Origin: Trichococcus alkaliphilus
GTDB taxonomy: Bacteria; Bacillota; Bacilli; Lactobacillales; Aerococcaceae
Reading direction: 5' to 3'
DNA length: 64,000 bases
Assembly: GCF_003008695.1 (NCBI RefSeq)
Contig: NZ_PXZT01000008.1
Span: forward strand, 62,001-126,000
Part shown: positions 1-64,000 of the stretch, piece by piece
Layout of the letters: every line of letters begins with the position of its first letter
Numbering within the stretch: the stretch's first letter is position 1
The notes under the pieces: generated by a model
What the model saw: the letters and a program-made list of their open reading frames with translations, nothing else
Told to the model about the DNA's origin: nothing
The model's database searches: none
Made by a program: the position numbers and the translations under genes

Positions 1-30
1 GACTCCCAGAAGCTTATACTGTGGGAAAGG

Positions 31-51
31 ACAGGCAAAGAGGCCTGTCGA
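31..51. repeat. short inverted repeat upstream of the TraX-like gene
   Basis: GACAGGC and GCCTGTC face each other across a short A-rich loop. The repeat follows a TATACT hexamer at 15-20 that could be a -10 box. The -35 region would lie at the window edge, so this promoter cannot be judged. Confidence 0.35.
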
Positions 52-100
52 TCAGCTTACAGCAAACGCTGCGAAACCAAGTACAGTGAGGAGCACTCCG

Positions 101-814
101 ATGCAAGGCATTAGCGAGATTCAAAAAGACCTATCATCCTATACATTGAAAAATCTTGCCATATTCGCAATGTTTTTCGATCATATCTTTGCGGTATTTG
201 TGCCGCAGGACAGCCTTGAAGGTGTGGCGCTGCGGATAGCGGGGCGGATCGCCGCACCGATCATGTGCTATATGATTGCGGAAGGCTATCATTACACATC
301 CGATTTGAAAAAATATATCTTGCGGTTAATGCTGTTTGCCGCAGTCTCGCATTTTCCGTATGTCTGGTATTTCGGCCTCCCGTGGTGGCAAGCCACGAGC
401 GTCATCTGGGGATTGGCGCTGGGGTTGGTTGCATTGGCAGCGGCAAAACGGGAGGACTGGTCCCTTCCGCTTAAAGCAACAATCGTTTTGCTGTGCTGTC
501 TGTTGGCGGTCCCGGCTGATTGGAATTATGTAGCGGTCTTGTGGATCCTGTTTTTTGGATTGTTCAGGGGACAAACCGAAAAGCAGCTGCTGAGCTTTGC
601 AGTGATAGGGACTTTATTCCACATCATCCCTTCCATCAGCGCAATCGGTTGGACGCAATCCTACCAAGTCGGTATTTTTCTGGCGGTACCGCTGCTGCTT
701 TTCTACAAAGGCCGTCAAGGGAAGAAATCCAACGTGATGAAATGGGGCTTCTATGCTTTCTATCCGTTCCATCTGTTGCTGTTGGAACTAGTAAAAATGA
801 TCGTATCCGCGTAA
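101..814 (+). CDS. TraX family multi-pass membrane protein
   Basis: A polytopic membrane protein of about 237 residues. After a short polar N-terminus it shows the TraX-family opening: LKNLAIFAMFFDH, then an AGRIAAPIMCYMIAEGY block, then five or six more hydrophobic segments. F-plasmid TraX acetylates pilin, but chromosomal Firmicutes homologues have no established role and are not by themselves a sign of conjugation. The start at 101 is preferred to an upstream GTG at 86 because GAGGAG sits seven bases before this ATG. The downstream lipoprotein begins 17 bases after the stop, so the two are probably co-transcribed. The family call is fairly secure; the biochemical role is unknown. Confidence 0.8.
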   Translation: MQGISEIQKDLSSYTLKNLAIFAMFFDHIFAVFVPQDSLEGVALRIAGRIAAPIMCYMIAEGYHYTSDLKKYILRLMLFAAVSHFPYVWYFGLPWWQATSVIWGLALGLVALAAAKREDWSLPLKATIVLLCCLLAVPADWNYVAVLWILFFGLFRGQTEKQLLSFAVIGTLFHIIPSISAIGWTQSYQVGIFLAVPLLLFYKGRQGKKSNVMKWGFYAFYPFHLLLLELVKMIVSA

Positions 815-831
815 TGGAGGACTGCATATAA

Positions 832-2010
832 ATGAAAATCAATAAAAATTGGCCCCGCGCTGTCATCGGCATCCTGATGGTTGCTGTGCTGTCCGCTTGC
901 TCCGGCTCGGATGAACAGACGGAAACAGAGGAGTCGGAGAGCACTCCGACAAGTTCGGCTGTCGAAGCGGTGGCTTCAAAAGAAGCGGCTGTGGTCCAGC
1001 CGGAAGAGCCGGAACCGTTGGTGTATGAAGGAAATCTGGAACTTCCCGTCAACGGGGCGACCGGCTATGCTTCGGTCCGGATGGATCTGAAGGCGACTGC
1101 CGATGCCGGGTCCGAGACGGTTGTTGCCTTGGAGGCGGGGACCGCTCTTGAGGTGCTCGAGGAAGTGGGCGATTGGTGGTATGTCCAGACCGCAACGGAA
1201 TCCGGCTGGGTGCAACATCTTTATTGTTTCATCAACCTTCCGGACGTGATCCCTTCCATCATTTATGACAATACGAACACATACGCATCCAAGTTCATTT
1301 CTTCCGGAAAAGCGATCCCTGGCATAACGGGTCAGGCGCTTTATGACGGGAAAGCATACAATATGCGGCTGGAGAAAGTGTCCGATATCGTGCCGGTGCT
1401 TTACAGCATGTCAAAGAAAATCCATCTGGCGCAACAAGCCGCCTTGGCGGAGGGGAACACCTTGGTCATCTATGAGGGGTATCGCCCTTATTCCGTCCAA
1501 CAGATGACGGTGGCTGCTTTGACGAATCTGGCTGCAGCCGATCCTGAAGTGATGGCCGGGATCAATACCTATCCTTGGGACACCAATTGGTTCATCGCGA
1601 CAAGCGTTTCAAATCATCAGATGGGCTATGCCATCGATGTCACTCTGGCGAAAATAACGGAACAGCAGGAAATCGTCATCGGCGATTATGCCGCGACTGC
1701 CATTACGGGCTACACGGAATACTCGATGCCCACAACCATCCATGAATTGAGCATGGCTTCGGCTACGTTCACCGGACCGGTCAAATCCAGTTCCCCGACC
1801 GCTTGGGTCCAAGCCACTTTGGCTGATACGATGAATGAGGCGGCCATCCTCCTGCAGCGCTACAGCACGGATGCCGGCCTTACTCCCTTGGCTTCGGAAT
1901 GGTGGCATTTCAATGATCTCGATGCGCGTTTCGCCACCGAGGAAAACAGCAGCAAAGGCGAATACCTTTTGGATGCAACCATGAGCGAGGCTCCGGAATC
2001 GGCTAATTGA
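832..2010 (+). CDS. Lipoprotein with SH3-like domain and VanX-like M15 D-Ala-D-Ala peptidase domain
   Basis: A 392-residue exported lipoprotein. The signal peptide ends in a lipobox (LSAC, Cys23) followed by a Ser/Thr/Glu-rich linker. Residues about 65-135 look like a bacterial SH3 cell-wall-binding domain. The C-terminal half carries the M15 zinc-peptidase pattern: EGYRPY, then SNHQMGYAID with candidate ligands His262 and Asp269, then EWWHF with catalytic Glu356 and ligand His359. The spacing is closest to the VanX/DdpX branch, which hydrolyses D-Ala-D-Ala, although an L,D- or D,D-carboxypeptidase role on peptidoglycan stems is also possible. Surface anchoring fits wall turnover better than the cytoplasmic role of true VanX. 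No vancomycin-resistance genes are adjacent. Confidence 0.85.
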   Translation: MKINKNWPRAVIGILMVAVLSACSGSDEQTETEESESTPTSSAVEAVASKEAAVVQPEEPEPLVYEGNLELPVNGATGYASVRMDLKATADAGSETVVALEAGTALEVLEEVGDWWYVQTATESGWVQHLYCFINLPDVIPSIIYDNTNTYASKFISSGKAIPGITGQALYDGKAYNMRLEKVSDIVPVLYSMSKKIHLAQQAALAEGNTLVIYEGYRPYSVQQMTVAALTNLAAADPEVMAGINTYPWDTNWFIATSVSNHQMGYAIDVTLAKITEQQEIVIGDYAATAITGYTEYSMPTTIHELSMASATFTGPVKSSSPTAWVQATLADTMNEAAILLQRYSTDAGLTPLASEWWHFNDLDARFATEENSSKGEYLLDATMSEAPESAN

Positions 2011-2040
2011 TGTACAGGCTCTTGCAGAAATGAACATAAA

Positions 2041-2078
2041 AAGAGGCACAATCGAATTTTTTTCGATCGTGCCTCTTT
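2041..2078. terminator. bidirectional terminator between the M15 lipoprotein and tRNA-Val
   Basis: AAGAGGCAC and GTGCCTCTT form a stem extended by ATCGAA/TTCGAT. Read on the minus strand it ends in a run of five T, so it can terminate the tRNA transcript as well as the plus-strand gene. Confidence 0.75.
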
Positions 2079-2104
2079 ACTTACTATAATGTGCTGAATC
2101 TTGA

Positions 2105-2176
2105 TGGTCCCTACTGGGATTGAACCAGCGACCCCTACCATGTCAAGGTAGTGCTCTCCCGCTGAGCTAAGGAACC
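2105..2176 (-). tRNA. tRNA-Val (anticodon GAC)
   Basis: Read on the minus strand the 72 bases fold as a full cloverleaf: acceptor GGTTCCT/AGGGACC with one T-G pair, a D arm with GCTCAGCGGGAGAGC, anticodon stem CTACC/GGTAG with loop TTGACAT giving anticodon GAC, and a T arm with GGTTCAATCC. The discriminator is A and the following bases are TCA, so CCA must be added after transcription. It is a single tRNA with its own promoter, not part of an rRNA operon. Confidence 0.95.
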
Positions 2177-2209
2177 GATAGACAGATGAATCACCTGCTC
2201 GTATATTTG

Positions 2210-2237
2210 ATTATAACATATTTGCGTGATAAGTGAA
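2210..2237 (-). promoter_or_regulatory. promoter of tRNA-Val
   Basis: On the minus strand TTCACT and TATAAT are 16 bases apart, with the tRNA 5' end about 34 bases after the -10 box. Confidence 0.6.
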
Positions 2238-2340
2238 GAGGGAAATTAAAAAAAATGAGGAACGAATAAGGCATGCATTCCATCAGACAACAAGGTATAC
2301 TGGAAAAGGATAATTGAAAAGGAAAATTTGGAGGCATAAT

Positions 2341-2865
2341 ATGGACAACAATGATATATTGATCCGCTTGCGCTATGCGCTGGACATCAAGGATGCGGAT
2401 ATGGTGGAAGTGTTCCGCTTAGGCGGACTCGAATTGACGAAGGAAGCAGTACAGAAGATGTTGCTGAAATCGAAAAAAGATGAAGCAACGGATACTGCCG
2501 GGGCTACAGCCCCATCGGAAGACGATCAACTGGCTTGCGACAATGCGACTCTTGAATCGTTCTTGAATGGACTCATCACTTCCCAACGCGGCAAACCGCA
2601 AGTGAATCCCGGCGAACCGGAACCAAAGCCGGAATTTGTGCTGAACAACGGGAACGTCAACAATCTGCTGCTGAAGAAAGTCAAAATTGCGCTGACTTTG
2701 ACGAACGAAGATATGCTTGAAATCCTGGAATCGGCAGGCGTCACCGTATCAAAAAGCGAACTGAGCGCTGTTCTGCGCAAAGAAGGGCACCGCAACTACA
2801 AGCCTTGCGGCGACCGCTATGCGCGCAATTTCCTGAAAGGGCTGGCGCTGCGCTACCGCGGCTAA
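2341..2865 (+). CDS. DUF1456 family (YehS-like) protein
   Basis: A soluble protein of 174 residues made of two related modules of about 65 residues, at residues 1-45 and 105-174. Each begins with a pattern like N-LL-K/R-K/R-ALxL-xxxDMxEIxxxxG. They are separated by a Gly/Glu-rich linker containing PGEPEPKPEF. This duplication is typical of DUF1456 proteins, whose function is not established. The ATG at 2341 is chosen because GGAGG lies just upstream at about 2330; an in-frame TTG at 2314 lacks such a site. It is monocistronic, ending at a strong convergent terminator. Confidence 0.8.
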   Translation: MDNNDILIRLRYALDIKDADMVEVFRLGGLELTKEAVQKMLLKSKKDEATDTAGATAPSEDDQLACDNATLESFLNGLITSQRGKPQVNPGEPEPKPEFVLNNGNVNNLLLKKVKIALTLTNEDMLEILESAGVTVSKSELSAVLRKEGHRNYKPCGDRYARNFLKGLALRYRG

Positions 2866-2871
2866 TAAAAA

Positions 2872-2923
2872 AGAACCAAACGAAAAGGCCGTCTCTCGCG
2901 AGATGGCCTTTTCGTTTGGTTCT
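2872..2923. terminator. bidirectional terminator
   Basis: A stem of about 20 pairs (AGAACCAAACGAAAAGGCC and its complement) with T-rich flanks sits between convergent genes. It overlaps the stop codon of the minus-strand secreted protein. Confidence 0.85.
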
Positions 2924-3836
2924 ATGGATTCATGTTCATCCAGCTGCCCAAATGATGGATGCCGATGCCGCTGAATGCACGGTTTTTGCTGTAGTATTGT
3001 CTGACGAGGCTGAGTTCGTTGTACATGTAGGCATTGCCCTCTTCGAAGAAGGTCACATAAGTCGGATCGCCTATGTTTTCCGTTTCCACGGCGATTGTCG
3101 CACTCACATTGTACTGGCGAGCAAGATTCATTTCGGTTTCGGCGATTTGATTGATTCCGTTGGCTCCGATAGCAAAATCCCGATAGGCCATTATGGTGAC
3201 TGTCTTGATGTTGGTGAAGATCCATTCGGCCAGATTTCCGCTTCCGTAAGCTGTGCTGTATTGCACTTCATGGAACCAGAATGGGATGTCGATGGCCAAG
3301 TTCAGCTGCAGGTTGGCGGCTTGGGTTTTGGCGTTCATCAGGAAATCCTGATAGCGTTCCAATACGCCGTTCGGGTCCGTGCCGTAGCCGGTGCTGTAGT
3401 GGTAAGGCTCCACATCAAGATGCATGCCCTTGAAGCGCGCTTCCGCAGTGGAGTTCGCTTGATAGTCTGCAAGCCAAGCATAGAAGGCATTCTGGGAAAT
3501 ATAACCGTCCGGCATGACCCATTCAGGAGATCCTTCCAAAGCGTGCACGGCGATATTGTTGGCTGCCGCTCTGCTGATGAAGCTCTGGTAATAGCTGTAG
3601 TCGATACCGTAGTTCACTTGCAGGTGGACGTCGGTGACATTGTTGGCCACCAAGAAATTCAACAGGTTGTCGCTGTTGTCGATGATTTCGTACGTGTTCC
3701 ACAGCCAAGTGGAATAGCTTTGGGTGCTTGTGACTGCGGCAACACTGCTCTTGTTTGGAGCGGCCTTAGCGACTGTCGACGGAACGAACAGCATGGCGAG
3801 GAGAAGGAAAAGTGGGATCAACTTAAATTTCTTCAT
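2922..3836 (-). CDS. Secreted TIM-barrel protein, GH18-like
   Basis: A protein of 304 residues with a clear signal peptide (KKFKLIPLFLLLAMLF, cleavage near AKAA). The mature part alternates beta strands and helices and has TIM-barrel landmarks: DVHLQVNYG, GMHLDVEPYHY with an acidic pair at a strand end, LAIDIPFW, and TVTIMAYRDFA, which resembles the MxYD strand of GH18 enzymes. It is therefore probably an extracellular glycosidase or inactive relative acting on an amino-sugar or other polymer; the substrate is unknown. Start ATG 3836 has GAGG ten bases upstream; a TTG at 3842 is less likely. It lies beside and divergent from the glycosyl hydrolase/GT2 locus, so it may act on that locus's polysaccharide (inference). 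Confidence 0.65.
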   Translation of the reverse strand: MKKFKLIPLFLLLAMLFVPSTVAKAAPNKSSVAAVTSTQSYSTWLWNTYEIIDNSDNLLNFLVANNVTDVHLQVNYGIDYSYYQSFISRAAANNIAVHALEGSPEWVMPDGYISQNAFYAWLADYQANSTAEARFKGMHLDVEPYHYSTGYGTDPNGVLERYQDFLMNAKTQAANLQLNLAIDIPFWFHEVQYSTAYGSGNLAEWIFTNIKTVTIMAYRDFAIGANGINQIAETEMNLARQYNVSATIAVETENIGDPTYVTFFEEGNAYMYNELSLVRQYYSKNRAFSGIGIHHLGSWMNMNP

Positions 3837-3869
3837 AAACAATTTACCTCACAATCAATTTTTTTATTA

Positions 3870-3899
3870 ATTATACAACTGAATGTGCATATCCTTTAA
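3870..3899 (-). promoter_or_regulatory. probable promoter of the secreted TIM-barrel gene
   Basis: On the minus strand TATAAT is preceded at 18 bases by TTAAAG, a weak -35. The start codon is about 34 bases downstream. Confidence 0.5.
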
Positions 3900-3944
3900 C
3901 ACAAAAGTGGTGAATATTTATCGCTCTTCTGAAAGAAAAATGAC

Positions 3945-3998
3945 TAAGGTAGAAAGAACGGGATTCAAACGAAAAATAAGAGTCCCTCTCTAACCTTA
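3945..3998. repeat. long imperfect inverted repeat in the divergent intergenic region
   Basis: TAAGGTAGAAAG...GGGATTC pairs with GAGTCCC...CTCTCTAACCTTA around an A-rich loop, about 20 pairs with small bulges. There is no T-run, so an operator or RNA element is as likely as a terminator. The rest of the 350-base gap (3837-4186) is AT-rich, with no gene or recognised riboswitch. Confidence 0.45.
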
Positions 3999-4186
3999 TC
4001 GACAGCAAATTTTCCGGAATGTTATCCGATCAAGTATTTCGAAAAGAGTCACTTTGCGACTTCGGTATTCTTTTTGTATTTTTTACATAAAGTAGCTAAA
4101 TAATGATAAGGTAAATGTTATATTATTTGCAAAAGTAAAAAAATGATAAAACATTACAGTGATTTCTGGACGAAGGGAAATATAAG

Positions 4187-6376
4187 ATGAGAAGGATGAG
4201 CAGAAAACAAAAAATGGCGGAAACGATTTTCGCACTGCTCAGTGCAACCACGGCGCTGCTGTTTTTTGTGATACACAACAACACGGTCACCGAAGCGGAA
4301 GCCGCTTTTTATGAAGAAGGTGGACTCCGTTTTGTCTCCAAAGCTTCGGATAAGGAGTTTTCCATCTACAAGGACAGCGGATGGGAAAATGAATTTCTGG
4401 AAGGGGTAAACATTGGCGCGGCCAAACCCGGTTATTTCCCAGGGGAACTCGGGATAACCGAAGAAGATTACTTGCGTTGGTTCGGCTACATCAGCGACAT
4501 GAATGCGGAGGTCATCCGGGTTTATACGACCTTGAATCCCGCTTTTTATGATGCGCTGTATGCGTTCAACCGGACGGCCGAGCAGCCGCTCTATCTGATG
4601 CAGGGGGTATGGATCAATGAGGACGATATCGCTGCACTTCAGGATGCCTATGCCGAGGATGGAAAGATCAAGCGGGATTTTATAACGGATGCCAAAAATC
4701 TGGTCGATATTTTCCACGGGAATGTCGATTTGCCTGAAAAGGCGGGATTCGCCAGCGGCAAGTACACGAAAGACATTTCACCCTACGTCATCGGCTGGAT
4801 TATGGGAATCGAATGGGATCCGGCATTTGTGGAGACGACGAACCTGAATAATCCGGAAAAGACGAGCTATGCAGGAGAATTTCTCTATACGGAAGACGCC
4901 TCGCCCTTCGAAGTCTTTTTGAGCGAAGCTGGAGATGCCGTGCTGAGTTATGAAGCAGCCGAATATCAGACGACAAGGGCGCTGGGCTTCACGAATTGGG
5001 TGACGACCGACATGCTGGAGCATCCCAGCGAGCCATATGAAAAAGAAGACAAAGCGGTGGTGAACACGGAACACATCAAGGCTCAGGACGCATTCCCTGC
5101 TGGGCTCTTCGCCGCCTATCACATTTATCCCTACTATCCGGATTTCCTGAGCTACGAAGAGGGATATATCCAGGATGTGGATGAGAACGGGGAAATCAAT
5201 ACTTACCGCGCCTATCTGGAGGATCTGATGGCGGAACACACAGTCCCCGTAATGGTTGCGGAATTCGGTGTGCCGGCATCAAGGGGGAAAGCCCATGAGA
5301 GCCTCTATTCCGGATATGACCAGGGCAATCATGACGAGATGGAACAAGGGGAAATGATGGTGGATCTGTTGCAGGATATCCATTCGGAAGGATACTGCGG
5401 CGGTTTGGTCTTTACGTGGCAGGACGAGTGGTTCAAACGGACCTGGAATACGATGGATTTCGATCTGGCCGACCGGCGCGCGTATTGGTCCAATCCCCAG
5501 ACGAATGAACAGGGATTCGGCCTGATGGCTTTCGACCCCGGCGAGGAAACATCCGCCCATTATGTGGACGGGGATATTTCGGACTGGAGCAAAGCAGAAC
5601 CGATCACGGAGACCCAAGACGGCTCCTTATATGCGGCATCCGATGAAAAGTACCTTTACCTCATGGTCGAGACCGATGGATTTGCGTTCGGTGCCGACAC
5701 GCTCTGTATCCCGATCGATACGATCGCGGACCAAGGGAATACTGCAGCCGTGGAGCACCAACTCCAATTCACCAGCGGAGCCGATTTTTTGATCCGAATC
5801 GCCGGCGAGGATGACGCCCGGATTCTGGTGGACGCCTATTATGATTCATTCCATTACCTCTATGCCGAGCAATTGGGGATGGTCGCAAAAAATCCGGCTT
5901 ATACGCTCAAGGATTCTGGCCTCTTCAATCCGATGCTGCATTGCCTTTCCAGTGAAATTTTCCTGCCCGCATCCCAGCAGACTGTGCCTTTCTCTTCCTA
6001 CGAGACGGGCTTGCTGTCCCTCGGTGATGCAAACCCGCAGCATGCTGACTATAATTCCTTGACCGATTATGCAGTCAAGGACGGCAATGTCGAGATCCGG
6101 ATTCCCTGGCAGCTCCTGAACGTCATGGATCCGTCCACCAAGCAAATCATGGGCGATCTATACGAGAACGGCAAAATCCAAGCGGAGGCGACGAAGCAAT
6201 TCAAGATAGGGATGGCTTTCCAAGATTCAGCTGAAGTGAAAGAAACGTCAATCAAAATGGCAAGTTATAAATGGTCAGCATGGGACATGCCGACTTATCA
6301 CGAGCGGCTGAAACCATCCTATTATATCGTTCAGGAAGCCTTTAAAATGTTGGACGAGCATGCCAGTGCGGACTGA
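4187..6376 (+). CDS. Membrane-anchored glycoside-hydrolase-like protein with C-terminal beta domain
   Basis: A 729-residue protein. One N-terminal hydrophobic segment (residues 12-32, no lipobox) acts as a signal anchor. Residues about 60-430 form a TIM-barrel glycoside-hydrolase-like domain: GVNIGAAKPG, VIRVYTTLNP, then IGWIMGIEWDP and PVMVAEFGVPAS, two strand-end Glu positions resembling the acid/base and nucleophile of clan A enzymes. Residues about 465-720 (YVDGDISDWSKAEPI onward) look like a beta-sandwich carbohydrate-binding domain of the CBM9-like type. It heads the locus with the GGDEF-like and GT2 genes, suggesting a role in trimming or modifying the exported polymer. A terminator-like hairpin and a new promoter follow it, so it may be a separate transcript. 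The exact GH family is not assigned. Confidence 0.65.
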   Translation: MRRMSRKQKMAETIFALLSATTALLFFVIHNNTVTEAEAAFYEEGGLRFVSKASDKEFSIYKDSGWENEFLEGVNIGAAKPGYFPGELGITEEDYLRWFGYISDMNAEVIRVYTTLNPAFYDALYAFNRTAEQPLYLMQGVWINEDDIAALQDAYAEDGKIKRDFITDAKNLVDIFHGNVDLPEKAGFASGKYTKDISPYVIGWIMGIEWDPAFVETTNLNNPEKTSYAGEFLYTEDASPFEVFLSEAGDAVLSYEAAEYQTTRALGFTNWVTTDMLEHPSEPYEKEDKAVVNTEHIKAQDAFPAGLFAAYHIYPYYPDFLSYEEGYIQDVDENGEINTYRAYLEDLMAEHTVPVMVAEFGVPASRGKAHESLYSGYDQGNHDEMEQGEMMVDLLQDIHSEGYCGGLVFTWQDEWFKRTWNTMDFDLADRRAYWSNPQTNEQGFGLMAFDPGEETSAHYVDGDISDWSKAEPITETQDGSLYAASDEKYLYLMVETDGFAFGADTLCIPIDTIADQGNTAAVEHQLQFTSGADFLIRIAGEDDARILVDAYYDSFHYLYAEQLGMVAKNPAYTLKDSGLFNPMLHCLSSEIFLPASQQTVPFSSYETGLLSLGDANPQHADYNSLTDYAVKDGNVEIRIPWQLLNVMDPSTKQIMGDLYENGKIQAEATKQFKIGMAFQDSAEVKETSIKMASYKWSAWDMPTYHERLKPSYYIVQEAFKMLDEHASAD

Positions 6377-6405
6377 AGGCAGCATTAGCATGCGCAACAG
6401 AAAAT

Positions 6406-6438
6406 AGATTTTTCCATTCCAAGGGAAAATCTGTTTTT
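6406..6438 (+). terminator. terminator after the glycoside-hydrolase-like gene
   Basis: AGATTTTTCC and GGGAAAATCT form an AT-rich stem followed by GTTTTT. Confidence 0.5.
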
Positions 6439-6520
6439 CCGCATTCAAAGAAGGTTTGATGGGTGGGAAAAGGCCACCCAGGATTCAAAAAAATAAGCCA
6501 TCCTGTAACAGGAATTTAAC

Positions 6521-6549
6521 GTTATTTTAATGTAGGGATGTGCTATAAT
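6521..6549 (+). promoter_or_regulatory. extended -10 promoter of the MBL-GGDEF-REC/GT2 operon
   Basis: TGCTATAAT (extended -10, hexamer 6544-6549) lies 17 bases after a poor -35 (GTTATT). A small hairpin, CCTGTAACAGG, lies upstream at about 6501-6512. No c-di-GMP riboswitch motif was found in the 236-base gap. Confidence 0.55.
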
Positions 6550-6612
6550 TCTGTTAATTTACCAAACAAAATATCATAAAATTAATAGGAAGCTAAATAG
6601 AGGGATAAAATA

Positions 6613-8574
6613 ATGGCAAATCGACTGACCGATAGGATGATTACAGAAGGTTTATATGCAGTGGGGAAAAACGTCGATTGCAATTCTTATTTGCTGATGG
6701 AAGCTGGAAACGGTATCCTGATCGATCCGGGTCCGGTTGCGGGATTTGAAGCGGTCTTCGCGGATGTGGAGAGACTGTTGCCTTTGGACAGAATCACACA
6801 TGTGATCGTGCAGCACCAAAGTTCAGTCTGCTGGGCCAGCGTGATACTTTGGGAACAAAAAGGATTGAAGGCTACGGTTGTCACGCATGGGGTGACAGCG
6901 CAAAACATGCGTCACTTTGGTGTGTCGTCGGCCTATCATCTGATCGATGAGCAAGGCTTTGAACTCAGGTTGCCATCCGGCAGGAATCTTCAATTTTTTG
7001 TTCCTCCTTATATCCACCTTGAAGGCATTTTCATTACCTATGATGCGCTGTCGAAGACACTTTTTTCGGGAAATCTATTTACAGCCTTCATGAAACGCCA
7101 CCAAGAATCGCTCGTGGAGGAGGGTTACGAAGGCCAGTACCTGACGTACGGCGAGTGGATGCAATCGTTGATGAACAGATTGCTTCGCAGTGATATCGAC
7201 AGGATTGCGCCGAGGTTGGGAAATCTGGTCGACAGCGATATTACGGCATTCATCAGCAAGTTGCATGAATGGGAATACGGAAACGGGAATGAACACAAGC
7301 TATCGTCTTCAAAACGCTACCTGCTGGCCTGTAACCGTGTGGTAGAAAAGCTGCATACGCTTTACGATCCGAGTGACATCAATGCGCTCTTGAAAAAGGA
7401 AGGTGTCCTGATAGATGAGCAGAGCGAACTTATCTTGGATTATGGCGCTTCTGGAGTGGCATCCTGGAACAAACTTTTTGAGGTCATTTTCCGTGAAAAG
7501 GGATTGGCGCTCTTGGAAATGCTGGAGCCTTTGACCCAGTCCATCAGACGGGAACATGCGATACCGGTCCCTGAAATCATCCATTCCAAATTGCTCAAAA
7601 GGGACAAAAAAATCAAGGAAATCAACGACAAGTACCGGAAATTGGAAACCTTCAACAAAAATCTGGTGGCAAGCATGGAAAAAATCCAGGATAAATTCAT
7701 CCGTTGCCCGATAACGGGGCTTTTCAATGAAATGTTCTTTTTGGATTACATGAAGAATGCGTACGGTGATTTCCCTCATGCTGCGCTTTGCCTTATCGAT
7801 ATCGACAATCTGGCCGACATCAGACTGCAGTACGGCACCCGCTACCGGGACGAAACACTGAAGAATCTCGCCTATCTGCTGAAACGGGATAAGGGAGAAA
7901 AGCACCGGGTCTTCAAACTGCAGGATTCGCTCTTCGCATACTTCATCACGGAGACGGAACGGCTGGAGGCGATAGCGATAGCCGAGCAATTCAGGAAAAA
8001 TACGGGCCAATCCAACCTGTTCCGGGACCGGATTACCCTTTCGGTAGGCATGGTATTTTTTGATGAAGTGACCGAAGACTTGGAAAAGCCGGAAAGCATC
8101 ACAGAATTTCTCAATAATACGGCCTATAACCGTCTGCGGATCGCCAAATTGACCGGGAACAGTGTCTGCAGTGAGACAACGGCAAAACAAAACGAAGAAG
8201 CCGTCAAAAACGTGCTCTTGGTGGATGAGGACGAACTCACATTGGATCTGCTGAAGCGCGCTTTGGAGAAGGAAGGTTTCAGCGTCCGCACTGCGAGGGA
8301 CGGACTGGAGGCACTGGCATTGACGAAACAGGAAAGGATCAGTCTGGTCATTTCGGAGCTGATGATGCCGAAGATGGACGGACTGCTGCTGAAAGAGAAT
8401 CTTTCTTTCGATTCGGAGCGCAACAGGATCCCGTTCATTCTGATGTCCCACCAAAAGGACAAAATGACGGTGGAGCGGGCTTTCGAAATGCAAGTGAGGC
8501 ATTATCTGAAGAAACCGTTCATGTTCACGGAACTGATCGGCATCACAAAAAATATACTGAGGGGCAGTGAGTGA
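6613..8574 (+). CDS. Three-domain signalling protein: ODP-like MBL fold, degenerate GGDEF, pseudo-receiver
   Basis: A 653-residue cytoplasmic protein. Residues about 1-200 resemble the metallo-beta-lactamase fold of oxygen-binding diiron (ODP) sensors (NSYLL, ILIDPGP, then VIVQHQSSVCWAS). The usual HQDPD-type ligand motif is reduced to HQSSV from His68, so metal binding is doubtful. A helical linker leads to a diguanylate-cyclase-like domain at 365-525 (CPITGLFNEMFF, ALCLIDIDNL). There the GGDEF signature reads QDSLF at 437-441 and no RxxD inhibitory site is visible, so catalysis is unlikely. Residues 533-650 form a receiver domain with acidic pocket Asp538/Glu539 and Lys634, but the phosphoacceptor is Glu582 (SELMMPKMDG). 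It overlaps the GT2 gene by eight bases and is presumably its regulator (inference). Confidence 0.75.
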   Translation: MANRLTDRMITEGLYAVGKNVDCNSYLLMEAGNGILIDPGPVAGFEAVFADVERLLPLDRITHVIVQHQSSVCWASVILWEQKGLKATVVTHGVTAQNMRHFGVSSAYHLIDEQGFELRLPSGRNLQFFVPPYIHLEGIFITYDALSKTLFSGNLFTAFMKRHQESLVEEGYEGQYLTYGEWMQSLMNRLLRSDIDRIAPRLGNLVDSDITAFISKLHEWEYGNGNEHKLSSSKRYLLACNRVVEKLHTLYDPSDINALLKKEGVLIDEQSELILDYGASGVASWNKLFEVIFREKGLALLEMLEPLTQSIRREHAIPVPEIIHSKLLKRDKKIKEINDKYRKLETFNKNLVASMEKIQDKFIRCPITGLFNEMFFLDYMKNAYGDFPHAALCLIDIDNLADIRLQYGTRYRDETLKNLAYLLKRDKGEKHRVFKLQDSLFAYFITETERLEAIAIAEQFRKNTGQSNLFRDRITLSVGMVFFDEVTEDLEKPESITEFLNNTAYNRLRIAKLTGNSVCSETTAKQNEEAVKNVLLVDEDELTLDLLKRALEKEGFSVRTARDGLEALALTKQERISLVISELMMPKMDGLLLKENLSFDSERNRIPFILMSHQKDKMTVERAFEMQVRHYLKKPFMFTELIGITKNILRGSE

Positions 8575-11440
8575 CGTGACTATGGATGCAAGAACGATTC
8601 TTTTCGCTATGCTCGCCATTTCATTGCTCATTGTCTGGCTGATTTTGATGATTTTCTTCAATAAGCAAGGGCATGATGATCGGAAACTGATGACCGCCGA
8701 AATGGATCGGTTCATCATCGATGGGGTTCTCGGCAAGGAAGGGATCCTTTTCAAAAAAGACGCGAAACTTTTCATGAAAAGATACACTGATCTGAAGCAA
8801 ATCATCACGATGGATGCGGATAAGGAAGCAGCTTTCACGAATGTCATCGAAACATTCGAGCTGGAAGATTTTTATCGGAAGCGTCTGCGTTCGCGCTTGA
8901 AGTACCGACGCATCGAAGCAGCTGTGCATCTGGGCGTCATCGGAACGGAAACGGCGCGCAAAGCGATCGAGGATGCCCTCTACAAGGAACGCTATCATTC
9001 GGCCAAGCTCTATTACATTCATACTTTGGTGGGGATCAAACACCCATGCTCCATTCCGCCCATCGCACATAGCCTGTTGGACGCGCCGCAATGGTACCGC
9101 GAAAAGGTCCACCCTTTGCTGAATGAGTATGGAAGGGCGTCCTTTGAGTTTTTTGCGCAGATCAAGGACAGCAAACGCAGTGAATACAAGGAGTTGATCA
9201 TCGGATTCGCGGAAGCTTACCCGATTGAGGCGCTGCAGGATTATCTCCGCGATATCGCGCGGGATCCCGAAGAGGATGAAGCCATCCGTTACAAAGCGGC
9301 TTCCGTCCTGATTAAGGTCTATTTCATCGAAATCGATCGCCCGGAATATCTGGTACACCCGGACCCTTACATCCGCGGACTCTCCATCCGTGCTTACGGA
9401 GAGAACCCATCTGCAGAGAATCTGTATGTCCTGATTCCTTTGCTTGCGGAGGATGAAGATAGGGCGGCAGCCATGGAAGCAATCGGTAAGATCCTCGCCC
9501 AGAGGCCGCCGCAAGTCTGCATTCTGCTCGAAGAATTCCGCAAGTACAGCAACGAAAATGTCCGCAGCGGTTTGGCTGAGCTGATTGCTAAACGGGTGGA
9601 CTACATGATGCTGAAGGTTTCATCGGAAAACAAGGAAGATTTCAAATCAATCATCAAGGAAATCATGCTGCGGGGAAAAAACAGCAACATCATCAGCTTC
9701 CTGAACAAGAACTGCGACCCTGAAATCGAGCTGGAGATGATTTCGATCCTGAGGGACGTGTTCGATAAAAGCCCGGAAGTCAAGCTGGCCTACCGCACCT
9801 ACCTGAATGAGCCGCTGTTGAAGAAATGCGGTCAGACGCGTTGTGTTCCCGAATCGTTGAAAAGGGAAGAGAAACAGAACAGGCGGGTCATCGTTTATCT
9901 GTACTTCCTGTTGCTTGTGCTTTTCTTCAGTTTCCCGGCAGTGTATGCTATCCGCCATAGCGATCTGCTGTTCACGTTGCCTTGGCTGGAGCAGCTGAAG
10001 GTATACGTGCTCGATTTCAATTATTATTTGGCTTACTATTCCATCGCGGTGAACAGCATCTATCTGCTCCTGTTGGTCTGTTCTTTCTTCGGTGTCAGGC
10101 AACAGGCCCAGTACTGGAAACTGAAGAAGATGCCTTTCCTGTTCAAGAAAAAAATGATGCCTTCCGTCTCGATCATCGCACCGGCTTTCAATGAGGAGGC
10201 CTCGATCATCGAGAGCGCAAACTCGCTGATGAATCTAAAGTATCCGGATTATGAGCTGATCATCGTCAACGATGGTTCCAAGGATCAGACGTTGCAGACG
10301 CTCATCCAATATTTTGGGCTGGAAAAAGTCGATCAGACGGTGAACGAAAGCTTGAAGACAAGGCCAATCAAAGGGATCTATCGGAATGAATCGCTGCCGA
10401 AACTGACGGTTGTCGACAAGGAGAACGGCGGAAAAGCCGACTCTCTGAACACAGGCATCAACCTTTCCGCAAAAGAATACTTCTGCGGAATCGACTCGGA
10501 TTCCTTGCTGGAGCCGGATGCCCTGCTCAAATTGGCTTCGCTCATTCTTGACGAAGAAGTCGAATGTCCCGCATTGGGCGGCAACATCTTCCCTGTCAAC
10601 GGCTGCACTATCGATAAAGGCATGCTGACGGATCTGAGGATCCCTGAAAGCAGGGTCGCGCGCTTGCAGATGATCGAGTACATCCGCGCCTTCATGGCCG
10701 GACGCGTCGGCTGGGCGCAATTGGATTGCCTGTTGATCATTTCCGGCGCATTCGGGCTCTTCAAAAGGGATCGCATCATCGAAATCGGTGGTTATCTGAC
10801 CAGCAGTGGAGAGTATCAAAAGGATACGGTCGGGGAGGATATGGAGTTGGTCGTCCGGCTGAATCGCCATATGCTCGAGAAAAAACAGAAATTCAAAATC
10901 AAGTATAGCTACAACGCCAATTGCTGGACGGAAGTGCCAGAGACGTTTCGTGTGCTGAAACGCCAGCGGGACCGTTGGCACAGGGGCCTGATCGACATTT
11001 TGACGTTCCACAACAAGATGATCGGGAACCCCCGCTACGGAAAAGCCGGAACGATCGCGATGCCTTACTTCTTCATTTTTGAAATGATGGGTCCGCTCGT
11101 GGAAATGCAAGGCTATGTGATGGTTTTTCTGGCCGCAGTGTTCGGGATGTTGAACCGGGAAATCGCGGGTATATTGTTCGTCTCCATCATCCTGATGGGA
11201 ATCCTGATTTCCGTAGCTTCCTTGTATCTGGCGGAAAAGGAATCGGACTACTTCACTTTCAAAGAATTGGCCATATTGGTCTTCTATGCCTTCATCGAGA
11301 ATTTCGGACTCCGCCAACTGATCAGCTTCTGGAGAGTGACGGGTTACGTGAACTCTCTCAAGAAGCCGAAGGGCTGGGGTAAAATGGAACGCAAAGGCTT
11401 TGCAGTGAAGACGGACCTTGCGGATGTGCCGAGTCTGTAA
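8567..11440 (+). CDS. HEAT-repeat/GT2 fusion, processive membrane glycosyltransferase
   Basis: A 957-residue protein. One N-terminal membrane segment (residues about 8-28) is followed by a soluble region of HEAT-like helical repeats (about 110-400). Two membrane helices come next, then a family 2 glycosyltransferase core: SVSIIAPAFNEEASI, IVNDGSKDQT, DSDS with Asp643/Asp645, GEDMEL with Asp758, and QRDRW at 800-804, the QxxRW motif of processive synthases. Further helices end the protein. It resembles cellulose and poly-N-acetylglucosamine synthases, but the sugar cannot be read from sequence. The start is uncertain: GTG 8567 overlaps the upstream stop with GAGGGG only two bases away, while GTG 8576 or ATG 8582 are alternatives. 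HEAT repeats on such an enzyme suggest a docking surface for a regulator. Confidence 0.8.
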   Translation: MSDVTMDARTILFAMLAISLLIVWLILMIFFNKQGHDDRKLMTAEMDRFIIDGVLGKEGILFKKDAKLFMKRYTDLKQIITMDADKEAAFTNVIETFELEDFYRKRLRSRLKYRRIEAAVHLGVIGTETARKAIEDALYKERYHSAKLYYIHTLVGIKHPCSIPPIAHSLLDAPQWYREKVHPLLNEYGRASFEFFAQIKDSKRSEYKELIIGFAEAYPIEALQDYLRDIARDPEEDEAIRYKAASVLIKVYFIEIDRPEYLVHPDPYIRGLSIRAYGENPSAENLYVLIPLLAEDEDRAAAMEAIGKILAQRPPQVCILLEEFRKYSNENVRSGLAELIAKRVDYMMLKVSSENKEDFKSIIKEIMLRGKNSNIISFLNKNCDPEIELEMISILRDVFDKSPEVKLAYRTYLNEPLLKKCGQTRCVPESLKREEKQNRRVIVYLYFLLLVLFFSFPAVYAIRHSDLLFTLPWLEQLKVYVLDFNYYLAYYSIAVNSIYLLLLVCSFFGVRQQAQYWKLKKMPFLFKKKMMPSVSIIAPAFNEEASIIESANSLMNLKYPDYELIIVNDGSKDQTLQTLIQYFGLEKVDQTVNESLKTRPIKGIYRNESLPKLTVVDKENGGKADSLNTGINLSAKEYFCGIDSDSLLEPDALLKLASLILDEEVECPALGGNIFPVNGCTIDKGMLTDLRIPESRVARLQMIEYIRAFMAGRVGWAQLDCLLIISGAFGLFKRDRIIEIGGYLTSSGEYQKDTVGEDMELVVRLNRHMLEKKQKFKIKYSYNANCWTEVPETFRVLKRQRDRWHRGLIDILTFHNKMIGNPRYGKAGTIAMPYFFIFEMMGPLVEMQGYVMVFLAAVFGMLNREIAGILFVSIILMGILISVASLYLAEKESDYFTFKELAILVFYAFIENFGLRQLISFWRVTGYVNSLKKPKGWGKMERKGFAVKTDLADVPSL

Positions 11441-11451
11441 TGCTTAAAAAC

Positions 11452-11490
11452 AAAAAACATGATTCCCCGCAAAGGAGAATCATGTTTTTT
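11452..11490. terminator. bidirectional terminator
   Basis: AAAAAACATGATTC...GAATCATGTTTTTT is a near-perfect stem with a GCAAA loop between convergent genes, with T-runs on both strands. Confidence 0.9.
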
Positions 11491-11491
11491 C

Positions 11492-12451
11492 TTATTTCGA
11501 ATACAGCAGGAAGGCTTTCGGCACAGGCGCGCTGAAGCGGACGAGTTCGCCCGTCGCAGGATGAATGAATGCGAGTGTGGAAGCGTGAAGCCCCAAACGT
11601 TTCATCGGATTGGTGCGGGCACCGTACTTCTTATCCCCGGCAACCGGGTGGCCCAAAGATTCCATGTGGACGCGGATCTGATTCTTCCGCCCGGTCTCCA
11701 ACTGAACTTCCAGGAGCGAGTATTCCTTGTTGGCGCGAATCTTCCGGTAATGGGTCACGGCATGCTTGCCACCGTTGTCTTTCGGACTGGAATGGACTTT
11801 CATCGCTTTGCTCTCGGTCAGCCAAGAGGAGATGGTGCCGGCATCATTCTTGATTTCGCCCTCGACAAGAGCGGTATAGATGCGTTCTTTGACGAGTTCC
11901 TTCCAATCATTTTGCAGCTTCTCTTTCAGTTCTTCGGATTTTGCGAAAAGCATGACGCCGGATGTATCCCGGTCCAGGCGATGCACGACAAAAATCCGGT
12001 TCGCTTTGTTGTCTTCTTTGACGTAGTGGCTCAATTGGCGGTAAGCGGTCGGTTCCTTTGGATCGTCCGTTGCCATCGACAACAGGCCGGCATCCTTATT
12101 GATCACGATGATCGATTCGTCCTCAAATAGGATCTTGAGGCCTGACAGAGAAGTTTTTTTGATGGCTTCCTTGTTTGCCAAAATGCCGACAGTCTGTCCG
12201 GGTTCCAAGGGGTGGTTGTGTTTGGTGATGGACTTGCCGTCGACCGTCACTTGTCCGCGGGTAAGGATCGACTTGACGGAATTGCGGCTTTGCTTGCTGA
12301 GGATCTGCAGCAAAAAGGGCAACAATTCGCTTGGCTCGGTCACAGGGTATTGTGTAACCCCTTTGGTGGACGGGTTTTTTTGGGGTTCTATCGCCTGATC
12401 CTGACGATTGCGTTTATTGTTGATTGGTTTTTTTTGGTTTGTTTTTTTCAT
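11492..12451 (-). CDS. RluA-family rRNA pseudouridine synthase
   Basis: 319 residues. A basic, Asn/Gln-rich tail of about 35 residues precedes an S4 RNA-binding domain (about 45-100: SRNSVKSILTRGQVTVDG). The catalytic domain has the RluA motif HRLDRDTSGV with the catalytic Asp, then LETGRKNQIRVH and the closing GHPVAGDKKYG. It should convert specific uridines of large-subunit rRNA to pseudouridine; which of RluC or RluD it matches cannot be decided here. Start ATG 12451 has AGGAG nine bases upstream and gives the usual length, whereas the open frame runs 46 codons further without a binding site. Confidence 0.88.
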   Translation of the reverse strand: MKKTNQKKPINNKRNRQDQAIEPQKNPSTKGVTQYPVTEPSELLPFLLQILSKQSRNSVKSILTRGQVTVDGKSITKHNHPLEPGQTVGILANKEAIKKTSLSGLKILFEDESIIVINKDAGLLSMATDDPKEPTAYRQLSHYVKEDNKANRIFVVHRLDRDTSGVMLFAKSEELKEKLQNDWKELVKERIYTALVEGEIKNDAGTISSWLTESKAMKVHSSPKDNGGKHAVTHYRKIRANKEYSLLEVQLETGRKNQIRVHMESLGHPVAGDKKYGARTNPMKRLGLHASTLAFIHPATGELVRFSAPVPKAFLLYSK

Positions 12452-12542
12452 ATCGTTCGCTCCTGACTCTGTTCGCCGCCTGATTGTAGCGGTCGTCTCT
12501 TCTGAAGTATAACAGAAAACCGGGCATCCATCCCGCATAATC

Positions 12543-12572
12543 AGGACAAAAACGCAGCAAGTGGCATATAAT
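12543..12572 (+). promoter_or_regulatory. promoter of the UvrA-like gene
   Basis: AGGACA and TATAAT, 18 bases apart, lie 38 bases before the start codon. No direct repeat resembling a LexA box is evident. Confidence 0.45.
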
Positions 12573-12609
12573 TGGAGCAGAAGAATCAAAAGGAAGCGAG
12601 GGAGCAGTC

Positions 12610-15063
12610 ATGGACCATATCAGCATCATCGGCGCCAAGGAAGGAAATCTGAAGAACATCAGCGTGAACCTGCCCCGGAATAAATGGATCGTCCTCACAG
12701 GGGTATCCGGTTCCGGCAAAACGACGCTGGCGATGGATGTGCTCTATCAGGAATGCCAGCGCCAATATCTGGAGGCGATCGGCTACCAAGGGATCCGCAA
12801 ACCGAACATCGATGCGATCCGCAATGTGTCTCCCGCCATCCAAATCCAGCAGCAGGCTTACAATAAAAATCCGCGTTCGACTGTGGGAACGGTAACGGAC
12901 ATCTATACCGACCTGCGGATGTTGTTCGAGAAGCTAAGTTCCAGACGCTGCCCGGCTTGCCGGAAGGATTTCAGTTCGGCGGATTGCCGCGAGGAAACCG
13001 AAAAAACAGCCGATGACTTCAAGGTGTTCCAGTATTGCCCGCACTGTGATCAGCGGATGGAGAAGCTGACCCGCACCCATTTTTCCTACAACACCCGAGA
13101 AGGTGCTTGCGCAACTTGCCAGGGCATGGGGGAAGTGCTGACGATCGATGAGAAGCGGGTGCTCCATGAAGAGCTGGCGCTTGAAGAGGGCGCGGTCGTT
13201 TTTTGGGAAAAACGCTACCGGGATTACCAGTTGGAGTCTCTCTATGCCGCTTGCGCCCATTACGGAATTCCGCTAGAAAAAAATATGCCTGTGAAGGACT
13301 TTACGCCGGCACAGCGCGCGCTGTTGCTGCAGGGGGCCGAAAGCGAAGCGGTGCATCGGCTGTTCCCGGATGTGCCGGTACCCCGGACGGTTGCGGAAGG
13401 CCGCTACGAAGGCGTGTTGCCGAACCTTTGGCGCAGAATGGCGGATCAAAAAGGGGCTTCCAAACTCCGGGAAGCTTACTTTGAATCTGCCACCTGCCCG
13501 GAATGCCAGGGCGAACGGTTGAATGAACTGAGCAGGAGTGTGACGGTTAACGGGACGCGCTTGCCTGAACTGTCCGGGTCCTCATTGATCGACCTCATGG
13601 ATTGGGTCAGCAAGCTCGAAGTAAACCTGCAACAAACGGAGCAACTACTGGCGGGCGTTTATGTGGCGGATCTGAAGACCAAACTGAAACGGATCCTGAA
13701 GTTGGGATTGGGCTATCTGTCGCTCGACAGGCAGACGATGACACTGTCAGGAGGGGAAGCGCAGCGTCTGCGTTTGGCTGCTGTCCTCGATTCGGATCTG
13801 ACGGGTGTCATCTACATCTTGGATGAACCGACAATCAGTCTGCATCCAAAAGATACCGAAGGGCTCCTTGCTGTCCTGCGGTCGCTTAGGGATAAAGGGA
13901 ATACGGTGCTCGTCATCGAACATGACACAGCCGTCATGGCGGCCGCGGACTACCTGGTGGATATCGGTCCGGGAGCGGGGAAATACGGGGGCGAAGTCAT
14001 CGGGGAGGGAACGCTCCAGCAAATCAAAGATCAAGCGACATCCATCACCGGTGCCTACCTGAACAGCAAGCCGGAACCGCGCAAACTTTTCCGCAAAGGA
14101 ACAGGGGATGCTATTGAGGTGAGCCAAGCGGACAAGCATAACCTCCGGAATCTTACAGTCCGTTTCCCCAACGGCTGCCTCATTTGTGTCACCGGCGTAT
14201 CGGGTTCCGGGAAATCGACGCTCGTCTTCGATGTGCTGGCGAAAGGGGACACTACCGAATCACAGAACTCGAATCAGGTGCGCGGGACCGGCTCATTCGA
14301 CCAGATCGTTATCGTGGAACAGGCACCGCTCACCCGAATGAAGCGTTCGAATGTTGCGACCTATTCGGACGCCTACACGGAAATTCGGAAAATCTTCGGC
14401 AGCCAGCAGACTGCCATTGAAAATGGAATGACAGCCAATCGCTTCTCCTTCAATGTGAAAGGGGGGCGCTGCGATCATTGCGAAGGCTTGGGCGTCGTCA
14501 CAACCAACCTGTTGTTTTTTGAAGATCAGGAAGTCCCATGTCCGGTCTGTTCGGGCAAACGCTTCAAGGACGAAGTGTTGTCCGTGACCTACCGCGGCCA
14601 TTCGATCACTGCAGTGCTTGGCTTATCCGTTGAGGAAGGCGCGGAATTGTTTTCGGATTCGCCTAAAATCAGTGCCATCCTGACTCTGCTGCAGGATGTC
14701 GGGCTCGGCTACCTCGAGCTCGGCCAGACGACAACGACTTTATCCGGCGGCGAAGCGCAACGGCTTAAGTTGGCAGTGGAACTCCTTGCAAATCAAGGGA
14801 AAAAGAATCTTTATCTGATTGATGAACCGACTACCGGTCTGCACCCGCTCGATGTCGAAAAATTCCTGAAATTGTTGGATCGGATGGTTGATTCCGGAAG
14901 CACGGTGGTTGTTGTGGAACACAATCAACAGATCATCGGGGCGGCGGATTGGATCATCGATCTTGGTCCGGGAGGCGGGGATGCCGGCGGTAGGGTCATT
15001 GCGGAAGGAACCCCATCCGATATCCGAAAAGACATCAATTCGGCGACCGGAAAATTCATTTGA
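12610..15063 (+). CDS. UvrA-like ABC ATPase (UvrA paralogue)
   Basis: 817 residues with the UvrA layout. A first nucleotide-binding domain has Walker A GVSGSGKTT (about 35-45), a zinc-binding insertion (CPAC...CPHC, then CATCQGMGE), signature TLSGGEAQRLRLAA and Walker B IYILDEPT. A second domain has GVSGSGKST, a CDHCEGLG...CPVCSGKR zinc module, TLSGGEAQRLKLA and LYLIDEPTTGLHP. Housekeeping UvrA is about 940 residues. The shorter length matches UvrA2-type paralogues, which lack the UvrB-contacting insert and are linked to tolerance of DNA-binding drugs. A repair role independent of UvrB, or protection of the DNA, is therefore more likely than canonical excision. No uvrB or uvrC is nearby. Confidence 0.88.
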   Translation: MDHISIIGAKEGNLKNISVNLPRNKWIVLTGVSGSGKTTLAMDVLYQECQRQYLEAIGYQGIRKPNIDAIRNVSPAIQIQQQAYNKNPRSTVGTVTDIYTDLRMLFEKLSSRRCPACRKDFSSADCREETEKTADDFKVFQYCPHCDQRMEKLTRTHFSYNTREGACATCQGMGEVLTIDEKRVLHEELALEEGAVVFWEKRYRDYQLESLYAACAHYGIPLEKNMPVKDFTPAQRALLLQGAESEAVHRLFPDVPVPRTVAEGRYEGVLPNLWRRMADQKGASKLREAYFESATCPECQGERLNELSRSVTVNGTRLPELSGSSLIDLMDWVSKLEVNLQQTEQLLAGVYVADLKTKLKRILKLGLGYLSLDRQTMTLSGGEAQRLRLAAVLDSDLTGVIYILDEPTISLHPKDTEGLLAVLRSLRDKGNTVLVIEHDTAVMAAADYLVDIGPGAGKYGGEVIGEGTLQQIKDQATSITGAYLNSKPEPRKLFRKGTGDAIEVSQADKHNLRNLTVRFPNGCLICVTGVSGSGKSTLVFDVLAKGDTTESQNSNQVRGTGSFDQIVIVEQAPLTRMKRSNVATYSDAYTEIRKIFGSQQTAIENGMTANRFSFNVKGGRCDHCEGLGVVTTNLLFFEDQEVPCPVCSGKRFKDEVLSVTYRGHSITAVLGLSVEEGAELFSDSPKISAILTLLQDVGLGYLELGQTTTTLSGGEAQRLKLAVELLANQGKKNLYLIDEPTTGLHPLDVEKFLKLLDRMVDSGSTVVVVEHNQQIIGAADWIIDLGPGGGDAGGRVIAEGTPSDIRKDINSATGKFI

Positions 15064-15083
15064 TCCAGTAAAAGTGAAAATGA

Positions 15084-15112
15084 TTGACAGATGCCGAGAA
15101 AATCGCTATCTT
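15084..15112 (+). promoter_or_regulatory. consensus-like promoter of the Cys-rich leader/LysR unit
   Basis: A perfect TTGACA and TATCTT are 17 bases apart. The -10 box lies inside an inverted repeat (AATCGCT and AGCGATT, 15101-15126), a plausible operator for autoregulation. Confidence 0.75.
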
Positions 15113-15150
15113 ATTAGAAAGCGATTAGGAAAAGAAGGGGAGGCAGAACC

Positions 15151-15252
15151 ATGCAGAAGATGATGTGTTGTATGTGCGGATGTAAGAAACATGCAGGAAT
15201 ATTCTTATCATCTTTTGATCTCCACAACCGGCTGTTTTTGCCGGCTCTGTAA
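15151..15252 (+). CDS. 33-residue Cys-rich leader peptide upstream of a LysR gene
   Basis: A short frame with four Cys in its first 11 residues (MQKMMCCMCGCKKH) and a hydrophobic tail, stopping at 15252. It has one of the best ribosome binding sites in the window, GGGGAGG, seven bases before the ATG. It lies about 30 bases after a TTGACA promoter and 65 bases before an intrinsic terminator that precedes the LysR gene. This order (promoter, peptide rich in one amino acid, terminator, gene) is that of transcription attenuation, here sensing cysteine or Cys-tRNA. ACATGCA at 15189-15195, inside the peptide frame, can pair with the 5' arm of the terminator and could act as antiterminator (inference). 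Alternatively it is a small metal-binding protein. Confidence 0.6.
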   Translation: MQKMMCCMCGCKKHAGIFLSSFDLHNRLFLPAL

Positions 15253-15317
15253 AGGGGATTATGGGGCAGATTGTGCATCCGCATCCAAGTGAAGCGCTGA
15301 AATGATGATGAATACTC

Positions 15318-15355
15318 GTGCATGTGTGTTTTGTTGACGCGCATGCACTTTTTTT
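15318..15355 (+). terminator. intrinsic terminator or attenuator before the LysR gene
   Basis: GTGCATGTGTGT pairs with ACGCGCATGCAC (12 pairs, two G-T), with a seven-base loop and seven T. It is placed between the leader peptide and the LysR start codon at 15404. Confidence 0.8.
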
Positions 15356-15403
15356 GTGGAAATGATGGGAACCCATCGGAAAATAGAGCGAGGTGGCAAA
15401 AAT

Positions 15404-16336
15404 ATGAATCTTCAGCAATTGCGATACGTCATAACAGTGGCGAAATACGGCACTTTTCGGGAAGCCGCAAGGCAATTATATATGGCGCAGTCCAGTCTGT
15501 CGTCAAGCATCAAAGATCTGGAGGAAGAATATGGCATCCAGATCTTCGAGCGTTCCAAAAAAGGCATCGAAATAACCAAAGAAGGGGCTATGCTTTTGGA
15601 ATTCGCCGATCAGATCGTAGCCCAAGCGGACCAATTGGATTACCGCTATCTGTCTGCAACCGAAAACAGGAGACTGTTTTCCGTTTCGAGCCAGCACTAT
15701 GATTTTGCTTCGGAAGGCTTTGCCCGACTGGTTTCGGAAAAGAAGGAAGAATCGTTGAATTTCCGTTTCCTAGAGACGAGCACTTCCAAAGTGATGGAGG
15801 ATGTGCGGGACGCCGTCAGTGAAGTCGGCTTCATCTATCTGAATGATTTCAACGGGAAAGTCATCAAACAGTATCTCGAAGCGTTCGACCTGAAGTTCGA
15901 TCCGCTGATCGCGTTCCAACCGCATGTATTCCTCAGCGAGTTCCATCCGTTGGCGAAGAAGGAGAGAATAACGCAGGAGGAACTCCATCCGTACCCTGTC
16001 ATTTCCTTCGATCAAAGCAAAAACAGCACGCTGCAGTTGATGGAGGAATCGATCCAGGTCGATCAGAATGTCCAACGGATCAGCGCAAGCGACCGCGCGA
16101 CCGTGTTGAATCTGTTGTCAGTGACGAACGGTTATTTGGTCGGTTCAGGTCTCCTGAAATCGAACACGCAGGACCATATCATCGTGGTGCCGATGGATGT
16201 CGATCAAAAAAATACGATCGGCTTCATCTATTCGAAAGTGCGGCCGCTCAGCGCAATCTCCAAGCGCTATATGGAGATCGTAAGGGAATTGTTGGAGGGG
16301 GATCAACGAATCGAATTGACGTCTTCTGAAGACTGA
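15404..16336 (+). CDS. LysR-family regulator, possibly of sulfur amino acid metabolism
   Basis: 310 residues. The N-terminal winged helix-turn-helix is clear (MNLQQLRYVITVAKYGTFREAARQLY). It is followed by the LysR linker helix and a two-lobed effector domain (about 90-300) with SVSSQHYDFA and SASDRATVLNLL blocks. It shares these blocks with the second LysR protein of this window at 44344 (SISTQHYAF, LVSDRATLFNLV), which sits upstream of metF. The pair therefore probably belongs to the CmbR/MetR-like branch that senses sulfur metabolites (inference). Start ATG 15404 follows GAGGTGG. The Cys-rich leader supports a link to cysteine. A bidirectional terminator follows the gene. Confidence 0.85.
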   Translation: MNLQQLRYVITVAKYGTFREAARQLYMAQSSLSSSIKDLEEEYGIQIFERSKKGIEITKEGAMLLEFADQIVAQADQLDYRYLSATENRRLFSVSSQHYDFASEGFARLVSEKKEESLNFRFLETSTSKVMEDVRDAVSEVGFIYLNDFNGKVIKQYLEAFDLKFDPLIAFQPHVFLSEFHPLAKKERITQEELHPYPVISFDQSKNSTLQLMEESIQVDQNVQRISASDRATVLNLLSVTNGYLVGSGLLKSNTQDHIIVVPMDVDQKNTIGFIYSKVRPLSAISKRYMEIVRELLEGDQRIELTSSED

Positions 16337-16375
16337 ATCAAGAATTTATGACGGTTATTGTTCAACCAAATATAC

Positions 16376-16425
16376 AAAATGGCCATCCAAAAAGAGCGCA
16401 TTCGCCCTCTGTGGATGGCCATTTT
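16376..16425. terminator. bidirectional terminator
   Basis: AAAATGGCCATCCA and its complement TGGATGGCCATTTT form a 14-pair stem between convergent genes. Confidence 0.85.
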
Positions 16426-16464
16426 ATATGGAAAATATTTCAGTTGTACACGGAAAAATTGGGG

Positions 16465-17571
16465 TCACTCTGTAAAAAGATTATCGATATTCATCCGCAG
16501 TACGCGATCGATGCTCGGATTGCCATGGTCGCGATAAGGATATGCCGCAGATTCGAAGAGGATGTAGAGATGCTTTCCATCCACGACAATTTGCTCCATA
16601 TAGGAAGGCATTGTGATTTCGGTATTCGCATTTTTGTCCGTGAAGTCTTCATTTTCCTTAAGACGATCAAAGGAAAGCAGGGTTGAGTCATGCTTTCTGC
16701 CAGAAGAACGTGACAGCATCAGCTTTTCCTGATAAAAAGCCAGGCCTTGGATTTCTTTTCCGATCTTGTCGACGTCGTCAGGATAGGCTTCTTCCGTGCT
16801 TTTTCCCGTATCGAGCGCATGGACTTCCTTTCCGTCCTCATTTTCTTTTGTGGAGATTGCGTACCGGTGCATGACACTCGTCTCTTCGTCATCGAAATGC
16901 GCCACGTAGAGGTCATCGCCGTGGACCGTGATTGTAGAAGCGCGCTTGATGTCCGGAAGGTTGATACTATCGGTATACGTGATTGGTTCTGAGGAGGCTG
17001 TGAAATCATAGGTTTCGATGTCCGCCAATGACAGGGTGATGACTTGCGCGGTATCGTCTTTTTCTGACGTGACCCACAGCAGGTCGTGGTTGTTGTCAAA
17101 AGCCAGGCCACCTACATGCGGGATGCCGTCCAGGACGATTTCCTTGATGAAGGACCCGCTCTTTTTGTCCAACACATAGATGACGGAATTGTGTGATTTG
17201 GTTTTGCAATAAGCCGATATGAACAAGTAATCTTTGTTCACGGCCAACCCTTGCGGAGTCATAGTGGTGCAGATATCCGTTCCCTCGTGTTCATAATGGA
17301 GCGTCAATGTTTCATCCATACCAGGGATGACATAAGTATTTTTTTCCGGGTCGACACCTGCCTCTTCAAAAACCGCCTTGTACAGTTCAGGGTGCTTGGT
17401 CAATCCATCCTCCAGTGACTCGAATGAGCCGAGGCTGGCTTCCGTGTTCGTTTCATCGGCAAAAGCCAACCTTTCGATTTTTCCGTTCTTTGTGAGGAGG
17501 ATGAGCCCGATAATGCCCACCAAAACCACGCCGATCAGGACGAGCTTGATGTTTCTCTTTTTCTTTTCCAC
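16465..17571 (-). CDS. Membrane-anchored beta-propeller-like protein of unknown function
   Basis: 368 residues. A short basic N-terminus and one membrane segment (about 8-28, no lipobox) put the rest outside the cell. The remainder is a series of beta-rich units such as GLAVNKDYLFISAY, IYVLDKKSGSFIKEIVL, GLAFDNNHDLLWVTSE, DDLYVAHFDD and GLAFYQEKLMLS, the strand pattern of a six- or seven-bladed propeller as in YncE or phytase-like proteins. No catalytic residues can be assigned. The start is GTG 17571 with GGGAAG seven bases upstream. It follows the ABC permease on the same strand by about 100 bases with no clear terminator between, so a functional link to the exporter is possible but unproven. 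Confidence 0.55.
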   Translation of the reverse strand: MEKKKRNIKLVLIGVVLVGIIGLILLTKNGKIERLAFADETNTEASLGSFESLEDGLTKHPELYKAVFEEAGVDPEKNTYVIPGMDETLTLHYEHEGTDICTTMTPQGLAVNKDYLFISAYCKTKSHNSVIYVLDKKSGSFIKEIVLDGIPHVGGLAFDNNHDLLWVTSEKDDTAQVITLSLADIETYDFTASSEPITYTDSINLPDIKRASTITVHGDDLYVAHFDDEETSVMHRYAISTKENEDGKEVHALDTGKSTEEAYPDDVDKIGKEIQGLAFYQEKLMLSRSSGRKHDSTLLSFDRLKENEDFTDKNANTEITMPSYMEQIVVDGKHLYILFESAAYPYRDHGNPSIDRVLRMNIDNLFTE

Positions 17572-17672
17572 AGTATCACTTCCCGATTTGAATATTTAAA
17601 TTAGCCATTCAGCTTTTCTAATATATTACTACAGGAGTGGGTAAGCGACTAACGAAAAGCTTCCGGCCACGC

Positions 17673-20021
17673 TTATTCCTGATAGGATTTGAGTACTTCC
17701 TGAAGCGGGATTTTGGCGATTTTCCGCCTGCTTATGTAGGTGCCGGCAAAGAAGATGAGGACCAGGATCACCAATGTCTGCAGCAGGAAAATCGGTCTGT
17801 ACTGCAGGGGGAGGATGACGCCGTATTCCTCCGTGAAGAACCGCATCATCAGGTTCAGTATACCCAAAGCGATGGGGATACTGATCAGATAGGAAATCAG
17901 GGCATAAAAGAAATAGCTGTTCAAAATCATCGCATTGACTTCCCGGCGTTTGTAGCCCATCACTTTGAGCAACGAAATCACATAGTAATTTTTTTCGACC
18001 GTGAAGGAAGTGAGCACGAAGAGAATACTCGCCGCGATGACTGCAGATCCGCCGATCATGATGTTTGAGATGAACTGCGTGTAGTTGGACATCGCCTTCG
18101 ATTGTTCGATGAGCCCGGACTTGCTGATGATTGTGCTGTAGTAGGCATCGGACGGCTTTTTGAGCGAATAGATGCCGCTGTACAGGCGCGAAGTGCTATT
18201 TTCCGACAATATATTGCTGAGCTTTTCGATGTTCAGGTACACCTTGTCGGAAATGTATTCATCGGTCACGCCTTTGACAAGGAAGGGGAAAGTGTCGTCG
18301 TTCACTTCCAAACGGATAGTATCGCCTTCTTCGAGTCCGAGCTTGATGCTGAGCCGTTTCGTGATCACGGCGCCGTTCTGGATATTTACGGTTATGTCAT
18401 TACCGTCCTCATCATACAGGCTGTAAAGTTTGTTGCGTGAAGACAGCCCTTGCAGCGATACAACGTTGCCGTCGAGAGCAGCGAAGGGATAGATGAGGAA
18501 TTTTTCGTCCCCGGGCTGCGTTTCGGGCAGCCTTTCTGTGACGTCGAGATAGGCCTCATATTCGTAGTCGACCTTGTTCAGATAGTCGACCGTCATCCGA
18601 TCGACCATGCCGCCCATCATGAAGGAAAAGCTCATCAGGATCGTCGAGAACATGATGCCCAAAAAGAAAATGAAGAAGCTGCCGGTGCTCTTGATGGCAT
18701 GCAGATATTTGAATTTTGTGCTCCCTTTAGCATTGGAAAGGACCCGGCTGAGGTACCGGCCGATCCGGTTGATCGACTTGCCCTCATGCGGCTTCAGCAG
18801 TTCCAAGGCATTCTCGCCGAGGATCCGGTAGATGATGATCCAGGAAACCAAGGAGAAGAACAGGAGCGGCACCAGGATCGCAGTGGCGAAGACGGTGAAG
18901 CTCTGGGCGATTTTGACTTGGGGCAGGAGATAGAAATCCAGATACAATTTTTTCAACGGCTCGGAATAGAGCGATCCGATGAAGTAGCCAAGGACCAGCA
19001 TAAGGGCAGCGAAGACCATCATCGCGACGAAATAAGGCCGGGCTATTTCGGAACGGCGGTAGCCGAGCGCCTTGAGGATGCCGATCTGGCCTCTTTCGGC
19101 AAGGAGCAGGTTGTAGATCAGGATCGATACGATGATGACGGCGATAGCCGCGATGAAGATACTGAGTCCCAAAGCCATAACTTTTCCTTGGGTGAGTTCA
19201 TCATAGATGGCACCGCTCCTCATGCTGGTCTGCGTATCTGTAATCTGGCTGACGAAAGGCAGCGCATCTTTGTCGTAGGTCGTGTCTATACTTTCTCCGG
19301 TCAGGTTCATGCCGGCCAAACGGAAACTCTCTTTGTCGTCGAAGTTTTCATATTCTTTATCAGACATGAGCAATAGTGTCTGCAGCCCGGTATCCAAGTT
19401 GAAGGTTTCATCGAACATAGGAAGGGTGTAATCTGGGAAAAGCACAAAGCCCGTCACGCGGTAGCTTTTGTTTTTGATGATAAGGGCGTCCCCGAGGGTG
19501 AGTCCGTTCTTGTCGGCATAGACTTTTGTCAAGGCGACTTCGTTGTCGGCTGAGGGTTTGCGGCCTTCCTCCATATAGGAAAGATTGATTGTTTCGCCAT
19601 CCTTCACGAGCAGCGCTTTATGCGACTGCCCTTGGTAGGTGTAGGAGGTGTTTTTGTATTCCCTCAGTTCGAGGCTGACATCGCGATAGCGCGCTTCAAA
19701 TTCGGCGATCCGGTTGTCCATGAGCTTATAGAAAGTAGCGGGCTCGACTTTCTTGATGTCGCTGAGCGAGTAGAAGCCTCTGACCAGCAGCGCCGCCGCG
19801 ATGGGGTAGGCTGCTTCTTCCAGCGTTACCCGGTTCAGCATCTCAACGGCAAAGTCCTCCTGGTTGTAATCCGCCAAGTACGCTTCCGTCGGTTCTTCGA
19901 TGCCGCTCAATCCGTAGAACATCATGGTGTAGGTGGCGGAGCTCAGGATGATGATGAATCCGATGGCAACCAGCTGCATCCATTTTTTCCGCAAGGTATT
20001 GATGACATTTTTCAGCAGCAT
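17673..20021 (-). CDS. ABC transporter permease with two FtsX-type domains
   Basis: 782 residues. An N-terminal membrane helix (about 15-38) is followed by a large extracytoplasmic domain, three helices near 275-410, then a second cycle with a helix at about 450, another exterior region and three C-terminal helices. This is the two-FtsX-domain architecture of large Firmicutes permeases of the MacB/LolC superfamily, which move or extract lipids and peptides rather than import solutes. Start ATG 20021 has GGGGGAGG eight bases upstream; a GTG at 20030 is inside that site. It lies 15 bases after the ATPase stop, so the two are one operon. The divergent adaptor and GW-lipoprotein genes probably complete the complex. 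Confidence 0.85.
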   Translation of the reverse strand: MLLKNVINTLRKKWMQLVAIGFIIILSSATYTMMFYGLSGIEEPTEAYLADYNQEDFAVEMLNRVTLEEAAYPIAAALLVRGFYSLSDIKKVEPATFYKLMDNRIAEFEARYRDVSLELREYKNTSYTYQGQSHKALLVKDGETINLSYMEEGRKPSADNEVALTKVYADKNGLTLGDALIIKNKSYRVTGFVLFPDYTLPMFDETFNLDTGLQTLLLMSDKEYENFDDKESFRLAGMNLTGESIDTTYDKDALPFVSQITDTQTSMRSGAIYDELTQGKVMALGLSIFIAAIAVIIVSILIYNLLLAERGQIGILKALGYRRSEIARPYFVAMMVFAALMLVLGYFIGSLYSEPLKKLYLDFYLLPQVKIAQSFTVFATAILVPLLFFSLVSWIIIYRILGENALELLKPHEGKSINRIGRYLSRVLSNAKGSTKFKYLHAIKSTGSFFIFFLGIMFSTILMSFSFMMGGMVDRMTVDYLNKVDYEYEAYLDVTERLPETQPGDEKFLIYPFAALDGNVVSLQGLSSRNKLYSLYDEDGNDITVNIQNGAVITKRLSIKLGLEEGDTIRLEVNDDTFPFLVKGVTDEYISDKVYLNIEKLSNILSENSTSRLYSGIYSLKKPSDAYYSTIISKSGLIEQSKAMSNYTQFISNIMIGGSAVIAASILFVLTSFTVEKNYYVISLLKVMGYKRREVNAMILNSYFFYALISYLISIPIALGILNLMMRFFTEEYGVILPLQYRPIFLLQTLVILVLIFFAGTYISRRKIAKIPLQEVLKSYQE

Positions 20022-20036
20022 GATCCGCACCTCCCC

Positions 20037-20735
20037 CTATCCCCAAGAGATGTCCTGGGCATTCTTTTTGACTTCGTTGAGGATGACTTCCGTGATTTGA
20101 CCCGAGTTCATCTTGATGACCTTGTCCGCCATTTCAGCGATGCCCAGGTTATGGGTGATCACGATGACGGTTTTGTTGTAGTCCTCGTTCAGGTTCTGCA
20201 GCAGCTGCAGAATCTTTTTTGAATTTTCTTCATCCAGCGAGCCGGTGGGTTCGTCGCAGAAGATGATGTCGGGATTCTTGGCCAGGCTCCTGACGATTGA
20301 AACCCGTTGCTGTTCCCCTCCGGAGAGCTGGCTGGGATATTTGTTGCGGGCTTTTTCCAGACCGACCTTTTCGAGCAGGTCGCCTATGTCGAGCGGAGCG
20401 GTGCCTATGTCCGAGCCAATCTGGATGTTCTCGTAGACGTTCAGGTTCTGCAGCAGGTTGTATTGCTGAAAGATGAAGCCCAGATGTTTCCTTCTGAAGG
20501 CGGTCATCTCCTCTTCGTCCAGGTTTGTCAGCGTCTCGCCCCGGAAGGTGATTTCCCCCGAAGTGACGGTGTCCAAGCCGCTGATGACGTTCAGCAGGGT
20601 GCTCTTGCCGCTGCCGCTGGGGCCGAGGATGACGACAAATTCGCCCTCTTCGATGGTGAGGTTGACGTCCTTCAGGGCGTAGGTTTCCACGTCACCGGTC
20701 TTGTAAGTTTTCGTCACATTGGTCATCGTAATCAT
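20037..20735 (-). CDS. ABC transporter ATPase (LolD/MacB-type)
   Basis: 232 residues with all ABC motifs: Walker [11 protein letters not shown]-loop IFQQYNLL, signature [11 protein letters not shown], Walker [14 protein letters not shown] and the switch His in VIVITHN. Overall it matches the LolD/MacB/FtsE class that partners FtsX-type permeases, where ATP hydrolysis drives conformational work across the membrane. The start is the ATG at 20735, preceded by GAGGGTGG; a start ten codons upstream lacks such a site. It is transcribed from a near-consensus promoter at 20774-20802 and heads the operon with the permease. Confidence 0.92.
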
Positions 20736-20773
20736 CGCAGCCACCCTCTTCTGAAATCGCTTCAATCAGTTCA

Positions 20774-20802
20774 AGTATATTTGTGTCGGGAAATTTTGTC
20801 AA
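20774..20802 (-). promoter_or_regulatory. strong promoter of the ABC ATPase-permease operon
   Basis: On the minus strand TTGACA and TATACT are exactly 17 bases apart. In the same gap ATTATCCAGAA occurs twice (near 20866 and 20959), a possible shared regulator site for the divergent genes. Confidence 0.75.
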
Positions 20803-20993
20803 AAAATTGAGAATGGAAAATCCTTTGCTGAAATAGCTAAAATAGGAGATACCCAAAAAGATGAATTATCCAGAATGGTTTTGTATGCGCTGACAATGTC
20901 TTCACGGATGCATCGGTCGATATGGTAAAATTGAGATACCGAAACGATGGAATCAACTGGATTATCCAGAAATTGCGCGAGGGGGTCTTCTTT

Positions 20994-23075
20994 ATGGGGA
21001 AATTGAAAGCTATCATATTCAAATCAAAAAAATCGATCATTGTCACCGCGGTCCTTCTGCTGACTTTACTGGTGGGTGGAGGTACTGCCTACTGGTGGTA
21101 TCAGAATGCCCAAGTCCAGGAAGTGTCGGTGCATACGGCCTGGAAAGGGCAATTGGCTAAGTATGTGCCGATAACCGGCGACATCGAAGCCAGCAGCAGG
21201 AGTAGCCTTTATCCCTCGCCCACAGCCAAGATTGTTGAAGTGTTGGCGGAGGAAGGGCAGGCAGTCAAGAAAGGCGATGTGCTGGCGAGGATTGATACGA
21301 CCGAGTACCGCACCCAAATGGATAAGCAGGTCATCAATCTTGCGAATGCAGAGGCGACGCTTGCCTATCTTTCCGGGAGCAGCGCAGAAATGGATAAGGC
21401 ATCCTCCCAGAATGCGGTGAGCCAAGCGGGGATTGCGCTGGAAACTGCCCAATCAAATTATAGTGCGGCGCAAGGGAATCTGGATGACATCAATACGCTC
21501 AATGCGAATGCCATCAGCCAGGCTAACATAGCCCTGGAGAATGCTCAGTCGAATTATGCTGCGGCCAACTCCAATCTATCGGCGCGGGGAACGCTCTACG
21601 ACAACGCTGTGAGCCAAGCTCAAATAGTCTTGGAGAGTGCCCAATCGAATGCTGCCGCATTAGCGGATAAACTGCATAACGTCGAAATAGCCAACGCGAA
21701 TGCGGTCGGCCAAGCCGAACTGACTTTGGAAAATGCGAAGGCGCATTACTGGATCGCAAAAAAGAATTTGGATGATCTGGAAAATGCCCTGCATGAAGCC
21801 AAATGTGCGTTGGAAACAGCTAAAGCAACCTATGAGAGTGCAAAACTGAATCTGGATATCGTCAAAACCTTGTACGACGCCGATCCGATTCTGTACGCAG
21901 TGGACTATCAGTTGGCGCAACAGGCTGTCACCGCTGCCGAAACGGCGGTATGGAATGCGGAACTGACTTTTGATAGCGCTGAAATGGGCTATCAAGCCGG
22001 CTATGATACGGCGAAATTGGCGGTGATCGATGCTGAAACAGCTGTCCGCAGCGCAGAAATCGCTCTTTCGAATGCCGAAAACGCAGCCGACGCTGAATAT
22101 GCTGCAGCCGCAAAAGCGGTTTCGGACAGCGAAGCTGCTGTGAACAACGCGGAAATCGCTCTTTCGAACGCCGAAAGCGCGGGCTCTCTTGAATATGCTG
22201 CAGCTGAAAAAGCCGTCAGCGACAGCGAAGCCGCTGTCCGTAACGCGGAAATCAGCGTTTCAAATGCCAGAAGCGGCGCTGCCGTAAAGTACGAGGCGGC
22301 GATCAAGGCAATCAGCGATGGCGAAAAATCCGTCCGGAGCGCGGAAATCGCTCTCTCGAATCTGAACACCACGGCAACGTTTTCGAGCGCGACAGCGGAG
22401 GAAAGAATCTCCAATCAGGCCGACCAGATTGCTCTCCTGAAAACAGACCTCGCCTACTTGAACAAAAAAATAGAGGAGAGCGATCTGAAGGCCAATGTCG
22501 ACGGCATCGTGACGAAGATGGACGTCGTTGCGAATGAATATCCTCAGGTCGGCGATGCCATCATCGTCGATGGGGCGACCGAATATGTGATCAGCTTGGC
22601 TGTCAGCCAGTATGACAGCGTCAATATGCGGGTAGGCCAGAAGGCGACAGTTAAGGTGAAAGGGGTCGCTGCGGAATATGATGGGGTTGTCTCGGAAATC
22701 GGCCAATCGGCGGAAAAATCCGCGACATCCGCAGACCAGGATGCGAAAGTTGCGGTAAAAGTCACGATCACCAATCCTGACGAAAACATCAAAGTAGGCT
22801 ATGAAGCCGATGCGGAAATCATAACGGTCGAAAGGCTTGATGCTCTGCGCGTGAACTATGAGGCCGTCCAAATCGAAGCGGAATCCGGAAAAGCGTATGT
22901 GTATGTGGTGGACAGCAGAAACCGAGTCGAAAAAAGGTACATCGAAACCGGGCTGGAAACAGAATATGACATCGAAGTAGTAGACGGTCTGGTGGAAGGT
23001 GAGCGATACGTTGCTGATCCGAACAAAGATATTGTGGATGGTGTCAAGGTAAAGGACAGCGGTGACGCCGAGTGA
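20994..23075 (+). CDS. HlyD/MacA-type adaptor with a long repetitive coiled-coil
   Basis: 693 residues. An N-terminal membrane anchor (about 14-34) is followed by a lipoyl-like half (ITGDIEAS...VLAEEGQAVKKGDVLARID). From about residue 140 to 470 comes an Ala-rich helical region, then the second lipoyl half (LKANVDGIVTKMDVVANEYPQVGD) and beta-barrel domains (VGQKATVKVKG). The helical region is built of about ten units of 32 residues: NAxSQAxIALExAQSNY in the first units, drifting to SAEIALSNAE in the last, visible in the DNA as 96-base periodicity. Adaptors of this class bridge ABC permeases to the outside. Start ATG 20994 follows GAGGGGG. It is divergent from the ATPase-permease operon. Confidence 0.88.
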   Translation: MGKLKAIIFKSKKSIIVTAVLLLTLLVGGGTAYWWYQNAQVQEVSVHTAWKGQLAKYVPITGDIEASSRSSLYPSPTAKIVEVLAEEGQAVKKGDVLARIDTTEYRTQMDKQVINLANAEATLAYLSGSSAEMDKASSQNAVSQAGIALETAQSNYSAAQGNLDDINTLNANAISQANIALENAQSNYAAANSNLSARGTLYDNAVSQAQIVLESAQSNAAALADKLHNVEIANANAVGQAELTLENAKAHYWIAKKNLDDLENALHEAKCALETAKATYESAKLNLDIVKTLYDADPILYAVDYQLAQQAVTAAETAVWNAELTFDSAEMGYQAGYDTAKLAVIDAETAVRSAEIALSNAENAADAEYAAAAKAVSDSEAAVNNAEIALSNAESAGSLEYAAAEKAVSDSEAAVRNAEISVSNARSGAAVKYEAAIKAISDGEKSVRSAEIALSNLNTTATFSSATAEERISNQADQIALLKTDLAYLNKKIEESDLKANVDGIVTKMDVVANEYPQVGDAIIVDGATEYVISLAVSQYDSVNMRVGQKATVKVKGVAAEYDGVVSEIGQSAEKSATSADQDAKVAVKVTITNPDENIKVGYEADAEIITVERLDALRVNYEAVQIEAESGKAYVYVVDSRNRVEKRYIETGLETEYDIEVVDGLVEGERYVADPNKDIVDGVKVKDSGDAE
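21411..22391 (+). repeat. about ten in-frame 96-bp (32-residue) repeats in the adaptor gene
   Basis: Units starting at 21411, 21507, 21603 and 21699 share the NAxSQA block. From 21960 the block GCGGAA (coding AE) recurs every 96 bases, at about 21960, 22056, 22152, 22248 and 22344. Sequence similarity is highest among the last four units, which suggests recent duplication there. Confidence 0.85.
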
Positions 23076-23117
23076 CGGATCCGCCTGAAAGAGAGACAGA
23101 GGGGAGGGTGAGCGGTC

Positions 23118-24611
23118 GTGAAAAAAGGAGTAAGGCGGTGGCTTGTATCCAGTTTCATGGTGATTTTTTGTTCGGGCTGCAGCACCCCGCCATCTTTGGT
23201 GGGGAGTCAGGTTGAAAGTTCCTTGATAAATGAAAGCAAGCAGACATCCATCCCTCCCTTAGCCGATATTTCCCAAGGCGAAAAGGCAGATTCGGCAACA
23301 CCGATTTTCATTACGGTAAACGAGACTGCGACTATCTTTCGGGAAGGCTATCCCATCGATACGCTTCCGTGGGACATGGAGGGCCAGGAGACAATCGGAC
23401 AATCGGATGATTACATCGGGCGCATCATAACAATTGCCAGGAAGACAAGTGACGGAGAGTACGCTTATGTGTGGATAGCGGGATTGGGATTTGGTTGGAT
23501 CGAAAGCGCAGCGCTCAAAGAAGCGGATTTCCAGCCAACAGCTGATTCGGATTACATCACACTTGGCGATTCCCCAATCACCAGCCTGCCGGGAAACAGC
23601 GAGGAAGCTGCTGTTATAGGCAACACCTCGGACCGGATCGGAGAAAGGGTGCGCCTTGCCTTTGCGTCGGCCGACGGGGAATATTTTTATGCCACAACAC
23701 TCACCAATGAAGGCATCGGCTGGCTGGAAAAAGAGCTGTTGGGCTTGGTTGGTGAGGAACAAGTAGGCGTGATTGCAGCTGAAGGTTTTACAGTCGATAC
23801 GCTTGTGTGGGGAACACCGGGAAGTGAGACGGTGGCTTTAACCGGCGAACAGTTTGGAGCGTATATCACGGTCAAGGGTTCACTGTCGGACGGCAGCTAT
23901 ACCTTGCTCTTCAAGGACGGAAATGTCTGGGGCTGGGTCGATACGCGCGCCATCGAAATCCGTGATGACATCCTGATTGCGGAAGCTACCGACTACATCA
24001 CTGCCGGCCAATACTCGATTTCGAGCCAGCCACCGGAACTGTCGGCATCGGTCCAGTTGGGCACTACGAAGGACGTCCTTGGCGCGAATGCAACTATCAT
24101 CTATGAAACAATGGATGGATCGAGCGTTTATGCCGCTTATCTTGGGTGGATCGACAGGCAAGCTTTCGGCTTCGAAAACGGCGACTACATCGGCGTCATT
24201 ACGGCCGGGAGCTACTCGGTCGACAGCCTTCCTTTGGGCACGCCTGATTATGAAACAATCGGTTACTCCGATAGCTATGCAGGCAAGGAATTATTGGTCA
24301 AAGGAACCACTCAGAACGGACTCTATTCCTTGCTCTGGATGCAAGGAAGCCCATTGGGTTGGGTGGACAGCCGAGCTGTCAAGCCGTTCGATGTTGTTCC
24401 CGTGTCTTACTCCGCCGTCATTTCTGATGGTGGCTATTCCATCGACAGTCTGCCTTGGGGCGAATTCGGAGCAAAAGAATTCGGCTCCACAGCGGAATAT
24501 CTTGACGAGACCGTTTCAATCAGCAAAGAGACGGTCAGTGGAGACTATCTGTATGCCGAATGGAATGGGGAAGAGCTAGGATGGATCGATCATCGGGCCT
24601 TTGGGAAGTGA
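23118..24611 (+). CDS. Lipoprotein with six GW-type (SH3-like) repeats
   Basis: 497 residues. A signal peptide ends in a lipobox-like CSGCS (FCSGC), then a short Ser-rich linker. Six repeats of about 70-75 residues follow from about residue 60 to the end. Each has the form I-x-YSIDSLPWG...ETIG...DGxYxYxxxxG, closing with GW: GFGWIESAA, GIGWLEKEL, VWGWVDTRA, LGWIDRQA, PLGWVDSRA, ELGWIDHRA. GW modules bind lipoteichoic acid in Listeria and staphylococcal surface proteins. There is no catalytic domain, so the protein should hold something at the membrane-wall interface. The GTG start follows GGGAGGGTG, 42 bases after the adaptor stop, implying one operon with the exporter adaptor. Confidence 0.8.
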   Translation: MKKGVRRWLVSSFMVIFCSGCSTPPSLVGSQVESSLINESKQTSIPPLADISQGEKADSATPIFITVNETATIFREGYPIDTLPWDMEGQETIGQSDDYIGRIITIARKTSDGEYAYVWIAGLGFGWIESAALKEADFQPTADSDYITLGDSPITSLPGNSEEAAVIGNTSDRIGERVRLAFASADGEYFYATTLTNEGIGWLEKELLGLVGEEQVGVIAAEGFTVDTLVWGTPGSETVALTGEQFGAYITVKGSLSDGSYTLLFKDGNVWGWVDTRAIEIRDDILIAEATDYITAGQYSISSQPPELSASVQLGTTKDVLGANATIIYETMDGSSVYAAYLGWIDRQAFGFENGDYIGVITAGSYSVDSLPLGTPDYETIGYSDSYAGKELLVKGTTQNGLYSLLWMQGSPLGWVDSRAVKPFDVVPVSYSAVISDGGYSIDSLPWGEFGAKEFGSTAEYLDETVSISKETVSGDYLYAEWNGEELGWIDHRAFGK

Positions 24612-24727
24612 CTCCCTATCCATGACTAAAGAGATAGCGTATAATGGAAGAACGGAATCAGGCACAGCGCAATCGGCCTGAGGAGTGGATCAACACTTCT
24701 AATAATGATCAGAAAGAGGATTTTACC

Positions 24728-25228
24728 ATGTCGAAGTTAGGTTTGCAGCTCAGCCCGGCAGACAGCGAAAGCAAATGTTGGGTGGCGGAAATTACCGGTG
24801 CGGACGAAGTGTACATTTTAAAAAGGGACTTCATCCCAGCCGAACCGGAGGGCGGATGGGTCCTCTACGATGGCTGGTACCAATTGAACGGGGCGGTGCC
24901 CGGCGTTACGGAATTCAAAAAAGAATATATCCGCATCAAGGACGGAAAAGTCAGAAGAAACCTTCCATTCCGGGAACTCGTCGAAAGCCTGGATGAAATA
25001 AAAGCAGGTGAAGGCCCCCGTGTCGAAAGGATGCGCAAGGAAATCATCGCCATTTTGGATGAAATAAAAGAAGCGGCCTACTGTGAGCCGGTAGTAGAAG
25101 GCATCGAAAAACAAAAGGAAGACCTGGATATGGCGGATGAGCCGGACCAGATCAAAAATGCGCTCTACACGCTGAAAAAACAAAAGCAATCCTATATCCA
25201 GCAGTACCGAAAGATGTTCAACCTATAG
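24728..25228 (+). CDS. Hypothetical cytoplasmic protein
   Basis: 166 residues, no signal or membrane segment, not recognised. The first 75 residues are beta-rich (KCWVAEITGADEVYILKRDFIP, WVLYDGWYQLNG, EYIRIKDGKV). The rest is charged and helical with coiled-coil tendency and ends in QSYIQQYRKMFNL. The start at 24728 is chosen because AGAGGA lies seven bases upstream; the open frame continues 28 codons further without one. A TATAAT at 24640-24645 may be its -10 box, but no good -35 was found. Confidence 0.6.
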   Translation: MSKLGLQLSPADSESKCWVAEITGADEVYILKRDFIPAEPEGGWVLYDGWYQLNGAVPGVTEFKKEYIRIKDGKVRRNLPFRELVESLDEIKAGEGPRVERMRKEIIAILDEIKEAAYCEPVVEGIEKQKEDLDMADEPDQIKNALYTLKKQKQSYIQQYRKMFNL

Positions 25229-25311
25229 GACGTTGAAGGATTTCTATCGCCACAAAATTATCCTGCTGAAAATAGCGTTCCATCGCCAGTGTGTTGGAGA
25301 GGATGATCAAG

Positions 25312-25833
25312 ATGAACAAAGATATCAGTGGTTGCTGTTCTGGCGAACAGGCCTGCTGCCAGCCAGAACAAATGAAAAAGCAGATAGTCATCGATTTTCT
25401 GTATCTGGATTTGTCCACGTGCAGCCGGTGTCAGGGGACTGAAACCAGTCTGGAACAGGCTATCGGCGACGTTGCCGCAGTCTTGAGGGCGGCAGGCTAT
25501 GAGATACAGTTGCGCAAAATCAATATCACATCAGAAGAATTGGCAATCCAGCATCGATTCCTTAGTTCTCCGACAATCCGGATCAATGGGAATGACATCA
25601 ATTTGTCCCTCAAGGAATCGAGATGCCAAGAATGCGGGGATTTGTGCGGCGAAGAAACAGACTGCAGAATCTGGACGCATAACGGCAAGGAGTTCGCCGA
25701 GCCACCCAAGGAATTGATCATTGATGCCATCCTAAAAGCAATCTATGGAGAAAAGCAAAGCAATGCCAGTTTATCAGAAGAATACAGGTTGCCCGAAAAT
25801 ATCAGGAAATTTTTCAGCGGCGTGGATTGTTGA
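25312..25833 (+). CDS. DUF2703-like Cys-rich thioredoxin-fold protein
   Basis: 173 residues. The N-terminus is Cys-rich (GCCSGEQACCQ) and precedes a thioredoxin-like domain: VIDFLYLDLSTCSRCQGTE with a CxxC at the usual redox or metal position, IQLRKINIT, and LSSPTIRING with the cis-Pro-like SPT. It is followed by a further cluster CQECGDLCGEETDC. This matches DUF2703 proteins, often found with metal or arsenic resistance genes, though none are adjacent here. A role in thiol redox or soft-metal binding is likely but unproven. Start ATG 25312 has GGAGAGG nine bases upstream. Confidence 0.65.
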   Translation: MNKDISGCCSGEQACCQPEQMKKQIVIDFLYLDLSTCSRCQGTETSLEQAIGDVAAVLRAAGYEIQLRKINITSEELAIQHRFLSSPTIRINGNDINLSLKESRCQECGDLCGEETDCRIWTHNGKEFAEPPKELIIDAILKAIYGEKQSNASLSEEYRLPENIRKFFSGVDC

Positions 25834-25952
25834 GTATGTGCCCGGCAAGCAAGATACATCAAAATGAAGAAAAGTAGCAAAAAAATACTGAAAACAACAA
25901 GATTTCCGGTATAATCTTACTTTAAATGAAAAGAATGAAAGGCGGTCGAAGC

Positions 25953-26453
25953 ATGATCAGAAAAGCAACGCCAGCGGATCTGCCCGCAATCATGGAAATC
26001 ATCAATGAGGCGAAAGTCACGCTAAAGGCGTCCGGCATCGATCAATGGCAAAAAGGGTATCCGAACGAAGCAGTCATTCTTCAGGATATCAACGGAGGAT
26101 ACAGCTATATATACCTGCGGGATGGCGTTCCCGGGGCAACTTTTGCATTTTTTTACGGCGTGGACCCTACCTATAAAGTCATCACTGAGGGCCAATGGTT
26201 GACGGATAATCCTTACAGTGTCATCCATCGCATCACGATCAAAGACGCATTCCGAGGCCAGGGCGTCCTTGGAGAAATCGTCGAATGGGCTGCGGATGAA
26301 TCGCGTAAAAAAGGCTACTCCAGCATGCGTATCGATACGCATCCGGATAACAAAAGCATGCAGCGTGCCCTGCAGAAATCCGGGTATGCCTACTGCGGCC
26401 ACATCCTGACAAGCATCAGCGATATGCGTTGGGCATATGAAAAAGTTCTCTGA
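25953..26453 (+). CDS. GNAT family N-acetyltransferase
   Basis: 166 residues with a GNAT fold: IRKATPADLPAIMEIINEAK at the N-terminus, YLRDGVPGATFAFF in the central strands, and the acetyl-CoA-binding loop HRITIKDAFRGQGVLGEIVEWA, then MRIDTHPDNKSMQRALQKSGY. The substrate is unknown. Start ATG 25953 follows AAAGGCGG. A hairpin terminator separates it from the next acetyltransferase gene, with which it shares little sequence, so the two are not a recent duplication. Confidence 0.85.
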   Translation: MIRKATPADLPAIMEIINEAKVTLKASGIDQWQKGYPNEAVILQDINGGYSYIYLRDGVPGATFAFFYGVDPTYKVITEGQWLTDNPYSVIHRITIKDAFRGQGVLGEIVEWAADESRKKGYSSMRIDTHPDNKSMQRALQKSGYAYCGHILTSISDMRWAYEKVL

Positions 26454-26469
26454 AATAAGTGTGGATAAG

Positions 26470-26511
26470 CGAAAAGGATTGCGCCCGAACCTAACGGTGC
26501 AATCCTTTTCG
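26470..26511. terminator. hairpin terminator between two GNAT genes
   Basis: CGAAAAGGATTGC pairs perfectly with GCAATCCTTTTCG (13 pairs). T-runs are short. Confidence 0.6.
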
Positions 26512-26558
26512 TATGGAACCAAGCATCTGATCGATAAAACCGAAGGAGCGAAGAAATA

Positions 26559-27089
26559 ATGGACCTGCAACTGAAAAATTTACCTTTGAACGAGGAACTG
26601 ATCCAGACAGTGCTCCGTTGGGAAAATGACCCGGCTATTTCTCCGTTCATCATCCCACACTACGAAGAAAGCGAGCCGCCTTTGATTACGGAAGAGGGCG
26701 TCCGCGAAAGCCTCAGCAATCCGGACAAGCGCAATTATTTCATCTGCGTGGATGAAAAACCGGTCGGGATCGCGTCGATCATCCACGACTTTCCCGTCCT
26801 GCTGAAGAAGGACGGAAATACAGCCTGGTTGGGCATCTACATCGGCGTTCCGGAGTGGCGCAGCAAGGGCATCGGCAAAACGGTCATGGCCCTGTATGAA
26901 GAAGAATGCCGGAGTCTAGGCTATCAGCGGATAGAGCTGGGAGTCTTTTCCCACAATGCCGGCGCAATCAGATTGTACGAAAGATCCGGCTTCACACAAA
27001 TAGGCGTCATCCCTCACTTCACCTATTCCCAAGGAGAATGGCGCGACGATATCCGGATGGAGAAGATCCTCAGTTCCGTTCTAGGGTAA
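26559..27089 (+). CDS. GNAT family N-acetyltransferase (RimJ/RimL-like)
   Basis: 176 residues. It opens LKNLPLNEELIQTVLRWENDPAISPF, typical of the RimJ/RimL-like acetyltransferases, then GIASIIHDFP, WLGIYIGVPEWRSKGIGKTVM (CoA-binding loop) and ELGVFSHNAGAIRLYERSGF. It could modify an N-terminal amine, an antibiotic or a small metabolite; sequence alone does not decide. AAGGAG lies ten bases before the ATG. The YibE/F pair follows after 40 bases. Confidence 0.85.
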   Translation: MDLQLKNLPLNEELIQTVLRWENDPAISPFIIPHYEESEPPLITEEGVRESLSNPDKRNYFICVDEKPVGIASIIHDFPVLLKKDGNTAWLGIYIGVPEWRSKGIGKTVMALYEEECRSLGYQRIELGVFSHNAGAIRLYERSGFTQIGVIPHFTYSQGEWRDDIRMEKILSSVLG

Positions 27090-27129
27090 ACCCTCTGCGG
27101 AAATCTTTTGAAGGGAGGAAAAACAACGG

Positions 27130-28251
27130 ATGAAAAAATGGATGTTGGTTAGGAAAAAAGCTATACTATTGACCTTGTTTGCGGCGTTGTTGGGGATGCT
27201 GACGATGTTCAGCTACAATAACTACGCGTGGTACGAAGAACCAATCGCCAAAATCATTGCAGCGGAAGCCGTTGGAACCGATGAAACAATCGGCGCCAAT
27301 CGAGAAAGCTATCCCGTATACAACCAAAAACTGACGGCTGTACTGATGAACGGGGTGTCGAAAGGGGCGCAGGTCTTGATAGAAAACAACTATTCCGATT
27401 CACTTGCCTATAGCCAGATGTACCGTTCAGGCGATGAAGTGTTCCTTTCCCTTAGCGAGAGTGATTCGGGTGCAGTGACAGGTAAAATTTCCGGAGTAAA
27501 GCGGGATAAATATGTTGCCCTTTTGGGTGCCTTGTTTCTTTTCGTGCTTGTGGCGGTAGCGGGGAAAAAAGGCCTGCTTTCCCTCGTCAGTATTGCAGGG
27601 AACATTTTGCTGTTCAGTGTCGCTCTGGACAGTTATGAGATTGCGGATAATGCACAATTATTACGGATCAGCAGTGCTGCGGTGATCGGGTGGACCGTCC
27701 TTACGCTACTCCTGGTCAGCGGCAGAAACAGAAAGACTTACGCAGCCATCCTTTCCACTTTAATCGGAACATTCATGACTTTGATCATCGCCTACGGGGT
27801 CATTGCCTTGACGAACGGGCAGGGCCTGCGCTATGAGGAAATGCAGTTTGTGACGCATTATCCGCGGCGCATCTTCCTGTCGAGCATTCTGATCGGCTCG
27901 CTGGGTGCGGTGATGGATGTCGCTATCACGATGACCGCGGCCATCCAGGAACTGTACGAAAAGGACCCCGCGATATCCGCCAGAGCTTTATTCCAGTCCG
28001 GACGCGAAATCGGCAAGGACATCATGGGGACGATGGCGAATGTGTTGCTTTTTGCCTATGTCAGCGGAGCGATCCCGACGCTCGTTTTTTATTTGGAGAA
28101 CGGCTCCGATGTATTCCACACCTTTTCGATGCAATTATCTTTGGAAATCACCCGAGCCTTGGCGGGCAGTATCGGTATCGTTTTGACGGTGCCATTAGCA
28201 ATGTTCACAGCAGTCCGTCTGATTCCCAAGAAAGCGGGTGACCATCGATGA
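27130..28251 (+). CDS. YibE/F-like membrane protein (first of a pair)
   Basis: 373 residues. There is an N-terminal membrane helix, an exterior domain of about 100 residues (GVSKGAQVLIENNY, GDEVFLSLSES), then about seven hydrophobic helices. Characteristic YibE/F elements are GSLGAVMDVAITMTAAIQE and ARALFQSGREIGKDIMGTMANVLLFAYVSG, which contains conserved polar residues within membrane segments. The family is widespread in Firmicutes and of unknown function, probably transport. Its stop overlaps the start of the next gene, so both subunits are probably translated together. Confidence 0.85.
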   Translation: MKKWMLVRKKAILLTLFAALLGMLTMFSYNNYAWYEEPIAKIIAAEAVGTDETIGANRESYPVYNQKLTAVLMNGVSKGAQVLIENNYSDSLAYSQMYRSGDEVFLSLSESDSGAVTGKISGVKRDKYVALLGALFLFVLVAVAGKKGLLSLVSIAGNILLFSVALDSYEIADNAQLLRISSAAVIGWTVLTLLLVSGRNRKTYAAILSTLIGTFMTLIIAYGVIALTNGQGLRYEEMQFVTHYPRRIFLSSILIGSLGAVMDVAITMTAAIQELYEKDPAISARALFQSGREIGKDIMGTMANVLLFAYVSGAIPTLVFYLENGSDVFHTFSMQLSLEITRALAGSIGIVLTVPLAMFTAVRLIPKKAGDHR

Positions 28252-29009
28252 GCGTGCAGCTGGTATTGGCGCTGTTGCTTTTGCTTCTGATGGGGGCGGT
28301 GGGCGGCAGACGAGGGATTTCTTCGTTCCTGTCGCTGTTTTTCAATTTTGCGGTACTCTATGTATTGGTGTTGCTGTTGATCAATGGCTTTCCTTCTCTT
28401 TTTGTGACCTTGCTGGCTTGTGCGGTGGTTGGTTACATCAATTTATTCTACATAAACGGCGTGAACGTAAAGACCAAGGCGGCTTTTATCGCCACGATCT
28501 TCACAACTTTTTTCTTGCTGTTGTTGATCATTATCGTGCATCGGTTTGCGATGATACAGGGCTTTGGTCCCGAGGAAGTCGAAGAGTACACCACGCTTTC
28601 CTTTTTTGTGAATGTGGATTTCGTCCAAATCGGTATTTGCACGATGATAACAGGAACGATAGCGGCCATCACGGATACGGCCATCTCCATTTCATCCTCA
28701 TTGCATGAAGTCCATCACCGCAATCCACAGTTGAGCGAAAAGGAATTGTTCCGGTCAGGGATGACGATCGGCAAAGACATCATCGGAACGACGACGAATA
28801 CGCTGTATTTTTCATTCATCGGCGGTTATCTCGCGCTTTTCCTCTGGTTCAGGGATCTGTCCTATTCTTTTGGGGAGGCGTTGAACGCAAAGGTGCTTGT
28901 CTCGGAAGTCCTTTCCATGTTCGTCATCGGCATTGGAGTGACCGGAATCATCCCGCTTACCGCTTGGGTCACGGCGCGCATGCTGTTGAACAAATCATCG
29001 CGGGCTTAA
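28248..29009 (+). CDS. YibE/F family membrane protein (second of a pair)
   Basis: 253 residues, all membrane domain, without the exterior domain of its partner. It repeats the same core motifs: GTIAAITDTAISISSSLHEV and KELFRSGMTIGKDIIGTTTNTLYFSFIGGY, aligning with the second half of the preceding protein. The ATG overlaps the upstream stop by four bases (ATGA). The pair probably forms a heteromeric membrane complex (inference); substrate unknown. Confidence 0.85.
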   Translation: MSVQLVLALLLLLLMGAVGGRRGISSFLSLFFNFAVLYVLVLLLINGFPSLFVTLLACAVVGYINLFYINGVNVKTKAAFIATIFTTFFLLLLIIIVHRFAMIQGFGPEEVEEYTTLSFFVNVDFVQIGICTMITGTIAAITDTAISISSSLHEVHHRNPQLSEKELFRSGMTIGKDIIGTTTNTLYFSFIGGYLALFLWFRDLSYSFGEALNAKVLVSEVLSMFVIGIGVTGIIPLTAWVTARMLLNKSSRA

Positions 29010-29017
29010 AATACGTA

Positions 29018-29045
29018 TTGCCAACCAAGGAAAATGCTCTATAAT
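29018..29045 (+). promoter_or_regulatory. promoter of the DUF1846 gene
   Basis: TTGCCA and TATAAT are 16 bases apart. The predicted transcript starts near 29052, leaving about 110 bases of leader before the start codon. Confidence 0.65.
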
Positions 29046-29065
29046 TGTTAGAGTTGAAATCAAAG

Positions 29066-29118
29066 CGTTACGGATGAGTCAGCTGACTCATTTCTGCATC
29101 CTGAAGAGGCGCGTAACG
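29066..29118 (+). promoter_or_regulatory. structured 5' leader with an 18-bp perfect palindrome
   Basis: A perfect palindrome, ATGAGTCAGCTGACTCAT (29074-29091), is enclosed by CGTTACG (29066-29072) and its complement CGTAACG (29112-29118). It lies between the promoter and the start codon, so it can act as a DNA operator or as an RNA structure. Confidence 0.5.
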
Positions 29119-29162
29119 GCACAAGTATACAGATACACCATTCAGATATTGGAGGAAAACAG

Positions 29163-30671
29163 ATGAAGAAAATCGGCTTTGATCCACAGAAATACATTGA
29201 AGAACAATCGAAATATATCCTGGAACGGGTCAACAATTATGATAAATTGTATCTTGAGTTCGGAGGGAAACTGATCGGCGACAAGCATGCGAAACGCGTA
29301 TTGCCGGGATTCGATGAAGATGCCAAAATCAAATTGCTGCAGAAATTGAAGGACCAAGCGGAGATCCTGATCTGTGTGTATGCAGGCGATATCGAACGCA
29401 ACAAAATCCGCGGCGACTACGGCATCACCTACGACATGGATGTTTTCCGTCTGATCGATGAGCTGAGGGAATACGAATTGGCCGTCAACAGTGTCGTCAT
29501 CACGCGCTACAACGGACAGCCGGCCACAAAAGTGTTCATCAACAAACTCGAAAAACGCGATATCAAAGTCTATACCCATGGCGCCATTGAAGGTTATCCT
29601 TCCAGTATCGAAACGATCGTCAGCGAAGAAGGCTTCGGCCAGAACACCTATATTCCGACGACCAAGCCGATTGTCGTCGTTACTGCTCCGGGTCCCGGCA
29701 GCGGAAAGTTGGCTACCTGCCTAAACCAGCTGTACCACGAACGCCGTCAAGGGCGCGCAGCCGGCTATTCCAAGTTCGAGACTTTCCCGGTATGGAATGT
29801 TCCTTTGAAGCACCCGTTGAACATCGCCTATGAAGCCGCAACTGTCGATTTGAAGGACGTCAACATGATGGACAACTACCATTTTGAGACCTACAACGAA
29901 GTGGCTGTCAACTACAACCGCGATCTGGAGACTTTCCCTGTCATCAAACGGATCATCGAGCGCATCACCGGCAAGGAATCCGTCTACCAATCACCGACGG
30001 ACATGGGCGTCAATCGCGTCGGCTTCGGCATCACCGACGACGAAGCAATCCGGGAAGCGTCGAAGCAGGAAATCATCCGCCGCAGCTTCGACACGGAATG
30101 CGACTACAAGAAAGGCCTGAGCGATGAAGAGACGCGCAACCATATGCGCCTGATCATGGAAGAGGTCGAATTGAAGCAGGAAGACCGGGTTCCCGTCAAG
30201 CCTGCCCGCGAATATGCGAAGCGTTTGATGAAACACGCTGTGGACAACGAAATTCCTGCGGTCATCGCTTTCGAACTGAACGATGGACGGATCGTCACTG
30301 GCAGAACTTCCGATCTGATGGATGCTTCTTCTTCCGCCATCCTGAATGCGATCAAAGCTTTGGCGAACATTTCCGACGACATCCTGTTGCTGTCCCCGGT
30401 CATTCTGGAGCCGATCAAAAAACTGAAGAGCGATGGCTTGCATAAGCGCATCCCGACCTTGACGGCGAATGAAATCCTGATCGCCTTGTCCATTTCAGCG
30501 GTCACCAATCCGACTGCCCAACTGGCTTACGATAAACTTTCCGAGCTGAAGGATGTGCAGGCACACTCGACCGTCATCCTGAACAAAGATGACGATCAGA
30601 TCCTTCGCAACCTTGGCATGGACATCACTTGCGATCCTGTTTACCCGTCCGAAAATCTTTACTACGTTTAA
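29163..30671 (+). CDS. DUF1846 family (UPF0371) protein
   Basis: 502 residues, the usual length of the family. It begins [48 protein letters not shown] and contains the nucleotide-binding-like stretch [23 protein letters not shown] (residues about 175-197). There follows [14 protein letters not shown] and a C-terminal alpha/beta domain. Structures of the family are known, but its enzymatic activity is not established; the GPGSGK loop suggests phosphate or nucleotide binding. GGAGG lies eight bases before the ATG. It is a single-gene unit bounded by its own promoter and a pair of hairpins. Confidence 0.92.
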
Positions 30672-30675
30672 TAGA

Positions 30676-30713
30676 GTGTTCTGATTTGCGGAATCCCCTG
30701 CAAATCAGAACAC
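30676..30713 (+). terminator. first hairpin after DUF1846
   Basis: GTGTTCTGATTTGC and GCAAATCAGAACAC pair over 14 bases. No T-run follows, so it may stabilise the 3' end rather than terminate. Confidence 0.5.
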
Positions 30714-30747
30714 GTTTGCGATAAACCGTCAGAAACTAATTTCAAAG

Positions 30748-30790
30748 GCTATCCGCTCCCTGTCTATTTCAGGAGCGGATAGCTTTTTTT
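30748..30790. terminator. intrinsic terminator, DUF1846 side
   Basis: GCTATCCGCTCC pairs with GGAGCGGATAGC (12 pairs), followed by seven T on the plus strand. Confidence 0.9.
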
Positions 30791-30808
30791 CAGGAATGAT
30801 GCGGATTG

Positions 30809-31249
30809 TTATTGGTCTTCAAAATGGATGCCCCTGGGACCGACAGAGGTGGAGAAGACGACCTGCGTGTAGGTCTTGCCGAACTGCTGCAGCTCCCCGA
30901 TGAAAGTATCCAATTCATTCGTCGTCGGAAAGGCGACTTTCAGGAGCATCGAAAATTCTCCGGTCACGCAGTTGCATTCCAACACATTGGGGATGCTGTC
31001 CACAAAAGGATAAAAAACAGGCTTCTGTTTGGGGCTGACCTCCAGATTGATGAAAGCCTTGATGTTGTAGCCCAACGTCTGCAGGTTCAGATGGGCGCCG
31101 TAATCCGTGATGATGCCGCTCCTTTCCAGTTGGGCGATCCTTGCGGAAATAGCCGGAGAAGACAAAAAGGTGGCCTCGCCGATTTCTTTCAGGGAAGCCC
31201 GCGCATTTGTCTGCAGAATATTCAAAATTTGCTTATCGATTTTATCCAT
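30809..31249 (-). CDS. Lrp/AsnC family transcriptional regulator
   Basis: 146 residues. It opens MDKIDKQILNILQTNARASLKEIGEATFLSSPAISARIAQLERSGII, the standard AsnC-type helix-turn-helix. A RAM ligand-binding domain (about 65-140) has GYNIKAFINLEV and VTGEFSMLLKVAF. Such proteins sense amino acids or related metabolites. It is encoded divergently from aspartase with about 250 bases between the starts, so it is a candidate regulator of aspA (inference). AAGGAG lies six bases before the ATG. Confidence 0.92.
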   Translation of the reverse strand: MDKIDKQILNILQTNARASLKEIGEATFLSSPAISARIAQLERSGIITDYGAHLNLQTLGYNIKAFINLEVSPKQKPVFYPFVDSIPNVLECNCVTGEFSMLLKVAFPTTNELDTFIGELQQFGKTYTQVVFSTSVGPRGIHFEDQ

Positions 31250-31501
31250 TAGAGGCTCCTTCCCTTGTTCTTGTTTGCTTTGTATTCTTAAGATTCTATA
31301 TCAGTCAGGGCAGGGGACGCAAACGAATGCTGACATGACTTAAGAAAATAAAGTTACATGGGAAATTTCGTGTGATTCTTCTGTGAAAATGTCGAATATG
31401 CGGGTTTTGTTCGCAACTTCCTTTGAGCTGTTTCATTCAGTTTTCAGGGGTGGTATTGTTTGCACTATGAATTACAGAAAAATTTCAGGGGGCAAACAGA
31501 G

Positions 31502-32920
31502 ATGAACATGAGAATTGAAGCAGACTCGATCGGAACGTTAGCAGTACCCACAGAAGCGTATTATGGTGTGCAATCGTCGCGTGCAAAGGAAAATTTCTCC
31601 ATCACGGGCACGAAGTTGCATCCGGAATTGATCAGCAATCTGGCTAGAATAAAGAAAGCCGCAGCTATTGTGAACGCTCAGTCGGGGAACCTGACAGTCG
31701 GAAAAAAGGATGCGATTGTCCAAGCCTGCGACGAAATTGTGGCGGGACGTTTTCATGAAGCATTCATCGTGGATGCCATCCAAGGCGGTGCCGGGACTTC
31801 GGCCAATATGAACGCCAACGAAGTCATCGCCAATCGCGCCATCGAAATTTTGGGCGGGAGAAAGGGCGATTACCGCATCGTTCATCCGAATGACGATGTG
31901 AATCTCTGCCAGTCCACCAACGATGTCTTCCCGACTGCGGGGAAAATGACCGTCCTTCAGCTTCTGCCTGAACTGATTGCCGAACTGGAAAAGCTGGAAC
32001 GGGCATTGGGGGTTAAGGCCGAAGAATTCGCCGGGGTCATCAAGATGGGGCGGACGCAAATGCAGGATGCGGTCCCGACTACGCTAGGGAGAACGTTCCA
32101 AGCTTATCAGTCCTTCGTCAAAAGGGATATCCACCACCTCATGAGTGCTGCAGAAGAGATGAAGAGCATCAATCTCGGCGGGACCGCTATCGGCAATGCC
32201 ATCAATACGACTCCGGAATACTTGGAGAACATAACCGCATTCGTGAGTGAAGAAGCGGGGATTGCATTCATGCAGGCGGAGGATCTTTTCGATGCGACCC
32301 AGAACGTGGACGGTTTCGTCAGGGTGTCGGCGGCAATCAAGACGGCAGCGGTGAACTTATCGAAGATGAGCAATGATCTGCGCTTGTTGTCGAGCGGTCC
32401 AAGGGCTGGAATCGGTGAAATCAGTTTGCCGGCCAAACAAAATGGCTCTTCGATAATGCCGGGAAAAGTGAATCCGGTGATACCCGAAGTCGTTTCGCAA
32501 GTCGCTTTCCGCGTGATCGGAAACGATCTCACCCTCACGATGGCTGCCGAGTCCGGACAGTTGGAGCTGAATGCCTTCGAGCCGATCATTTTCCATTCGT
32601 TGTTTGAATCGATTGATTGCTTGGGGCATGCGGTCGCTACGCTGACCGTCAACTGCATCCAAGGCATCCAAGCCAATGAGATGGCCTGCTACAAACAGGT
32701 GGAAGAGAGCGCCGGCATCGCGACGGCCCTCTGCCCGATGATCGGCTACCAAAAAGCCAGCGCAATCGCCAAAGAATCACTGAAGACAGGCAAGACCGTC
32801 AGGGAATTGGTGCTTGAAAAAGGACTGTTCTCGGTTGAGGAAACAGACAGCATCCTTGATCTCAAACGCATGGCCGGCATACCGGCGGAGCTAGTCTTGC
32901 TGGCAGGCAAGGCTGTCTGA
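31502..32920 (+). CDS. aspA: Aspartate ammonia-lyase
   Basis: 472 residues. It converts L-aspartate reversibly to fumarate and ammonia. Family hallmarks are DSIGTLAVPTEAYYGVQSSRA at the start, QGGAGTSANMNANEVIANRA, HPNDDVNLCQSTNDVFPTA, GRTQMQDAVPTTLG, and the signature loop GSSIMPGKVNPVIPE with the catalytic Ser. Fumarase class II is related, but the N-terminal region and the NDVFPTA block fit aspartase. Start ATG 31502 has AGGGGG nine bases upstream; a start 14 codons earlier lies in AT-rich leader. It is divergent from an Lrp-type regulator and ends at a strong hairpin. Confidence 0.9.
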   Translation: MNMRIEADSIGTLAVPTEAYYGVQSSRAKENFSITGTKLHPELISNLARIKKAAAIVNAQSGNLTVGKKDAIVQACDEIVAGRFHEAFIVDAIQGGAGTSANMNANEVIANRAIEILGGRKGDYRIVHPNDDVNLCQSTNDVFPTAGKMTVLQLLPELIAELEKLERALGVKAEEFAGVIKMGRTQMQDAVPTTLGRTFQAYQSFVKRDIHHLMSAAEEMKSINLGGTAIGNAINTTPEYLENITAFVSEEAGIAFMQAEDLFDATQNVDGFVRVSAAIKTAAVNLSKMSNDLRLLSSGPRAGIGEISLPAKQNGSSIMPGKVNPVIPEVVSQVAFRVIGNDLTLTMAAESGQLELNAFEPIIFHSLFESIDCLGHAVATLTVNCIQGIQANEMACYKQVEESAGIATALCPMIGYQKASAIAKESLKTGKTVRELVLEKGLFSVEETDSILDLKRMAGIPAELVLLAGKAV

Positions 32921-32930
32921 TTGAATTGTA

Positions 32931-32980
32931 GGGACCGCCAGAATGCCTGACAGGTTGATCCAAGGCTTTCTGACGGTCCC
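32931..32980 (+). terminator. hairpin after aspA
   Basis: GGGACCG and CGGTCCC, extended by CAGAA/TTCTG with one unpaired base on each side, form a stem of about 12 pairs. There is no strong T-run. Confidence 0.6.
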
Positions 32981-33062
32981 AAATTTATAATCCCACAATA
33001 CAGCAGCAGTTTTCGAACCGAACTTCATCGGCCGAAAGCGGGATTATTTAATCATTTTATAA

Positions 33063-33091
33063 TTGTATTCCCTAACTATTATTGCTAAAAT
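33063..33091 (+). promoter_or_regulatory. promoter of the uracil permease leader
   Basis: TTGTAT and TAAAAT (preceded by TGC, an extended -10) are 17 bases apart, about 25 bases before the PyrR-binding motif. Confidence 0.6.
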
Positions 33092-33111
33092 AAGCGAAGC
33101 AGAGTCCTTTA

Positions 33112-33205
33112 AACTAATCCTGAGAGATTAAAAAGGGTAACAAATCGAATATTTGATACCTTAGGTCCTTTTGCGAATATCATAATTCAAGGGCTTTTTT
33201 TTGCG
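33112..33205 (+). promoter_or_regulatory. PyrR-type attenuator before the uracil permease
   Basis: AATCCTGAGAGATT at 33116-33129 matches the PyrR RNA-binding consensus ARUCCNGNGAGGYU in all but one position. It is followed by a terminator: GGTCCTT pairs with AAGGGCT around a GAAT/ATTC inner stem and ends in eight T (about 33163-33205). In known systems UMP-bound PyrR stabilises the first hairpin, allowing the terminator to form. pyrR itself is not in the window. Confidence 0.8.
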
Positions 33206-33225
33206 CCTATAGGAGGAAATATAGA

Positions 33226-34494
33226 ATGTCTTCAAAGAAAATTATTCAGGTTGACGAAAAGGTGCCTGCAAATTTGCTGATTCCGCTTAGTTTGCAACAT
33301 ACTTTCGCAATGTTCGGTGCGTCTGTGCTTGTGCCTATCATTTTCGGTATTGATCCGAGCATCGTATTATTGATGAACGGAGTCGCCACGCTATTATTCA
33401 TTTGGATCACAAAAGGGAAATCGCCGGCCTATCTTGGTTCAAGCTTTGCCTTCATCGGACCGACGAGCATCATCATCGCTAACCAAGGTTTTGAGTATGC
33501 GCAGGGCGGTTTCGTCGTCTTAGGTATTATTGGCTGTATCATGGCCTTCGTCATCTATCGTGTCGGCACAAAGTGGATCGATGTTGTCCTTCCGCCTGCA
33601 GCGATGGGGGCCGTTGTTGCCTTGATCGGTCTGGAACTGGCTCACCTTACGATTCAAGGGGGATCAATCGGCGCAAACTTGATGACCGATACTGCGACAG
33701 CACAGAATTTCGCTGTCTTCTTCATTACTTTGGGAACGGCTGTCCTAGGTTCCGTACTCTTCAAAGGTTTCTTGTCCACTATCCCTATTCTGATCGCCAT
33801 CGTCGTTGGCTATATTTCTGCGATTGCGTTCGGCATGGTCGACTTCACTCCGGTAATGGAAGCATCTTTGTTTACGATGCCCCATTTCCAATTGGCGAAA
33901 TTTGATATGAATGCCATCTTGACGATGCTTCCGGTTTTGCTTGTGCTGACTTCAGAGCATATTGGACACCAGGTGGTCACTTCCAACGTCGTCGGCCGCG
34001 ATCTGATCAAAGATCCGGGCTTGCACCGTTCGTTGTTTGCTGATTACTTTGCATCTGCTTTATCCGGTTTGATCGGTGGTGTTCCGACAACGACTTACGG
34101 CGAGAACATCGGAGTAATGGCCATCACACGTGTCTACAGCGTGCGCGTCATCGCCGGCGCTGCGATTTTCTCCATGGTCATGTCCTTCTTCGGACCGTTG
34201 GCGGCACTGATTTCCACAATTCCTGGTGACGTCATCGGTGGCGTTACGTTCTTGCTTTACGGCATGATCGGCACCAGCGGTTTGCGCTTATTGGTTGAAG
34301 AAAAAGTGGACTACAGCAAATCCAAGAATCTGATCCTGACATCCATCGTTTTCGTCACTGGATTAAGCGGCTTGACAGTTCAATTTGCAGGCATCCAATT
34401 AAGCGGAATGGTCTTAGCCAGTGTGGTCGGCATCATTTTGAGCTTATCTTTCTACCTGTTTGATAAAGCAGGCTGGATGAACGAAACAGACTAA
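33226..34494 (+). CDS. Uracil permease (NCS2 family)
   Basis: 422 residues with about 12-14 membrane helices. NCS2/UraA landmarks are PLSLQHTFAMFGASVLVPIIFG at the start, the substrate-site strand region SPAYLGSSFAFIGP, LVLTSEHIGHQ with the conserved Glu-His, and GLIGGVPTTTYGENIGVMAITRVYS. It imports uracil with protons for pyrimidine salvage. The upstream PyrR-type attenuator supports this over a xanthine or purine substrate. AGGAGG precedes the ATG by about nine bases. The symbol would be pyrP or uraA depending on the naming convention. Confidence 0.92.
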   Translation: MSSKKIIQVDEKVPANLLIPLSLQHTFAMFGASVLVPIIFGIDPSIVLLMNGVATLLFIWITKGKSPAYLGSSFAFIGPTSIIIANQGFEYAQGGFVVLGIIGCIMAFVIYRVGTKWIDVVLPPAAMGAVVALIGLELAHLTIQGGSIGANLMTDTATAQNFAVFFITLGTAVLGSVLFKGFLSTIPILIAIVVGYISAIAFGMVDFTPVMEASLFTMPHFQLAKFDMNAILTMLPVLLVLTSEHIGHQVVTSNVVGRDLIKDPGLHRSLFADYFASALSGLIGGVPTTTYGENIGVMAITRVYSVRVIAGAAIFSMVMSFFGPLAALISTIPGDVIGGVTFLLYGMIGTSGLRLLVEEKVDYSKSKNLILTSIVFVTGLSGLTVQFAGIQLSGMVLASVVGIILSLSFYLFDKAGWMNETD

Positions 34495-34575
34495 GAACAT
34501 AGGCTGTTTGATAATAGTAGCTGCAAGCAGGCTCTTATCGGATCCAACCTTCCCCACTCCATCAGCTTATTAAAT

Positions 34576-34623
34576 TTTATGACGGCTCCAACCCGGTATT
34601 CCCCGGACTGGAGCCGTCATTTT
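34576..34623 (+). terminator. terminator after the uracil permease
   Basis: ATGACGGCTCCA pairs perfectly with TGGAGCCGTCAT (12 pairs), followed by a short T-run. Confidence 0.75.
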
Positions 34624-34704
34624 CGCTTTTTTGAACAGCAGTAGTATAATTGAGGCAAATGAGAAGGCTGACTTTCATGCCGACAGATGAGGGGAGTTGA
34701 GCGC

Positions 34705-35040
34705 ATGTTGACGAGTAGAATGAAGATTTCTATCGTTGTGGGAGCTCTTTTGGGCATAGTCTGCATCGTGGGTGCCCAATTGCGTTCCGGATTTGAGAAG
34801 GAGGCGCTGTATCTGTTCGCCTTCTGGTATAACCGGCTGTTGATGGGTGTCGTCATCGGTTTTGCAAGCGAAATGCAGGAGTTGAAACGAGCATTGGGGC
34901 GTGGAGCCATCCTGGGGCTGTTGGTTTCCTTCGCCTTTTATAGCGCTACAGGATTCGAAGATGTTGTCGGTTTTGTAGCGGGTATCGGTTACTGTGTCAT
35001 CATTGAATATGTCGCCTACAAGTTCGCCGATAGGGGCTGA
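34705..35040 (+). CDS. Small membrane protein of unknown function
   Basis: 111 residues with about three or four hydrophobic segments (ISIVVGALLGIVCIVGA, ALYLFAFWYNRLLMGVVIGFA, GAILGLLVSFAFY, VVGFVAGIGYCVIIEYV). It is not recognised as a named family. The start at 34705 is chosen because GAGGGGAG lies eight bases upstream; a start six codons earlier overlaps that site. The next membrane protein starts four bases after its stop, so the two are co-translated. Confidence 0.55.
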   Translation: MLTSRMKISIVVGALLGIVCIVGAQLRSGFEKEALYLFAFWYNRLLMGVVIGFASEMQELKRALGRGAILGLLVSFAFYSATGFEDVVGFVAGIGYCVIIEYVAYKFADRG

Positions 35041-35044
35041 TGAT

Positions 35045-35716
35045 TTGAAATCCAGAATCAAGGAAATTTCGGAAGAATTGAAATTGGTCATCTCAGGAAA
35101 GACTTTCGATGCTTTATTGCCTCCCTTGTTGTTTGCCGTCGTTAATGGCAGATATCAGTTGACTGTCGCCAGTATTTTGGCGATTACGTTGGCTTTGTTA
35201 TTGGGAATCATCCGGTTGGCACGGAAGCAACCGTTGCGTTATGCCGTGGGTGGTTTGGTTGGTGTTATGTTTGCCTCCGGAATCGCATATTTCTCGAATA
35301 ATGCCGCCAATTATTATCTTCCCAAAATAGCGACCAGCGCGCTGTTCGTATTGGCGGCGCTGGTGAGCATCGTTCTTGGGAAACCGATGGCCGCGTTGAC
35401 GAGCCATTTGACGCGCGGGTGGGATTTGGATTGGTATTGGCGCAAGGACGTGAAGCCGGCCTATCAGGAAGTGACGGTTCTTTGGTTTCTGTTTTTTCTG
35501 ATGCGCCTGGCCTTGCAGATCATCCTTTTCAGGCGTGGCGATATTGTTGAGTTGGCTTGGACCAATACGCTCTTGGGGCTTCCGTTCACGATTGCAGGAT
35601 TGATCCTCAGCTATCTCTACGGCATTTGGCGCCTCCGCAACCTCAAAGGACCTAGCGTGGAGGAACACCGGGAAGGAAAACCGCAACCGTGGGAAGGGCA
35701 GACACGTGGTTTTTAA
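35045..35716 (+). CDS. DUF3159-like membrane protein
   Basis: About 224 residues if started at TTG 35045, which has AGGGG nine bases upstream; an in-frame start at 34994 overlaps the preceding gene. After a helical N-terminus there are about five membrane segments (LLPPLLFAVVNG, ASILAITLALLLGIIRLARKQ, IATSALFVLAALVSIVLGKPM, VTVLWFLFFLMRLALQII, LLGLPFTIAGLILSYLYGIWRL). The pattern resembles DUF3159 proteins, of unknown function. It sits between a small membrane protein and a molybdopterin-domain lipoprotein, with about 30 bases to the latter. Confidence 0.6.
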   Translation: MKSRIKEISEELKLVISGKTFDALLPPLLFAVVNGRYQLTVASILAITLALLLGIIRLARKQPLRYAVGGLVGVMFASGIAYFSNNAANYYLPKIATSALFVLAALVSIVLGKPMAALTSHLTRGWDLDWYWRKDVKPAYQEVTVLWFLFFLMRLALQIILFRRGDIVELAWTNTLLGLPFTIAGLILSYLYGIWRLRNLKGPSVEEHREGKPQPWEGQTRGF

Positions 35717-35746
35717 TCAGAAGGATTTCAGAAAGAAGGCATTTTG

Positions 35747-36448
35747 ATGGATAAAGTGGGAATAGCCGCAGTAAAGGGCCGCTCTGCCAATCGCATTCCC
35801 AAAAGATACTTGTTTTTATTGCTGAGTCTGTTGCTCTTTGGTTGTGGAACCTCCAATGATGACAATACAAGTGAAACTGATTTGGAAGAACTGAGCAAAA
35901 TCGAAGTGACCGAATACGAAGGAAAAGATTTGTCTTCTTTGACCGATTTTCGGGAAAATTCAATCAAAGGCCCCCAGTACATAGACGTAGATGCCTACAC
36001 GCTGACGATCGACGGCTTGGTCGAGCAGCCCGTTTCTTTATCCTACGATGAAGTGTTGGACAATCAGAAGTACACAAAGGTTGTGACACTGCATTGCGTG
36101 GAAGGATGGAGCGTCGATATCCTTTGGGAGGGGGTTCTGCTTGCGGACCTGTTCGAAGGAGTGGACGTTCAGGAAAACGCCGATACGGTCATTTTTTATT
36201 CGGAGGATGGCTACAGCACATCCCTGCCGCTGCGGACGATCATGGACAGGCAACTGATGATCGCCTACAAAATGAATGGGGTTGTCCTGCCACCCGAAAG
36301 AGGCTTTCCGTTCCAGCTGGTAGCGGAAGATAAGCTGGGATACAAATGGATCAAATGGATCACCCGCATTGAGTTGTCCGATGACGCGGACTATAAAGGC
36401 TATTGGGAACAACGGGGCTTTGACAATGAGGCGGATGTCAAACCGTGA
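35747..36448 (+). CDS. Lipoprotein with sulfite-oxidase-type molybdopterin domain
   Basis: 233 residues. A signal peptide ends in the lipobox LLFGC. The oxidoreductase molybdopterin-binding domain spans about residues 65-220: YTLTIDGLVEQPVSLSYDEV, then VTLHCVEGWSVDILWEGVLLADL, where the Cys would ligate molybdenum, and PPERGFPFQLVAEDKLGYKWIKWITRIEL. It is shorter than sulfite oxidases and closer to surface relatives of MsrP, which reduce oxidised methionine. The true substrate is unknown. If functional, the cell must make molybdopterin cofactor; no moa/moe genes are in view. It follows two small membrane proteins that could serve as electron donors (inference). Confidence 0.8.
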   Translation: MDKVGIAAVKGRSANRIPKRYLFLLLSLLLFGCGTSNDDNTSETDLEELSKIEVTEYEGKDLSSLTDFRENSIKGPQYIDVDAYTLTIDGLVEQPVSLSYDEVLDNQKYTKVVTLHCVEGWSVDILWEGVLLADLFEGVDVQENADTVIFYSEDGYSTSLPLRTIMDRQLMIAYKMNGVVLPPERGFPFQLVAEDKLGYKWIKWITRIELSDDADYKGYWEQRGFDNEADVKP

Positions 36449-36511
36449 GAAGAGAGGCTACAGAGAAGCTTAGGCTGTATCCACGCATAATGCTTCTTCC
36501 AAGAAAGACAG

Positions 36512-36543
36512 AGTGACCGGGGCTGCTGTCCTGGCCACTTTTT
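36512..36543 (+). terminator. terminator after the molybdopterin-domain gene
   Basis: AGTGaCCgGG and CCtGGcCACT form a ten-position stem with one mismatch and one G-T pair, followed by TTTTT. Confidence 0.55.
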
Positions 36544-36686
36544 CGGCAGAAGTCAGTTTTCCCAAAACTATAGGCTGGAGTCCCGGCATTTGGTATGATG
36601 GACTTATCATTTTTACAAGGTCCGCCTTATACATGAAGAATGATCGACGCTAGAGCATAAAAATAATAATATTGATGAGGATATGT

Positions 36687-37298
36687 ATGATACTTGTAAT
36701 AGATAATTATGATTCCTTCACCTACAACCTCGTCCAATACCTGAAGCAATTGGATGAGAACGTTGTGGTGAAACGGAACGATAAGATAACAATCGAAGAG
36801 ATAGCGGCAATGGATCCGCTGATGATCCTGATTTCCCCGGGCCCCAAGACGCCAAAAGAAGCGGGCGTCAGTCTGGATGTCGTCAGACGCTTTGCAGGGG
36901 CTATCCCGATTCTGGGCATCTGCCTGGGGCATCAGACGATCGCCGGTTTGTTCGGCGCGGCAATCGTGAAGGCGAAAGAGCCTGTCCATGGGAAGGTTCA
37001 TGCCATCCAACACACCGGAAAAGGCGTCTTCCAAGGCTTGAAAAGTCCGCTGAACGTCACAAGATACCATTCCTTGATCGTGGAAAAGGGGAGCCTCCCG
37101 GAAAGTCTGGAGGTCACCGCCTGGACGGAGGATGGCGAAATCATGGGCTTTCTTCATCGGGAAGAGCTGATCGAGGGGGTACAGTTCCATCCCGAGGCGA
37201 TCCTGACGGAGCATGGGTTGGATATGTTGCGCAACTTTTATGAGCGCGCCAAAAAAAAGCGGAAAGGGGCGATTGTTGATGGGAAAAAGAACGACTGA
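36687..37298 (+). CDS. pabA: Aminodeoxychorismate synthase, glutamine amidotransferase subunit
   Basis: 203 residues of class I glutamine amidotransferase: ILVIDNYDSFTYNLVQYL at the start, the nucleophile motif GICLGHQTIAG, and the His-Glu pair in GVQFHPEAIL. It releases ammonia from glutamine for the partner PabB. It could equally be called TrpG, but adjacency to a PabB and an aminodeoxychorismate lyase, with no trp genes, points to folate. Start ATG 36687 follows TGAGGAT. The stop lies 20 bases inside pabB. Confidence 0.9.
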   Translation: MILVIDNYDSFTYNLVQYLKQLDENVVVKRNDKITIEEIAAMDPLMILISPGPKTPKEAGVSLDVVRRFAGAIPILGICLGHQTIAGLFGAAIVKAKEPVHGKVHAIQHTGKGVFQGLKSPLNVTRYHSLIVEKGSLPESLEVTAWTEDGEIMGFLHREELIEGVQFHPEAILTEHGLDMLRNFYERAKKKRKGAIVDGKKND

Positions 37299-38658
37299 CA
37301 TCGTGATCAAGGAAATCGTTACCGGACTTTCGAGCTTCGAACTGTTCTCTTTGTTCCGCGACCGCAAGCATTGTTTTTTCCTTGACAGCGGGATGGATCC
37401 GGAAAAGTTGGGACGCTATTCATTCATCGGATTCGGTCCCGAAATGACGCTGACTGCCAAAGCTGGCGTGGATGCTTTTGCAGAACTGAAAGCACTGTTG
37501 GAAGAATATCAGCTGGAGTATGCAGGCGAGCTTCCTTTCATCGGCGGAGCTGTCGGTTACTTCGGCTATGAGTTGCGCCATCAGGTGGAACGGTTGCCGA
37601 ATGAAGCGCACGATGATGTCCAGATTCCGAACAGCTTCTTTGGCATCTATGACGGTGCGATTGTGGTGGACCATCTTTTGGGCAAGGTCCATCTTGCTTC
37701 GCCGGGTCTTTTTGGCGACCCGGAAAAGTGGGTGGCTGAGGCGGAAAAGGTCATCATGGCTGCGGAAGGGTTGCATTTTCCGGTTCAGGTCTCGGAATTG
37801 GCTGGCGCTGCCAGGCCGAAGCTCACCGCGAATATGACCAAAAGCTACTATTTGAACGCGATCGCGCGCATCAAGGAGTACATCCGTTCCGGCGACATCT
37901 ATCAGGTCAACATGACCCAACGCTTCCAATGCCGGACGGAAGCATCGCCCTACGAGCTGTACACGCGCTTGCGCGACATCAATCCCGCGCCGTTCGCTGC
38001 CTACATCGACTTCGGCATGGGCCAGCTTTTGAGCAGTTCGCCGGAGCGGTTCCTGCAGATCCGCAACGGCAAGGTTCAGACTCGGCCGATCAAAGGCACA
38101 CGGCCGCGGGGCGCCACCGAGCAGGAGGATAGAGTGAACCGCCAGGAGCTGTTGGAAAGCGAGAAGGACCGTGCCGAATTGCTGATGATTGTCGATCTGA
38201 TGCGCAATGATTTGGGTCGGGTCTGCAAAACCGGCAGCGTCAAGGTCACGGAAATGTACCATATCGAGGACTACAGCACGGTTTTTCAGCTCGTCTCGAC
38301 AATCGAAGGGGAGCTGGAGGAAGGCATCCACGCGCTCGATTGCATCAAAGCAGCCTTCCCGGGCGGATCGATAACGGGCGCGCCGAAAATCAGGGCGATG
38401 GAAATCATCGATGAAATCGAGCCGACCCAGCGCAACGTCTATACCGGATCGATTGGCTATGTCGGCTTCAATGGCGATGCCGATCTGAATATCGTCATCC
38501 GGACGATTCTGCAGAAAGGCGACACGGCCTATTTTCAGGTCGGCGGCGGAATCGTCTGGGATTCGGATGCGGAAATGGAATACGAGGAGACGCTTGTGAA
38601 GGCGAAGGCACTCATCGAGGCGCTGCAAGCGGAATTACCGGAAGGGGAAAACGAATGA
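37279..38658 (+). CDS. pabB: Aminodeoxychorismate synthase component I
   Basis: 459 residues of the chorismate-utilising fold: the N-terminal FIGGAVGYFGYE, then SGDIYQVNMTQRF, LLSSSPERFLQI, RPIKGTRPRG, ELLMIVDLMRNDLGRVC and FPGGSITGAPKIRAMEII. It aminates chorismate to 4-amino-4-deoxychorismate using ammonia from PabA. The PIKGT motif supports PabB over TrpE. ATG 37279 overlaps pabA and has AAGGGG upstream. It ends in ATGA, overlapping pabC, so the three genes are translationally coupled. Confidence 0.92.
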   Translation: MGKRTTDIVIKEIVTGLSSFELFSLFRDRKHCFFLDSGMDPEKLGRYSFIGFGPEMTLTAKAGVDAFAELKALLEEYQLEYAGELPFIGGAVGYFGYELRHQVERLPNEAHDDVQIPNSFFGIYDGAIVVDHLLGKVHLASPGLFGDPEKWVAEAEKVIMAAEGLHFPVQVSELAGAARPKLTANMTKSYYLNAIARIKEYIRSGDIYQVNMTQRFQCRTEASPYELYTRLRDINPAPFAAYIDFGMGQLLSSSPERFLQIRNGKVQTRPIKGTRPRGATEQEDRVNRQELLESEKDRAELLMIVDLMRNDLGRVCKTGSVKVTEMYHIEDYSTVFQLVSTIEGELEEGIHALDCIKAAFPGGSITGAPKIRAMEIIDEIEPTQRNVYTGSIGYVGFNGDADLNIVIRTILQKGDTAYFQVGGGIVWDSDAEMEYEETLVKAKALIEALQAELPEGENE

Positions 38659-39470
38659 AAGTATTTTTGAATACGGCCTATCTTGAAGAAGATGCAGCGC
38701 TGATCAGTCCGCTGTCCCCAGGCTTCATGTACGGATACGGGGTTTTTGAGACAATCCGCGTTTCCGGTAAACAAGCGCTGTTTCTGGACCAACATTACAC
38801 ACGCATGGTCCGTGCGCTGTCGGTTCTGGGGATGACTTGCCCCTATCAAGAAACCGACCTCCAGCCGATCATCGAAAAATTGCTGGAGCTGAATGGCGTT
38901 TCCGAAGGTTTCGTAAAGGTCGTCTGCAGCAAACCGACCCCGAAAAAACAGGTGCATCAGGAAGCGGATATCCTGATCCTGACAGGAACGAAAACCTACA
39001 AAGAGGAATATACAACAGGTCTGAAAGTATGCCTGGCCGATGCGAGAAGGAACGAATTCTCCAAAATAGTCGGCATCAAAAGCATGAGTTATACGGAAAA
39101 CATCCTGGAAAAAGAAGCAGCCGTAAAGAAAGGCTTTCATGAAGCTCTTTTCCTGAATACGCAAGGACTGGTTGCCGAGGGATGCGTCGCAAATATTTTT
39201 TGGGTCAAGGCTCGCGAGGTCTACACACCCGCTGCGGCCTGCGGCATCCTTGAGGGGACAGCCAGGGCAAGGGTCATACAACAGTGCATGGAGTTGGGGA
39301 TGCCAATCCATGAAGGCAGCTATCATTCGGAAGAACTGTTTGACGCAGATGAGATTTTTTTGACCAATGCTCTGATGGGGATTATGCCAGTCAGCCGTTT
39401 GGAGGATAAGTTGTTCAATCCGGGCGACTATCCTGTGACTACAAAATTGCGGAGAAGTACGAATTTTTGA
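38655..39470 (+). CDS. pabC: 4-amino-4-deoxychorismate lyase
   Basis: 271 residues of the fold-type IV PLP enzymes: PGFMYGYGVFETIRV, then SMSYTENILEKEAAVKKGFHEALFLNTQG, where LNTQGLVAEGCVANIFWV is the branched-chain-aminotransferase-like block, and LTNALMGIMPVSRL. It eliminates pyruvate from aminodeoxychorismate to give p-aminobenzoate for folate. D-amino acid transaminase is the main alternative, rejected on context (pabA-pabB-pabC operon with ATGA overlap). Confidence 0.88.
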   Translation: MKVFLNTAYLEEDAALISPLSPGFMYGYGVFETIRVSGKQALFLDQHYTRMVRALSVLGMTCPYQETDLQPIIEKLLELNGVSEGFVKVVCSKPTPKKQVHQEADILILTGTKTYKEEYTTGLKVCLADARRNEFSKIVGIKSMSYTENILEKEAAVKKGFHEALFLNTQGLVAEGCVANIFWVKAREVYTPAAACGILEGTARARVIQQCMELGMPIHEGSYHSEELFDADEIFLTNALMGIMPVSRLEDKLFNPGDYPVTTKLRRSTNF

Positions 39471-39506
39471 GCACACCCGCTTGGAAAAGAAAGGAAAACC
39501 GATTAG

Positions 39507-40370
39507 ATGGAAAAATGCGATCAAATCGAAAGAAGTCTCATCAAAAAATACCGGAAATCCTTATGGCGGCCCTTCATAAAAGCGATCCAGGAATATGAAC
39601 TGATCCAAGACGGCGACAAGATAGCCGTCTGCATCTCCGGCGGGAAGGATTCGATGCTGATGGCCAAACTGATGCAGGAGCTGCAACGGCATGGCACGAT
39701 ACGATTCGAGCTGGTCTTTTTGGCGATGAATCCGGGATACAGTGAACAGAACCAGCAACAGATTTTGGATAATGCCGCATTGATGGACATCCCACTGACC
39801 GTTTTCGAGTCCTCCATTTTTGATGTCGTTGAGAATGTGGACTCGTCACCCTGTTATCTTTGCGCGCGCATGCGCAGGGGCAGTCTGTACCAAAAAGCCC
39901 AGGAGCTCGGCTGCAACAAGATCGCTTTGGGACATCATTTCGATGACGTCATCGAGACGATCCTGATGAACATGTTCTACGGCGGGACCATCGAGACGAT
40001 GATGCCGAAACTGCATAGCCGGAACTTCGAAGGGATGGAGCTGATCCGGCCGCTTTATCATGTGAAGGAAGCGGATATCATCGCCTGGAAGGACTACCAT
40101 CAATTGACATTCCTCCAGTGCGCCTGCCGTTTCACGGAAATGTACGATAATCAACCGAGCGATATCGGAGGTTTCAAGCGCAAAGAGATGAAGGCATTGA
40201 TCGGCCAACTGCGCGAAACGAGTCCGCTCATCGACGCGAATATCTTCCAGAGTGTGCAGAGCGTGAACCTCGAAAAAATCATTTCTTCCCGAGATCGGGA
40301 CGGAAGGCATCATTTTCTTGAAAAATACGCGGATGGGGCTGAAAGGCCGCTGCCAGATATGGTAGAATGA
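39507..40370 (+). CDS. TtcA-like tRNA 2-thiocytidine synthetase
   Basis: 287 residues. The PP-loop SGGKDSMLMAKLM (about 45-57) activates the target base by adenylation. A CxxC in SSPCYLCARMRRG and a further Cys pair in FLQCACRFTE are as expected for TtcA, which uses an iron-sulfur cluster to thiolate C32 of some tRNAs. HHFDDVIETILMNMFYGG is the family's second core motif. TtcA is well characterised in Gram-negatives; Firmicutes homologues of this type may have another tRNA target. It follows pabC by 36 bases, so it probably shares the operon. Confidence 0.8.
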   Translation: MEKCDQIERSLIKKYRKSLWRPFIKAIQEYELIQDGDKIAVCISGGKDSMLMAKLMQELQRHGTIRFELVFLAMNPGYSEQNQQQILDNAALMDIPLTVFESSIFDVVENVDSSPCYLCARMRRGSLYQKAQELGCNKIALGHHFDDVIETILMNMFYGGTIETMMPKLHSRNFEGMELIRPLYHVKEADIIAWKDYHQLTFLQCACRFTEMYDNQPSDIGGFKRKEMKALIGQLRETSPLIDANIFQSVQSVNLEKIISSRDRDGRHHFLEKYADGAERPLPDMVE

Positions 40371-40417
40371 GTCGAACCTCCGCAAAATCGGAGAACATTA
40401 ATAGGGAGTTGAATGAA

Positions 40418-40882
40418 ATGACCTTGTCATTCGAAGAAAAAAAAGCGATATTTGATGATTATAAAGAACTGACGGCTGTTCCGGTCTCGATGAACCGGAT
40501 CAATTATCATTTCAATGCGAGTGCGGTGGACCACAAAATCGCCGTCCGCTTCCTGCATCCAAACGGCAATGCCTTCATTTATGCAGGCTACCTGCCGAAA
40601 GAAGAGACGGATAAAGGCTATATTTCCGTATTGGAAAGCGACGAAGGAACGATCCGTTTCCTGCTGGAAAAGGCGATTTCCTTTCTGAAAAAAACCGAAG
40701 ACGGCTATGAGGAAGGCTACTCGGAAAAATGGGTGGATCGGTCCGGAGATGTTCTGTTGCTGATCTACGATAATCCGATGTGGTCGGTTGCGTTGAAGAA
40801 CGGTCAAATGGAAGGAATCTTCAAGACCCGTGATGCGGCTGTCGGTTATCTGAATGATGAAGGTTTCTCGCGAACCAATTAA
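40418..40882 (+). CDS. Hypothetical protein
   Basis: 154 residues, soluble, not recognised. The N-terminus is helical (LSFEEKKAIFDDYKELTAVPVSMNRINYHF). The central part has short strands (IAVRFLHPNGNAFIYAGYL, GYISVLESDEGTIRFLLEKAISFLKK) and the C-terminus WSVALKNGQMEGIFKTRDAAVGYLNDEGF. The start at 40418 has GGGAG about nine bases upstream; the open frame reaches back into ttcA. It is tightly followed by the Nudix gene (30 bases). Confidence 0.6.
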   Translation: MTLSFEEKKAIFDDYKELTAVPVSMNRINYHFNASAVDHKIAVRFLHPNGNAFIYAGYLPKEETDKGYISVLESDEGTIRFLLEKAISFLKKTEDGYEEGYSEKWVDRSGDVLLLIYDNPMWSVALKNGQMEGIFKTRDAAVGYLNDEGFSRTN

Positions 40883-40912
40883 CCGCTAAAAGCATGCGAA
40901 AGGAAGGCTGGT

Positions 40913-41473
40913 ATGGGAATCAGACAAATGCTTGCGGACTATTCTCCCTTTAATGAACAGGAAGAAAAGGACCGTGAGCTGATGCTTCGGTATCTGGATC
41001 AATTCGATGATTTGTTCAAGCGTGAGAATGAGTTCGCCCACTTCACCGCTTCGAGTTGGGTCGTCAATCGCGACCGTACCAAGGTGCTGATGGTCTACCA
41101 TAACATCTACCGTTCCTGGTCCTGGATCGGCGGCCACATGGATGGGGAAACCGACTTCCTGGCAACGGCGATCCGGGAAACGAAGGAAGAGACGGGTATC
41201 GAGCAGGTAAAGCCGATTTCGCAGAAGCTCTTTTCGCTCGAAATATTGAGTGTGGATGGGCACGTCAAAAACGGCAAACAGATAGGGACGCATGTGCATC
41301 TGAATCTGACCTACCTGCTGGAAGCGGACGAGACGCAACGGACGAGCGTCAAACCTGACGAAAACAGTGGGGTCGCTTGGATGGGATTGGAAGAGGCGCT
41401 TTCCAAGTGCAGCGAGCCTTACATGAAGGGCATTTACGCCAAGCTGAACGATAAATTGAACAGAATGCAATAG
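40913..41473 (+). CDS. Nudix hydrolase
   Basis: 186 residues. The Nudix box reads GGHMDGETD...AIRETKEETGIE, the variant subclass with GHxDG before the helix and the metal-binding REtxEEtG core. Flanking strands (TKVLMVYHNIYRSWSWIG, THVHLNLTYLLEAD) complete the fold. It hydrolyses a nucleoside diphosphate linked to another moiety; the substrate is not predictable. A large terminator hairpin follows 55 bases after the stop. Confidence 0.88.
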   Translation: MGIRQMLADYSPFNEQEEKDRELMLRYLDQFDDLFKRENEFAHFTASSWVVNRDRTKVLMVYHNIYRSWSWIGGHMDGETDFLATAIRETKEETGIEQVKPISQKLFSLEILSVDGHVKNGKQIGTHVHLNLTYLLEADETQRTSVKPDENSGVAWMGLEEALSKCSEPYMKGIYAKLNDKLNRMQ

Positions 41474-41528
41474 CCGCTCAGCGCCGATGGTTCTCATTTT
41501 CCATCGGCAACGAAAAGTGGCATAATGG

Positions 41529-41594
41529 CAGTGGAGAGCACCGACTGCGCCGAAGAACATATTCGGCGGGTCGGTGCAGCCGCTGTTTTTTTTT
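41529..41594 (+). terminator. very strong intrinsic terminator after the Nudix gene
   Basis: Three stacked stems, CAGTGG/CCGCTG, GCACCGAC/GTCGGTGC and CGCCGAA/TTCGGCG, are separated by small bulges, with a nine-T tail. It is longer than a typical terminator. Confidence 0.88.
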
Positions 41595-41647
41595 GTCCAT
41601 TTGCACTGTCGGGGTCGGTAATCATAAGATTAGGGAGGATTTAACTT

Positions 41648-42532
41648 ATGAATAAAATTGTTCCGCATTTTTGGTTTGATACGCAGGCTGTAGAAGCAGC
41701 TGAATTCTATACCTCACTGTTCGATAATTCCAAAATCACAAACGTCAGCCAAATCCAGAATCCACCACCATATGGAACGGCCGATATTGTCTCAATGACG
41801 TTGGCTGGTCAGGATTTCATGGCGATCGCGGCAGGACCGTATTTCCGCTTCAATCCGTCCATTTCAATCCGAATCGATTGCGCATCGATGAAGGAAGTCG
41901 ATTTCCTTTGGGAAAAGCTTTCCGATGGCGGCGCGGTGCTCATGCCGTTGGACGCTTACCCCTTCAGCAAAAGGTATGGTTGGACAGCGGACCGTTACGG
42001 CCTGTCTTGGCAGATCATGCACGTCGGCGAACGGGAGATAGAACAGAAATTGACTCCGACGCTGATGTTCACCAAAAAACAATGCGGCAAAGCAGAGGAG
42101 GCGATCCTTTTCTATGAGGCTGTGTTCTCAGATACCTCAATCGATGCAATGGATTACTACGGAGTGGGGGAGGAACCGGATGCGCCCGGGACGGTAAGAT
42201 TCGCTTCTTTCAAGTTGGAAGGCCAAACGTTCGCAGCCATGGACAGTGCTCAGGCCCATGATTTTGAATTCAATGAAGCTATCTCTTTCATCGTCAATTG
42301 CGAAAATCAGGAAGAAATTGATTACTATTGGGAAGCCCTGTCGTATGTCCCGGAAGCGGAAAACTGCGGATGGCTGAAGGATAAATACGGGGTATCTTGG
42401 CAGATCGTTCCAACGGACATGAACGAGATGCTGCAGACAGCGGATCCTGAAAAATTGGCACGCGTCACAGAGGCGACTCTGAAAATGAAAAAATTGGATC
42501 TTGCGGAACTGAGAAGAGTTTACGAAGCCTAG
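41648..42532 (+). CDS. Tandem VOC/PhnB-like protein
   Basis: 294 residues with two glyoxalase-fold (VOC) domains of the PhnB/3-demethylubiquinone methyltransferase-like type, at about 1-130 and 140-275. The repeated blocks are HFWFDTQAVEAAEFYTSLFDNSKI and LMFTKKQCGKAEEAILFYEAVFSDTSI, each closing with DKYGLSWQI-type strands (DRYGLSWQI, DKYGVSWQI). Despite the Pfam name such proteins are not methyltransferases, and their substrates are unknown. GGGAGG lies about nine bases before the ATG. Confidence 0.85.
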   Translation: MNKIVPHFWFDTQAVEAAEFYTSLFDNSKITNVSQIQNPPPYGTADIVSMTLAGQDFMAIAAGPYFRFNPSISIRIDCASMKEVDFLWEKLSDGGAVLMPLDAYPFSKRYGWTADRYGLSWQIMHVGEREIEQKLTPTLMFTKKQCGKAEEAILFYEAVFSDTSIDAMDYYGVGEEPDAPGTVRFASFKLEGQTFAAMDSAQAHDFEFNEAISFIVNCENQEEIDYYWEALSYVPEAENCGWLKDKYGVSWQIVPTDMNEMLQTADPEKLARVTEATLKMKKLDLAELRRVYEA

Positions 42533-42573
42533 TCACTGTTTTTTTGCATGGTTGCATGAAAGAAGGATGCAGG

Positions 42574-43782
42574 ATGAAAAGAGTGAAAAAGACGGTTTGG
42601 TGGAAAGGTGTTTTTTGGAGCATCAACTTGTTATTTTTGGCGATTTTGTTGGGATTTTCTGGAGTAGCTTCGGCCACGACCCTAAATGAGGAGAATCTGG
42701 ATCATTTGGCTGCCGGTGAGACGATTGAAGGACCGGGTTTCTTTGCGGGTAATGTGGTGAAAGTCGATGGAAATGTGGAAGGGACGACGTTTGTGTCCGG
42801 GCAGGATGTCCGGATCAACGGCAACATCAACGGCGATCTTTTTGTGGCTGCCCAAACAATTTCCATTAACGGGACGGTGACCGGCAATATTTATGGAGCT
42901 GGGCAAGCACTTACCTTTGATGGGCAATCGGAAAGCGATGTTTTCTTTGCCGGTCAGAATATCTCCGTCGGACAGGATGCGTCCATTGGCAGGGACTTGT
43001 TTGCGGCGGGCGCAACCATCCTTCAAGAAGGGATCATCCAACGCAACCTCTTCGGGGGCGGAGCCGAGATTGTGCTCAGCGGACAGATCGGCGGGGACGC
43101 CAATCTTCAGACGGATAGTCTGAAACTTCAGGACGGCGCGAACATAGCGGGCGACCTCAACTACAAGGGTGAAAACGAAGCTGACATCGGGACCGGCGCA
43201 ACGATCGCTGGAGACACCGATTGGGAATTTGCCGAAACGATGAACGTGGACAGAGAAGTCGCGGTGAAAGAGACGAGAACTCCGGTAAGGAAATTTTTCT
43301 GGTTCCTCTGGAGCTTGGCGAGCGCTTTGCTGATCTGGTTCCTGATTCGAATCTGGCGCCCCGCTTTCTGGCAAAACACAACCCAGCCCTTGGTTGAACA
43401 GCCGCTGAAGACGTTGGGTGTTGGTCTGCTGACATTGTTGGTGGTGCCGCCGATGATCATCTTGGCGATGGTCACCGTCATCGGGATTCCGATCGCGGTC
43501 ATCCTTGGCGCCGTTTATCCGATCGCTTTGTATCTGTCGCGGATCATCGTGGCGGTTTTCATCGGACAGTGGTTGGCGAAACGCTTCAAATGGCCCGAGC
43601 TGCATAAAGGCGTCTGGCTGGTATTGTTGGGATTGATCATCCTCGGCGTTTTACGGATGCCACCTTACATCGGCTTCCTGAGTTCCTTGCTGATCGTGAT
43701 GGCAGGGTTGGGGTCGCTCGTGATGGCCCATCATCGAGCTGCACCTGAAACAGCAAGCGTGCAGACCGAATTGGATCTGTAG
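42574..43782 (+). CDS. Exported polymer-forming (bactofilin-like) beta-helix membrane protein
   Basis: 402 residues. An N-terminal hydrophobic signal ends ASA. Residues about 40-220 are short repeated turns (VVKVDGNVEGTTFVSGQDVRINGNINGDLFVAAQTISINGTVTGNIYGAGQ), as in polymer-forming bactofilin-like beta-helices. Four membrane helices follow (about 245-385). The combination of an exterior beta-helix and a membrane domain is common in Firmicutes; the role is unknown but probably envelope-structural. GAAGG lies seven bases before ATG 42574; an earlier in-frame start at 42544 is less well placed. Confidence 0.75.
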   Translation: MKRVKKTVWWKGVFWSINLLFLAILLGFSGVASATTLNEENLDHLAAGETIEGPGFFAGNVVKVDGNVEGTTFVSGQDVRINGNINGDLFVAAQTISINGTVTGNIYGAGQALTFDGQSESDVFFAGQNISVGQDASIGRDLFAAGATILQEGIIQRNLFGGGAEIVLSGQIGGDANLQTDSLKLQDGANIAGDLNYKGENEADIGTGATIAGDTDWEFAETMNVDREVAVKETRTPVRKFFWFLWSLASALLIWFLIRIWRPAFWQNTTQPLVEQPLKTLGVGLLTLLVVPPMIILAMVTVIGIPIAVILGAVYPIALYLSRIIVAVFIGQWLAKRFKWPELHKGVWLVLLGLIILGVLRMPPYIGFLSSLLIVMAGLGSLVMAHHRAAPETASVQTELDL

Positions 43783-43880
43783 CCGGATCAGCAGGACGGA
43801 AACTGGAATGGAAATGCGAACGCATCATTTTCTTCCCGGGAACGCGCACTTTTTGATATAATGGACCCTGAGGTGAATCT

Positions 43881-44135
43881 ATGAAATTCGTAGTGGCAAG
43901 GACATTCAAAAAGAACGGCAGTGCAGCGATTGCAATCGATGCGGTACCATCCATTATGGGCTATTCGGAAGAATTGGAGCAACGTTTCGGCCGGAAAATC
44001 GAGGTGCTCCTCCTGAGCGGGGACTCCGCGGAAGCCCTGGAAGAGGCGTGGCCGGAGTACGCACCCATCGCGGTGGTTGACAACAAAGAAACATTCGAAC
44101 GCACGATTGAAGAAAAAGTCAGCCGGAAAAAATAG
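43881..44135 (+). CDS. Small hypothetical protein
   Basis: 84 residues, soluble, alpha/beta (MKFVVARTFKKNGSAAIAID, KIEVLLLSGDSAEALEEAW, IAVVDNKETFERTIEEKV). It is not recognised. A TATAAT just upstream and TGAGGTG before the ATG indicate a real gene, and a GC-rich terminator follows directly. Confidence 0.55.
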   Translation: MKFVVARTFKKNGSAAIAIDAVPSIMGYSEELEQRFGRKIEVLLLSGDSAEALEEAWPEYAPIAVVDNKETFERTIEEKVSRKK

Positions 44136-44140
44136 CATCG

Positions 44141-44187
44141 GATCGGCGCGGAAGCATATGGAAATGCTGCCGCGCCGGTCTTTTTTT
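44141..44187 (+). terminator. intrinsic terminator
   Basis: GATCGGCGCGG with CCGCGCCGGTC, extended by AGCAT/ATGCT, then seven T. Confidence 0.9.
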
Positions 44188-44343
44188 GTTTTAATTCTCC
44201 GTTGAACCTCAGTCTGGTATAATCGATTCAGAAGCAAAGAAGCCAAAACACATGACCGCTTCGGGGGTCAAAGCAGCGAGAGGAGGAGCCTTTTACCGCG
44301 CGTATCCGCCATTTAGGGAATCCGGACAGGTAAGGCAAGAAAC

Positions 44344-45255
44344 ATGACCTTAAAACAACTAAGATATATGCTGGCAGTCGCGCAGTACAAATCGATCAAC
44401 GAAGCCGCAAAAAAATGCTTCATTTCACAACCTAGCCTATCAAACGCCATCAAGGACCTTGAGGAAGAAATCGGTCTGGAGCTGTTCATCCGGACCGCCA
44501 AAGGCATCACTTTGACCGCAGAAGGCAGCGAATTCCTGAAGTACGCCCAGCAGGTGATCGAGCAAGCGGAGTTGCTGGAACAGCGCTACCTCGACAAGAA
44601 ACCGGCCAAACAATTGTGTTCCATTTCGACCCAACATTACGCGTTCGCCGTCAGCGCGTTCGTCAACATGATCAAAAAGAGCGGAGCGGATGAATACAAG
44701 TTCACCTTGCGTGAGACGCGTACCCATGAAATCATCGAGGACGTCAAAAGTTTCCAGAGTGAAATCGGCATCCTCTATCTGGATTCGTTCAACCGCAATG
44801 CGCTAAAAAAAATCCTGCAGGAGAGCCAATTGGAGTTCCATCCTTTGTTTGAAGCGGAACCGCACATCTTTGTCAGCGTCCGTAATCCATTGGCGTCCAA
44901 ACAGCGTGTTACCTTGGCGGACCTCGAGGATTATCCCTACCTGTCATTCGAACAGGGCGAGCATAATTCCTTCTATTTTTCTGAAGAGATTCTCAGCACC
45001 GTTTTCCATAAAAAAAGCATCCTCGTCAGCGACCGCGCGACTTTGTTCAATTTGGTGATCGGTTTGGATGGATATACCATCTCCACAGGCGTACTTAGTG
45101 AAGAGCTGAACGGCACGGACATCGTTTCGGTGCCGTTGGATGTCGAGGACCGGATGGTGATCGGTTGGATCGCCAACAAGAAAGCCGGAATCAGCCGGCA
45201 GGCAGCCGCCTATATCAAGGAGCTGAAGGCAGTGATCCGGACCTATGGGAATTAA
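44344..45255 (+). CDS. LysR-family regulator, probable activator of metF-metH
   Basis: 303 residues. The helix-turn-helix reads LKQLRYMLAVAQYKSINEAAKKCFISQPSLSNAIKDLEEEIG. The effector domain has LCSISTQHYAFAVSAFVNM and LVSDRATLFNLVIGLDGYTISTG, blocks shared with the LysR protein at 15404. It lies directly upstream of, and in the same direction as, metF, the activation-domain gene and metH. With their weak -35 regions and TATAGT-like motifs upstream, it is probably a MetR/CmbR-type sulfur amino acid regulator (inference). The ribosome binding site is modest (AAGG, eight bases before the ATG). Confidence 0.85.
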   Translation: MTLKQLRYMLAVAQYKSINEAAKKCFISQPSLSNAIKDLEEEIGLELFIRTAKGITLTAEGSEFLKYAQQVIEQAELLEQRYLDKKPAKQLCSISTQHYAFAVSAFVNMIKKSGADEYKFTLRETRTHEIIEDVKSFQSEIGILYLDSFNRNALKKILQESQLEFHPLFEAEPHIFVSVRNPLASKQRVTLADLEDYPYLSFEQGEHNSFYFSEEILSTVFHKKSILVSDRATLFNLVIGLDGYTISTGVLSEELNGTDIVSVPLDVEDRMVIGWIANKKAGISRQAAAYIKELKAVIRTYGN

Positions 45256-45273
45256 CAGGTTCGGTCTATTTTG

Positions 45274-45376
45274 GGTATAGTCTTTTTCTATAACTAAGTA
45301 TATTTTTTTGGTGTTACTCTATATCTTCATTCCGTGTCATACTATTGGAAATAAATGACTTCTTGCGGGAAGTCAT
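45274..45376 (+). promoter_or_regulatory. regulatory region upstream of metF
   Basis: AT-rich motifs TATAGT, TATAAC and AAGTATA cluster at about 45279-45307, as in LysR-type sulfur regulator sites. They precede a weak promoter whose -10 may be TACTAT near 45340. A perfect 8-bp hairpin, ATGACTTC/GAAGTCAT (45355-45376), lies in the leader. No SAM or T-box riboswitch motif was seen. Confidence 0.4.
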
Positions 45377-45455
45377 CAACTGACATGATCAATTGTACAC
45401 AAAGTAAGTGCGCTCAAAATGCCGCACCTTGAACAAATTGAAGGAGGACATGACT

Positions 45456-46355
45456 ATGAAGATTAGAGATATGATCAGCAAAGGGGAACCGACCGTTTCG
45501 TTTGAAATTTTTCCGCCGAAGAGCAGCTATTCCCTTGACACCGTGTTCGACACTTTGCATGACCTGAAGGGCTTGCATCCCGATTTCATTTCCGTGACGT
45601 ACGGCGCAGGCGGTACTGCCCAAAGCAACACGGTTGAAATCGCATCGCGCATCAAGAAGGATTTCGGCATCGAATCGATCGCCCATTTGACAGGCTGCAC
45701 CTCGACAAAAGAGGGCATGAAACGGACACTGGCATCAATCAAGGATAGCGGCATCGAAAACATCCTGGCTTTGCGCGGGGATATACCCCAGGAGAAATTG
45801 GCGGACAAGAATTGGAATCCGGAATATCGTTATGCATCCGAACTGATCGACGACATCAAAGCGGCAGGCGATTTTTCGATCGGAGCGGCCTGCTATCCGG
45901 AAGGGCATATCGATTCCATAAACAAAGTGGATGACCTGAAAAATCTGAAAAGGAAAATGGACCACGGCGCGGACTTCATGATCACGCAGCTTTTCTACGA
46001 CAACGATCTTTTCTATCAGTTCAAGGAGAAATTGGATCTCATCGGCATCGAACAACCGGTCATCGCCGGGATATTGCCGGTGCTGAACATCAAACAGGTG
46101 AAACGGATTCAGGAAATTTCTGGCTGCAACCTGCCGCCGAAATTCCTGCGGATACTTGATAGATACGCGCACGATCCGGCATCGCTGCAGGAAGCCGGCA
46201 TCGCTTATGCAGTCGATCAGATCATCGACTTGCTATCTTCAGGGGTGGATGGCGTCCACATCTACACGATGAACAAGCCTGATGCGACAAGAAGAATCAT
46301 GGAAAACATCTCCTGTGTCCGCAAGGCGGTCTGCAGAAAAGAGCCGCAAAGATGA
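45456..46355 (+). CDS. metF: 5,10-methylenetetrahydrofolate reductase
   Basis: 299 residues. The TIM-barrel flavoenzyme begins VSFEIFPPKSSYSLDTVFDTLHDLKGLHPDFISVTYGAGG, then HLTGCTSTKEGMKRTLASIKDSGIENILALRGDIP, FSIGAACYPEGHIDS and DFMITQLFYDNDLFYQF. It makes 5-methyltetrahydrofolate, the methyl donor for methionine synthase encoded two genes on. AAGGAGGA precedes ATG 45456. The stop overlaps the next start (ATGA). Confidence 0.95.
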   Translation: MKIRDMISKGEPTVSFEIFPPKSSYSLDTVFDTLHDLKGLHPDFISVTYGAGGTAQSNTVEIASRIKKDFGIESIAHLTGCTSTKEGMKRTLASIKDSGIENILALRGDIPQEKLADKNWNPEYRYASELIDDIKAAGDFSIGAACYPEGHIDSINKVDDLKNLKRKMDHGADFMITQLFYDNDLFYQFKEKLDLIGIEQPVIAGILPVLNIKQVKRIQEISGCNLPPKFLRILDRYAHDPASLQEAGIAYAVDQIIDLLSSGVDGVHIYTMNKPDATRRIMENISCVRKAVCRKEPQR

Positions 46356-47017
46356 AGACGGATCTGAAGCTGGTCGCAAAGTATCTAGGCTTCGGCAACA
46401 AACAACCCGACGAACGGACAAAGAACGATATGGAGATGATCGCCGCTCAGTTTGAGCAGGCGGTCACCGGGAAATGGACTTATGGGCATTATCTTCTGGA
46501 CCACTCCGTTGAGGGCGTAATTAAGCTGGTGGGGACTGCAGTGGTGCTGGAAGGGAAAAGCATCACCCGTACGCTTAAGCGATGCAATGAGGTCTACATC
46601 ATGGTCTGCACATTAGGCGCGCAGGGGGATCTCCTCATCGAGCGCAATAAAATGATGTCGCCGACCTTGGGCATGATCGCTGATGCCTGTGCATCCGCAT
46701 TCGTCGAGACGATCGCGGACAGTTGCCAACAGGAAATCGAAAGCCAGTTGCCAGCGGGAGCCGCATTGACTTTCCGTTACGCGCCCGGATACGGGGATCT
46801 TCCTTTGGCCACCAACAAAACGCTGCTCGGGGAATTGCAGTCCGACAAGCGGATCGGGGTCCATCTGACGGATTCGATGCTGATGACGCCAAGAAAATCG
46901 ATTGTGGCGATATTGGGCGTTCTGGAGGAAGGGACATCCAAAGGCAAGAACCATCGTTGCGGGAATACCAGCTGCAGCGAGTGCGATCTGAACGACAGCT
47001 GCACGGCCAGAAGTTAA
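46352..47017 (+). CDS. Methionine synthase activation-domain protein (separate subunit)
   Basis: 221 residues resembling the C-terminal SAM-binding activation domain of cobalamin-dependent methionine synthase. It has VMVCTLGA-like text (EVYIMVCTLGAQGDLLIERNKMMSPTLGMIADACASAFVETIAD), then the RYAPGYGDLPL block that matches the RxxPGY SAM-binding motif, and SKGKNHRCGNTSCSECDLNDSC, a Cys-rich tail. In E. coli this domain is fused to MetH and re-methylates oxidised cobalamin; here it is a separate gene directly before metH. The four-Cys tail could bind a metal or cluster. Confidence 0.85.
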   Translation: MKTDLKLVAKYLGFGNKQPDERTKNDMEMIAAQFEQAVTGKWTYGHYLLDHSVEGVIKLVGTAVVLEGKSITRTLKRCNEVYIMVCTLGAQGDLLIERNKMMSPTLGMIADACASAFVETIADSCQQEIESQLPAGAALTFRYAPGYGDLPLATNKTLLGELQSDKRIGVHLTDSMLMTPRKSIVAILGVLEEGTSKGKNHRCGNTSCSECDLNDSCTARS

Positions 47018-47033
47018 GTTAGGGGGCAAAGGA

Positions 47034-49415
47034 ATGGATATCAGGAAACAAGTTGGAGAAGAACTGCTTCTCTTTGATGGTGCGATGGGCACGATGCTCC
47101 AGACATACGGGATGAAAGCCGGCAAAAATCCGGAAGCGTTGAATCTGGAGGATCCCGAGCTGCTCGGCCGGATCCATCGGGAGTACGTCGAAGCCGGTGC
47201 GCAGTTCATCACGACAAATACATTCGGCGCGAATGCCTACAAACTGCAGGAGACCGGCTACTCCGTTACGGAAGTGGTGACTGCTGCAGTTGAGATCGCA
47301 AAAGCCGCAACGGCAGGGACAAGGGCGCAGGTAGCGCTCGATATCGGACCGGTAGGGAAGATGATGAAACCGATCGGATTGCTGGATTTCGACCAGGCTT
47401 ACGACTATTTCCGCGAGCAAGTGACGATTGGGGCTGCGGCCGGAGCGGATCTGATCCTCATCGAAACGATGTCGGATCTGGCGGAAATGCGCGCGGCCGT
47501 GTTGGCTGCGAAAGAGAACTGCGACCTGCCGATCTTCGCGACGATGACCTTTACGGATGATGGCAATACCTTGACCGGAACCGAGCCGGAGATCATGGCC
47601 CTCTCTTTGGATGCGTTGGGTGTGGATGTGCTGGGCGTAAACTGCTCATTGGGCCCAAAGGAACTGATTCCCATCATCAAAAGGATCTTGGCCTTCACGA
47701 ACACACCGGTGATGGTGCAGGCGAATGCCGGCATTCCTGTGACGGAAGCGGGCGTCGCCAAATATAACGTCGTTTCCGCGGACTACCTTGAGGTCGCGAA
47801 GGAATTGGCCGGTTTGGGAGTTTCTGTGATCGGGGGCTGCTGCGGCACGACACCGGAGTACATCCGCGATCTGCAGCAGGCCAAAGCGCTTTTTGTTAAA
47901 AGGGAAGTCAATAAATTGAAGCGGTATGTCTGTTCCGCGCAGAAAAAGGTTTGCCTGGATGGCCAGATCACCCTCATTGGTGAGCGGATCAACCCATCAG
48001 GCAACAAAGCTTTGAAGGAACAATTCGTGGCAGGCAATCCGTTGGCGGCCATCAAAGTCGCTTTTGAACAGGTCCAAAAAGGTGCGGATGTTTTGGACAT
48101 CAACACCTCTTTGCCGATGATCGACGAAACGGACTATATGACAAAAATAATCGATGGGATGAGTGGACTGGTGGAAGCGCCGCTGCAATTCGATTCGACC
48201 AAACCGGAAGTGCTTGAAGCAGCTTTGAGGCGCTACAGCGGCGTCGCAATCGTCAACTCGGTCAACGGGAAAGAATCCTCGATGGCCGAAATCTATCCAA
48301 TCGTCCAGAAATACGGCGCCTTTGTCGTGGCCTTGTGTCTGGATGAAGCGGGCATCCCGGATGATGCGGATGGCCGTACAAAGGTCGCCCAAAAGCTGAT
48401 CGATCGAGCGGGAGAATACGGCATCGGGTCCGAAAGATTGCTCGTCGATTGCCTTGTGCTCACAGCGGCTGCCCAACAGAAAGCGGTCATGGAGACGTTG
48501 AAGGCCTTGCGTTGGGTCAAGGAAAACACGCAAGCTTTGACCACCTTGGGACTGAGCAATGTTTCCTATGGACTGCCTTTCCGTGCCTTGATCAACCGTA
48601 CCTATTTTGCCATGGCGCTGACTTCGGGACTGGATACGGTCATCATCAACCCAGGGGCCGACGGAATCGTCGACACGATGCGCGCCTTCAATGTTCTGTC
48701 CGGACAAGATGAAGGTGCCATCGACTATATCGACTACAACAACAAAAAGGCTGTGGTCAAATCCGATGGGCCCAAGCAGGAAAACGTGGTCCGTTCCTAC
48801 CGGGAAATGCTCTTGGAGGGCGACGAAACAGGTATCATGAAGGCAACAAATGCGCTGCTTAAAGACAATACGCCATTGGCTGTCGTGGACGATCACATCG
48901 TGCCGGCATTGGATGAAGTCGGCAAACTCTATGAACAGAAGAACATCTTCCTGCCTCAGTTGATCCGCGCCGCCGAAACGGCCGGCAAAGCCTTCGAAAC
49001 GATCCGCGCAAAACTTGCGGCCGGCAATGAGAAGCTGGAATCGAAGGGAACCATCGTCATGGCCACCGTAAGAGGGGATATCCATGATATCGGAAAAAAT
49101 CTGGCCAAAGTCCTGCTTGAAAACTATGGCTACGACGTCATCGACCTCGGCAAGGATGTCCCTATCGAGGAGGTTGTGGCAGTTGCCAAGCAACATCAAG
49201 TCAAATTGGTCGGTTTGTCTGCATTGATGACGACGACCGTCACGGCGATGGAGGATACGATCACAGCCTTGCGCGAGGCTGGTTTGCCTGTGAAGGTCTT
49301 CGTCGGGGGAGCCGTACTGACAGAAAAGTATGCAAAAGCCATCGGAGCGGATTACTACTGCAAAGATGCCCGAGCCGGCGTCACCGTAGCAGAAGAAGTC
49401 TTCAGCATAAATTAA
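47034..49415 (+). CDS. metH: Cobalamin-dependent methionine synthase lacking the activation domain
   Basis: 793 residues in three parts. The homocysteine-binding barrel (about 1-290) has zinc ligands Cys204 (VNCSLGP) and Cys269/Cys270 (GGCCGTTPEYIRDL). The pterin (methyl-THF) barrel is at about 315-580 (LIGERINPSGNKALKE, VLDINTSLPMIDE). The helical cap and cobalamin domain has DIHDIGKNL at 682-690, with His684 as lower cobalt ligand. E. coli MetH has a further 330-residue activation domain, absent here but encoded immediately upstream. It transfers methyl from 5-methyl-THF to homocysteine. The cell must import or make cobalamin; no such genes are seen here. Confidence 0.93.
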   Translation: MDIRKQVGEELLLFDGAMGTMLQTYGMKAGKNPEALNLEDPELLGRIHREYVEAGAQFITTNTFGANAYKLQETGYSVTEVVTAAVEIAKAATAGTRAQVALDIGPVGKMMKPIGLLDFDQAYDYFREQVTIGAAAGADLILIETMSDLAEMRAAVLAAKENCDLPIFATMTFTDDGNTLTGTEPEIMALSLDALGVDVLGVNCSLGPKELIPIIKRILAFTNTPVMVQANAGIPVTEAGVAKYNVVSADYLEVAKELAGLGVSVIGGCCGTTPEYIRDLQQAKALFVKREVNKLKRYVCSAQKKVCLDGQITLIGERINPSGNKALKEQFVAGNPLAAIKVAFEQVQKGADVLDINTSLPMIDETDYMTKIIDGMSGLVEAPLQFDSTKPEVLEAALRRYSGVAIVNSVNGKESSMAEIYPIVQKYGAFVVALCLDEAGIPDDADGRTKVAQKLIDRAGEYGIGSERLLVDCLVLTAAAQQKAVMETLKALRWVKENTQALTTLGLSNVSYGLPFRALINRTYFAMALTSGLDTVIINPGADGIVDTMRAFNVLSGQDEGAIDYIDYNNKKAVVKSDGPKQENVVRSYREMLLEGDETGIMKATNALLKDNTPLAVVDDHIVPALDEVGKLYEQKNIFLPQLIRAAETAGKAFETIRAKLAAGNEKLESKGTIVMATVRGDIHDIGKNLAKVLLENYGYDVIDLGKDVPIEEVVAVAKQHQVKLVGLSALMTTTVTAMEDTITALREAGLPVKVFVGGAVLTEKYAKAIGADYYCKDARAGVTVAEEVFSIN

Positions 49416-49464
49416 AAAATCCCGGAAGAGGATCCATTCAAAATGGATCTCTTCCGGGATTTTT
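49415..49464. terminator. bidirectional terminator
   Basis: AAAAATCCCGGAAGAG...CTCTTCCGGGATTTTT, about 23 pairs, between metH and the convergent MFS gene. Confidence 0.92.
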
Positions 49465-49467
49465 CTG

Positions 49468-50718
49468 TTAGGCTGGATGTCTCGTCTTATTCATGGCATC
49501 CGGTTTTGATCTTAAGATAACAGCACTGATAAGGAGCGCAACCGCATAAAGAGCCAGGACGACATAAAGAACATTGTTGTAAGAATCAGTTTTAGCGATG
49601 ATAAAGGCACTCAATTGGTTCCCCGAAAGCCCGGCAAAAGCCCAAGCCGACAAAGCCAGTCCGTGGATGGTGCTGATGCTGTTCATCCCGAAGCGGTCAG
49701 CAAGCAGTGGTGGAAGGCTGGAGAAACCGCCGCCGTAGCCGGCGTTGATGACACAAAGCGTAATGATGACTAACGGAGCGATTGCGTTGTTGATGCCGTT
49801 CGCCAAAAGCGTAAGCGCCGTAGCAGCAATCGACAGACTGAAAATCCAGATATAAATGGTGTTTCTGTCCTTCAACCTGTCTCCGAAGGATGCAAAGCCA
49901 AGCCGGCCACTTGCGTTGAAGAGCGCCGTCAATGAGCTGATCACTCCGACTGCACCGAAGCCGATGAAGTGCAACAAATCCTTCTCCTGCGAGATGAGCG
50001 CCAAGCCGCAAGTGATGTTGATGAAGAACATCAACCAGATGCCGATGAAGGTTTTGTTCTTGAAGATGTCGAGGATATTCTCACCCTTCTTCTTCTGAAC
50101 GGGCACCTCCACCCAATCGGACGGTTTTTTCAACAGTAGATGGCCTAAGAACATCATGATGAAATAGACAACCGCCAGGATATAGAATAGTTTGTAAAGC
50201 CGAGTCGGGTCAACGAGCGTACCATCCGCGTTTGTCGCACCCAAAAGCATCTCGATGATCGGACTGGCGATGACCTTTGCCAATCCGAATCCGGCCACCG
50301 CTATCCCTGTGGCCAAGCCTTTATTGTTTTTGAACCAGAGCATCAGGGTTTTGACCGGCGAGAGATAGCCGATGCCGCAACCGATGCCCATCAGGACACC
50401 ATAAGTCATAAAAATGCCGATCAGCGATTTCTGCTGGATGAAAAATCCGGTTCCGGCCATTCCGGCGGCAAAACATACGGCCGCAATCAGGGAAGATTTG
50501 TGGATGTCCTTCTCGACGACCCTGCCCGCGAAGGCAGCCGACATGCCAAGGAAGAAGATGGCGATGCTGAAAGCCCATTCTACCTCGCCTTTCGGCCTGC
50601 CGATATATTCGGCGATGCCCCCCTTCAGCAAAGACCAGCAGTAGACTGTTCCGATGCTGCAATGGATCAGCAATGCCGGGACAGCGGCACGCATCCATTT
50701 ATTTTCGATGTTGTTCAT
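49468..50718 (-). CDS. OFA-family major facilitator transporter
   Basis: 416 residues with 12 predicted membrane helices. The oxalate/formate antiporter family pattern is visible: ALLIHCSIGTVYCWSLLKGGIAEYIG at the start, FFLGMSAAFAGRVVEKD, YGVLMGIGCGIGYLSPVKTLMLWF, NKGLATGIAVAGFGLAKVIASP, and INAGYGGGFSSLPPLLADRFG in the second half. Substrates in the family range from oxalate/formate to other monocarboxylates and cannot be told from sequence. AAGGGGGG lies eight bases before the ATG. Expression is probably controlled by the inverted repeat spanning its promoter. Confidence 0.88.
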   Translation of the reverse strand: MNNIENKWMRAAVPALLIHCSIGTVYCWSLLKGGIAEYIGRPKGEVEWAFSIAIFFLGMSAAFAGRVVEKDIHKSSLIAAVCFAAGMAGTGFFIQQKSLIGIFMTYGVLMGIGCGIGYLSPVKTLMLWFKNNKGLATGIAVAGFGLAKVIASPIIEMLLGATNADGTLVDPTRLYKLFYILAVVYFIMMFLGHLLLKKPSDWVEVPVQKKKGENILDIFKNKTFIGIWLMFFINITCGLALISQEKDLLHFIGFGAVGVISSLTALFNASGRLGFASFGDRLKDRNTIYIWIFSLSIAATALTLLANGINNAIAPLVIITLCVINAGYGGGFSSLPPLLADRFGMNSISTIHGLALSAWAFAGLSGNQLSAFIIAKTDSYNNVLYVVLALYAVALLISAVILRSKPDAMNKTRHPA

Positions 50719-50740
50719 TTTGAAGCCCCCCTTAGGTAAT

Positions 50741-50791
50741 GATAGTATGGATTGCGTGAATATTTTATCAAGCTATCGTCATCATACTATC
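50741..50791 (-). promoter_or_regulatory. promoter and operator of the OFA transporter gene
   Basis: On the minus strand TTGATA (50766-50771) and TACTAT (50742-50747) are 18 bases apart. A 9-bp inverted repeat, GATAGTATG (50741-50749) and CATACTATC (50783-50791), covers the -10 box and flanks the -35 box, as expected for a dimeric regulator. Confidence 0.55.
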
Positions 50792-50818
50792 GATTTACAG
50801 GTAATGCAATCGCTTTCT

Positions 50819-50879
50819 GACGCGGCCGGGAATAGGCAGTTTGTCCAATCAACAATGTTATTCCCTGGGAGGCCGCGCT
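50819..50879. repeat. GC-rich inverted repeat in the divergent gap
   Basis: GACGCGGCC...GGAATA pairs with TATTCC...GGCCGCGC around a loop of about 25 bases. It stands out against the AT-rich surroundings and has no T-run. Confidence 0.45.
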
Positions 50880-50951
50880 GACGGAATTTTCTGGAAAAAT
50901 CGAATATTTGTCGGTAAAATGAACTATGGACAGTGAAGGAGGAATCAGTGG

Positions 50952-52085
50952 ATGAAAGTTGAAATCAGGAAAGCGGATCTTCAGGATTTGGCTGCACTGA
51001 AAAGAATCGAGGATGCATGTTTTCCGGAAGCCGAGGCGGCGACGCTTGAATCACTCAGCGAGCGGCTGCAACTGTTTCCTGAAAGCTTCCTTGTTGCCGA
51101 ACTCGAGGGCGAACTGGTGGGGTTCGTGAACGGAGCCGTCATCGATGAACCGATCATCCGCGATGCCCACTACCATGATGCTGCCCTGCATAATCCGGAT
51201 GGCGCTTATCAAAGCGTATTCGGTTTGGATGTGGATCCGGTATTCAGAAGGCAAGGGATTGCTGGGAAGTTGTTGACGGCACTGATCGATGCGGCCAGGA
51301 AAGCGGGCAGACAAGGCTTGACGCTGTGCTGCAAAGAGGGAAAGATCCCTTACTACGAGAAGTTCGGGTTGGTGAACAGCGGCAGATCGAGCTCCACGCA
51401 CGGGAATGCCGTGTGGTACGATATGATTCTGCACTTTGAAGAAAGAAGGGGAGAGCAAATGGATCCGAAAATCATATTGGCAAGTCAGTCGCCAAGACGC
51501 AGCGAATTGCTGTCCTTATGCATAAAGGACTTTGCGGTCCAGGCTGCGGATATCGACGAAAAAGCGATAGAAGAACGCGTTCTCTCCGAAGCAGGGCAGG
51601 AAACGTTCCTGGACACTGCCACGGAACTGGTGGAAACGTTGGCGCGGGAAAAAGCGGCGGTTATCCATCGCGAGAACAGGGAAGCGATGGTCATCGGTTC
51701 GGACACTGTGGTCGTGTTGGACGAAAAGATCCTCGGTAAACCGGTTGATGAGGCCGATGCCTATGCGATGCTGCGTGCCATGGCAGGAAAGACCCATTCG
51801 GTCCTGACTGGTGTCAGTATTTTATGGGGCGAAAAGGAAGAGACCTTTGCTTCTGAGACGAAAGTCAGCTTATTTGAGTGGGATGATCGGATGGCGAGGG
51901 AAGTGAAGGCATACGTGGCATTGGGCAAGCCGATGGACAAAGCCGGAGCATACGGTATCCAGGAGGAAGCGGCGCTCTGGGTTTCCGGTATCGAAGGGGA
52001 CTACAATACGATTGTCGGATTTCCGATCGCCTTGGTCGATAAAGCAATCCATCGTTTGCTGACGAAAGCACAGACAGAGAAGTAG
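50952..52085 (+). CDS. GNAT acetyltransferase-Maf nucleotide pyrophosphatase fusion
   Basis: 377 residues in one uninterrupted frame. Residues 1-170 are a GNAT domain of the AANAT-like type: IRKADLQDLAALKRIEDACFPEAEA, FGLDVDPVFRRQGIAGKLL with the CoA loop, GLTLCCKEGKIPYYEKFGL. From Met175 (near 51460) comes a complete Maf domain: ILASQSPRRSELLS, the signature; SDTVVVLDEKILGKP with catalytic Asp; KAGAYGIQEEAALWV. Maf hydrolyses non-canonical or modified nucleoside triphosphates to monophosphates. AAGGGGAG lies five bases before Met175, so free Maf may also be made by internal initiation. No frameshift is needed to explain the fusion. Confidence 0.85.
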   Translation: MKVEIRKADLQDLAALKRIEDACFPEAEAATLESLSERLQLFPESFLVAELEGELVGFVNGAVIDEPIIRDAHYHDAALHNPDGAYQSVFGLDVDPVFRRQGIAGKLLTALIDAARKAGRQGLTLCCKEGKIPYYEKFGLVNSGRSSSTHGNAVWYDMILHFEERRGEQMDPKIILASQSPRRSELLSLCIKDFAVQAADIDEKAIEERVLSEAGQETFLDTATELVETLAREKAAVIHRENREAMVIGSDTVVVLDEKILGKPVDEADAYAMLRAMAGKTHSVLTGVSILWGEKEETFASETKVSLFEWDDRMAREVKAYVALGKPMDKAGAYGIQEEAALWVSGIEGDYNTIVGFPIALVDKAIHRLLTKAQTEK

Positions 52086-52099
52086 TTGTTGAAAGCAAG

Positions 52100-52147
52100 A
52101 AAAAACGATCGTGATCAGCTGGATGCAGCTAACTCGATCGTTTTTTT
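52100..52147. terminator. bidirectional terminator
   Basis: AACGATCG and CGATCGTT enclose an inner AGCT/AGCT stem, with A-run and T-run flanks, between the Maf-fusion gene and the convergent acetyltransferase. Confidence 0.8.
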
Positions 52148-52163
52148 GTTTTTACTCGCGTAT

Positions 52164-52733
52164 TTAGGACTTGGAATCGGAAAGTTCGATGTGGCGGATG
52201 ACGCGCGCCGGATTCCCAGCAATCACGACATTATCCGGGAAGGATTTGGTCACGACGCTGCCCATACCCACGACGACATTGTCCCCCAACGTTACACCCG
52301 GACCGATCACGGAAGAGCCGCCGATCCAGACATTGTTCCCGATCGTGATCGGTTTGCCGTATTCCCAGCCGCTGTTCCGTTCGACCGGATCGAGCGGATG
52401 GGTGGCGGTATAGAGGCTGACATTCGGCGCGATCATCACGTTGTCCCCGAATGTGACCGGGCACGTATCGAGTATCGTGCAATTGAAGTTCGCATAGAAA
52501 TTCTCGCCGACAAAAATATTGAAGCCGTAGTCCAGCGAAAATGTCGGTTCGATATAAATATTTTCCCCAGTTTTTCCGAACCAGTTTTTCAACAGCTCAC
52601 TGCGCTTGCGGGCATCCGTTTCGTTGTTGAAAAGGTGCATCTTTTCCCGGGAAATGTGCCGCATCGAGGAAAGCTCCGGATTGCTGGAAAAATAAAGTTC
52701 ACCGGCGATCATTTTTTCTAGTTCTGATTTCAT
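52164..52733 (-). CDS. Maltose/galactoside O-acetyltransferase-like hexapeptide protein
   Basis: 189 residues. An N-terminal helical Maa-type region ([30 protein letters not shown]) precedes a left-handed beta-helix of hexapeptide repeats: [50 protein letters not shown] with the catalytic His, and [31 protein letters not shown]. It acetylates sugar hydroxyls with acetyl-CoA. Detoxifying acetylation of excess sugars is the classic role; surface-sugar modification is possible. AAGGAG precedes the ATG. Confidence 0.88.
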
Positions 52734-52987
52734 TTTATAATCTCCTTACGTATAGGGCAGTAAATTTTTGGGTTATCTTTACTAATTATAGCGAAACATT
52801 TACTCATTTGATATACGAAATAAATCAGGCGCTATTTTATTTTTGCGTTTACAAAAAATTTTGACTGGATCAAAGAATATTAGGCTTTTCAGAGATCCGT
52901 CTCATTTATTTTGGATTGTGGAGCATAGATGCAGTAAAATGTGTGTAAGCGATAACATTTTCGAAGTGGATGATAGGGGTTGGTGAG

Positions 52988-53860
52988 ATGAAGGAAGCTA
53001 TGTTGTACGAAAAACTGGGGGATGGCAGAGTACGGTGCGGAGTCTGCCCGCATCGTTGCATCATCTCGGAAGGCAAGCGGGGCATCTGCGCAGTCAGGGA
53101 GAACCGGGAGGGGACTCTGTATGCATTGAATTACGGGAAAGCAATCGCTGTCGCAATTGATCCCGTCGAGAAGAAGCCGCTCAATCATTTCCTTCCCGGC
53201 ACCACAGTTTATTCGTTCGCTACAATTGGCTGTAATCTGCGCTGTCTCTGGTGCCAGAACTGGGCGATTTCGCAGGCCTCCAAACCGAATCGGCCGATTT
53301 ATGGGGAGGACATCAGCCCGGCAGAGCATGTGCGGAGGGCTTTGGCTGCCGGCTGTCCTTCCATCGCCTATACGTATACGGAACCGATCATCTTTGTCGA
53401 ATACGCGCTCGACACGATGAAGCTGGCCCGTGAAGCGGGATTGAAGAATATCTGGAAGACGGCTGGCTATGCGACGAAGGAAACGCTGGATGCCATCATT
53501 CCTTATCTGGACGCCGTCAATGTCGATCTGAAGGGCACTGATGACGAAGTGTACAAAGAATATTGCGGCGGCACAGCGCAACCGGTGCTGGATACGATTA
53601 TCCGATTTCATGAATCAGGCGTGCATCTCGAAATCGCCACGCTCGTTGTACCTGGTGTGAATGACCGTGTCGATCAACTCGAACGGATGGCGCGCTTCAT
53701 CGCCGAGGAGGTCGGCAAAGAAGTGCCTTGGCATGTCAACCGCTTCTTCCCTGGTTGGAAAATGATGGACACAGCCATCACTTCGATGGAGACTCTGGAA
53801 ACAGCCGCAGCGCTTGGGGGAAAATTCGGATTGCTGCACGTGCACATCGGGAACGTCTGA
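52988..53860 (+). CDS. AmmeMemoRadiSam-type radical SAM protein (AmrS), C-terminally short
   Basis: 290 residues. An N-terminal Cys cluster (RCGVCPHRCIISEGKRGICAVREN) precedes the radical SAM motif CNLRCLWC (Cys82, Cys86, Cys89), then YTYTEPIIFVEYALD and DAVNVDLKG, all typical of AmrS. The frame ends at LLHVHIGNV, where the family normally continues about 50 residues through a second Cys-rich segment. No remnant of that segment is visible downstream, and a ribosome binding site follows at once, so this is a genuine short form. Start ATG 52988 has AGGGG about eight bases upstream. It precedes a Memo-like gene by 16 bases, and metK follows. Confidence 0.82.
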   Translation: MKEAMLYEKLGDGRVRCGVCPHRCIISEGKRGICAVRENREGTLYALNYGKAIAVAIDPVEKKPLNHFLPGTTVYSFATIGCNLRCLWCQNWAISQASKPNRPIYGEDISPAEHVRRALAAGCPSIAYTYTEPIIFVEYALDTMKLAREAGLKNIWKTAGYATKETLDAIIPYLDAVNVDLKGTDDEVYKEYCGGTAQPVLDTIIRFHESGVHLEIATLVVPGVNDRVDQLERMARFIAEEVGKEVPWHVNRFFPGWKMMDTAITSMETLETAAALGGKFGLLHVHIGNV

Positions 53861-53876
53861 AAAGGAGGGATCCCTT

Positions 53877-54527
53877 ATGTTGGTTTTTGGCGTCATCAGC
53901 CCGCATCCGCCGCTCATCATTCCGGAAATAGGCGGGAAGGACATCGAAAGGGTAAAACGCACAGTGGCGGCTTTGGAGATGGCAGCCGAAAGACTCGCCG
54001 CTGCAAAGCCGGACCATCTGCTCATCATATCGCCGCATGAAGGCCATGGCTTTGAAGTGCCAATGCATTACCTCGACAGACAACTGCCGCCCAACTTGGA
54101 AACGGAAAAGATTTTGGTGACAGTGCCTTCCTACGAGCACTACTATGAATGGGGAAAGCGCTATGGGGAAGCTTGCGACCAATCAGATCTGCGCACTGCC
54201 ATCATCGCCTCTGCCGATCTGTCGCACGTGCTGAAGCCGGAGGGGCCTTACGGCTACCATTCGGCGGGGCCTTTGTTTGATAAATTAGCGATCAAAGCCA
54301 TTAAGGAAAAGGATGCCGGACAGCTGTTGCGGTTGAATGCCGGGTTCCTCGAAAGTGCGGCGGAGTGCGGGCTGCGTTCCATCCTGTTCCTGATGGGAGC
54401 GTTCGAAGGCAGGGAATATGAAGCGGAAATGCTCTCCTACGAAGGTCCTTTCGGGGTCGGTTACCTTGTCGCAACCCTCATGCCTTCGGAGTCCGAAGAG
54501 CAAATCAAGGATGCGCGAAGTTTATAA
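53877..54527 (+). CDS. Memo/class III extradiol-dioxygenase-like protein without AMMECR1 domain
   Basis: 216 residues of the class III extradiol dioxygenase/Memo fold: VFGVISPHPPLIIPEIGG with metal-ligand His candidates, HLLIISPHEGHGF, AIIASADLSHVL with Asp-Leu-Ser-His, and a C-terminal LSYEGPFGVGYLVA strand. In many Firmicutes this domain is fused to AMMECR1 to complete the AmmeMemoRadiSam trio; that domain is missing here. The natural substrate is unknown, and family members often lack dioxygenase activity. AGGAGG lies eight bases before ATG 53877, close behind amrS and 55 bases before metK. Confidence 0.8.
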   Translation: MLVFGVISPHPPLIIPEIGGKDIERVKRTVAALEMAAERLAAAKPDHLLIISPHEGHGFEVPMHYLDRQLPPNLETEKILVTVPSYEHYYEWGKRYGEACDQSDLRTAIIASADLSHVLKPEGPYGYHSAGPLFDKLAIKAIKEKDAGQLLRLNAGFLESAAECGLRSILFLMGAFEGREYEAEMLSYEGPFGVGYLVATLMPSESEEQIKDARSL

Positions 54528-54582
54528 AACAAGTTTTGGAAGGTTGCGTCATTCATTTTTTAGTAAAAAGAGGCGATAAAGT

Positions 54583-55812
54583 ATGAAGAGAACATTTTTC
54601 ACCTCGGAATCGGTCATGGAGGGGCATCCTGATAAACTCTGCGACCAGATAGCCGACGGGATATTGGATGCCATTCTGGCGGATGACCCGTTCGCGCGGG
54701 TGGCTTGCGACGTTTCCGCCAGCACCGGCTTGATCACGGTTTTCGGCCAGATCACGACTGTAAGCACGGTTGATATCCCGGTCATCGTGCGGTCCATCAT
54801 CCAGGATGTCGGCTATACGGACAGCGACTTTGGCATCGATGGGAAGGCCTGTTCCGTCCTGATCGGTTTGGACAGGCAATCAGCGGATATCGCTGCAGGG
54901 GTAGGCTCCTCTTTGGAAAAGCGGCTCGGTTCAAATGACGAAACGGACCGGTTGGGAGCCGGCGATCAGGGGCTGATGTTCGGCTATGCCTGCAAGGAAA
55001 CGCCGGAGCTGATGCCGCTGCCGATCACGTTGGCGCATAAGCTGGCCGAGAAGGTTGCAGAGCTGCGGAAATCAGGGGAGCTGCCCTATCTGAGGCCGGA
55101 CGGCAAAACACAGGTGACCGTGGAGTATGCGGGCGACCGCGTCAAAAGGGTCGAAGCGGTCGTCATCGCCTGTCAGCATGACGAGTCGGTCGGTCAGGGA
55201 CAAATCAGAGACGATATGCTCCGGAAGGTGATTTCAGCCGTAATCCCTTCTGAGCTTTTGGATGATCAGACGAAATATTTCGTCAATGCGACCGGCCGTT
55301 TCGTTATCGGCGGTCCTGCCGGCGACTCGGGATGGACCGGCAAAAAGATCATCGTCGATACTTATGGCGGCTTTGCGCGGCATGGCGGAGGCTCCTTTTC
55401 CGGCAAAGACCCGACCAAAGTCGACCGCTCCGCTGCCTACGCTGCTCGATATGTAGCGAAGAACGTTGTGGCTGCAGGTTTGGCCGACAGATGTGAGATC
55501 CAGCTGGCCTACGTCATCGGGGTGGCCAGGCCCGTTTCCGTCCGAGTCGAAACTTTTGGGACGGCCAGCATCGCTGAAGAACAGATCGAAGAATTGATCA
55601 AAAAATACTTCGACCTGCGTCCAGCTGCAATCATCCGCGATTTCGATCTGCGGAAGCCGATCTACAGAAAGCTAGCCTGCTACGGTCATTTCGGCAGGCC
55701 CGAATTGGGTCTTCCATGGGAGCGGACCGAAAAGGCCGCTTTGATGGCGGAAGAAGCGATGGAGTCGAAACGATCGCCGAAAGGTCATGGGGATGAAGGA
55801 CTTGGACAATAA
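54583..55812 (+). CDS. metK: S-adenosylmethionine synthetase
   Basis: 409 residues, slightly longer than the usual 385-400. It makes SAM from methionine and ATP. Motifs are [26 protein letters not shown], the ATP-site hexapeptide GAGDQG (within [14 protein letters not shown]), [53 protein letters not shown] and the C-terminal [12 protein letters not shown]. The start matches AGAGGCG before the ATG. It may be transcribed with amrS and the Memo-like gene. No SAM riboswitch is visible in the 55-base gap. Confidence 0.96.
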
Positions 55813-55893
55813 GCTAGACAGGCCGGAAATCAAACGTTTGCTTCCGTATGTATGGTGATCCAGTGACTGGGGAGCTTGCCTATATCGAAAACA

Positions 55894-55945
55894 AATAACC
55901 CTCCGGACGATCCGCAACAGCGGAACGGTCAGAGGGCTATTTTTC
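55894..55945. terminator. bidirectional terminator
   Basis: AATAaCCCTC...GAGGGCTATT with an inner CCGC/GCGG stem and a T tail, between metK and queC. Confidence 0.75.
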
Positions 55946-56614
55946 TTATTTATTCAAGTATTCTGTCAGTCCGGCGTTCCGGAGCTTGCAGGATGGGCAT
56001 TCGCCGCAACCGCCGGGAACACCCATATAACAAGTATGTGTATGTTCCTCGATGTAGGCGAGGCAACCCAGCTGATCCGCCAGTTCCCATGTTTGAGCCT
56101 TCGTCAGGTACATCAACGGCGTTTCAACGTTGAAATTGTAGTCCATGGCTAGGTTCAGGGTCACGTTCATCGATTTGACGAACACGTCCCGGCAGTCCGG
56201 ATAGCCGCTGAAGTCCGTTTCGCATACGCCTAGGATGATGGTGCGGATGCCTTTGGACTTGGCGAAGATGCCGGCCAACAACAGGAACAGGGCGTTCCGG
56301 CCGTCGACGAAGGTGTTCGGGTAGTCTTCGGTATCGGCTTCCTTGATTGTCTGCGATTCGTCCATCAAGGCGTTGGTCGTTACTTTGCCCATGACATTCG
56401 CGTCCAGGGTGTGGTGTTCGACCCCAAGATCTTTGGCGATCCAGGCCGCCCGTTCCAGTTCGATGCCATGGCGCTGGCCATAGCTGAAGGAAAGGGCCAT
56501 GGTGTTTGCCGCACCATACTTTTGGATGGCTTGAATCAGGCAAGTCGTGGAATCCTGCCCGCCTGAAAAGACGACCAAGGCTTGTTTTTGTGCTGTCCCA
56601 TTCATGTTTTCCAT
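55946..56614 (-). CDS. queC: 7-cyano-7-deazaguanine synthase QueC
   Basis: 222 residues. The PP-loop [17 protein letters not shown] precedes [14 protein letters not shown], and the zinc site is C-terminal ([20 protein letters not shown]). It converts 7-carboxy-7-deazaguanine to preQ0. It starts directly after the queF stop; the ribosome binding site is weak, suggesting coupling to queF. queD and queE are not in the window. Confidence 0.95.
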
Positions 56615-57115
56615 CTAGCGGTTATCGACTTTCTCAGGATAAAGATCGTGCTGCGCCAAGCGTTGCCAAGCCACGTCAGCCCATTTGGTGCCGGGTTTGC
56701 CGTAGTTGCAGTACGGATCGATCGAGATGCCGCCTCTCGGTGTGAATTTGCCCCACACCTCGATGTATTTCGGCGCCATCAAAGCGATCAGATCCTTCAT
56801 GATGATGTTCATGCAATCCTCGTGGAAGTCGCCGTGGTTACGGAAACTGAAAAGGTAGAGCTTCAACGATTTGCTTTCGACCATGATCTCTCCCGGAACG
56901 TAGGAAATGTAGATGGTCGCAAAATCGGGCTGCCCCGTCATCGGGCACAAGCTCGTGAATTCAGGGCAGTTGAATTTCACGAAGTAATCATTGTCCGGAT
57001 GCTTGTTCGGAAAAGTCTCAAGGACTTTCGGATCGTAGTCCTGAGGGTATTTAGTCTGTTGGTTGCCCAATTGGGTGATGCCGTTCAGATCGGCTTCATT
57101 TCTGCCTGCTGTCAT
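56615..57115 (-). CDS. queF: NADPH-dependent preQ0 reductase QueF
   Basis: 166 residues of the short T-fold QueF class: [23 protein letters not shown], with the catalytic Cys in [25 protein letters not shown], and [19 protein letters not shown]. It reduces the nitrile of preQ0 to preQ1, the precursor inserted into tRNA as queuosine. AAGGAGG precedes the ATG. It follows queT by 18 bases. Confidence 0.95.
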
Positions 57116-57133
57116 TGTTGCTCCTCCTTGCGC

Positions 57134-57631
57134 TCAGGATTTCAGAAGCGCGCTTTTATAGAATCGTTTTTCCAGTGCCTGCACCAAAAAGTAGCCGACG
57201 AATGCCGGTACCGATTGGCCGATGCAAAGGCTGACGACAAGCGGCAGGAATGGGATTGCCAACAGCTGCGACAAATATATCGGCACAACGATTCCAGGGA
57301 TGAAGATGATCGGCAAGATCAGACACCACTTCGGCAAGTTGTATTTGCGGACAGCGTAGACGAGCGAAGCCGTAATGATGCCTACGAGGGTTCCACCAAG
57401 CATGTCGATGATCCCCAGTCCGCCGAAGAACAGGTTCGACATAAGATTGGCGAGGCCTGCCGGGATGATCAGGAACGGGTTAAAATAAGCTAGGGCGTAA
57501 AGAGTTGTGGCGATGCGGATTTGATATTGTCCAAAAGCGAAAGATTGCGTCAGAGCCATGATGACGATGTACATAGCGATATACATTGCTGAGAAAGTCA
57601 ATTTTTGTGTTTTTGTGAATGATTTTTGCAT
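57134..57631 (-). CDS. queT: QueT-type ECF transporter substrate-binding subunit
   Basis: 165 residues with about five or six membrane helices: LTFSAMYIAMYIVIMALTQSF, FGQYQIRIATTLYALAYFNPFLIIPAGLANLMSNLFFGG, then GTLVGIITASLVYAVRKYN. This is the QueT/COG4708 family of ECF S components, believed to import queuosine precursors with the shared EcfAAT module, which is not encoded here. Having queC and queF too suggests both synthesis and salvage. Start ATG 57631 has AGGAGG seven bases upstream; an upstream start nine codons earlier includes that site. Confidence 0.9.
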   Translation of the reverse strand: MQKSFTKTQKLTFSAMYIAMYIVIMALTQSFAFGQYQIRIATTLYALAYFNPFLIIPAGLANLMSNLFFGGLGIIDMLGGTLVGIITASLVYAVRKYNLPKWCLILPIIFIPGIVVPIYLSQLLAIPFLPLVVSLCIGQSVPAFVGYFLVQALEKRFYKSALLKS

Positions 57632-57644
57632 CGGTCCACCTCCT

Positions 57645-57773
57645 AATATTTTTTTCAACGCCTTACAAGAATAGGCACAAAAAAAGACGCACGGATGCCG
57701 AGAAGGTTGTCTCTAAGGAGAAAACAAGCCATCTCAAAAAACATTCCTGCGTTTTGATTGCATGATTCTATTA
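57645..57773 (-). promoter_or_regulatory. long structured leader of the queT-queF-queC operon
   Basis: Read on the minus strand, ACGCAGGAATG pairs with CATCCGTGCGT, enclosing a long hairpin whose inner stem is TCTC/GAGA with TTG/CAA. A TCTTTTTTT run follows at about 57679. Between this terminator and the start codon a small GCCT/AGGC hairpin is followed by an A-rich stretch and AGGAGG. It looks like an attenuator. It does not clearly match the preQ1-I or preQ1-II cores known to me. The rest of the 338-base gap (57632-57969) holds a small AACTGT/ACAGTT inverted repeat near 57808-57824 and the divergent promoter. Confidence 0.5.
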
Positions 57774-57877
57774 CCCTAGTTTTATTTTACGACAGGATGG
57801 TTACGAACTGTCCCGAACAGTTTAACAAATATCGGCGAAGTTGCCAAGGGTGGTTTTCAATATTCATGGACCCAAGT

Positions 57878-57906
57878 TTGTATAAGGGGATTTATTTTAT
57901 TATAAT
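57878..57906 (+). promoter_or_regulatory. promoter of the SRPBCC gene
   Basis: TTGTAT and TATAAT are 17 bases apart, about 70 bases before the start codon. Confidence 0.65.
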
Positions 57907-57978
57907 GAAGCTAAAGATAGCGCAATCATAGTCGCATGAAAGGGTCAGTAGGTTCAATCAGCAGGAAGGATGAATAAA

Positions 57979-58455
57979 ATGGACTACATCAAAAGCCACA
58001 TCAAGAAAAGCATTTTTATCGAAGCACCGTTGGGAAAAGTATGGCAATATGCCGCCAATGTGGGCAATTGGCAAGACATTCATGAGGGCCTGAAAATCGT
58101 CAAGCAGATCAGCGGGGACGGCGGCATGTCCAGTGTCTACAAGGCAGAATACGACATGTTCGGAAAAATGGTGCCGGTGAACATCGAGGTGCAGCAGGCG
58201 GAACTTTTCCCTGAGGAATTCGTCATGCGCGCAGCCATCCGGGTGGACACGGTCGATCCAGCCGAGGATTCTTTCGTGAGGCAAAATTACACGGCCAAAG
58301 CGGAGGAAGGCGGAACGACTTTGAATTTGGAAAGCATCCAGAATATTCCTTATGTCGATAAGAATAAATCGTTCGACAAGGAAGTTTACCAGGACAAACG
58401 GGATGAGATGGCGCAACAAGCAATCGAGCGGATCAGGCTTTTCTGCGAAGAATGA
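57979..58455 (+). CDS. SRPBCC (START-like) family protein
   Basis: 158 residues. IKKSIFIEAPLGKVWQYAANVGNWQDIHEGLKIVKQISGDG is the standard opening of the polyketide-cyclase/START superfamily. A long curved sheet and a C-terminal helix (DEMAQQAIERIRLFCEE) complete the hydrophobic-pocket fold. The ligand is unknown. ATG 57979 is preferred because AGGAAGG lies nine bases upstream; ATG 57970 directly abuts that site. Confidence 0.75.
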   Translation: MDYIKSHIKKSIFIEAPLGKVWQYAANVGNWQDIHEGLKIVKQISGDGGMSSVYKAEYDMFGKMVPVNIEVQQAELFPEEFVMRAAIRVDTVDPAEDSFVRQNYTAKAEEGGTTLNLESIQNIPYVDKNKSFDKEVYQDKRDEMAQQAIERIRLFCEE

Positions 58456-58487
58456 ACTGGCGCAAATGGTGATGGTGGAACTGGAAG

Positions 58488-58525
58488 CGGAACCCTTTGC
58501 GGGATTCAGATCCGGTTCCGTTTTT
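58488..58525 (+). terminator. terminator after the SRPBCC gene
   Basis: CGGAACC and GGTTCCG pair across a 19-base loop, followed by TTTTT. Confidence 0.6.
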
Positions 58526-58621
58526 AATTCCGTCCTGGACACTCGTTTTCACAAAAACGCGGATTTATTACGTTTTTCCTGTTATACTGAGACGACAAAT
58601 CAAAAGTGAAAGTAGGACAAG

Positions 58622-60070
58622 ATGAATTATACAACATTTGAAGACTTCGCAATCAGTGAAGAAATCGTTACGGCACTAAAGGCATTGCGTTATTTCAAAC
58701 CGACGCAAGTACAACAGGAGGTCATCCCGATGACCTTAAAGGGCAAAGATATCATTGTCGAATCGCAGACTGGCAGCGGCAAGACCGTCAGTTTCGGCGT
58801 ACCGTTGTGCGAAAGTGTGAATTGGGAAGAAAACCGTCCGCAGGCGCTGATTTTGGTTCCGACAAGGGAGCTGGCTTTGCAGGTGAAAGAGGACATCACC
58901 AACATCGGACGGCTGAAGCGGATCAAGGCTACTGCTGTCTTCGGAAAGACTTCCTTCGATACGCAAAAATCGGAATTGAGACAGAAAAGCCATATCGTAG
59001 TCGGCACTCCGGGCAGGGTATTGGATCATCTGCAAAAAGGGACAATGAAATTTGACAAGATACGCTACCTGGTCCTTGATGAAGCGGATGAGATGCTGAA
59101 TATGGGCTTCATTGAGCAAGTGGAAGCCATCATCGATTTCCTTCCGAAACAAAGACAAACGCTGCTCTTCTCCGCGACCATGCCGAATGAAGTGGTGCGT
59201 TTGGCCAGCTTCTATATGAAGAACGACCGCGTATCGGTGAAAATGGAAAGCGACGAGGCATCCAAGCCGAAGATTCTGCAATCCTTCATCCGTGTCCAAG
59301 AGTCGGGCAAACCCAAGCAACTATTGGATCTGCTGACCGTTGAGAATCCGGACAGCTGCATCATCTTCTGCAATACGCAGGAAGCCGTAAACGGACTGTA
59401 CACATTTTTGAGCAAAGCTGGTTTGCCGATCGATAAGATGCATGGCGGGATGGTGCAGGATGACCGCACAGCCGTCATGGAAGATTTCCGCAAAGGCAGG
59501 CTGCGTTATTTGGTGGCTACGGATGTGGCTGCGCGCGGGATTGACGTCGATAACGTGACGCATGTCGTCAATTATGATGTCCCCGAGGAGAAAGAGAGCT
59601 TTATCCACCGTACCGGCAGGACCGGCCGCGCAGGTAAAACAGGGATAGCCTTGACCTTGGTTACGCCTAATGAGGAAAGAAGCTGGCAGGCAGTGCAAGA
59701 CTTCGCTCAGCAGGAAATCACCGAAATCAATCCGCCGAGCGCCCGCTTCGTGCAGCATCATAAAGCGACTTTCGAAAAGAAACTGCAGGAACGCCCCGTC
59801 ATCAAACAGGCACGCAACCGGGAATTGAACAAGGACATCACCAAAGTCTATTTCAACGGCGGCAAGAAGAAAAAACTGCGCGCCATCGATTTCGTCGGCA
59901 CGCTGACCAATATTCCCGGCATCGATGCGGATGATATCGGCATCATCACAATCCAGGAAAACGTGACCTACATCGAAATCCTGAACGGCAAAGGCCCCTT
60001 TGTGATTTCCGAGATGCAGAACCGCACCGTCAAAGGCAAAGCGCTGAAAGTGCATAAAGCAAAGAAATAG
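58622..60070 (+). CDS. dbpA: DEAD-box RNA helicase with DbpA-type C-terminal domain
   Basis: 482 residues. All helicase motifs are present: Q motif ([12 protein letters not shown]), AQTGSGKT-type motif I ([12 protein letters not shown]), [25 protein letters not shown], then [21 protein letters not shown] and [10 protein letters not shown]. The last about 75 residues ([40 protein letters not shown]) form the DbpA/YxiN RNA-recognition domain, which targets hairpin 92 of 23S rRNA. It therefore probably acts in 50S assembly. It is a single-gene unit ending in a strong terminator. Confidence 0.93.
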
Positions 60071-60097
60071 ATGCAGCAAAATTGAACGATTGATTGC

Positions 60098-60146
60098 GAA
60101 ACGACCCGCATGTCTCCGTTAATTGAGGAGCTTGTCGGGTCGTTTT
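60098..60146 (+). terminator. terminator after dbpA
   Basis: AAACGACCCG and CGGGTCGTTTT with an inner CTCC/GGAG stem. Confidence 0.8.
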
Positions 60147-60215
60147 GATGCGCTTGCCTCAAGATTTCGGGTGGCATTCCTGCCCGGCAGAGGCTATACT
60201 AGGAATCAGAAAGTG

Positions 60216-61265
60216 GTGAACCAATTGAAACCAGTCGTATCGTATGAAGAAATAGAACAGCAACGCGGAGACAAATCGATTCTGTATGTGGATGTCAGGA
60301 GTCCTTCCGAATTTGCGAAGTCAACCATACCGGGCGCCGTAAACGTGCCGGTCCTGGACGATGAGGATAGGAAAACAGTGGGGACGCTTTACGTCGCCGG
60401 CAAGATCGACGATGCTAAAAGCTACGGCATCCAAACCATTTCCCCAAGATTACCGGAAATGTTCAGCCTCTTCCAGGAATACACGAAGGCCTACGACCAA
60501 GTCGTCATCTTCTGCAGCAGAGGAGGATTCCGCAGCAATTCGATTTTTTCCTTGCTCAAATCCTTGGGGATGAATGTTTACCGGATGGAAGGCGGCTACA
60601 AAAACTACCGCAGCACGATCAACAATTTGATTCCCATATTGTTCGAAAAGGTCCAGTTTGTGACACTCTACGGCAATACCGGGACCGGGAAAACAGCCAT
60701 CCTGGAGGAACTTAAGAAGCGTGGAGCCAATGTGCTTGATCTGGAAGCCTGCGCCAACAACAGGGGATCTGTCTTCGGGGGCGTCGGCCTCAAGAAGAAG
60801 CAGCCACACAACCAAAAAATGTTCGAAAGTCTGTTGGTCGAGAGCGCCGCTGGCTGGAGGGAGCCGCTGGTCGTCTTTACTGAAGGCGAAAGCAAGCGGA
60901 TCGGACAGGCCGTATTACCGCCTTCGTTGATTGATGCGATGCAGAGAGGCCTGAACCTGAACATCGAGGCTTCATTGGATTACCGGATCGGACAGATCAA
61001 AAAGGATTACCTCCACAGCAACGAAGCGGAGCTCCTAGCAGCGTTGGACCGATTGAAATCCTATTTGAACGAAGCGCGTGTCGAGGGATACAAGGAGCAG
61101 GTGCGCCAGCACGATTTCGATGCGGTTATCGAAGATCTGTTGGTGAAATACTACGATCCCCGCTACAACTTCAACAAAAAGGAATTTTCTGCCATCTTCC
61201 GGAACGAAGATGCCGCAGCAACGGCTGAAGGCATTTTGGAATGGATGAAGCAAAGGAACGATTGA
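60216..61265 (+). CDS. mnmH: tRNA 2-selenouridine synthase
   Basis: About 349 residues. The N-terminal rhodanese domain has ILYVDVRSPSEFAKSTIPGAVNVPV and the catalytic Cys in FCSRGGFRSNS. The C-terminal P-loop domain has LYGNTGTGKTAILEEL and DLEACANNRGSVFGGVG. MnmH (SelU) replaces the sulfur of 2-thiouridine at the tRNA wobble position with selenium, using selenophosphate from SelD. It is encoded convergently to a selenium operon that includes selD. The start is uncertain: GTG 60216, GTG 60213 and TTG 60225 are possible, and a TATACT at 60195-60200 sits close upstream. Confidence 0.9.
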   Translation: MNQLKPVVSYEEIEQQRGDKSILYVDVRSPSEFAKSTIPGAVNVPVLDDEDRKTVGTLYVAGKIDDAKSYGIQTISPRLPEMFSLFQEYTKAYDQVVIFCSRGGFRSNSIFSLLKSLGMNVYRMEGGYKNYRSTINNLIPILFEKVQFVTLYGNTGTGKTAILEELKKRGANVLDLEACANNRGSVFGGVGLKKKQPHNQKMFESLLVESAAGWREPLVVFTEGESKRIGQAVLPPSLIDAMQRGLNLNIEASLDYRIGQIKKDYLHSNEAELLAALDRLKSYLNEARVEGYKEQVRQHDFDAVIEDLLVKYYDPRYNFNKKEFSAIFRNEDAAATAEGILEWMKQRND

Positions 61266-61266
61266 T

Positions 61267-61317
61267 AAAAAAACAGAGCAGCTAGCCCGTGAAAGCGGGT
61301 GGCTGCTCTGTTTTTTT
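61267..61317 (+). terminator. terminator after mnmH
   Basis: ACAGAGCAGC...GCTGCTCTGT with an inner CCCG/CGGG stem, A-run before and seven T after. Confidence 0.88.
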
Positions 61318-61362
61318 GGATATTTTACAAGAAGGTACTCGTCAAATTGAGCCGTTCGTGCT

Positions 61363-61499
61363 CTGGTTGTCTGATTTTTCGTGGTTATCGGACAATGCGA
61401 AGAACATCCGAGGTCCGGTTGTCCGATTATTTCCGGTTATCGGACAATGCGAAGAACATTCGAGCTCCGGTTGTCCGATTATTTCTGGTTATCGGACAA
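61363..61499. repeat. 52-bp tandem repeat with internal inverted repeats
   Basis: GGTTATCGGACAA recurs at 61383, 61435 and 61487, an exact 52-base period, with a partial unit before the first. Each junction holds TTGTCCGAT facing ATCGGACAA (9 pairs). The array abuts the stop codon of the cysteine desulfurase gene (61500-61502). It fills most of the gap between the two convergent selenium genes. Confidence 0.85.
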
Positions 61500-62663
61500 C
61501 TAGTAGCCTTCTTCCGCCAAAATCCTAAGCGCGTTGGCTGCATAGTCGATTTCCTCCACCGTGTTGAAGCTGGAGAAGCTGAAGCGGACCATGCCGGTTT
61601 TTTCTGTTCCGAAAGCTTGATGGATGAGCGGTGCGCAATGAGCGCCCGGGCGAACCGCTATCGCGTAATCCATGAAGAGCGCATCGCTGAGGTCGCCGGA
61701 GGACCAACCTTCGAGATTGAGCGAAACGACCGGCGCGCGCTCCACGTTTTTTTCGAAACTGCCGTAGATGATGATTCCCGGGATGTCCTTGATCAGGTCA
61801 TGGAAGCGGAAAGTCAGTCTCTGCAGTTTCCGGATGATTGTATCCAGGCCTTTTTGCTGGATGTAATCCAAACCGGCGGAAAGGCCCGCCAAGCCATGGA
61901 CATTCTGCGTTCCCGGCTCGAACAAAGTCGGCATCTCTGTCGGGTAATGCTTGTCGAAAGAATGGAAGCCGCTGCCGCCGGTGAAGACCGGCACTAACGC
62001 CAAGTGTCTGTCGCCGAGGCAGATGCCGCCGGTTCCTTGCGGGCCGTAGAGTCCTTTGTGGCCGGTGAAGCAGAGGACATCGATGTGCTGAAGGACCATA
62101 TCGATGTCGAGTACGCCTGCGCTCTGGGAAGCGTCGACGATGAACAGCAGATCGTGCTCCCGGCAAAAAGCGCCGATCCGTTCCAGATCCGCCGCATTAC
62201 CGGTGACATTTGAAGCATGGTTGACCACTACGGCACGGGTATCGGGGCGCAACAGGCGCTCGAAATCGGGATAAAGGAGCGTGCCAAATGCATCAACGCC
62301 GACAAAGGACAGGGCAGCGCCCTGTTCCTCAAGTTGGTAAAGCGGACGCAGGACTGCATTGTGCTCCGTCACAGTGGTGATGATGTGGTCCGCCGGCTTC
62401 AGCAAACCCTTCAGGACCATGTTCAGCGAGGCTGTGGCGTTTGCTGTATAGGCGACATTTGCCGAATCCGGCACACCAAATAGATTTGCTGTTTTCTGGC
62501 GCAACGTTTCCGTAAACCGCAATGCGTTCAAGGAAACGGTATGGCTTCCCCGGGCCGGGTTGCCGAGCTGACCATCGGCGATGGCGTGATAGACAGCTTC
62601 AGCCACCGCGGACGGTTTTTTCAGTGTTGTTGCGCTGTTATCGAAATAATAGAGTTCAGTCAT
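61500..62663 (-). CDS. Cysteine desulfurase-like class V aminotransferase (EF2568 family)
   Basis: 387 residues. The PLP fold begins LYYFDNSATTLKKPSAVAEAV, with NPARGSHTVSLNALRFTETLRQKTANLFGV, TEHNAVLRPLY, VVNHASNVTGN, DASQSAGVLDID and the lysine loop LCFTGHKGLYGPQGTGG. The active-site Cys region is VRPGAHCAPLIHQAFGT. It resembles the family found beside selD and yedF in Enterococcus and clostridia. In this context it probably releases sulfur or selenium from (seleno)cysteine for selenophosphate synthesis (inference). GGAGG precedes ATG 62663, which overlaps the upstream gene by eight bases. Confidence 0.88.
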   Translation of the reverse strand: MTELYYFDNSATTLKKPSAVAEAVYHAIADGQLGNPARGSHTVSLNALRFTETLRQKTANLFGVPDSANVAYTANATASLNMVLKGLLKPADHIITTVTEHNAVLRPLYQLEEQGAALSFVGVDAFGTLLYPDFERLLRPDTRAVVVNHASNVTGNAADLERIGAFCREHDLLFIVDASQSAGVLDIDMVLQHIDVLCFTGHKGLYGPQGTGGICLGDRHLALVPVFTGGSGFHSFDKHYPTEMPTLFEPGTQNVHGLAGLSAGLDYIQQKGLDTIIRKLQRLTFRFHDLIKDIPGIIIYGSFEKNVERAPVVSLNLEGWSSGDLSDALFMDYAIAVRPGAHCAPLIHQAFGTEKTGMVRFSFSSFNTVEEIDYAANALRILAEEGY

Positions 62664-62928
62664 GCCATGCCTCCACGGATTTTTTCCGGCTCTCAAAACG
62701 GACTTCGTAGCAGCCATCATTGGAGATGGAACGCTCCGACAGCAACAAGCGGACAGCAGTAAGTTCGGCAAGGTGCGTCTGCAGCACAAGACCGCAACCG
62801 GCCGAAATCTGTTCCGGCATGGGAATCAGCCGGCATTCCCGACCGGCATCCAGGACAACGGCTTCAGCGGCTGCGGCGGCCTGGGACGTCGGAAACGCGA
62901 CGATGCCGTAATGTTTACGGTCGATCAT
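62656..62928 (-). CDS. DUF3343 protein, putative Se/S carrier
   Basis: 90 residues. HYGIVAFPTSQAAAAAEAVVLDAGRECRLIPMPEQISAGCGLVLQT is the typical DUF3343 sequence, with the conserved Cys in SAGCGL. These small proteins occur in selenium gene clusters and are thought to carry activated sulfur or selenium, which is not proven. It overlaps yedF upstream (ATGA) and the desulfurase downstream, so all are co-translated. Confidence 0.85.
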   Translation of the reverse strand: MIDRKHYGIVAFPTSQAAAAAEAVVLDAGRECRLIPMPEQISAGCGLVLQTHLAELTAVRLLLSERSISNDGCYEVRFESRKKSVEAWHD

Positions 62929-63548
62929 GGCGATACGGTCTTGGATGTGCGCAGGATTTCAACGATGCGGTACATGTTCGTGAAAGTGCCCACCGCCAAT
63001 TTGTCCTTCACGCCGTAGAATTCTCCGCAGATGCCGCACGTGAGGACCTCGACGCCGTCTTCCTCCAGCGCTTTTAGGTCGTTCAACACGGCCGATCCTT
63101 CAGTCGTCAGCAGCGCGCCGGCATTGTAGCAGAGCACTTTTTCGGGCAGGACTTCCTGTTCGGTCAGGGAGAAGAGGAAGCTTTTCATCAGCGTACGGCC
63201 CAATTCCTCGCTGCCGTTGCCGATGAAGTCGCTGTTCAATACGACGACATAACTTGCTCCGGATGATGCGACTTTGTCGGCGGCTTGCTCCGGAAGCACA
63301 GTGTGTTCGGCGGCGTGTGAGTCATTGCCGGCGTTCGGATCGGAAAGCTGCACTTCATAAAGGGAATCATTGATTTTTTTGACTTGGACGGTAAGCTTCA
63401 GCTGCTCCGCCATCTTGGCAAGGTTCTGCGTCGCAATCTCATTATCCACGCTGATGAACACGGTCTCCCCGTTGCTCTCCTTCAAAGCCCGTTTGGTCAG
63501 AATGACCGGCATCGGACAAGCTTGTCCGACTGCATCTATTTTTTTCAT
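62925..63548 (-). CDS. yedF: Selenium-metabolism sulfurtransferase-like protein YedF
   Basis: 207 residues. The N-terminal TusA-like domain starts KKIDAVGQACPMPVILTKRAL, with the CPMP active-site Cys. A linker leads to a DsrE-like C-terminal domain (SYVVVLNSDFIGNGSEELGRTLMKSFLFSL, VLCYNAGALLTTEGS, VLTCGICGEFYGVKDKL with two further Cys). This two-domain form occurs in selenium-using bacteria beside selD. It may deliver selenium to SelD (inference). AGGAGG precedes the ATG, 43 bases after selD. Confidence 0.88.
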   Translation of the reverse strand: MKKIDAVGQACPMPVILTKRALKESNGETVFISVDNEIATQNLAKMAEQLKLTVQVKKINDSLYEVQLSDPNAGNDSHAAEHTVLPEQAADKVASSGASYVVVLNSDFIGNGSEELGRTLMKSFLFSLTEQEVLPEKVLCYNAGALLTTEGSAVLNDLKALEEDGVEVLTCGICGEFYGVKDKLAVGTFTNMYRIVEILRTSKTVSP

Positions 63549-63591
63549 GCTCTTTTCCTCCTGGTTAAATCATATTTTTGTCATGCTTTGA

Positions 63592-64000
63592 TCAATGGAC
63601 GACCGTGATTTTCTTGGCATCCTTTACGATAACCTCGCCGATGATGCCGCAGGGCAGGCCCAATGCTTCGATTTCGGCAAGCAGAGCGGCCGCTTCTTCG
63701 ACAGGAACACTCACAAGCAGGCCGCCGGATGTCTGCGGATCGAAAAGTACTTCCTCCATCGCATAGTCAGCAATCTGAAAATCCACATCAGCTTCCAAGT
63801 GATTGCGGTTGCGCTGTCCGCCGGCTGTGATCAGGAATTCCTGGGCTCCCTGATAGGCTCCGCTAAGGCAAGGCACGCTGTCGGCGTAGACAGTCGCAGA
63901 ACAGCGATCGCTGACCATTTCCGACAGATGGCCCAACAGGCCGAAACCGGTGATATCCGTGCAGCTGTGGACGGTATACTTTTTCAGGACTTCCGCCGCA
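63592..64000 (-). CDS. selD: Selenophosphate synthetase SelD (3' part, cut by window edge)
   Basis: Only the last about 136 residues are inside the window; the 5' end lies beyond 64000. Visible are SCTDITGFGLLGHLSEM (the DxTGFGLxGH motif of SelD), then ALxxxG-type strands and LFDPQTSGGLLVSV, a hallmark of the C-terminal domain. SelD makes selenophosphate from selenide and ATP, the donor for MnmH and, where present, selenocysteine. A TTG within this frame at 63936 is not a real start, since homology continues upstream. Confidence 0.93.
   Translation of the reverse strand, partial: AAEVLKKYTVHSCTDITGFGLLGHLSEMVSDRCSATVYADSVPCLSGAYQGAQEFLITAGGQRNRNHLEADVDFQIADYAMEEVLFDPQTSGGLLVSVPVEEAAALLAEIEALGLPCGIIGEVIVKDAKKITVVH

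Follow-up and report, generated by a model that had tools for sequence, protein, structure and literature searches.

A likely ribosome-mediated attenuator with a Met/Cys leader peptide upstream of a lysR gene in Trichococcus

Layout of the region upstream of lysR

We analyzed a 64,000-nucleotide stretch of Trichococcus alkaliphilus DNA (referred to as the window), in which a gene encoding a LysR-type protein of 310 amino acids (HTH_1 and LysR_substrate domains) lies at 15404-16336 on the forward strand, downstream of a uvrA-like gene that ends at 15063. A preliminary description of the interval between these genes had listed a promoter, an inverted repeat, a GGGGAGG motif, a Cys-rich reading frame and a terminator, and had proposed that lysR is controlled by ribosome-mediated attenuation in response to cysteine. 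The promoter is sigma-70-like, reads TTGACA-17-TATCTT (10 of 12 hexamer matches) and occupies 15084-15112 on the forward strand, a position from which transcription would be expected to start at approximately 15119. Both hexamers are present in 11 of the 12 aligned Trichococcus sequences, and T. palustris carries TTGAAT-17-TATACT at the same position. A scan of positions 14500-16500 returned 5 promoter-like sites against a shuffle mean of 2.0, and 3 terminator-like sites against 1.7 in shuffles; because these counts are near the shuffle level, a single match in either scan is little proof. Overlapping the -10 box is the inverted repeat AATCGCT-N12-AGCGATT (15101-15126, with no strand assigned), a candidate operator that possibly serves autoregulation by LysR. 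Ten of the 12 genus sequences have an intact core, ATCGCT...AGCGAT; G003 shows a single mismatch in it, and T. palustris lacks it. As a regulon finder the repeat was discarded, its sole other exact match in the genome (C5) lying inside a coding ORF at 1459-1968 (L085).

The GGGGAGG motif, at 15137-15143 on the forward strand, is the Shine-Dalgarno site of a 33-codon leader frame that runs on the same strand from the ATG at 15151 to the TAA at 15250-15252 (15151-15252). A Shine-Dalgarno-like site is found in all 12 aligned genomes, as GGGGAGG in 11 of them and as AGGGGAAG in T. palustris. The frame is translated as MQKMMCCMCGCKKHAGIFLSSFDLHNRLFLPAL and, as had been described, has four Cys residues among its first 11, at codons 6, 7, 9 and 11. 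Its earlier characterization as Cys-rich captured these four codons but missed the methionines: codons 4-11 form a mixed Met/Cys block (MMCCMCGC). When all start codons followed by 11 open codons were examined across the window in both orientations, only 3 of 4676 had at least four Cys within 11 codons; all three are nested in the leader frame, and a Shine-Dalgarno match is found only at the ATG at 15151. Late in the frame there is also a small G+C hairpin, CCGGC...GCCGG (15228-15244), which reads CGGGC...GCCCG in G004 and is retained only in part of the species.

Three RNA pairings can be drawn for the leader, all on the forward strand. The first, a 1:2 hairpin of 22 pairs (15154-15217), carries the Met/Cys codons in its 5' arm and would act as an anti-antiterminator. 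Region 2 (15189-15211), the 5' half of the antiterminator, lies inside the 3' half of this hairpin. Region 3 (15302-15325), the antiterminator's 3' half, shares 15318-15325 with the 5' arm of the terminator. The second pairing is the 2:3 antiterminator, a helix of 21 pairs between 15189-15211 and 15302-15325, which competes with both the 1:2 hairpin and the terminator. An antiterminator had previously been placed at ACATGCA (15189-15195); its position and pairing were right, but these 7 nt are only part of this longer helix. The third is the 3:4 intrinsic terminator (15318-15355), in which 15318-15330 pairs with 15336-15348 and is followed by T7. The terminator had been located correctly before lysR; its stem spans 15318-15348 and has 13 pairs instead of the 12 first counted. 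An Rfam search at the locus gave nothing above the gathering score (best E 0.35, to unrelated families), and on this account known RNA classes, riboswitches and T-boxes included, were rejected for the site.

Conservation and modelled folding of the leader in Trichococcus

The leader, terminator and lysR co-occur in 12 of 13 Trichococcus genomes. The 13th (G011), which is 51% complete, gave no leader match and no LysR at E <= 1e-40. LysR matches were found in T. collinsii, T. flocculiformis, T. paludicola, T. patagoniensis, T. ilyis, T. palustris and T. pasteurii, among others. Eleven close species and the divergent T. palustris (G005), in which the gene directly upstream is ttcA-like rather than uvrA-like, were combined in a 12-row alignment. 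Conservation of the peptide in related species had been set beforehand as a refuting test, and the Met/Cys block was found in all 12 aligned genomes, with a consensus peptide start of M[QKR][KM]MMCCM[CG]. Conservation in relatives had also been called for with respect to the hairpins and the Cys codons. The hairpins are present in 12 of the 13 genus genomes; the Cys codons are likewise present in 12 of 13, except that in G001 a change of codon 9 from Cys to Gly leaves only three of the four. Two synonymous changes were seen, both from TGT to TGC, at codon 11 in G003 and at codon 7 in T. palustris. In the latter species the block is 9 nt longer and consists of ten consecutive Met/Cys residues, MMCCMCCMMC (codons 4-13).

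Variation among the 11 close species is unevenly distributed. Few positions are variable in codons 1-16 (6 of 48), in 15199-15217 (1 of 19) and in region 3 and the terminator (7 of 54), while more are variable in the remainder of the frame after the stem (23 of 35) and in the spacer (18 of 49). Single-nucleotide deletions at 15199 in G007 and at 15218 in G003 shift the frame, giving peptides of 50 and 51 aa with altered ends. The stem segment ATCATCTTTTG is present in all 12 genomes despite these shifts; the G007 deletion lies 5' of the segment and the G003 deletion just 3' of it. This variation profile, together with the frame-shifted G007 and G003, indicates that conservation falls on the Met/Cys block and on the segments that pair, and not on the whole peptide.

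In the 12-row alignment, 95.8% of cells are paired for the 1:2 helix, 96.4% for 2:3 and 96.2% for 3:4; when the partners of the 2:3 helix were slid, 11-52% of cells were paired. Changes on both sides of a pair occur at 3 pairs of the 2:3 helix, a count reached by 1 of 500 shuffles, all of them contributed by T. palustris alone and dependent on its alignment. The 1:2 and 3:4 helices showed no both-side changes in this alignment and did not exceed their shuffles. T. palustris retains all three pairings with altered sequence and has strong 1:2 and 3:4 folds of its own, including a terminator of 15 pairs followed by a T run. From 17 to 22 of the 22 pairs of the 1:2 hairpin are kept in each of the 12 genomes; the ribosome-free folds of G001 and G009 prefer the antiterminator. 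A duplex energy test for G000 gave 17 and 24 of 300.

To model ribosome stalls, the RNA was masked up to the leading edge of the ribosome and thermodynamic folds of the truncated RNA were calculated. The ribosome footprint was taken to extend 12 nt past the first base of the A-site codon. When the A site was placed at codon 6, 7 or 9, the modelled RNA formed at least 19 antiterminator pairs in all 12 genomes. Among the 11 close species, a stall at codon 11 left 3 nt of the terminator arm paired and stalls from codon 12 onward left none; in most of them some outer 2:3 pairs persisted to approximately codon 15. In T. palustris, the terminator arm was paired with stalls up to codon 16 and unpaired from codon 17. 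The fold model thus puts a downstream bound on the stall positions that would work, and the Met/Cys block, at codons 4-11 (4-13 in T. palustris), falls inside it. Region 2 also becomes free in 11 of 12 genomes when the modelled stall is at one of codons 2-5, none of which encodes Cys, so that folding by itself gives the Cys codons no special place.

Ribosome-free folds contained 0-4 pairs of the 2:3 helix in 10 of the 12 genomes and 21 pairs in G001 and G009, so that the exclusion of 2:3 by 1:2 is not clean in the latter two. We also shuffled the spacer in 6 of the 12 genomes, and region 2 was exposed in 57 (G000), 52 (G001), 54 (G010), 54 (G007) and 33 (G003) of 200 shuffles. In T. palustris only 3 of 200 shuffles exposed it, which is unusual against chance. 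Since single-sequence exposure is within chance in 5 of the 6 species tested, the case for attenuation rests on comparison and not on any one fold. The same result speaks for the alternative that the terminator is constitutive and the 5' UTR structure acts without amino-acid control, with the frame translated by chance or never. That explanation nevertheless appears quite improbable, given that the conservation profile has sharp edges at the functional parts, that the Shine-Dalgarno-like site is never missing from the alignment and that T. palustris has changed both sides of antiterminator pairs.

The Met/Cys block itself could instead belong to a functional microprotein that binds metals or thiols, for example in sensing Cu(I), Zn or oxidants, with the terminator only tuning read-through into lysR. 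CCxCxC and runs of Met and Cys resemble metal-binding motifs, and the N-terminal residues are the best conserved part of the peptide. We regard such a function as highly unlikely: the later part of the peptide is not conserved and ends differently in two species, G001 is short of one Cys, G007 retains the RNA stem segment even though its reading frame is lost there, and the block sits within the stretch where, in the fold model, a stalled ribosome exposes the antiterminator. Finally, very little probability attaches to an arrest peptide, or sensor of antibiotics or ribosome stress like Rli53 and the erm leaders, taking the place of a sensor of charged tRNA; a comparable anti-antiterminator/antiterminator switch is described for antibiotic-induced stalling at Listeria Rli53 in the accessible part of PMC8079631, and modelled stalls at codons 2-5 work too, but the downstream gene encodes a transcription regulator and no resistance gene, and what recurs is a Met/Cys composition, lengthened in T. 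palustris, rather than one fixed sequence.

The LysR protein and searches outside the genus

The LysR protein has domains PF00126 and PF03466 above cut-off. Among the best 25 of 50 NCBIfam models, none reached its cut-off for this protein and no CmbR model appeared; CysB models scored 59-66 bits against cut-offs of 402-436. Matches to solved structures were distant and uninformative on function. The nearest relatives outside the genus, at 45-50% identity, come from g3, another genus in the same family, and the LysR tree joins Trichococcus with g3 at a fork with support of 96/94, which is provisional owing to long branches. Of 15 g3 genomes, 12 gave a locus. A Cys_Met_Meta_PP gene, encoding an enzyme of the cystathionine gamma-synthase type that falls below the NCBIfam cut-offs, is directly upstream of lysR in 7 of these 12 loci, and a transporter of the SDF family is directly downstream in 6. 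No Cys_Met_Meta_PP gene was found beside lysR in the 12 Trichococcus loci (L025-L036), within approximately 1.5 kb on each side, and the gene stands alone in the window. On the basis of the g3 neighbors, a role of this LysR protein in sulfur amino-acid metabolism is likely.

Several further loci were noted in the course of these comparisons. The window contains a second LysR paralogue at 44344-45228, 38% identical to the first, and no Cys leader was seen upstream of it (L119). A record labelled Sedimentibacter sp. SX930 (L014) has the Trichococcus locus with a LysR of 99% identity and is probably a mislabelled genome. At G000:C18:303262-305918, two T-box matches, one over and one under the Rfam cut-off, flank a Cys_Met_Meta_PP gene, and ordinary T-box control seems to operate near sulfur genes in the same genome. 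At E <= 0.001 the source genome gives 26 T-box matches, of which 14 are over the Rfam cut-off.

A search of 395 genomes of the order with a covariance model built on the 1:2 hairpin gave nothing credible outside Trichococcus (best E 0.06), under strict search filters that may miss weak relatives; its positives were the 11 sampled Trichococcus genomes, which match by construction. The motif ATG-ATG-TGY-N0-6-ATG-TGY occurs at 63 places in 59 of the 395 genomes. Ten of these places correspond to the Trichococcus leader, and inspection covered 41 of the remaining 53. Two of the 41 were leader-like (L060 and L061, both from genus g17), and 30 of the other 39 were rejected as lying inside or antisense to a long frame (19/20, 7 and 4 by batch). 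Upstream regions of LysR matches were screened by eye and for short frames with at least two Cys. In the 18 best matches outside Trichococcus (L037-L054), no similar leader was seen except at L050, which is the same g17 locus as L061; 38 further matches, mainly paralogues, had no leader of similar build, and none of Trichococcus build was seen upstream of lysR in the g3 loci. One g3 genome (L041) has a short frame with four Cys approximately 52 bases before lysR that runs into the lysR start, and L042 has a shorter, TTG-started form of it.

The g17 look-alike, found in 1 of 6 g17 genomes (G064), consists of MANELISINEYAVAANMMCMCHHVLWRVIR, a 14-pair terminator and a lysR of 39% identity. A 9-pair hairpin presents the Cys codons of its MMCMC leader in the loop, and the folds of this leader do not exclude one another as those of Trichococcus do. 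Homology of the two leaders was not supported: LysR proteins at 34-42% identity are also found on plasmids of quite different bacteria, and the LysR tree places g17 apart from Trichococcus, so that the resemblance is attributed to convergence or chance. In another g17 genome, G062, the MMCMC leader is decayed (L060, G062:C1 near 444415) and lacks a good in-frame start; a terminator-like hairpin but no lysR follows it, and it lies downstream of an M20-peptidase-like gene similar to a neighbor of the intact g17 copy. The same genome has an 82%-identical lysR at another place, without a leader, and L060 looks like a relic left after loss or relocation of lysR.

Proposed mechanism and comparison with known systems

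From sequence comparisons, we consider it likely that the element works by ribosome-mediated transcription attenuation and in this way sets the level of a LysR-type protein that probably regulates sulfur amino-acid metabolism. Attenuation before lysR, as first proposed, gains support from the comparison among the genus genomes. From the arrangement of the parts we infer stalling, termination, an amino-acid signal and a regulon, as follows. The leader would be transcribed and its 33-codon frame translated. With Cys-tRNA, and perhaps Met-tRNA, plentiful, the ribosome would clear the Met/Cys block, after which the 1:2 hairpin, or the ribosome itself, would separate region 2 from region 3; with these regions apart, the terminator would form and little lysR mRNA would be made. 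With Cys-tRNA scarce, the ribosome would stall at codons 6-11 and cover region 1, leaving region 2 to pair with region 3, so that no terminator would form and lysR would be transcribed. The LysR protein would then raise the uptake or synthesis of sulfur amino acids.

The peptide block is of Met and Cys and not of Cys alone, and it may report both sulfur amino acids. As a tentative extension, which we hold to be possible though somewhat less than evenly probable, the leader would gauge Met and Cys jointly as the sulfur supply and signal to a transcription-factor gene in place of an enzyme operon. If this joint reading is true, a tRNA-charging signal would be turned into a regulon-wide response, and the g17 MMCMC leader would represent the same device evolved a second time. 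In Gram-positive bacteria, sensing of amino acids by RNA is mostly the task of T-boxes. The attenuator, if confirmed, would thus be a second route from tRNA charging to sulfur metabolism, in the form of a cascade from translation to a regulon.

A literature search that left most subscription papers outside its reach returned no paper linking Trichococcus with LysR, or with attenuation and a leader, and, in the parts of the papers accessible to it, no leader-peptide attenuation of a LysR gene. The known systems below are likewise compared on the accessible parts of their publications. Cys leader frames before actinobacterial cys operons are reportedly a subject of the work of Canestrari from 2020. 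Frames of this kind, described in front of the cys operons of mycobacteria and of Propionibacterium and of cbs in Bifidobacterium (PMC1262725), resemble the Trichococcus leader in having runs of Cys codons in a short frame before sulfur genes; they differ in that they belong to Actinobacteria and precede enzyme operons, and the Mycobacterium regions are without conserved terminator hairpins. The uORFC-8-2 motif before cysS in Rhodobacterales (PMC8632094) has conserved Cys codons inside a stem, followed by a U run consistent with an intrinsic terminator. By its description, however, it is found in Alphaproteobacteria, precedes a tRNA synthetase gene and carries its two Cys codons in tandem, in most cases as codons 14 and 15.

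Among Firmicutes, Rli60 of Listeria monocytogenes is a ribosome-mediated attenuator of ilv-leu (PMC8079631). As far as that source describes it, Rli60 shares with the Trichococcus element a leader peptide enriched in the amino acids to which it responds, four regions with alternative 2:3 and 3:4 pairings, and a terminator before the genes, whereas it responds to branched-chain amino acids and controls a biosynthetic operon, in place of Met/Cys and a transcription-factor gene. His leader peptides have been proposed before two hisS paralogues in bacilli (PMC2965389), where, in the portion available, a Firmicute leader peptide again does a job done elsewhere by a T-box; the amino acid there is histidine and the genes are of the tRNA synthetase type. 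With respect to the regulator, CmbR, MtaR and HomR of Streptococcaceae control Cys and Met genes (PMC3616900; PMC5131005) and are similar in being LysR-family proteins of Lactobacillales concerned with cysteine and methionine metabolism, a likeness by description; a leader peptide is not mentioned in the accessible part of PMC3616900. Compared with these systems, the attenuation design proposed for Trichococcus is the classical one, and what would be new is the transcription-factor gene as its target, the mixed Met/Cys block and the bacterial group.
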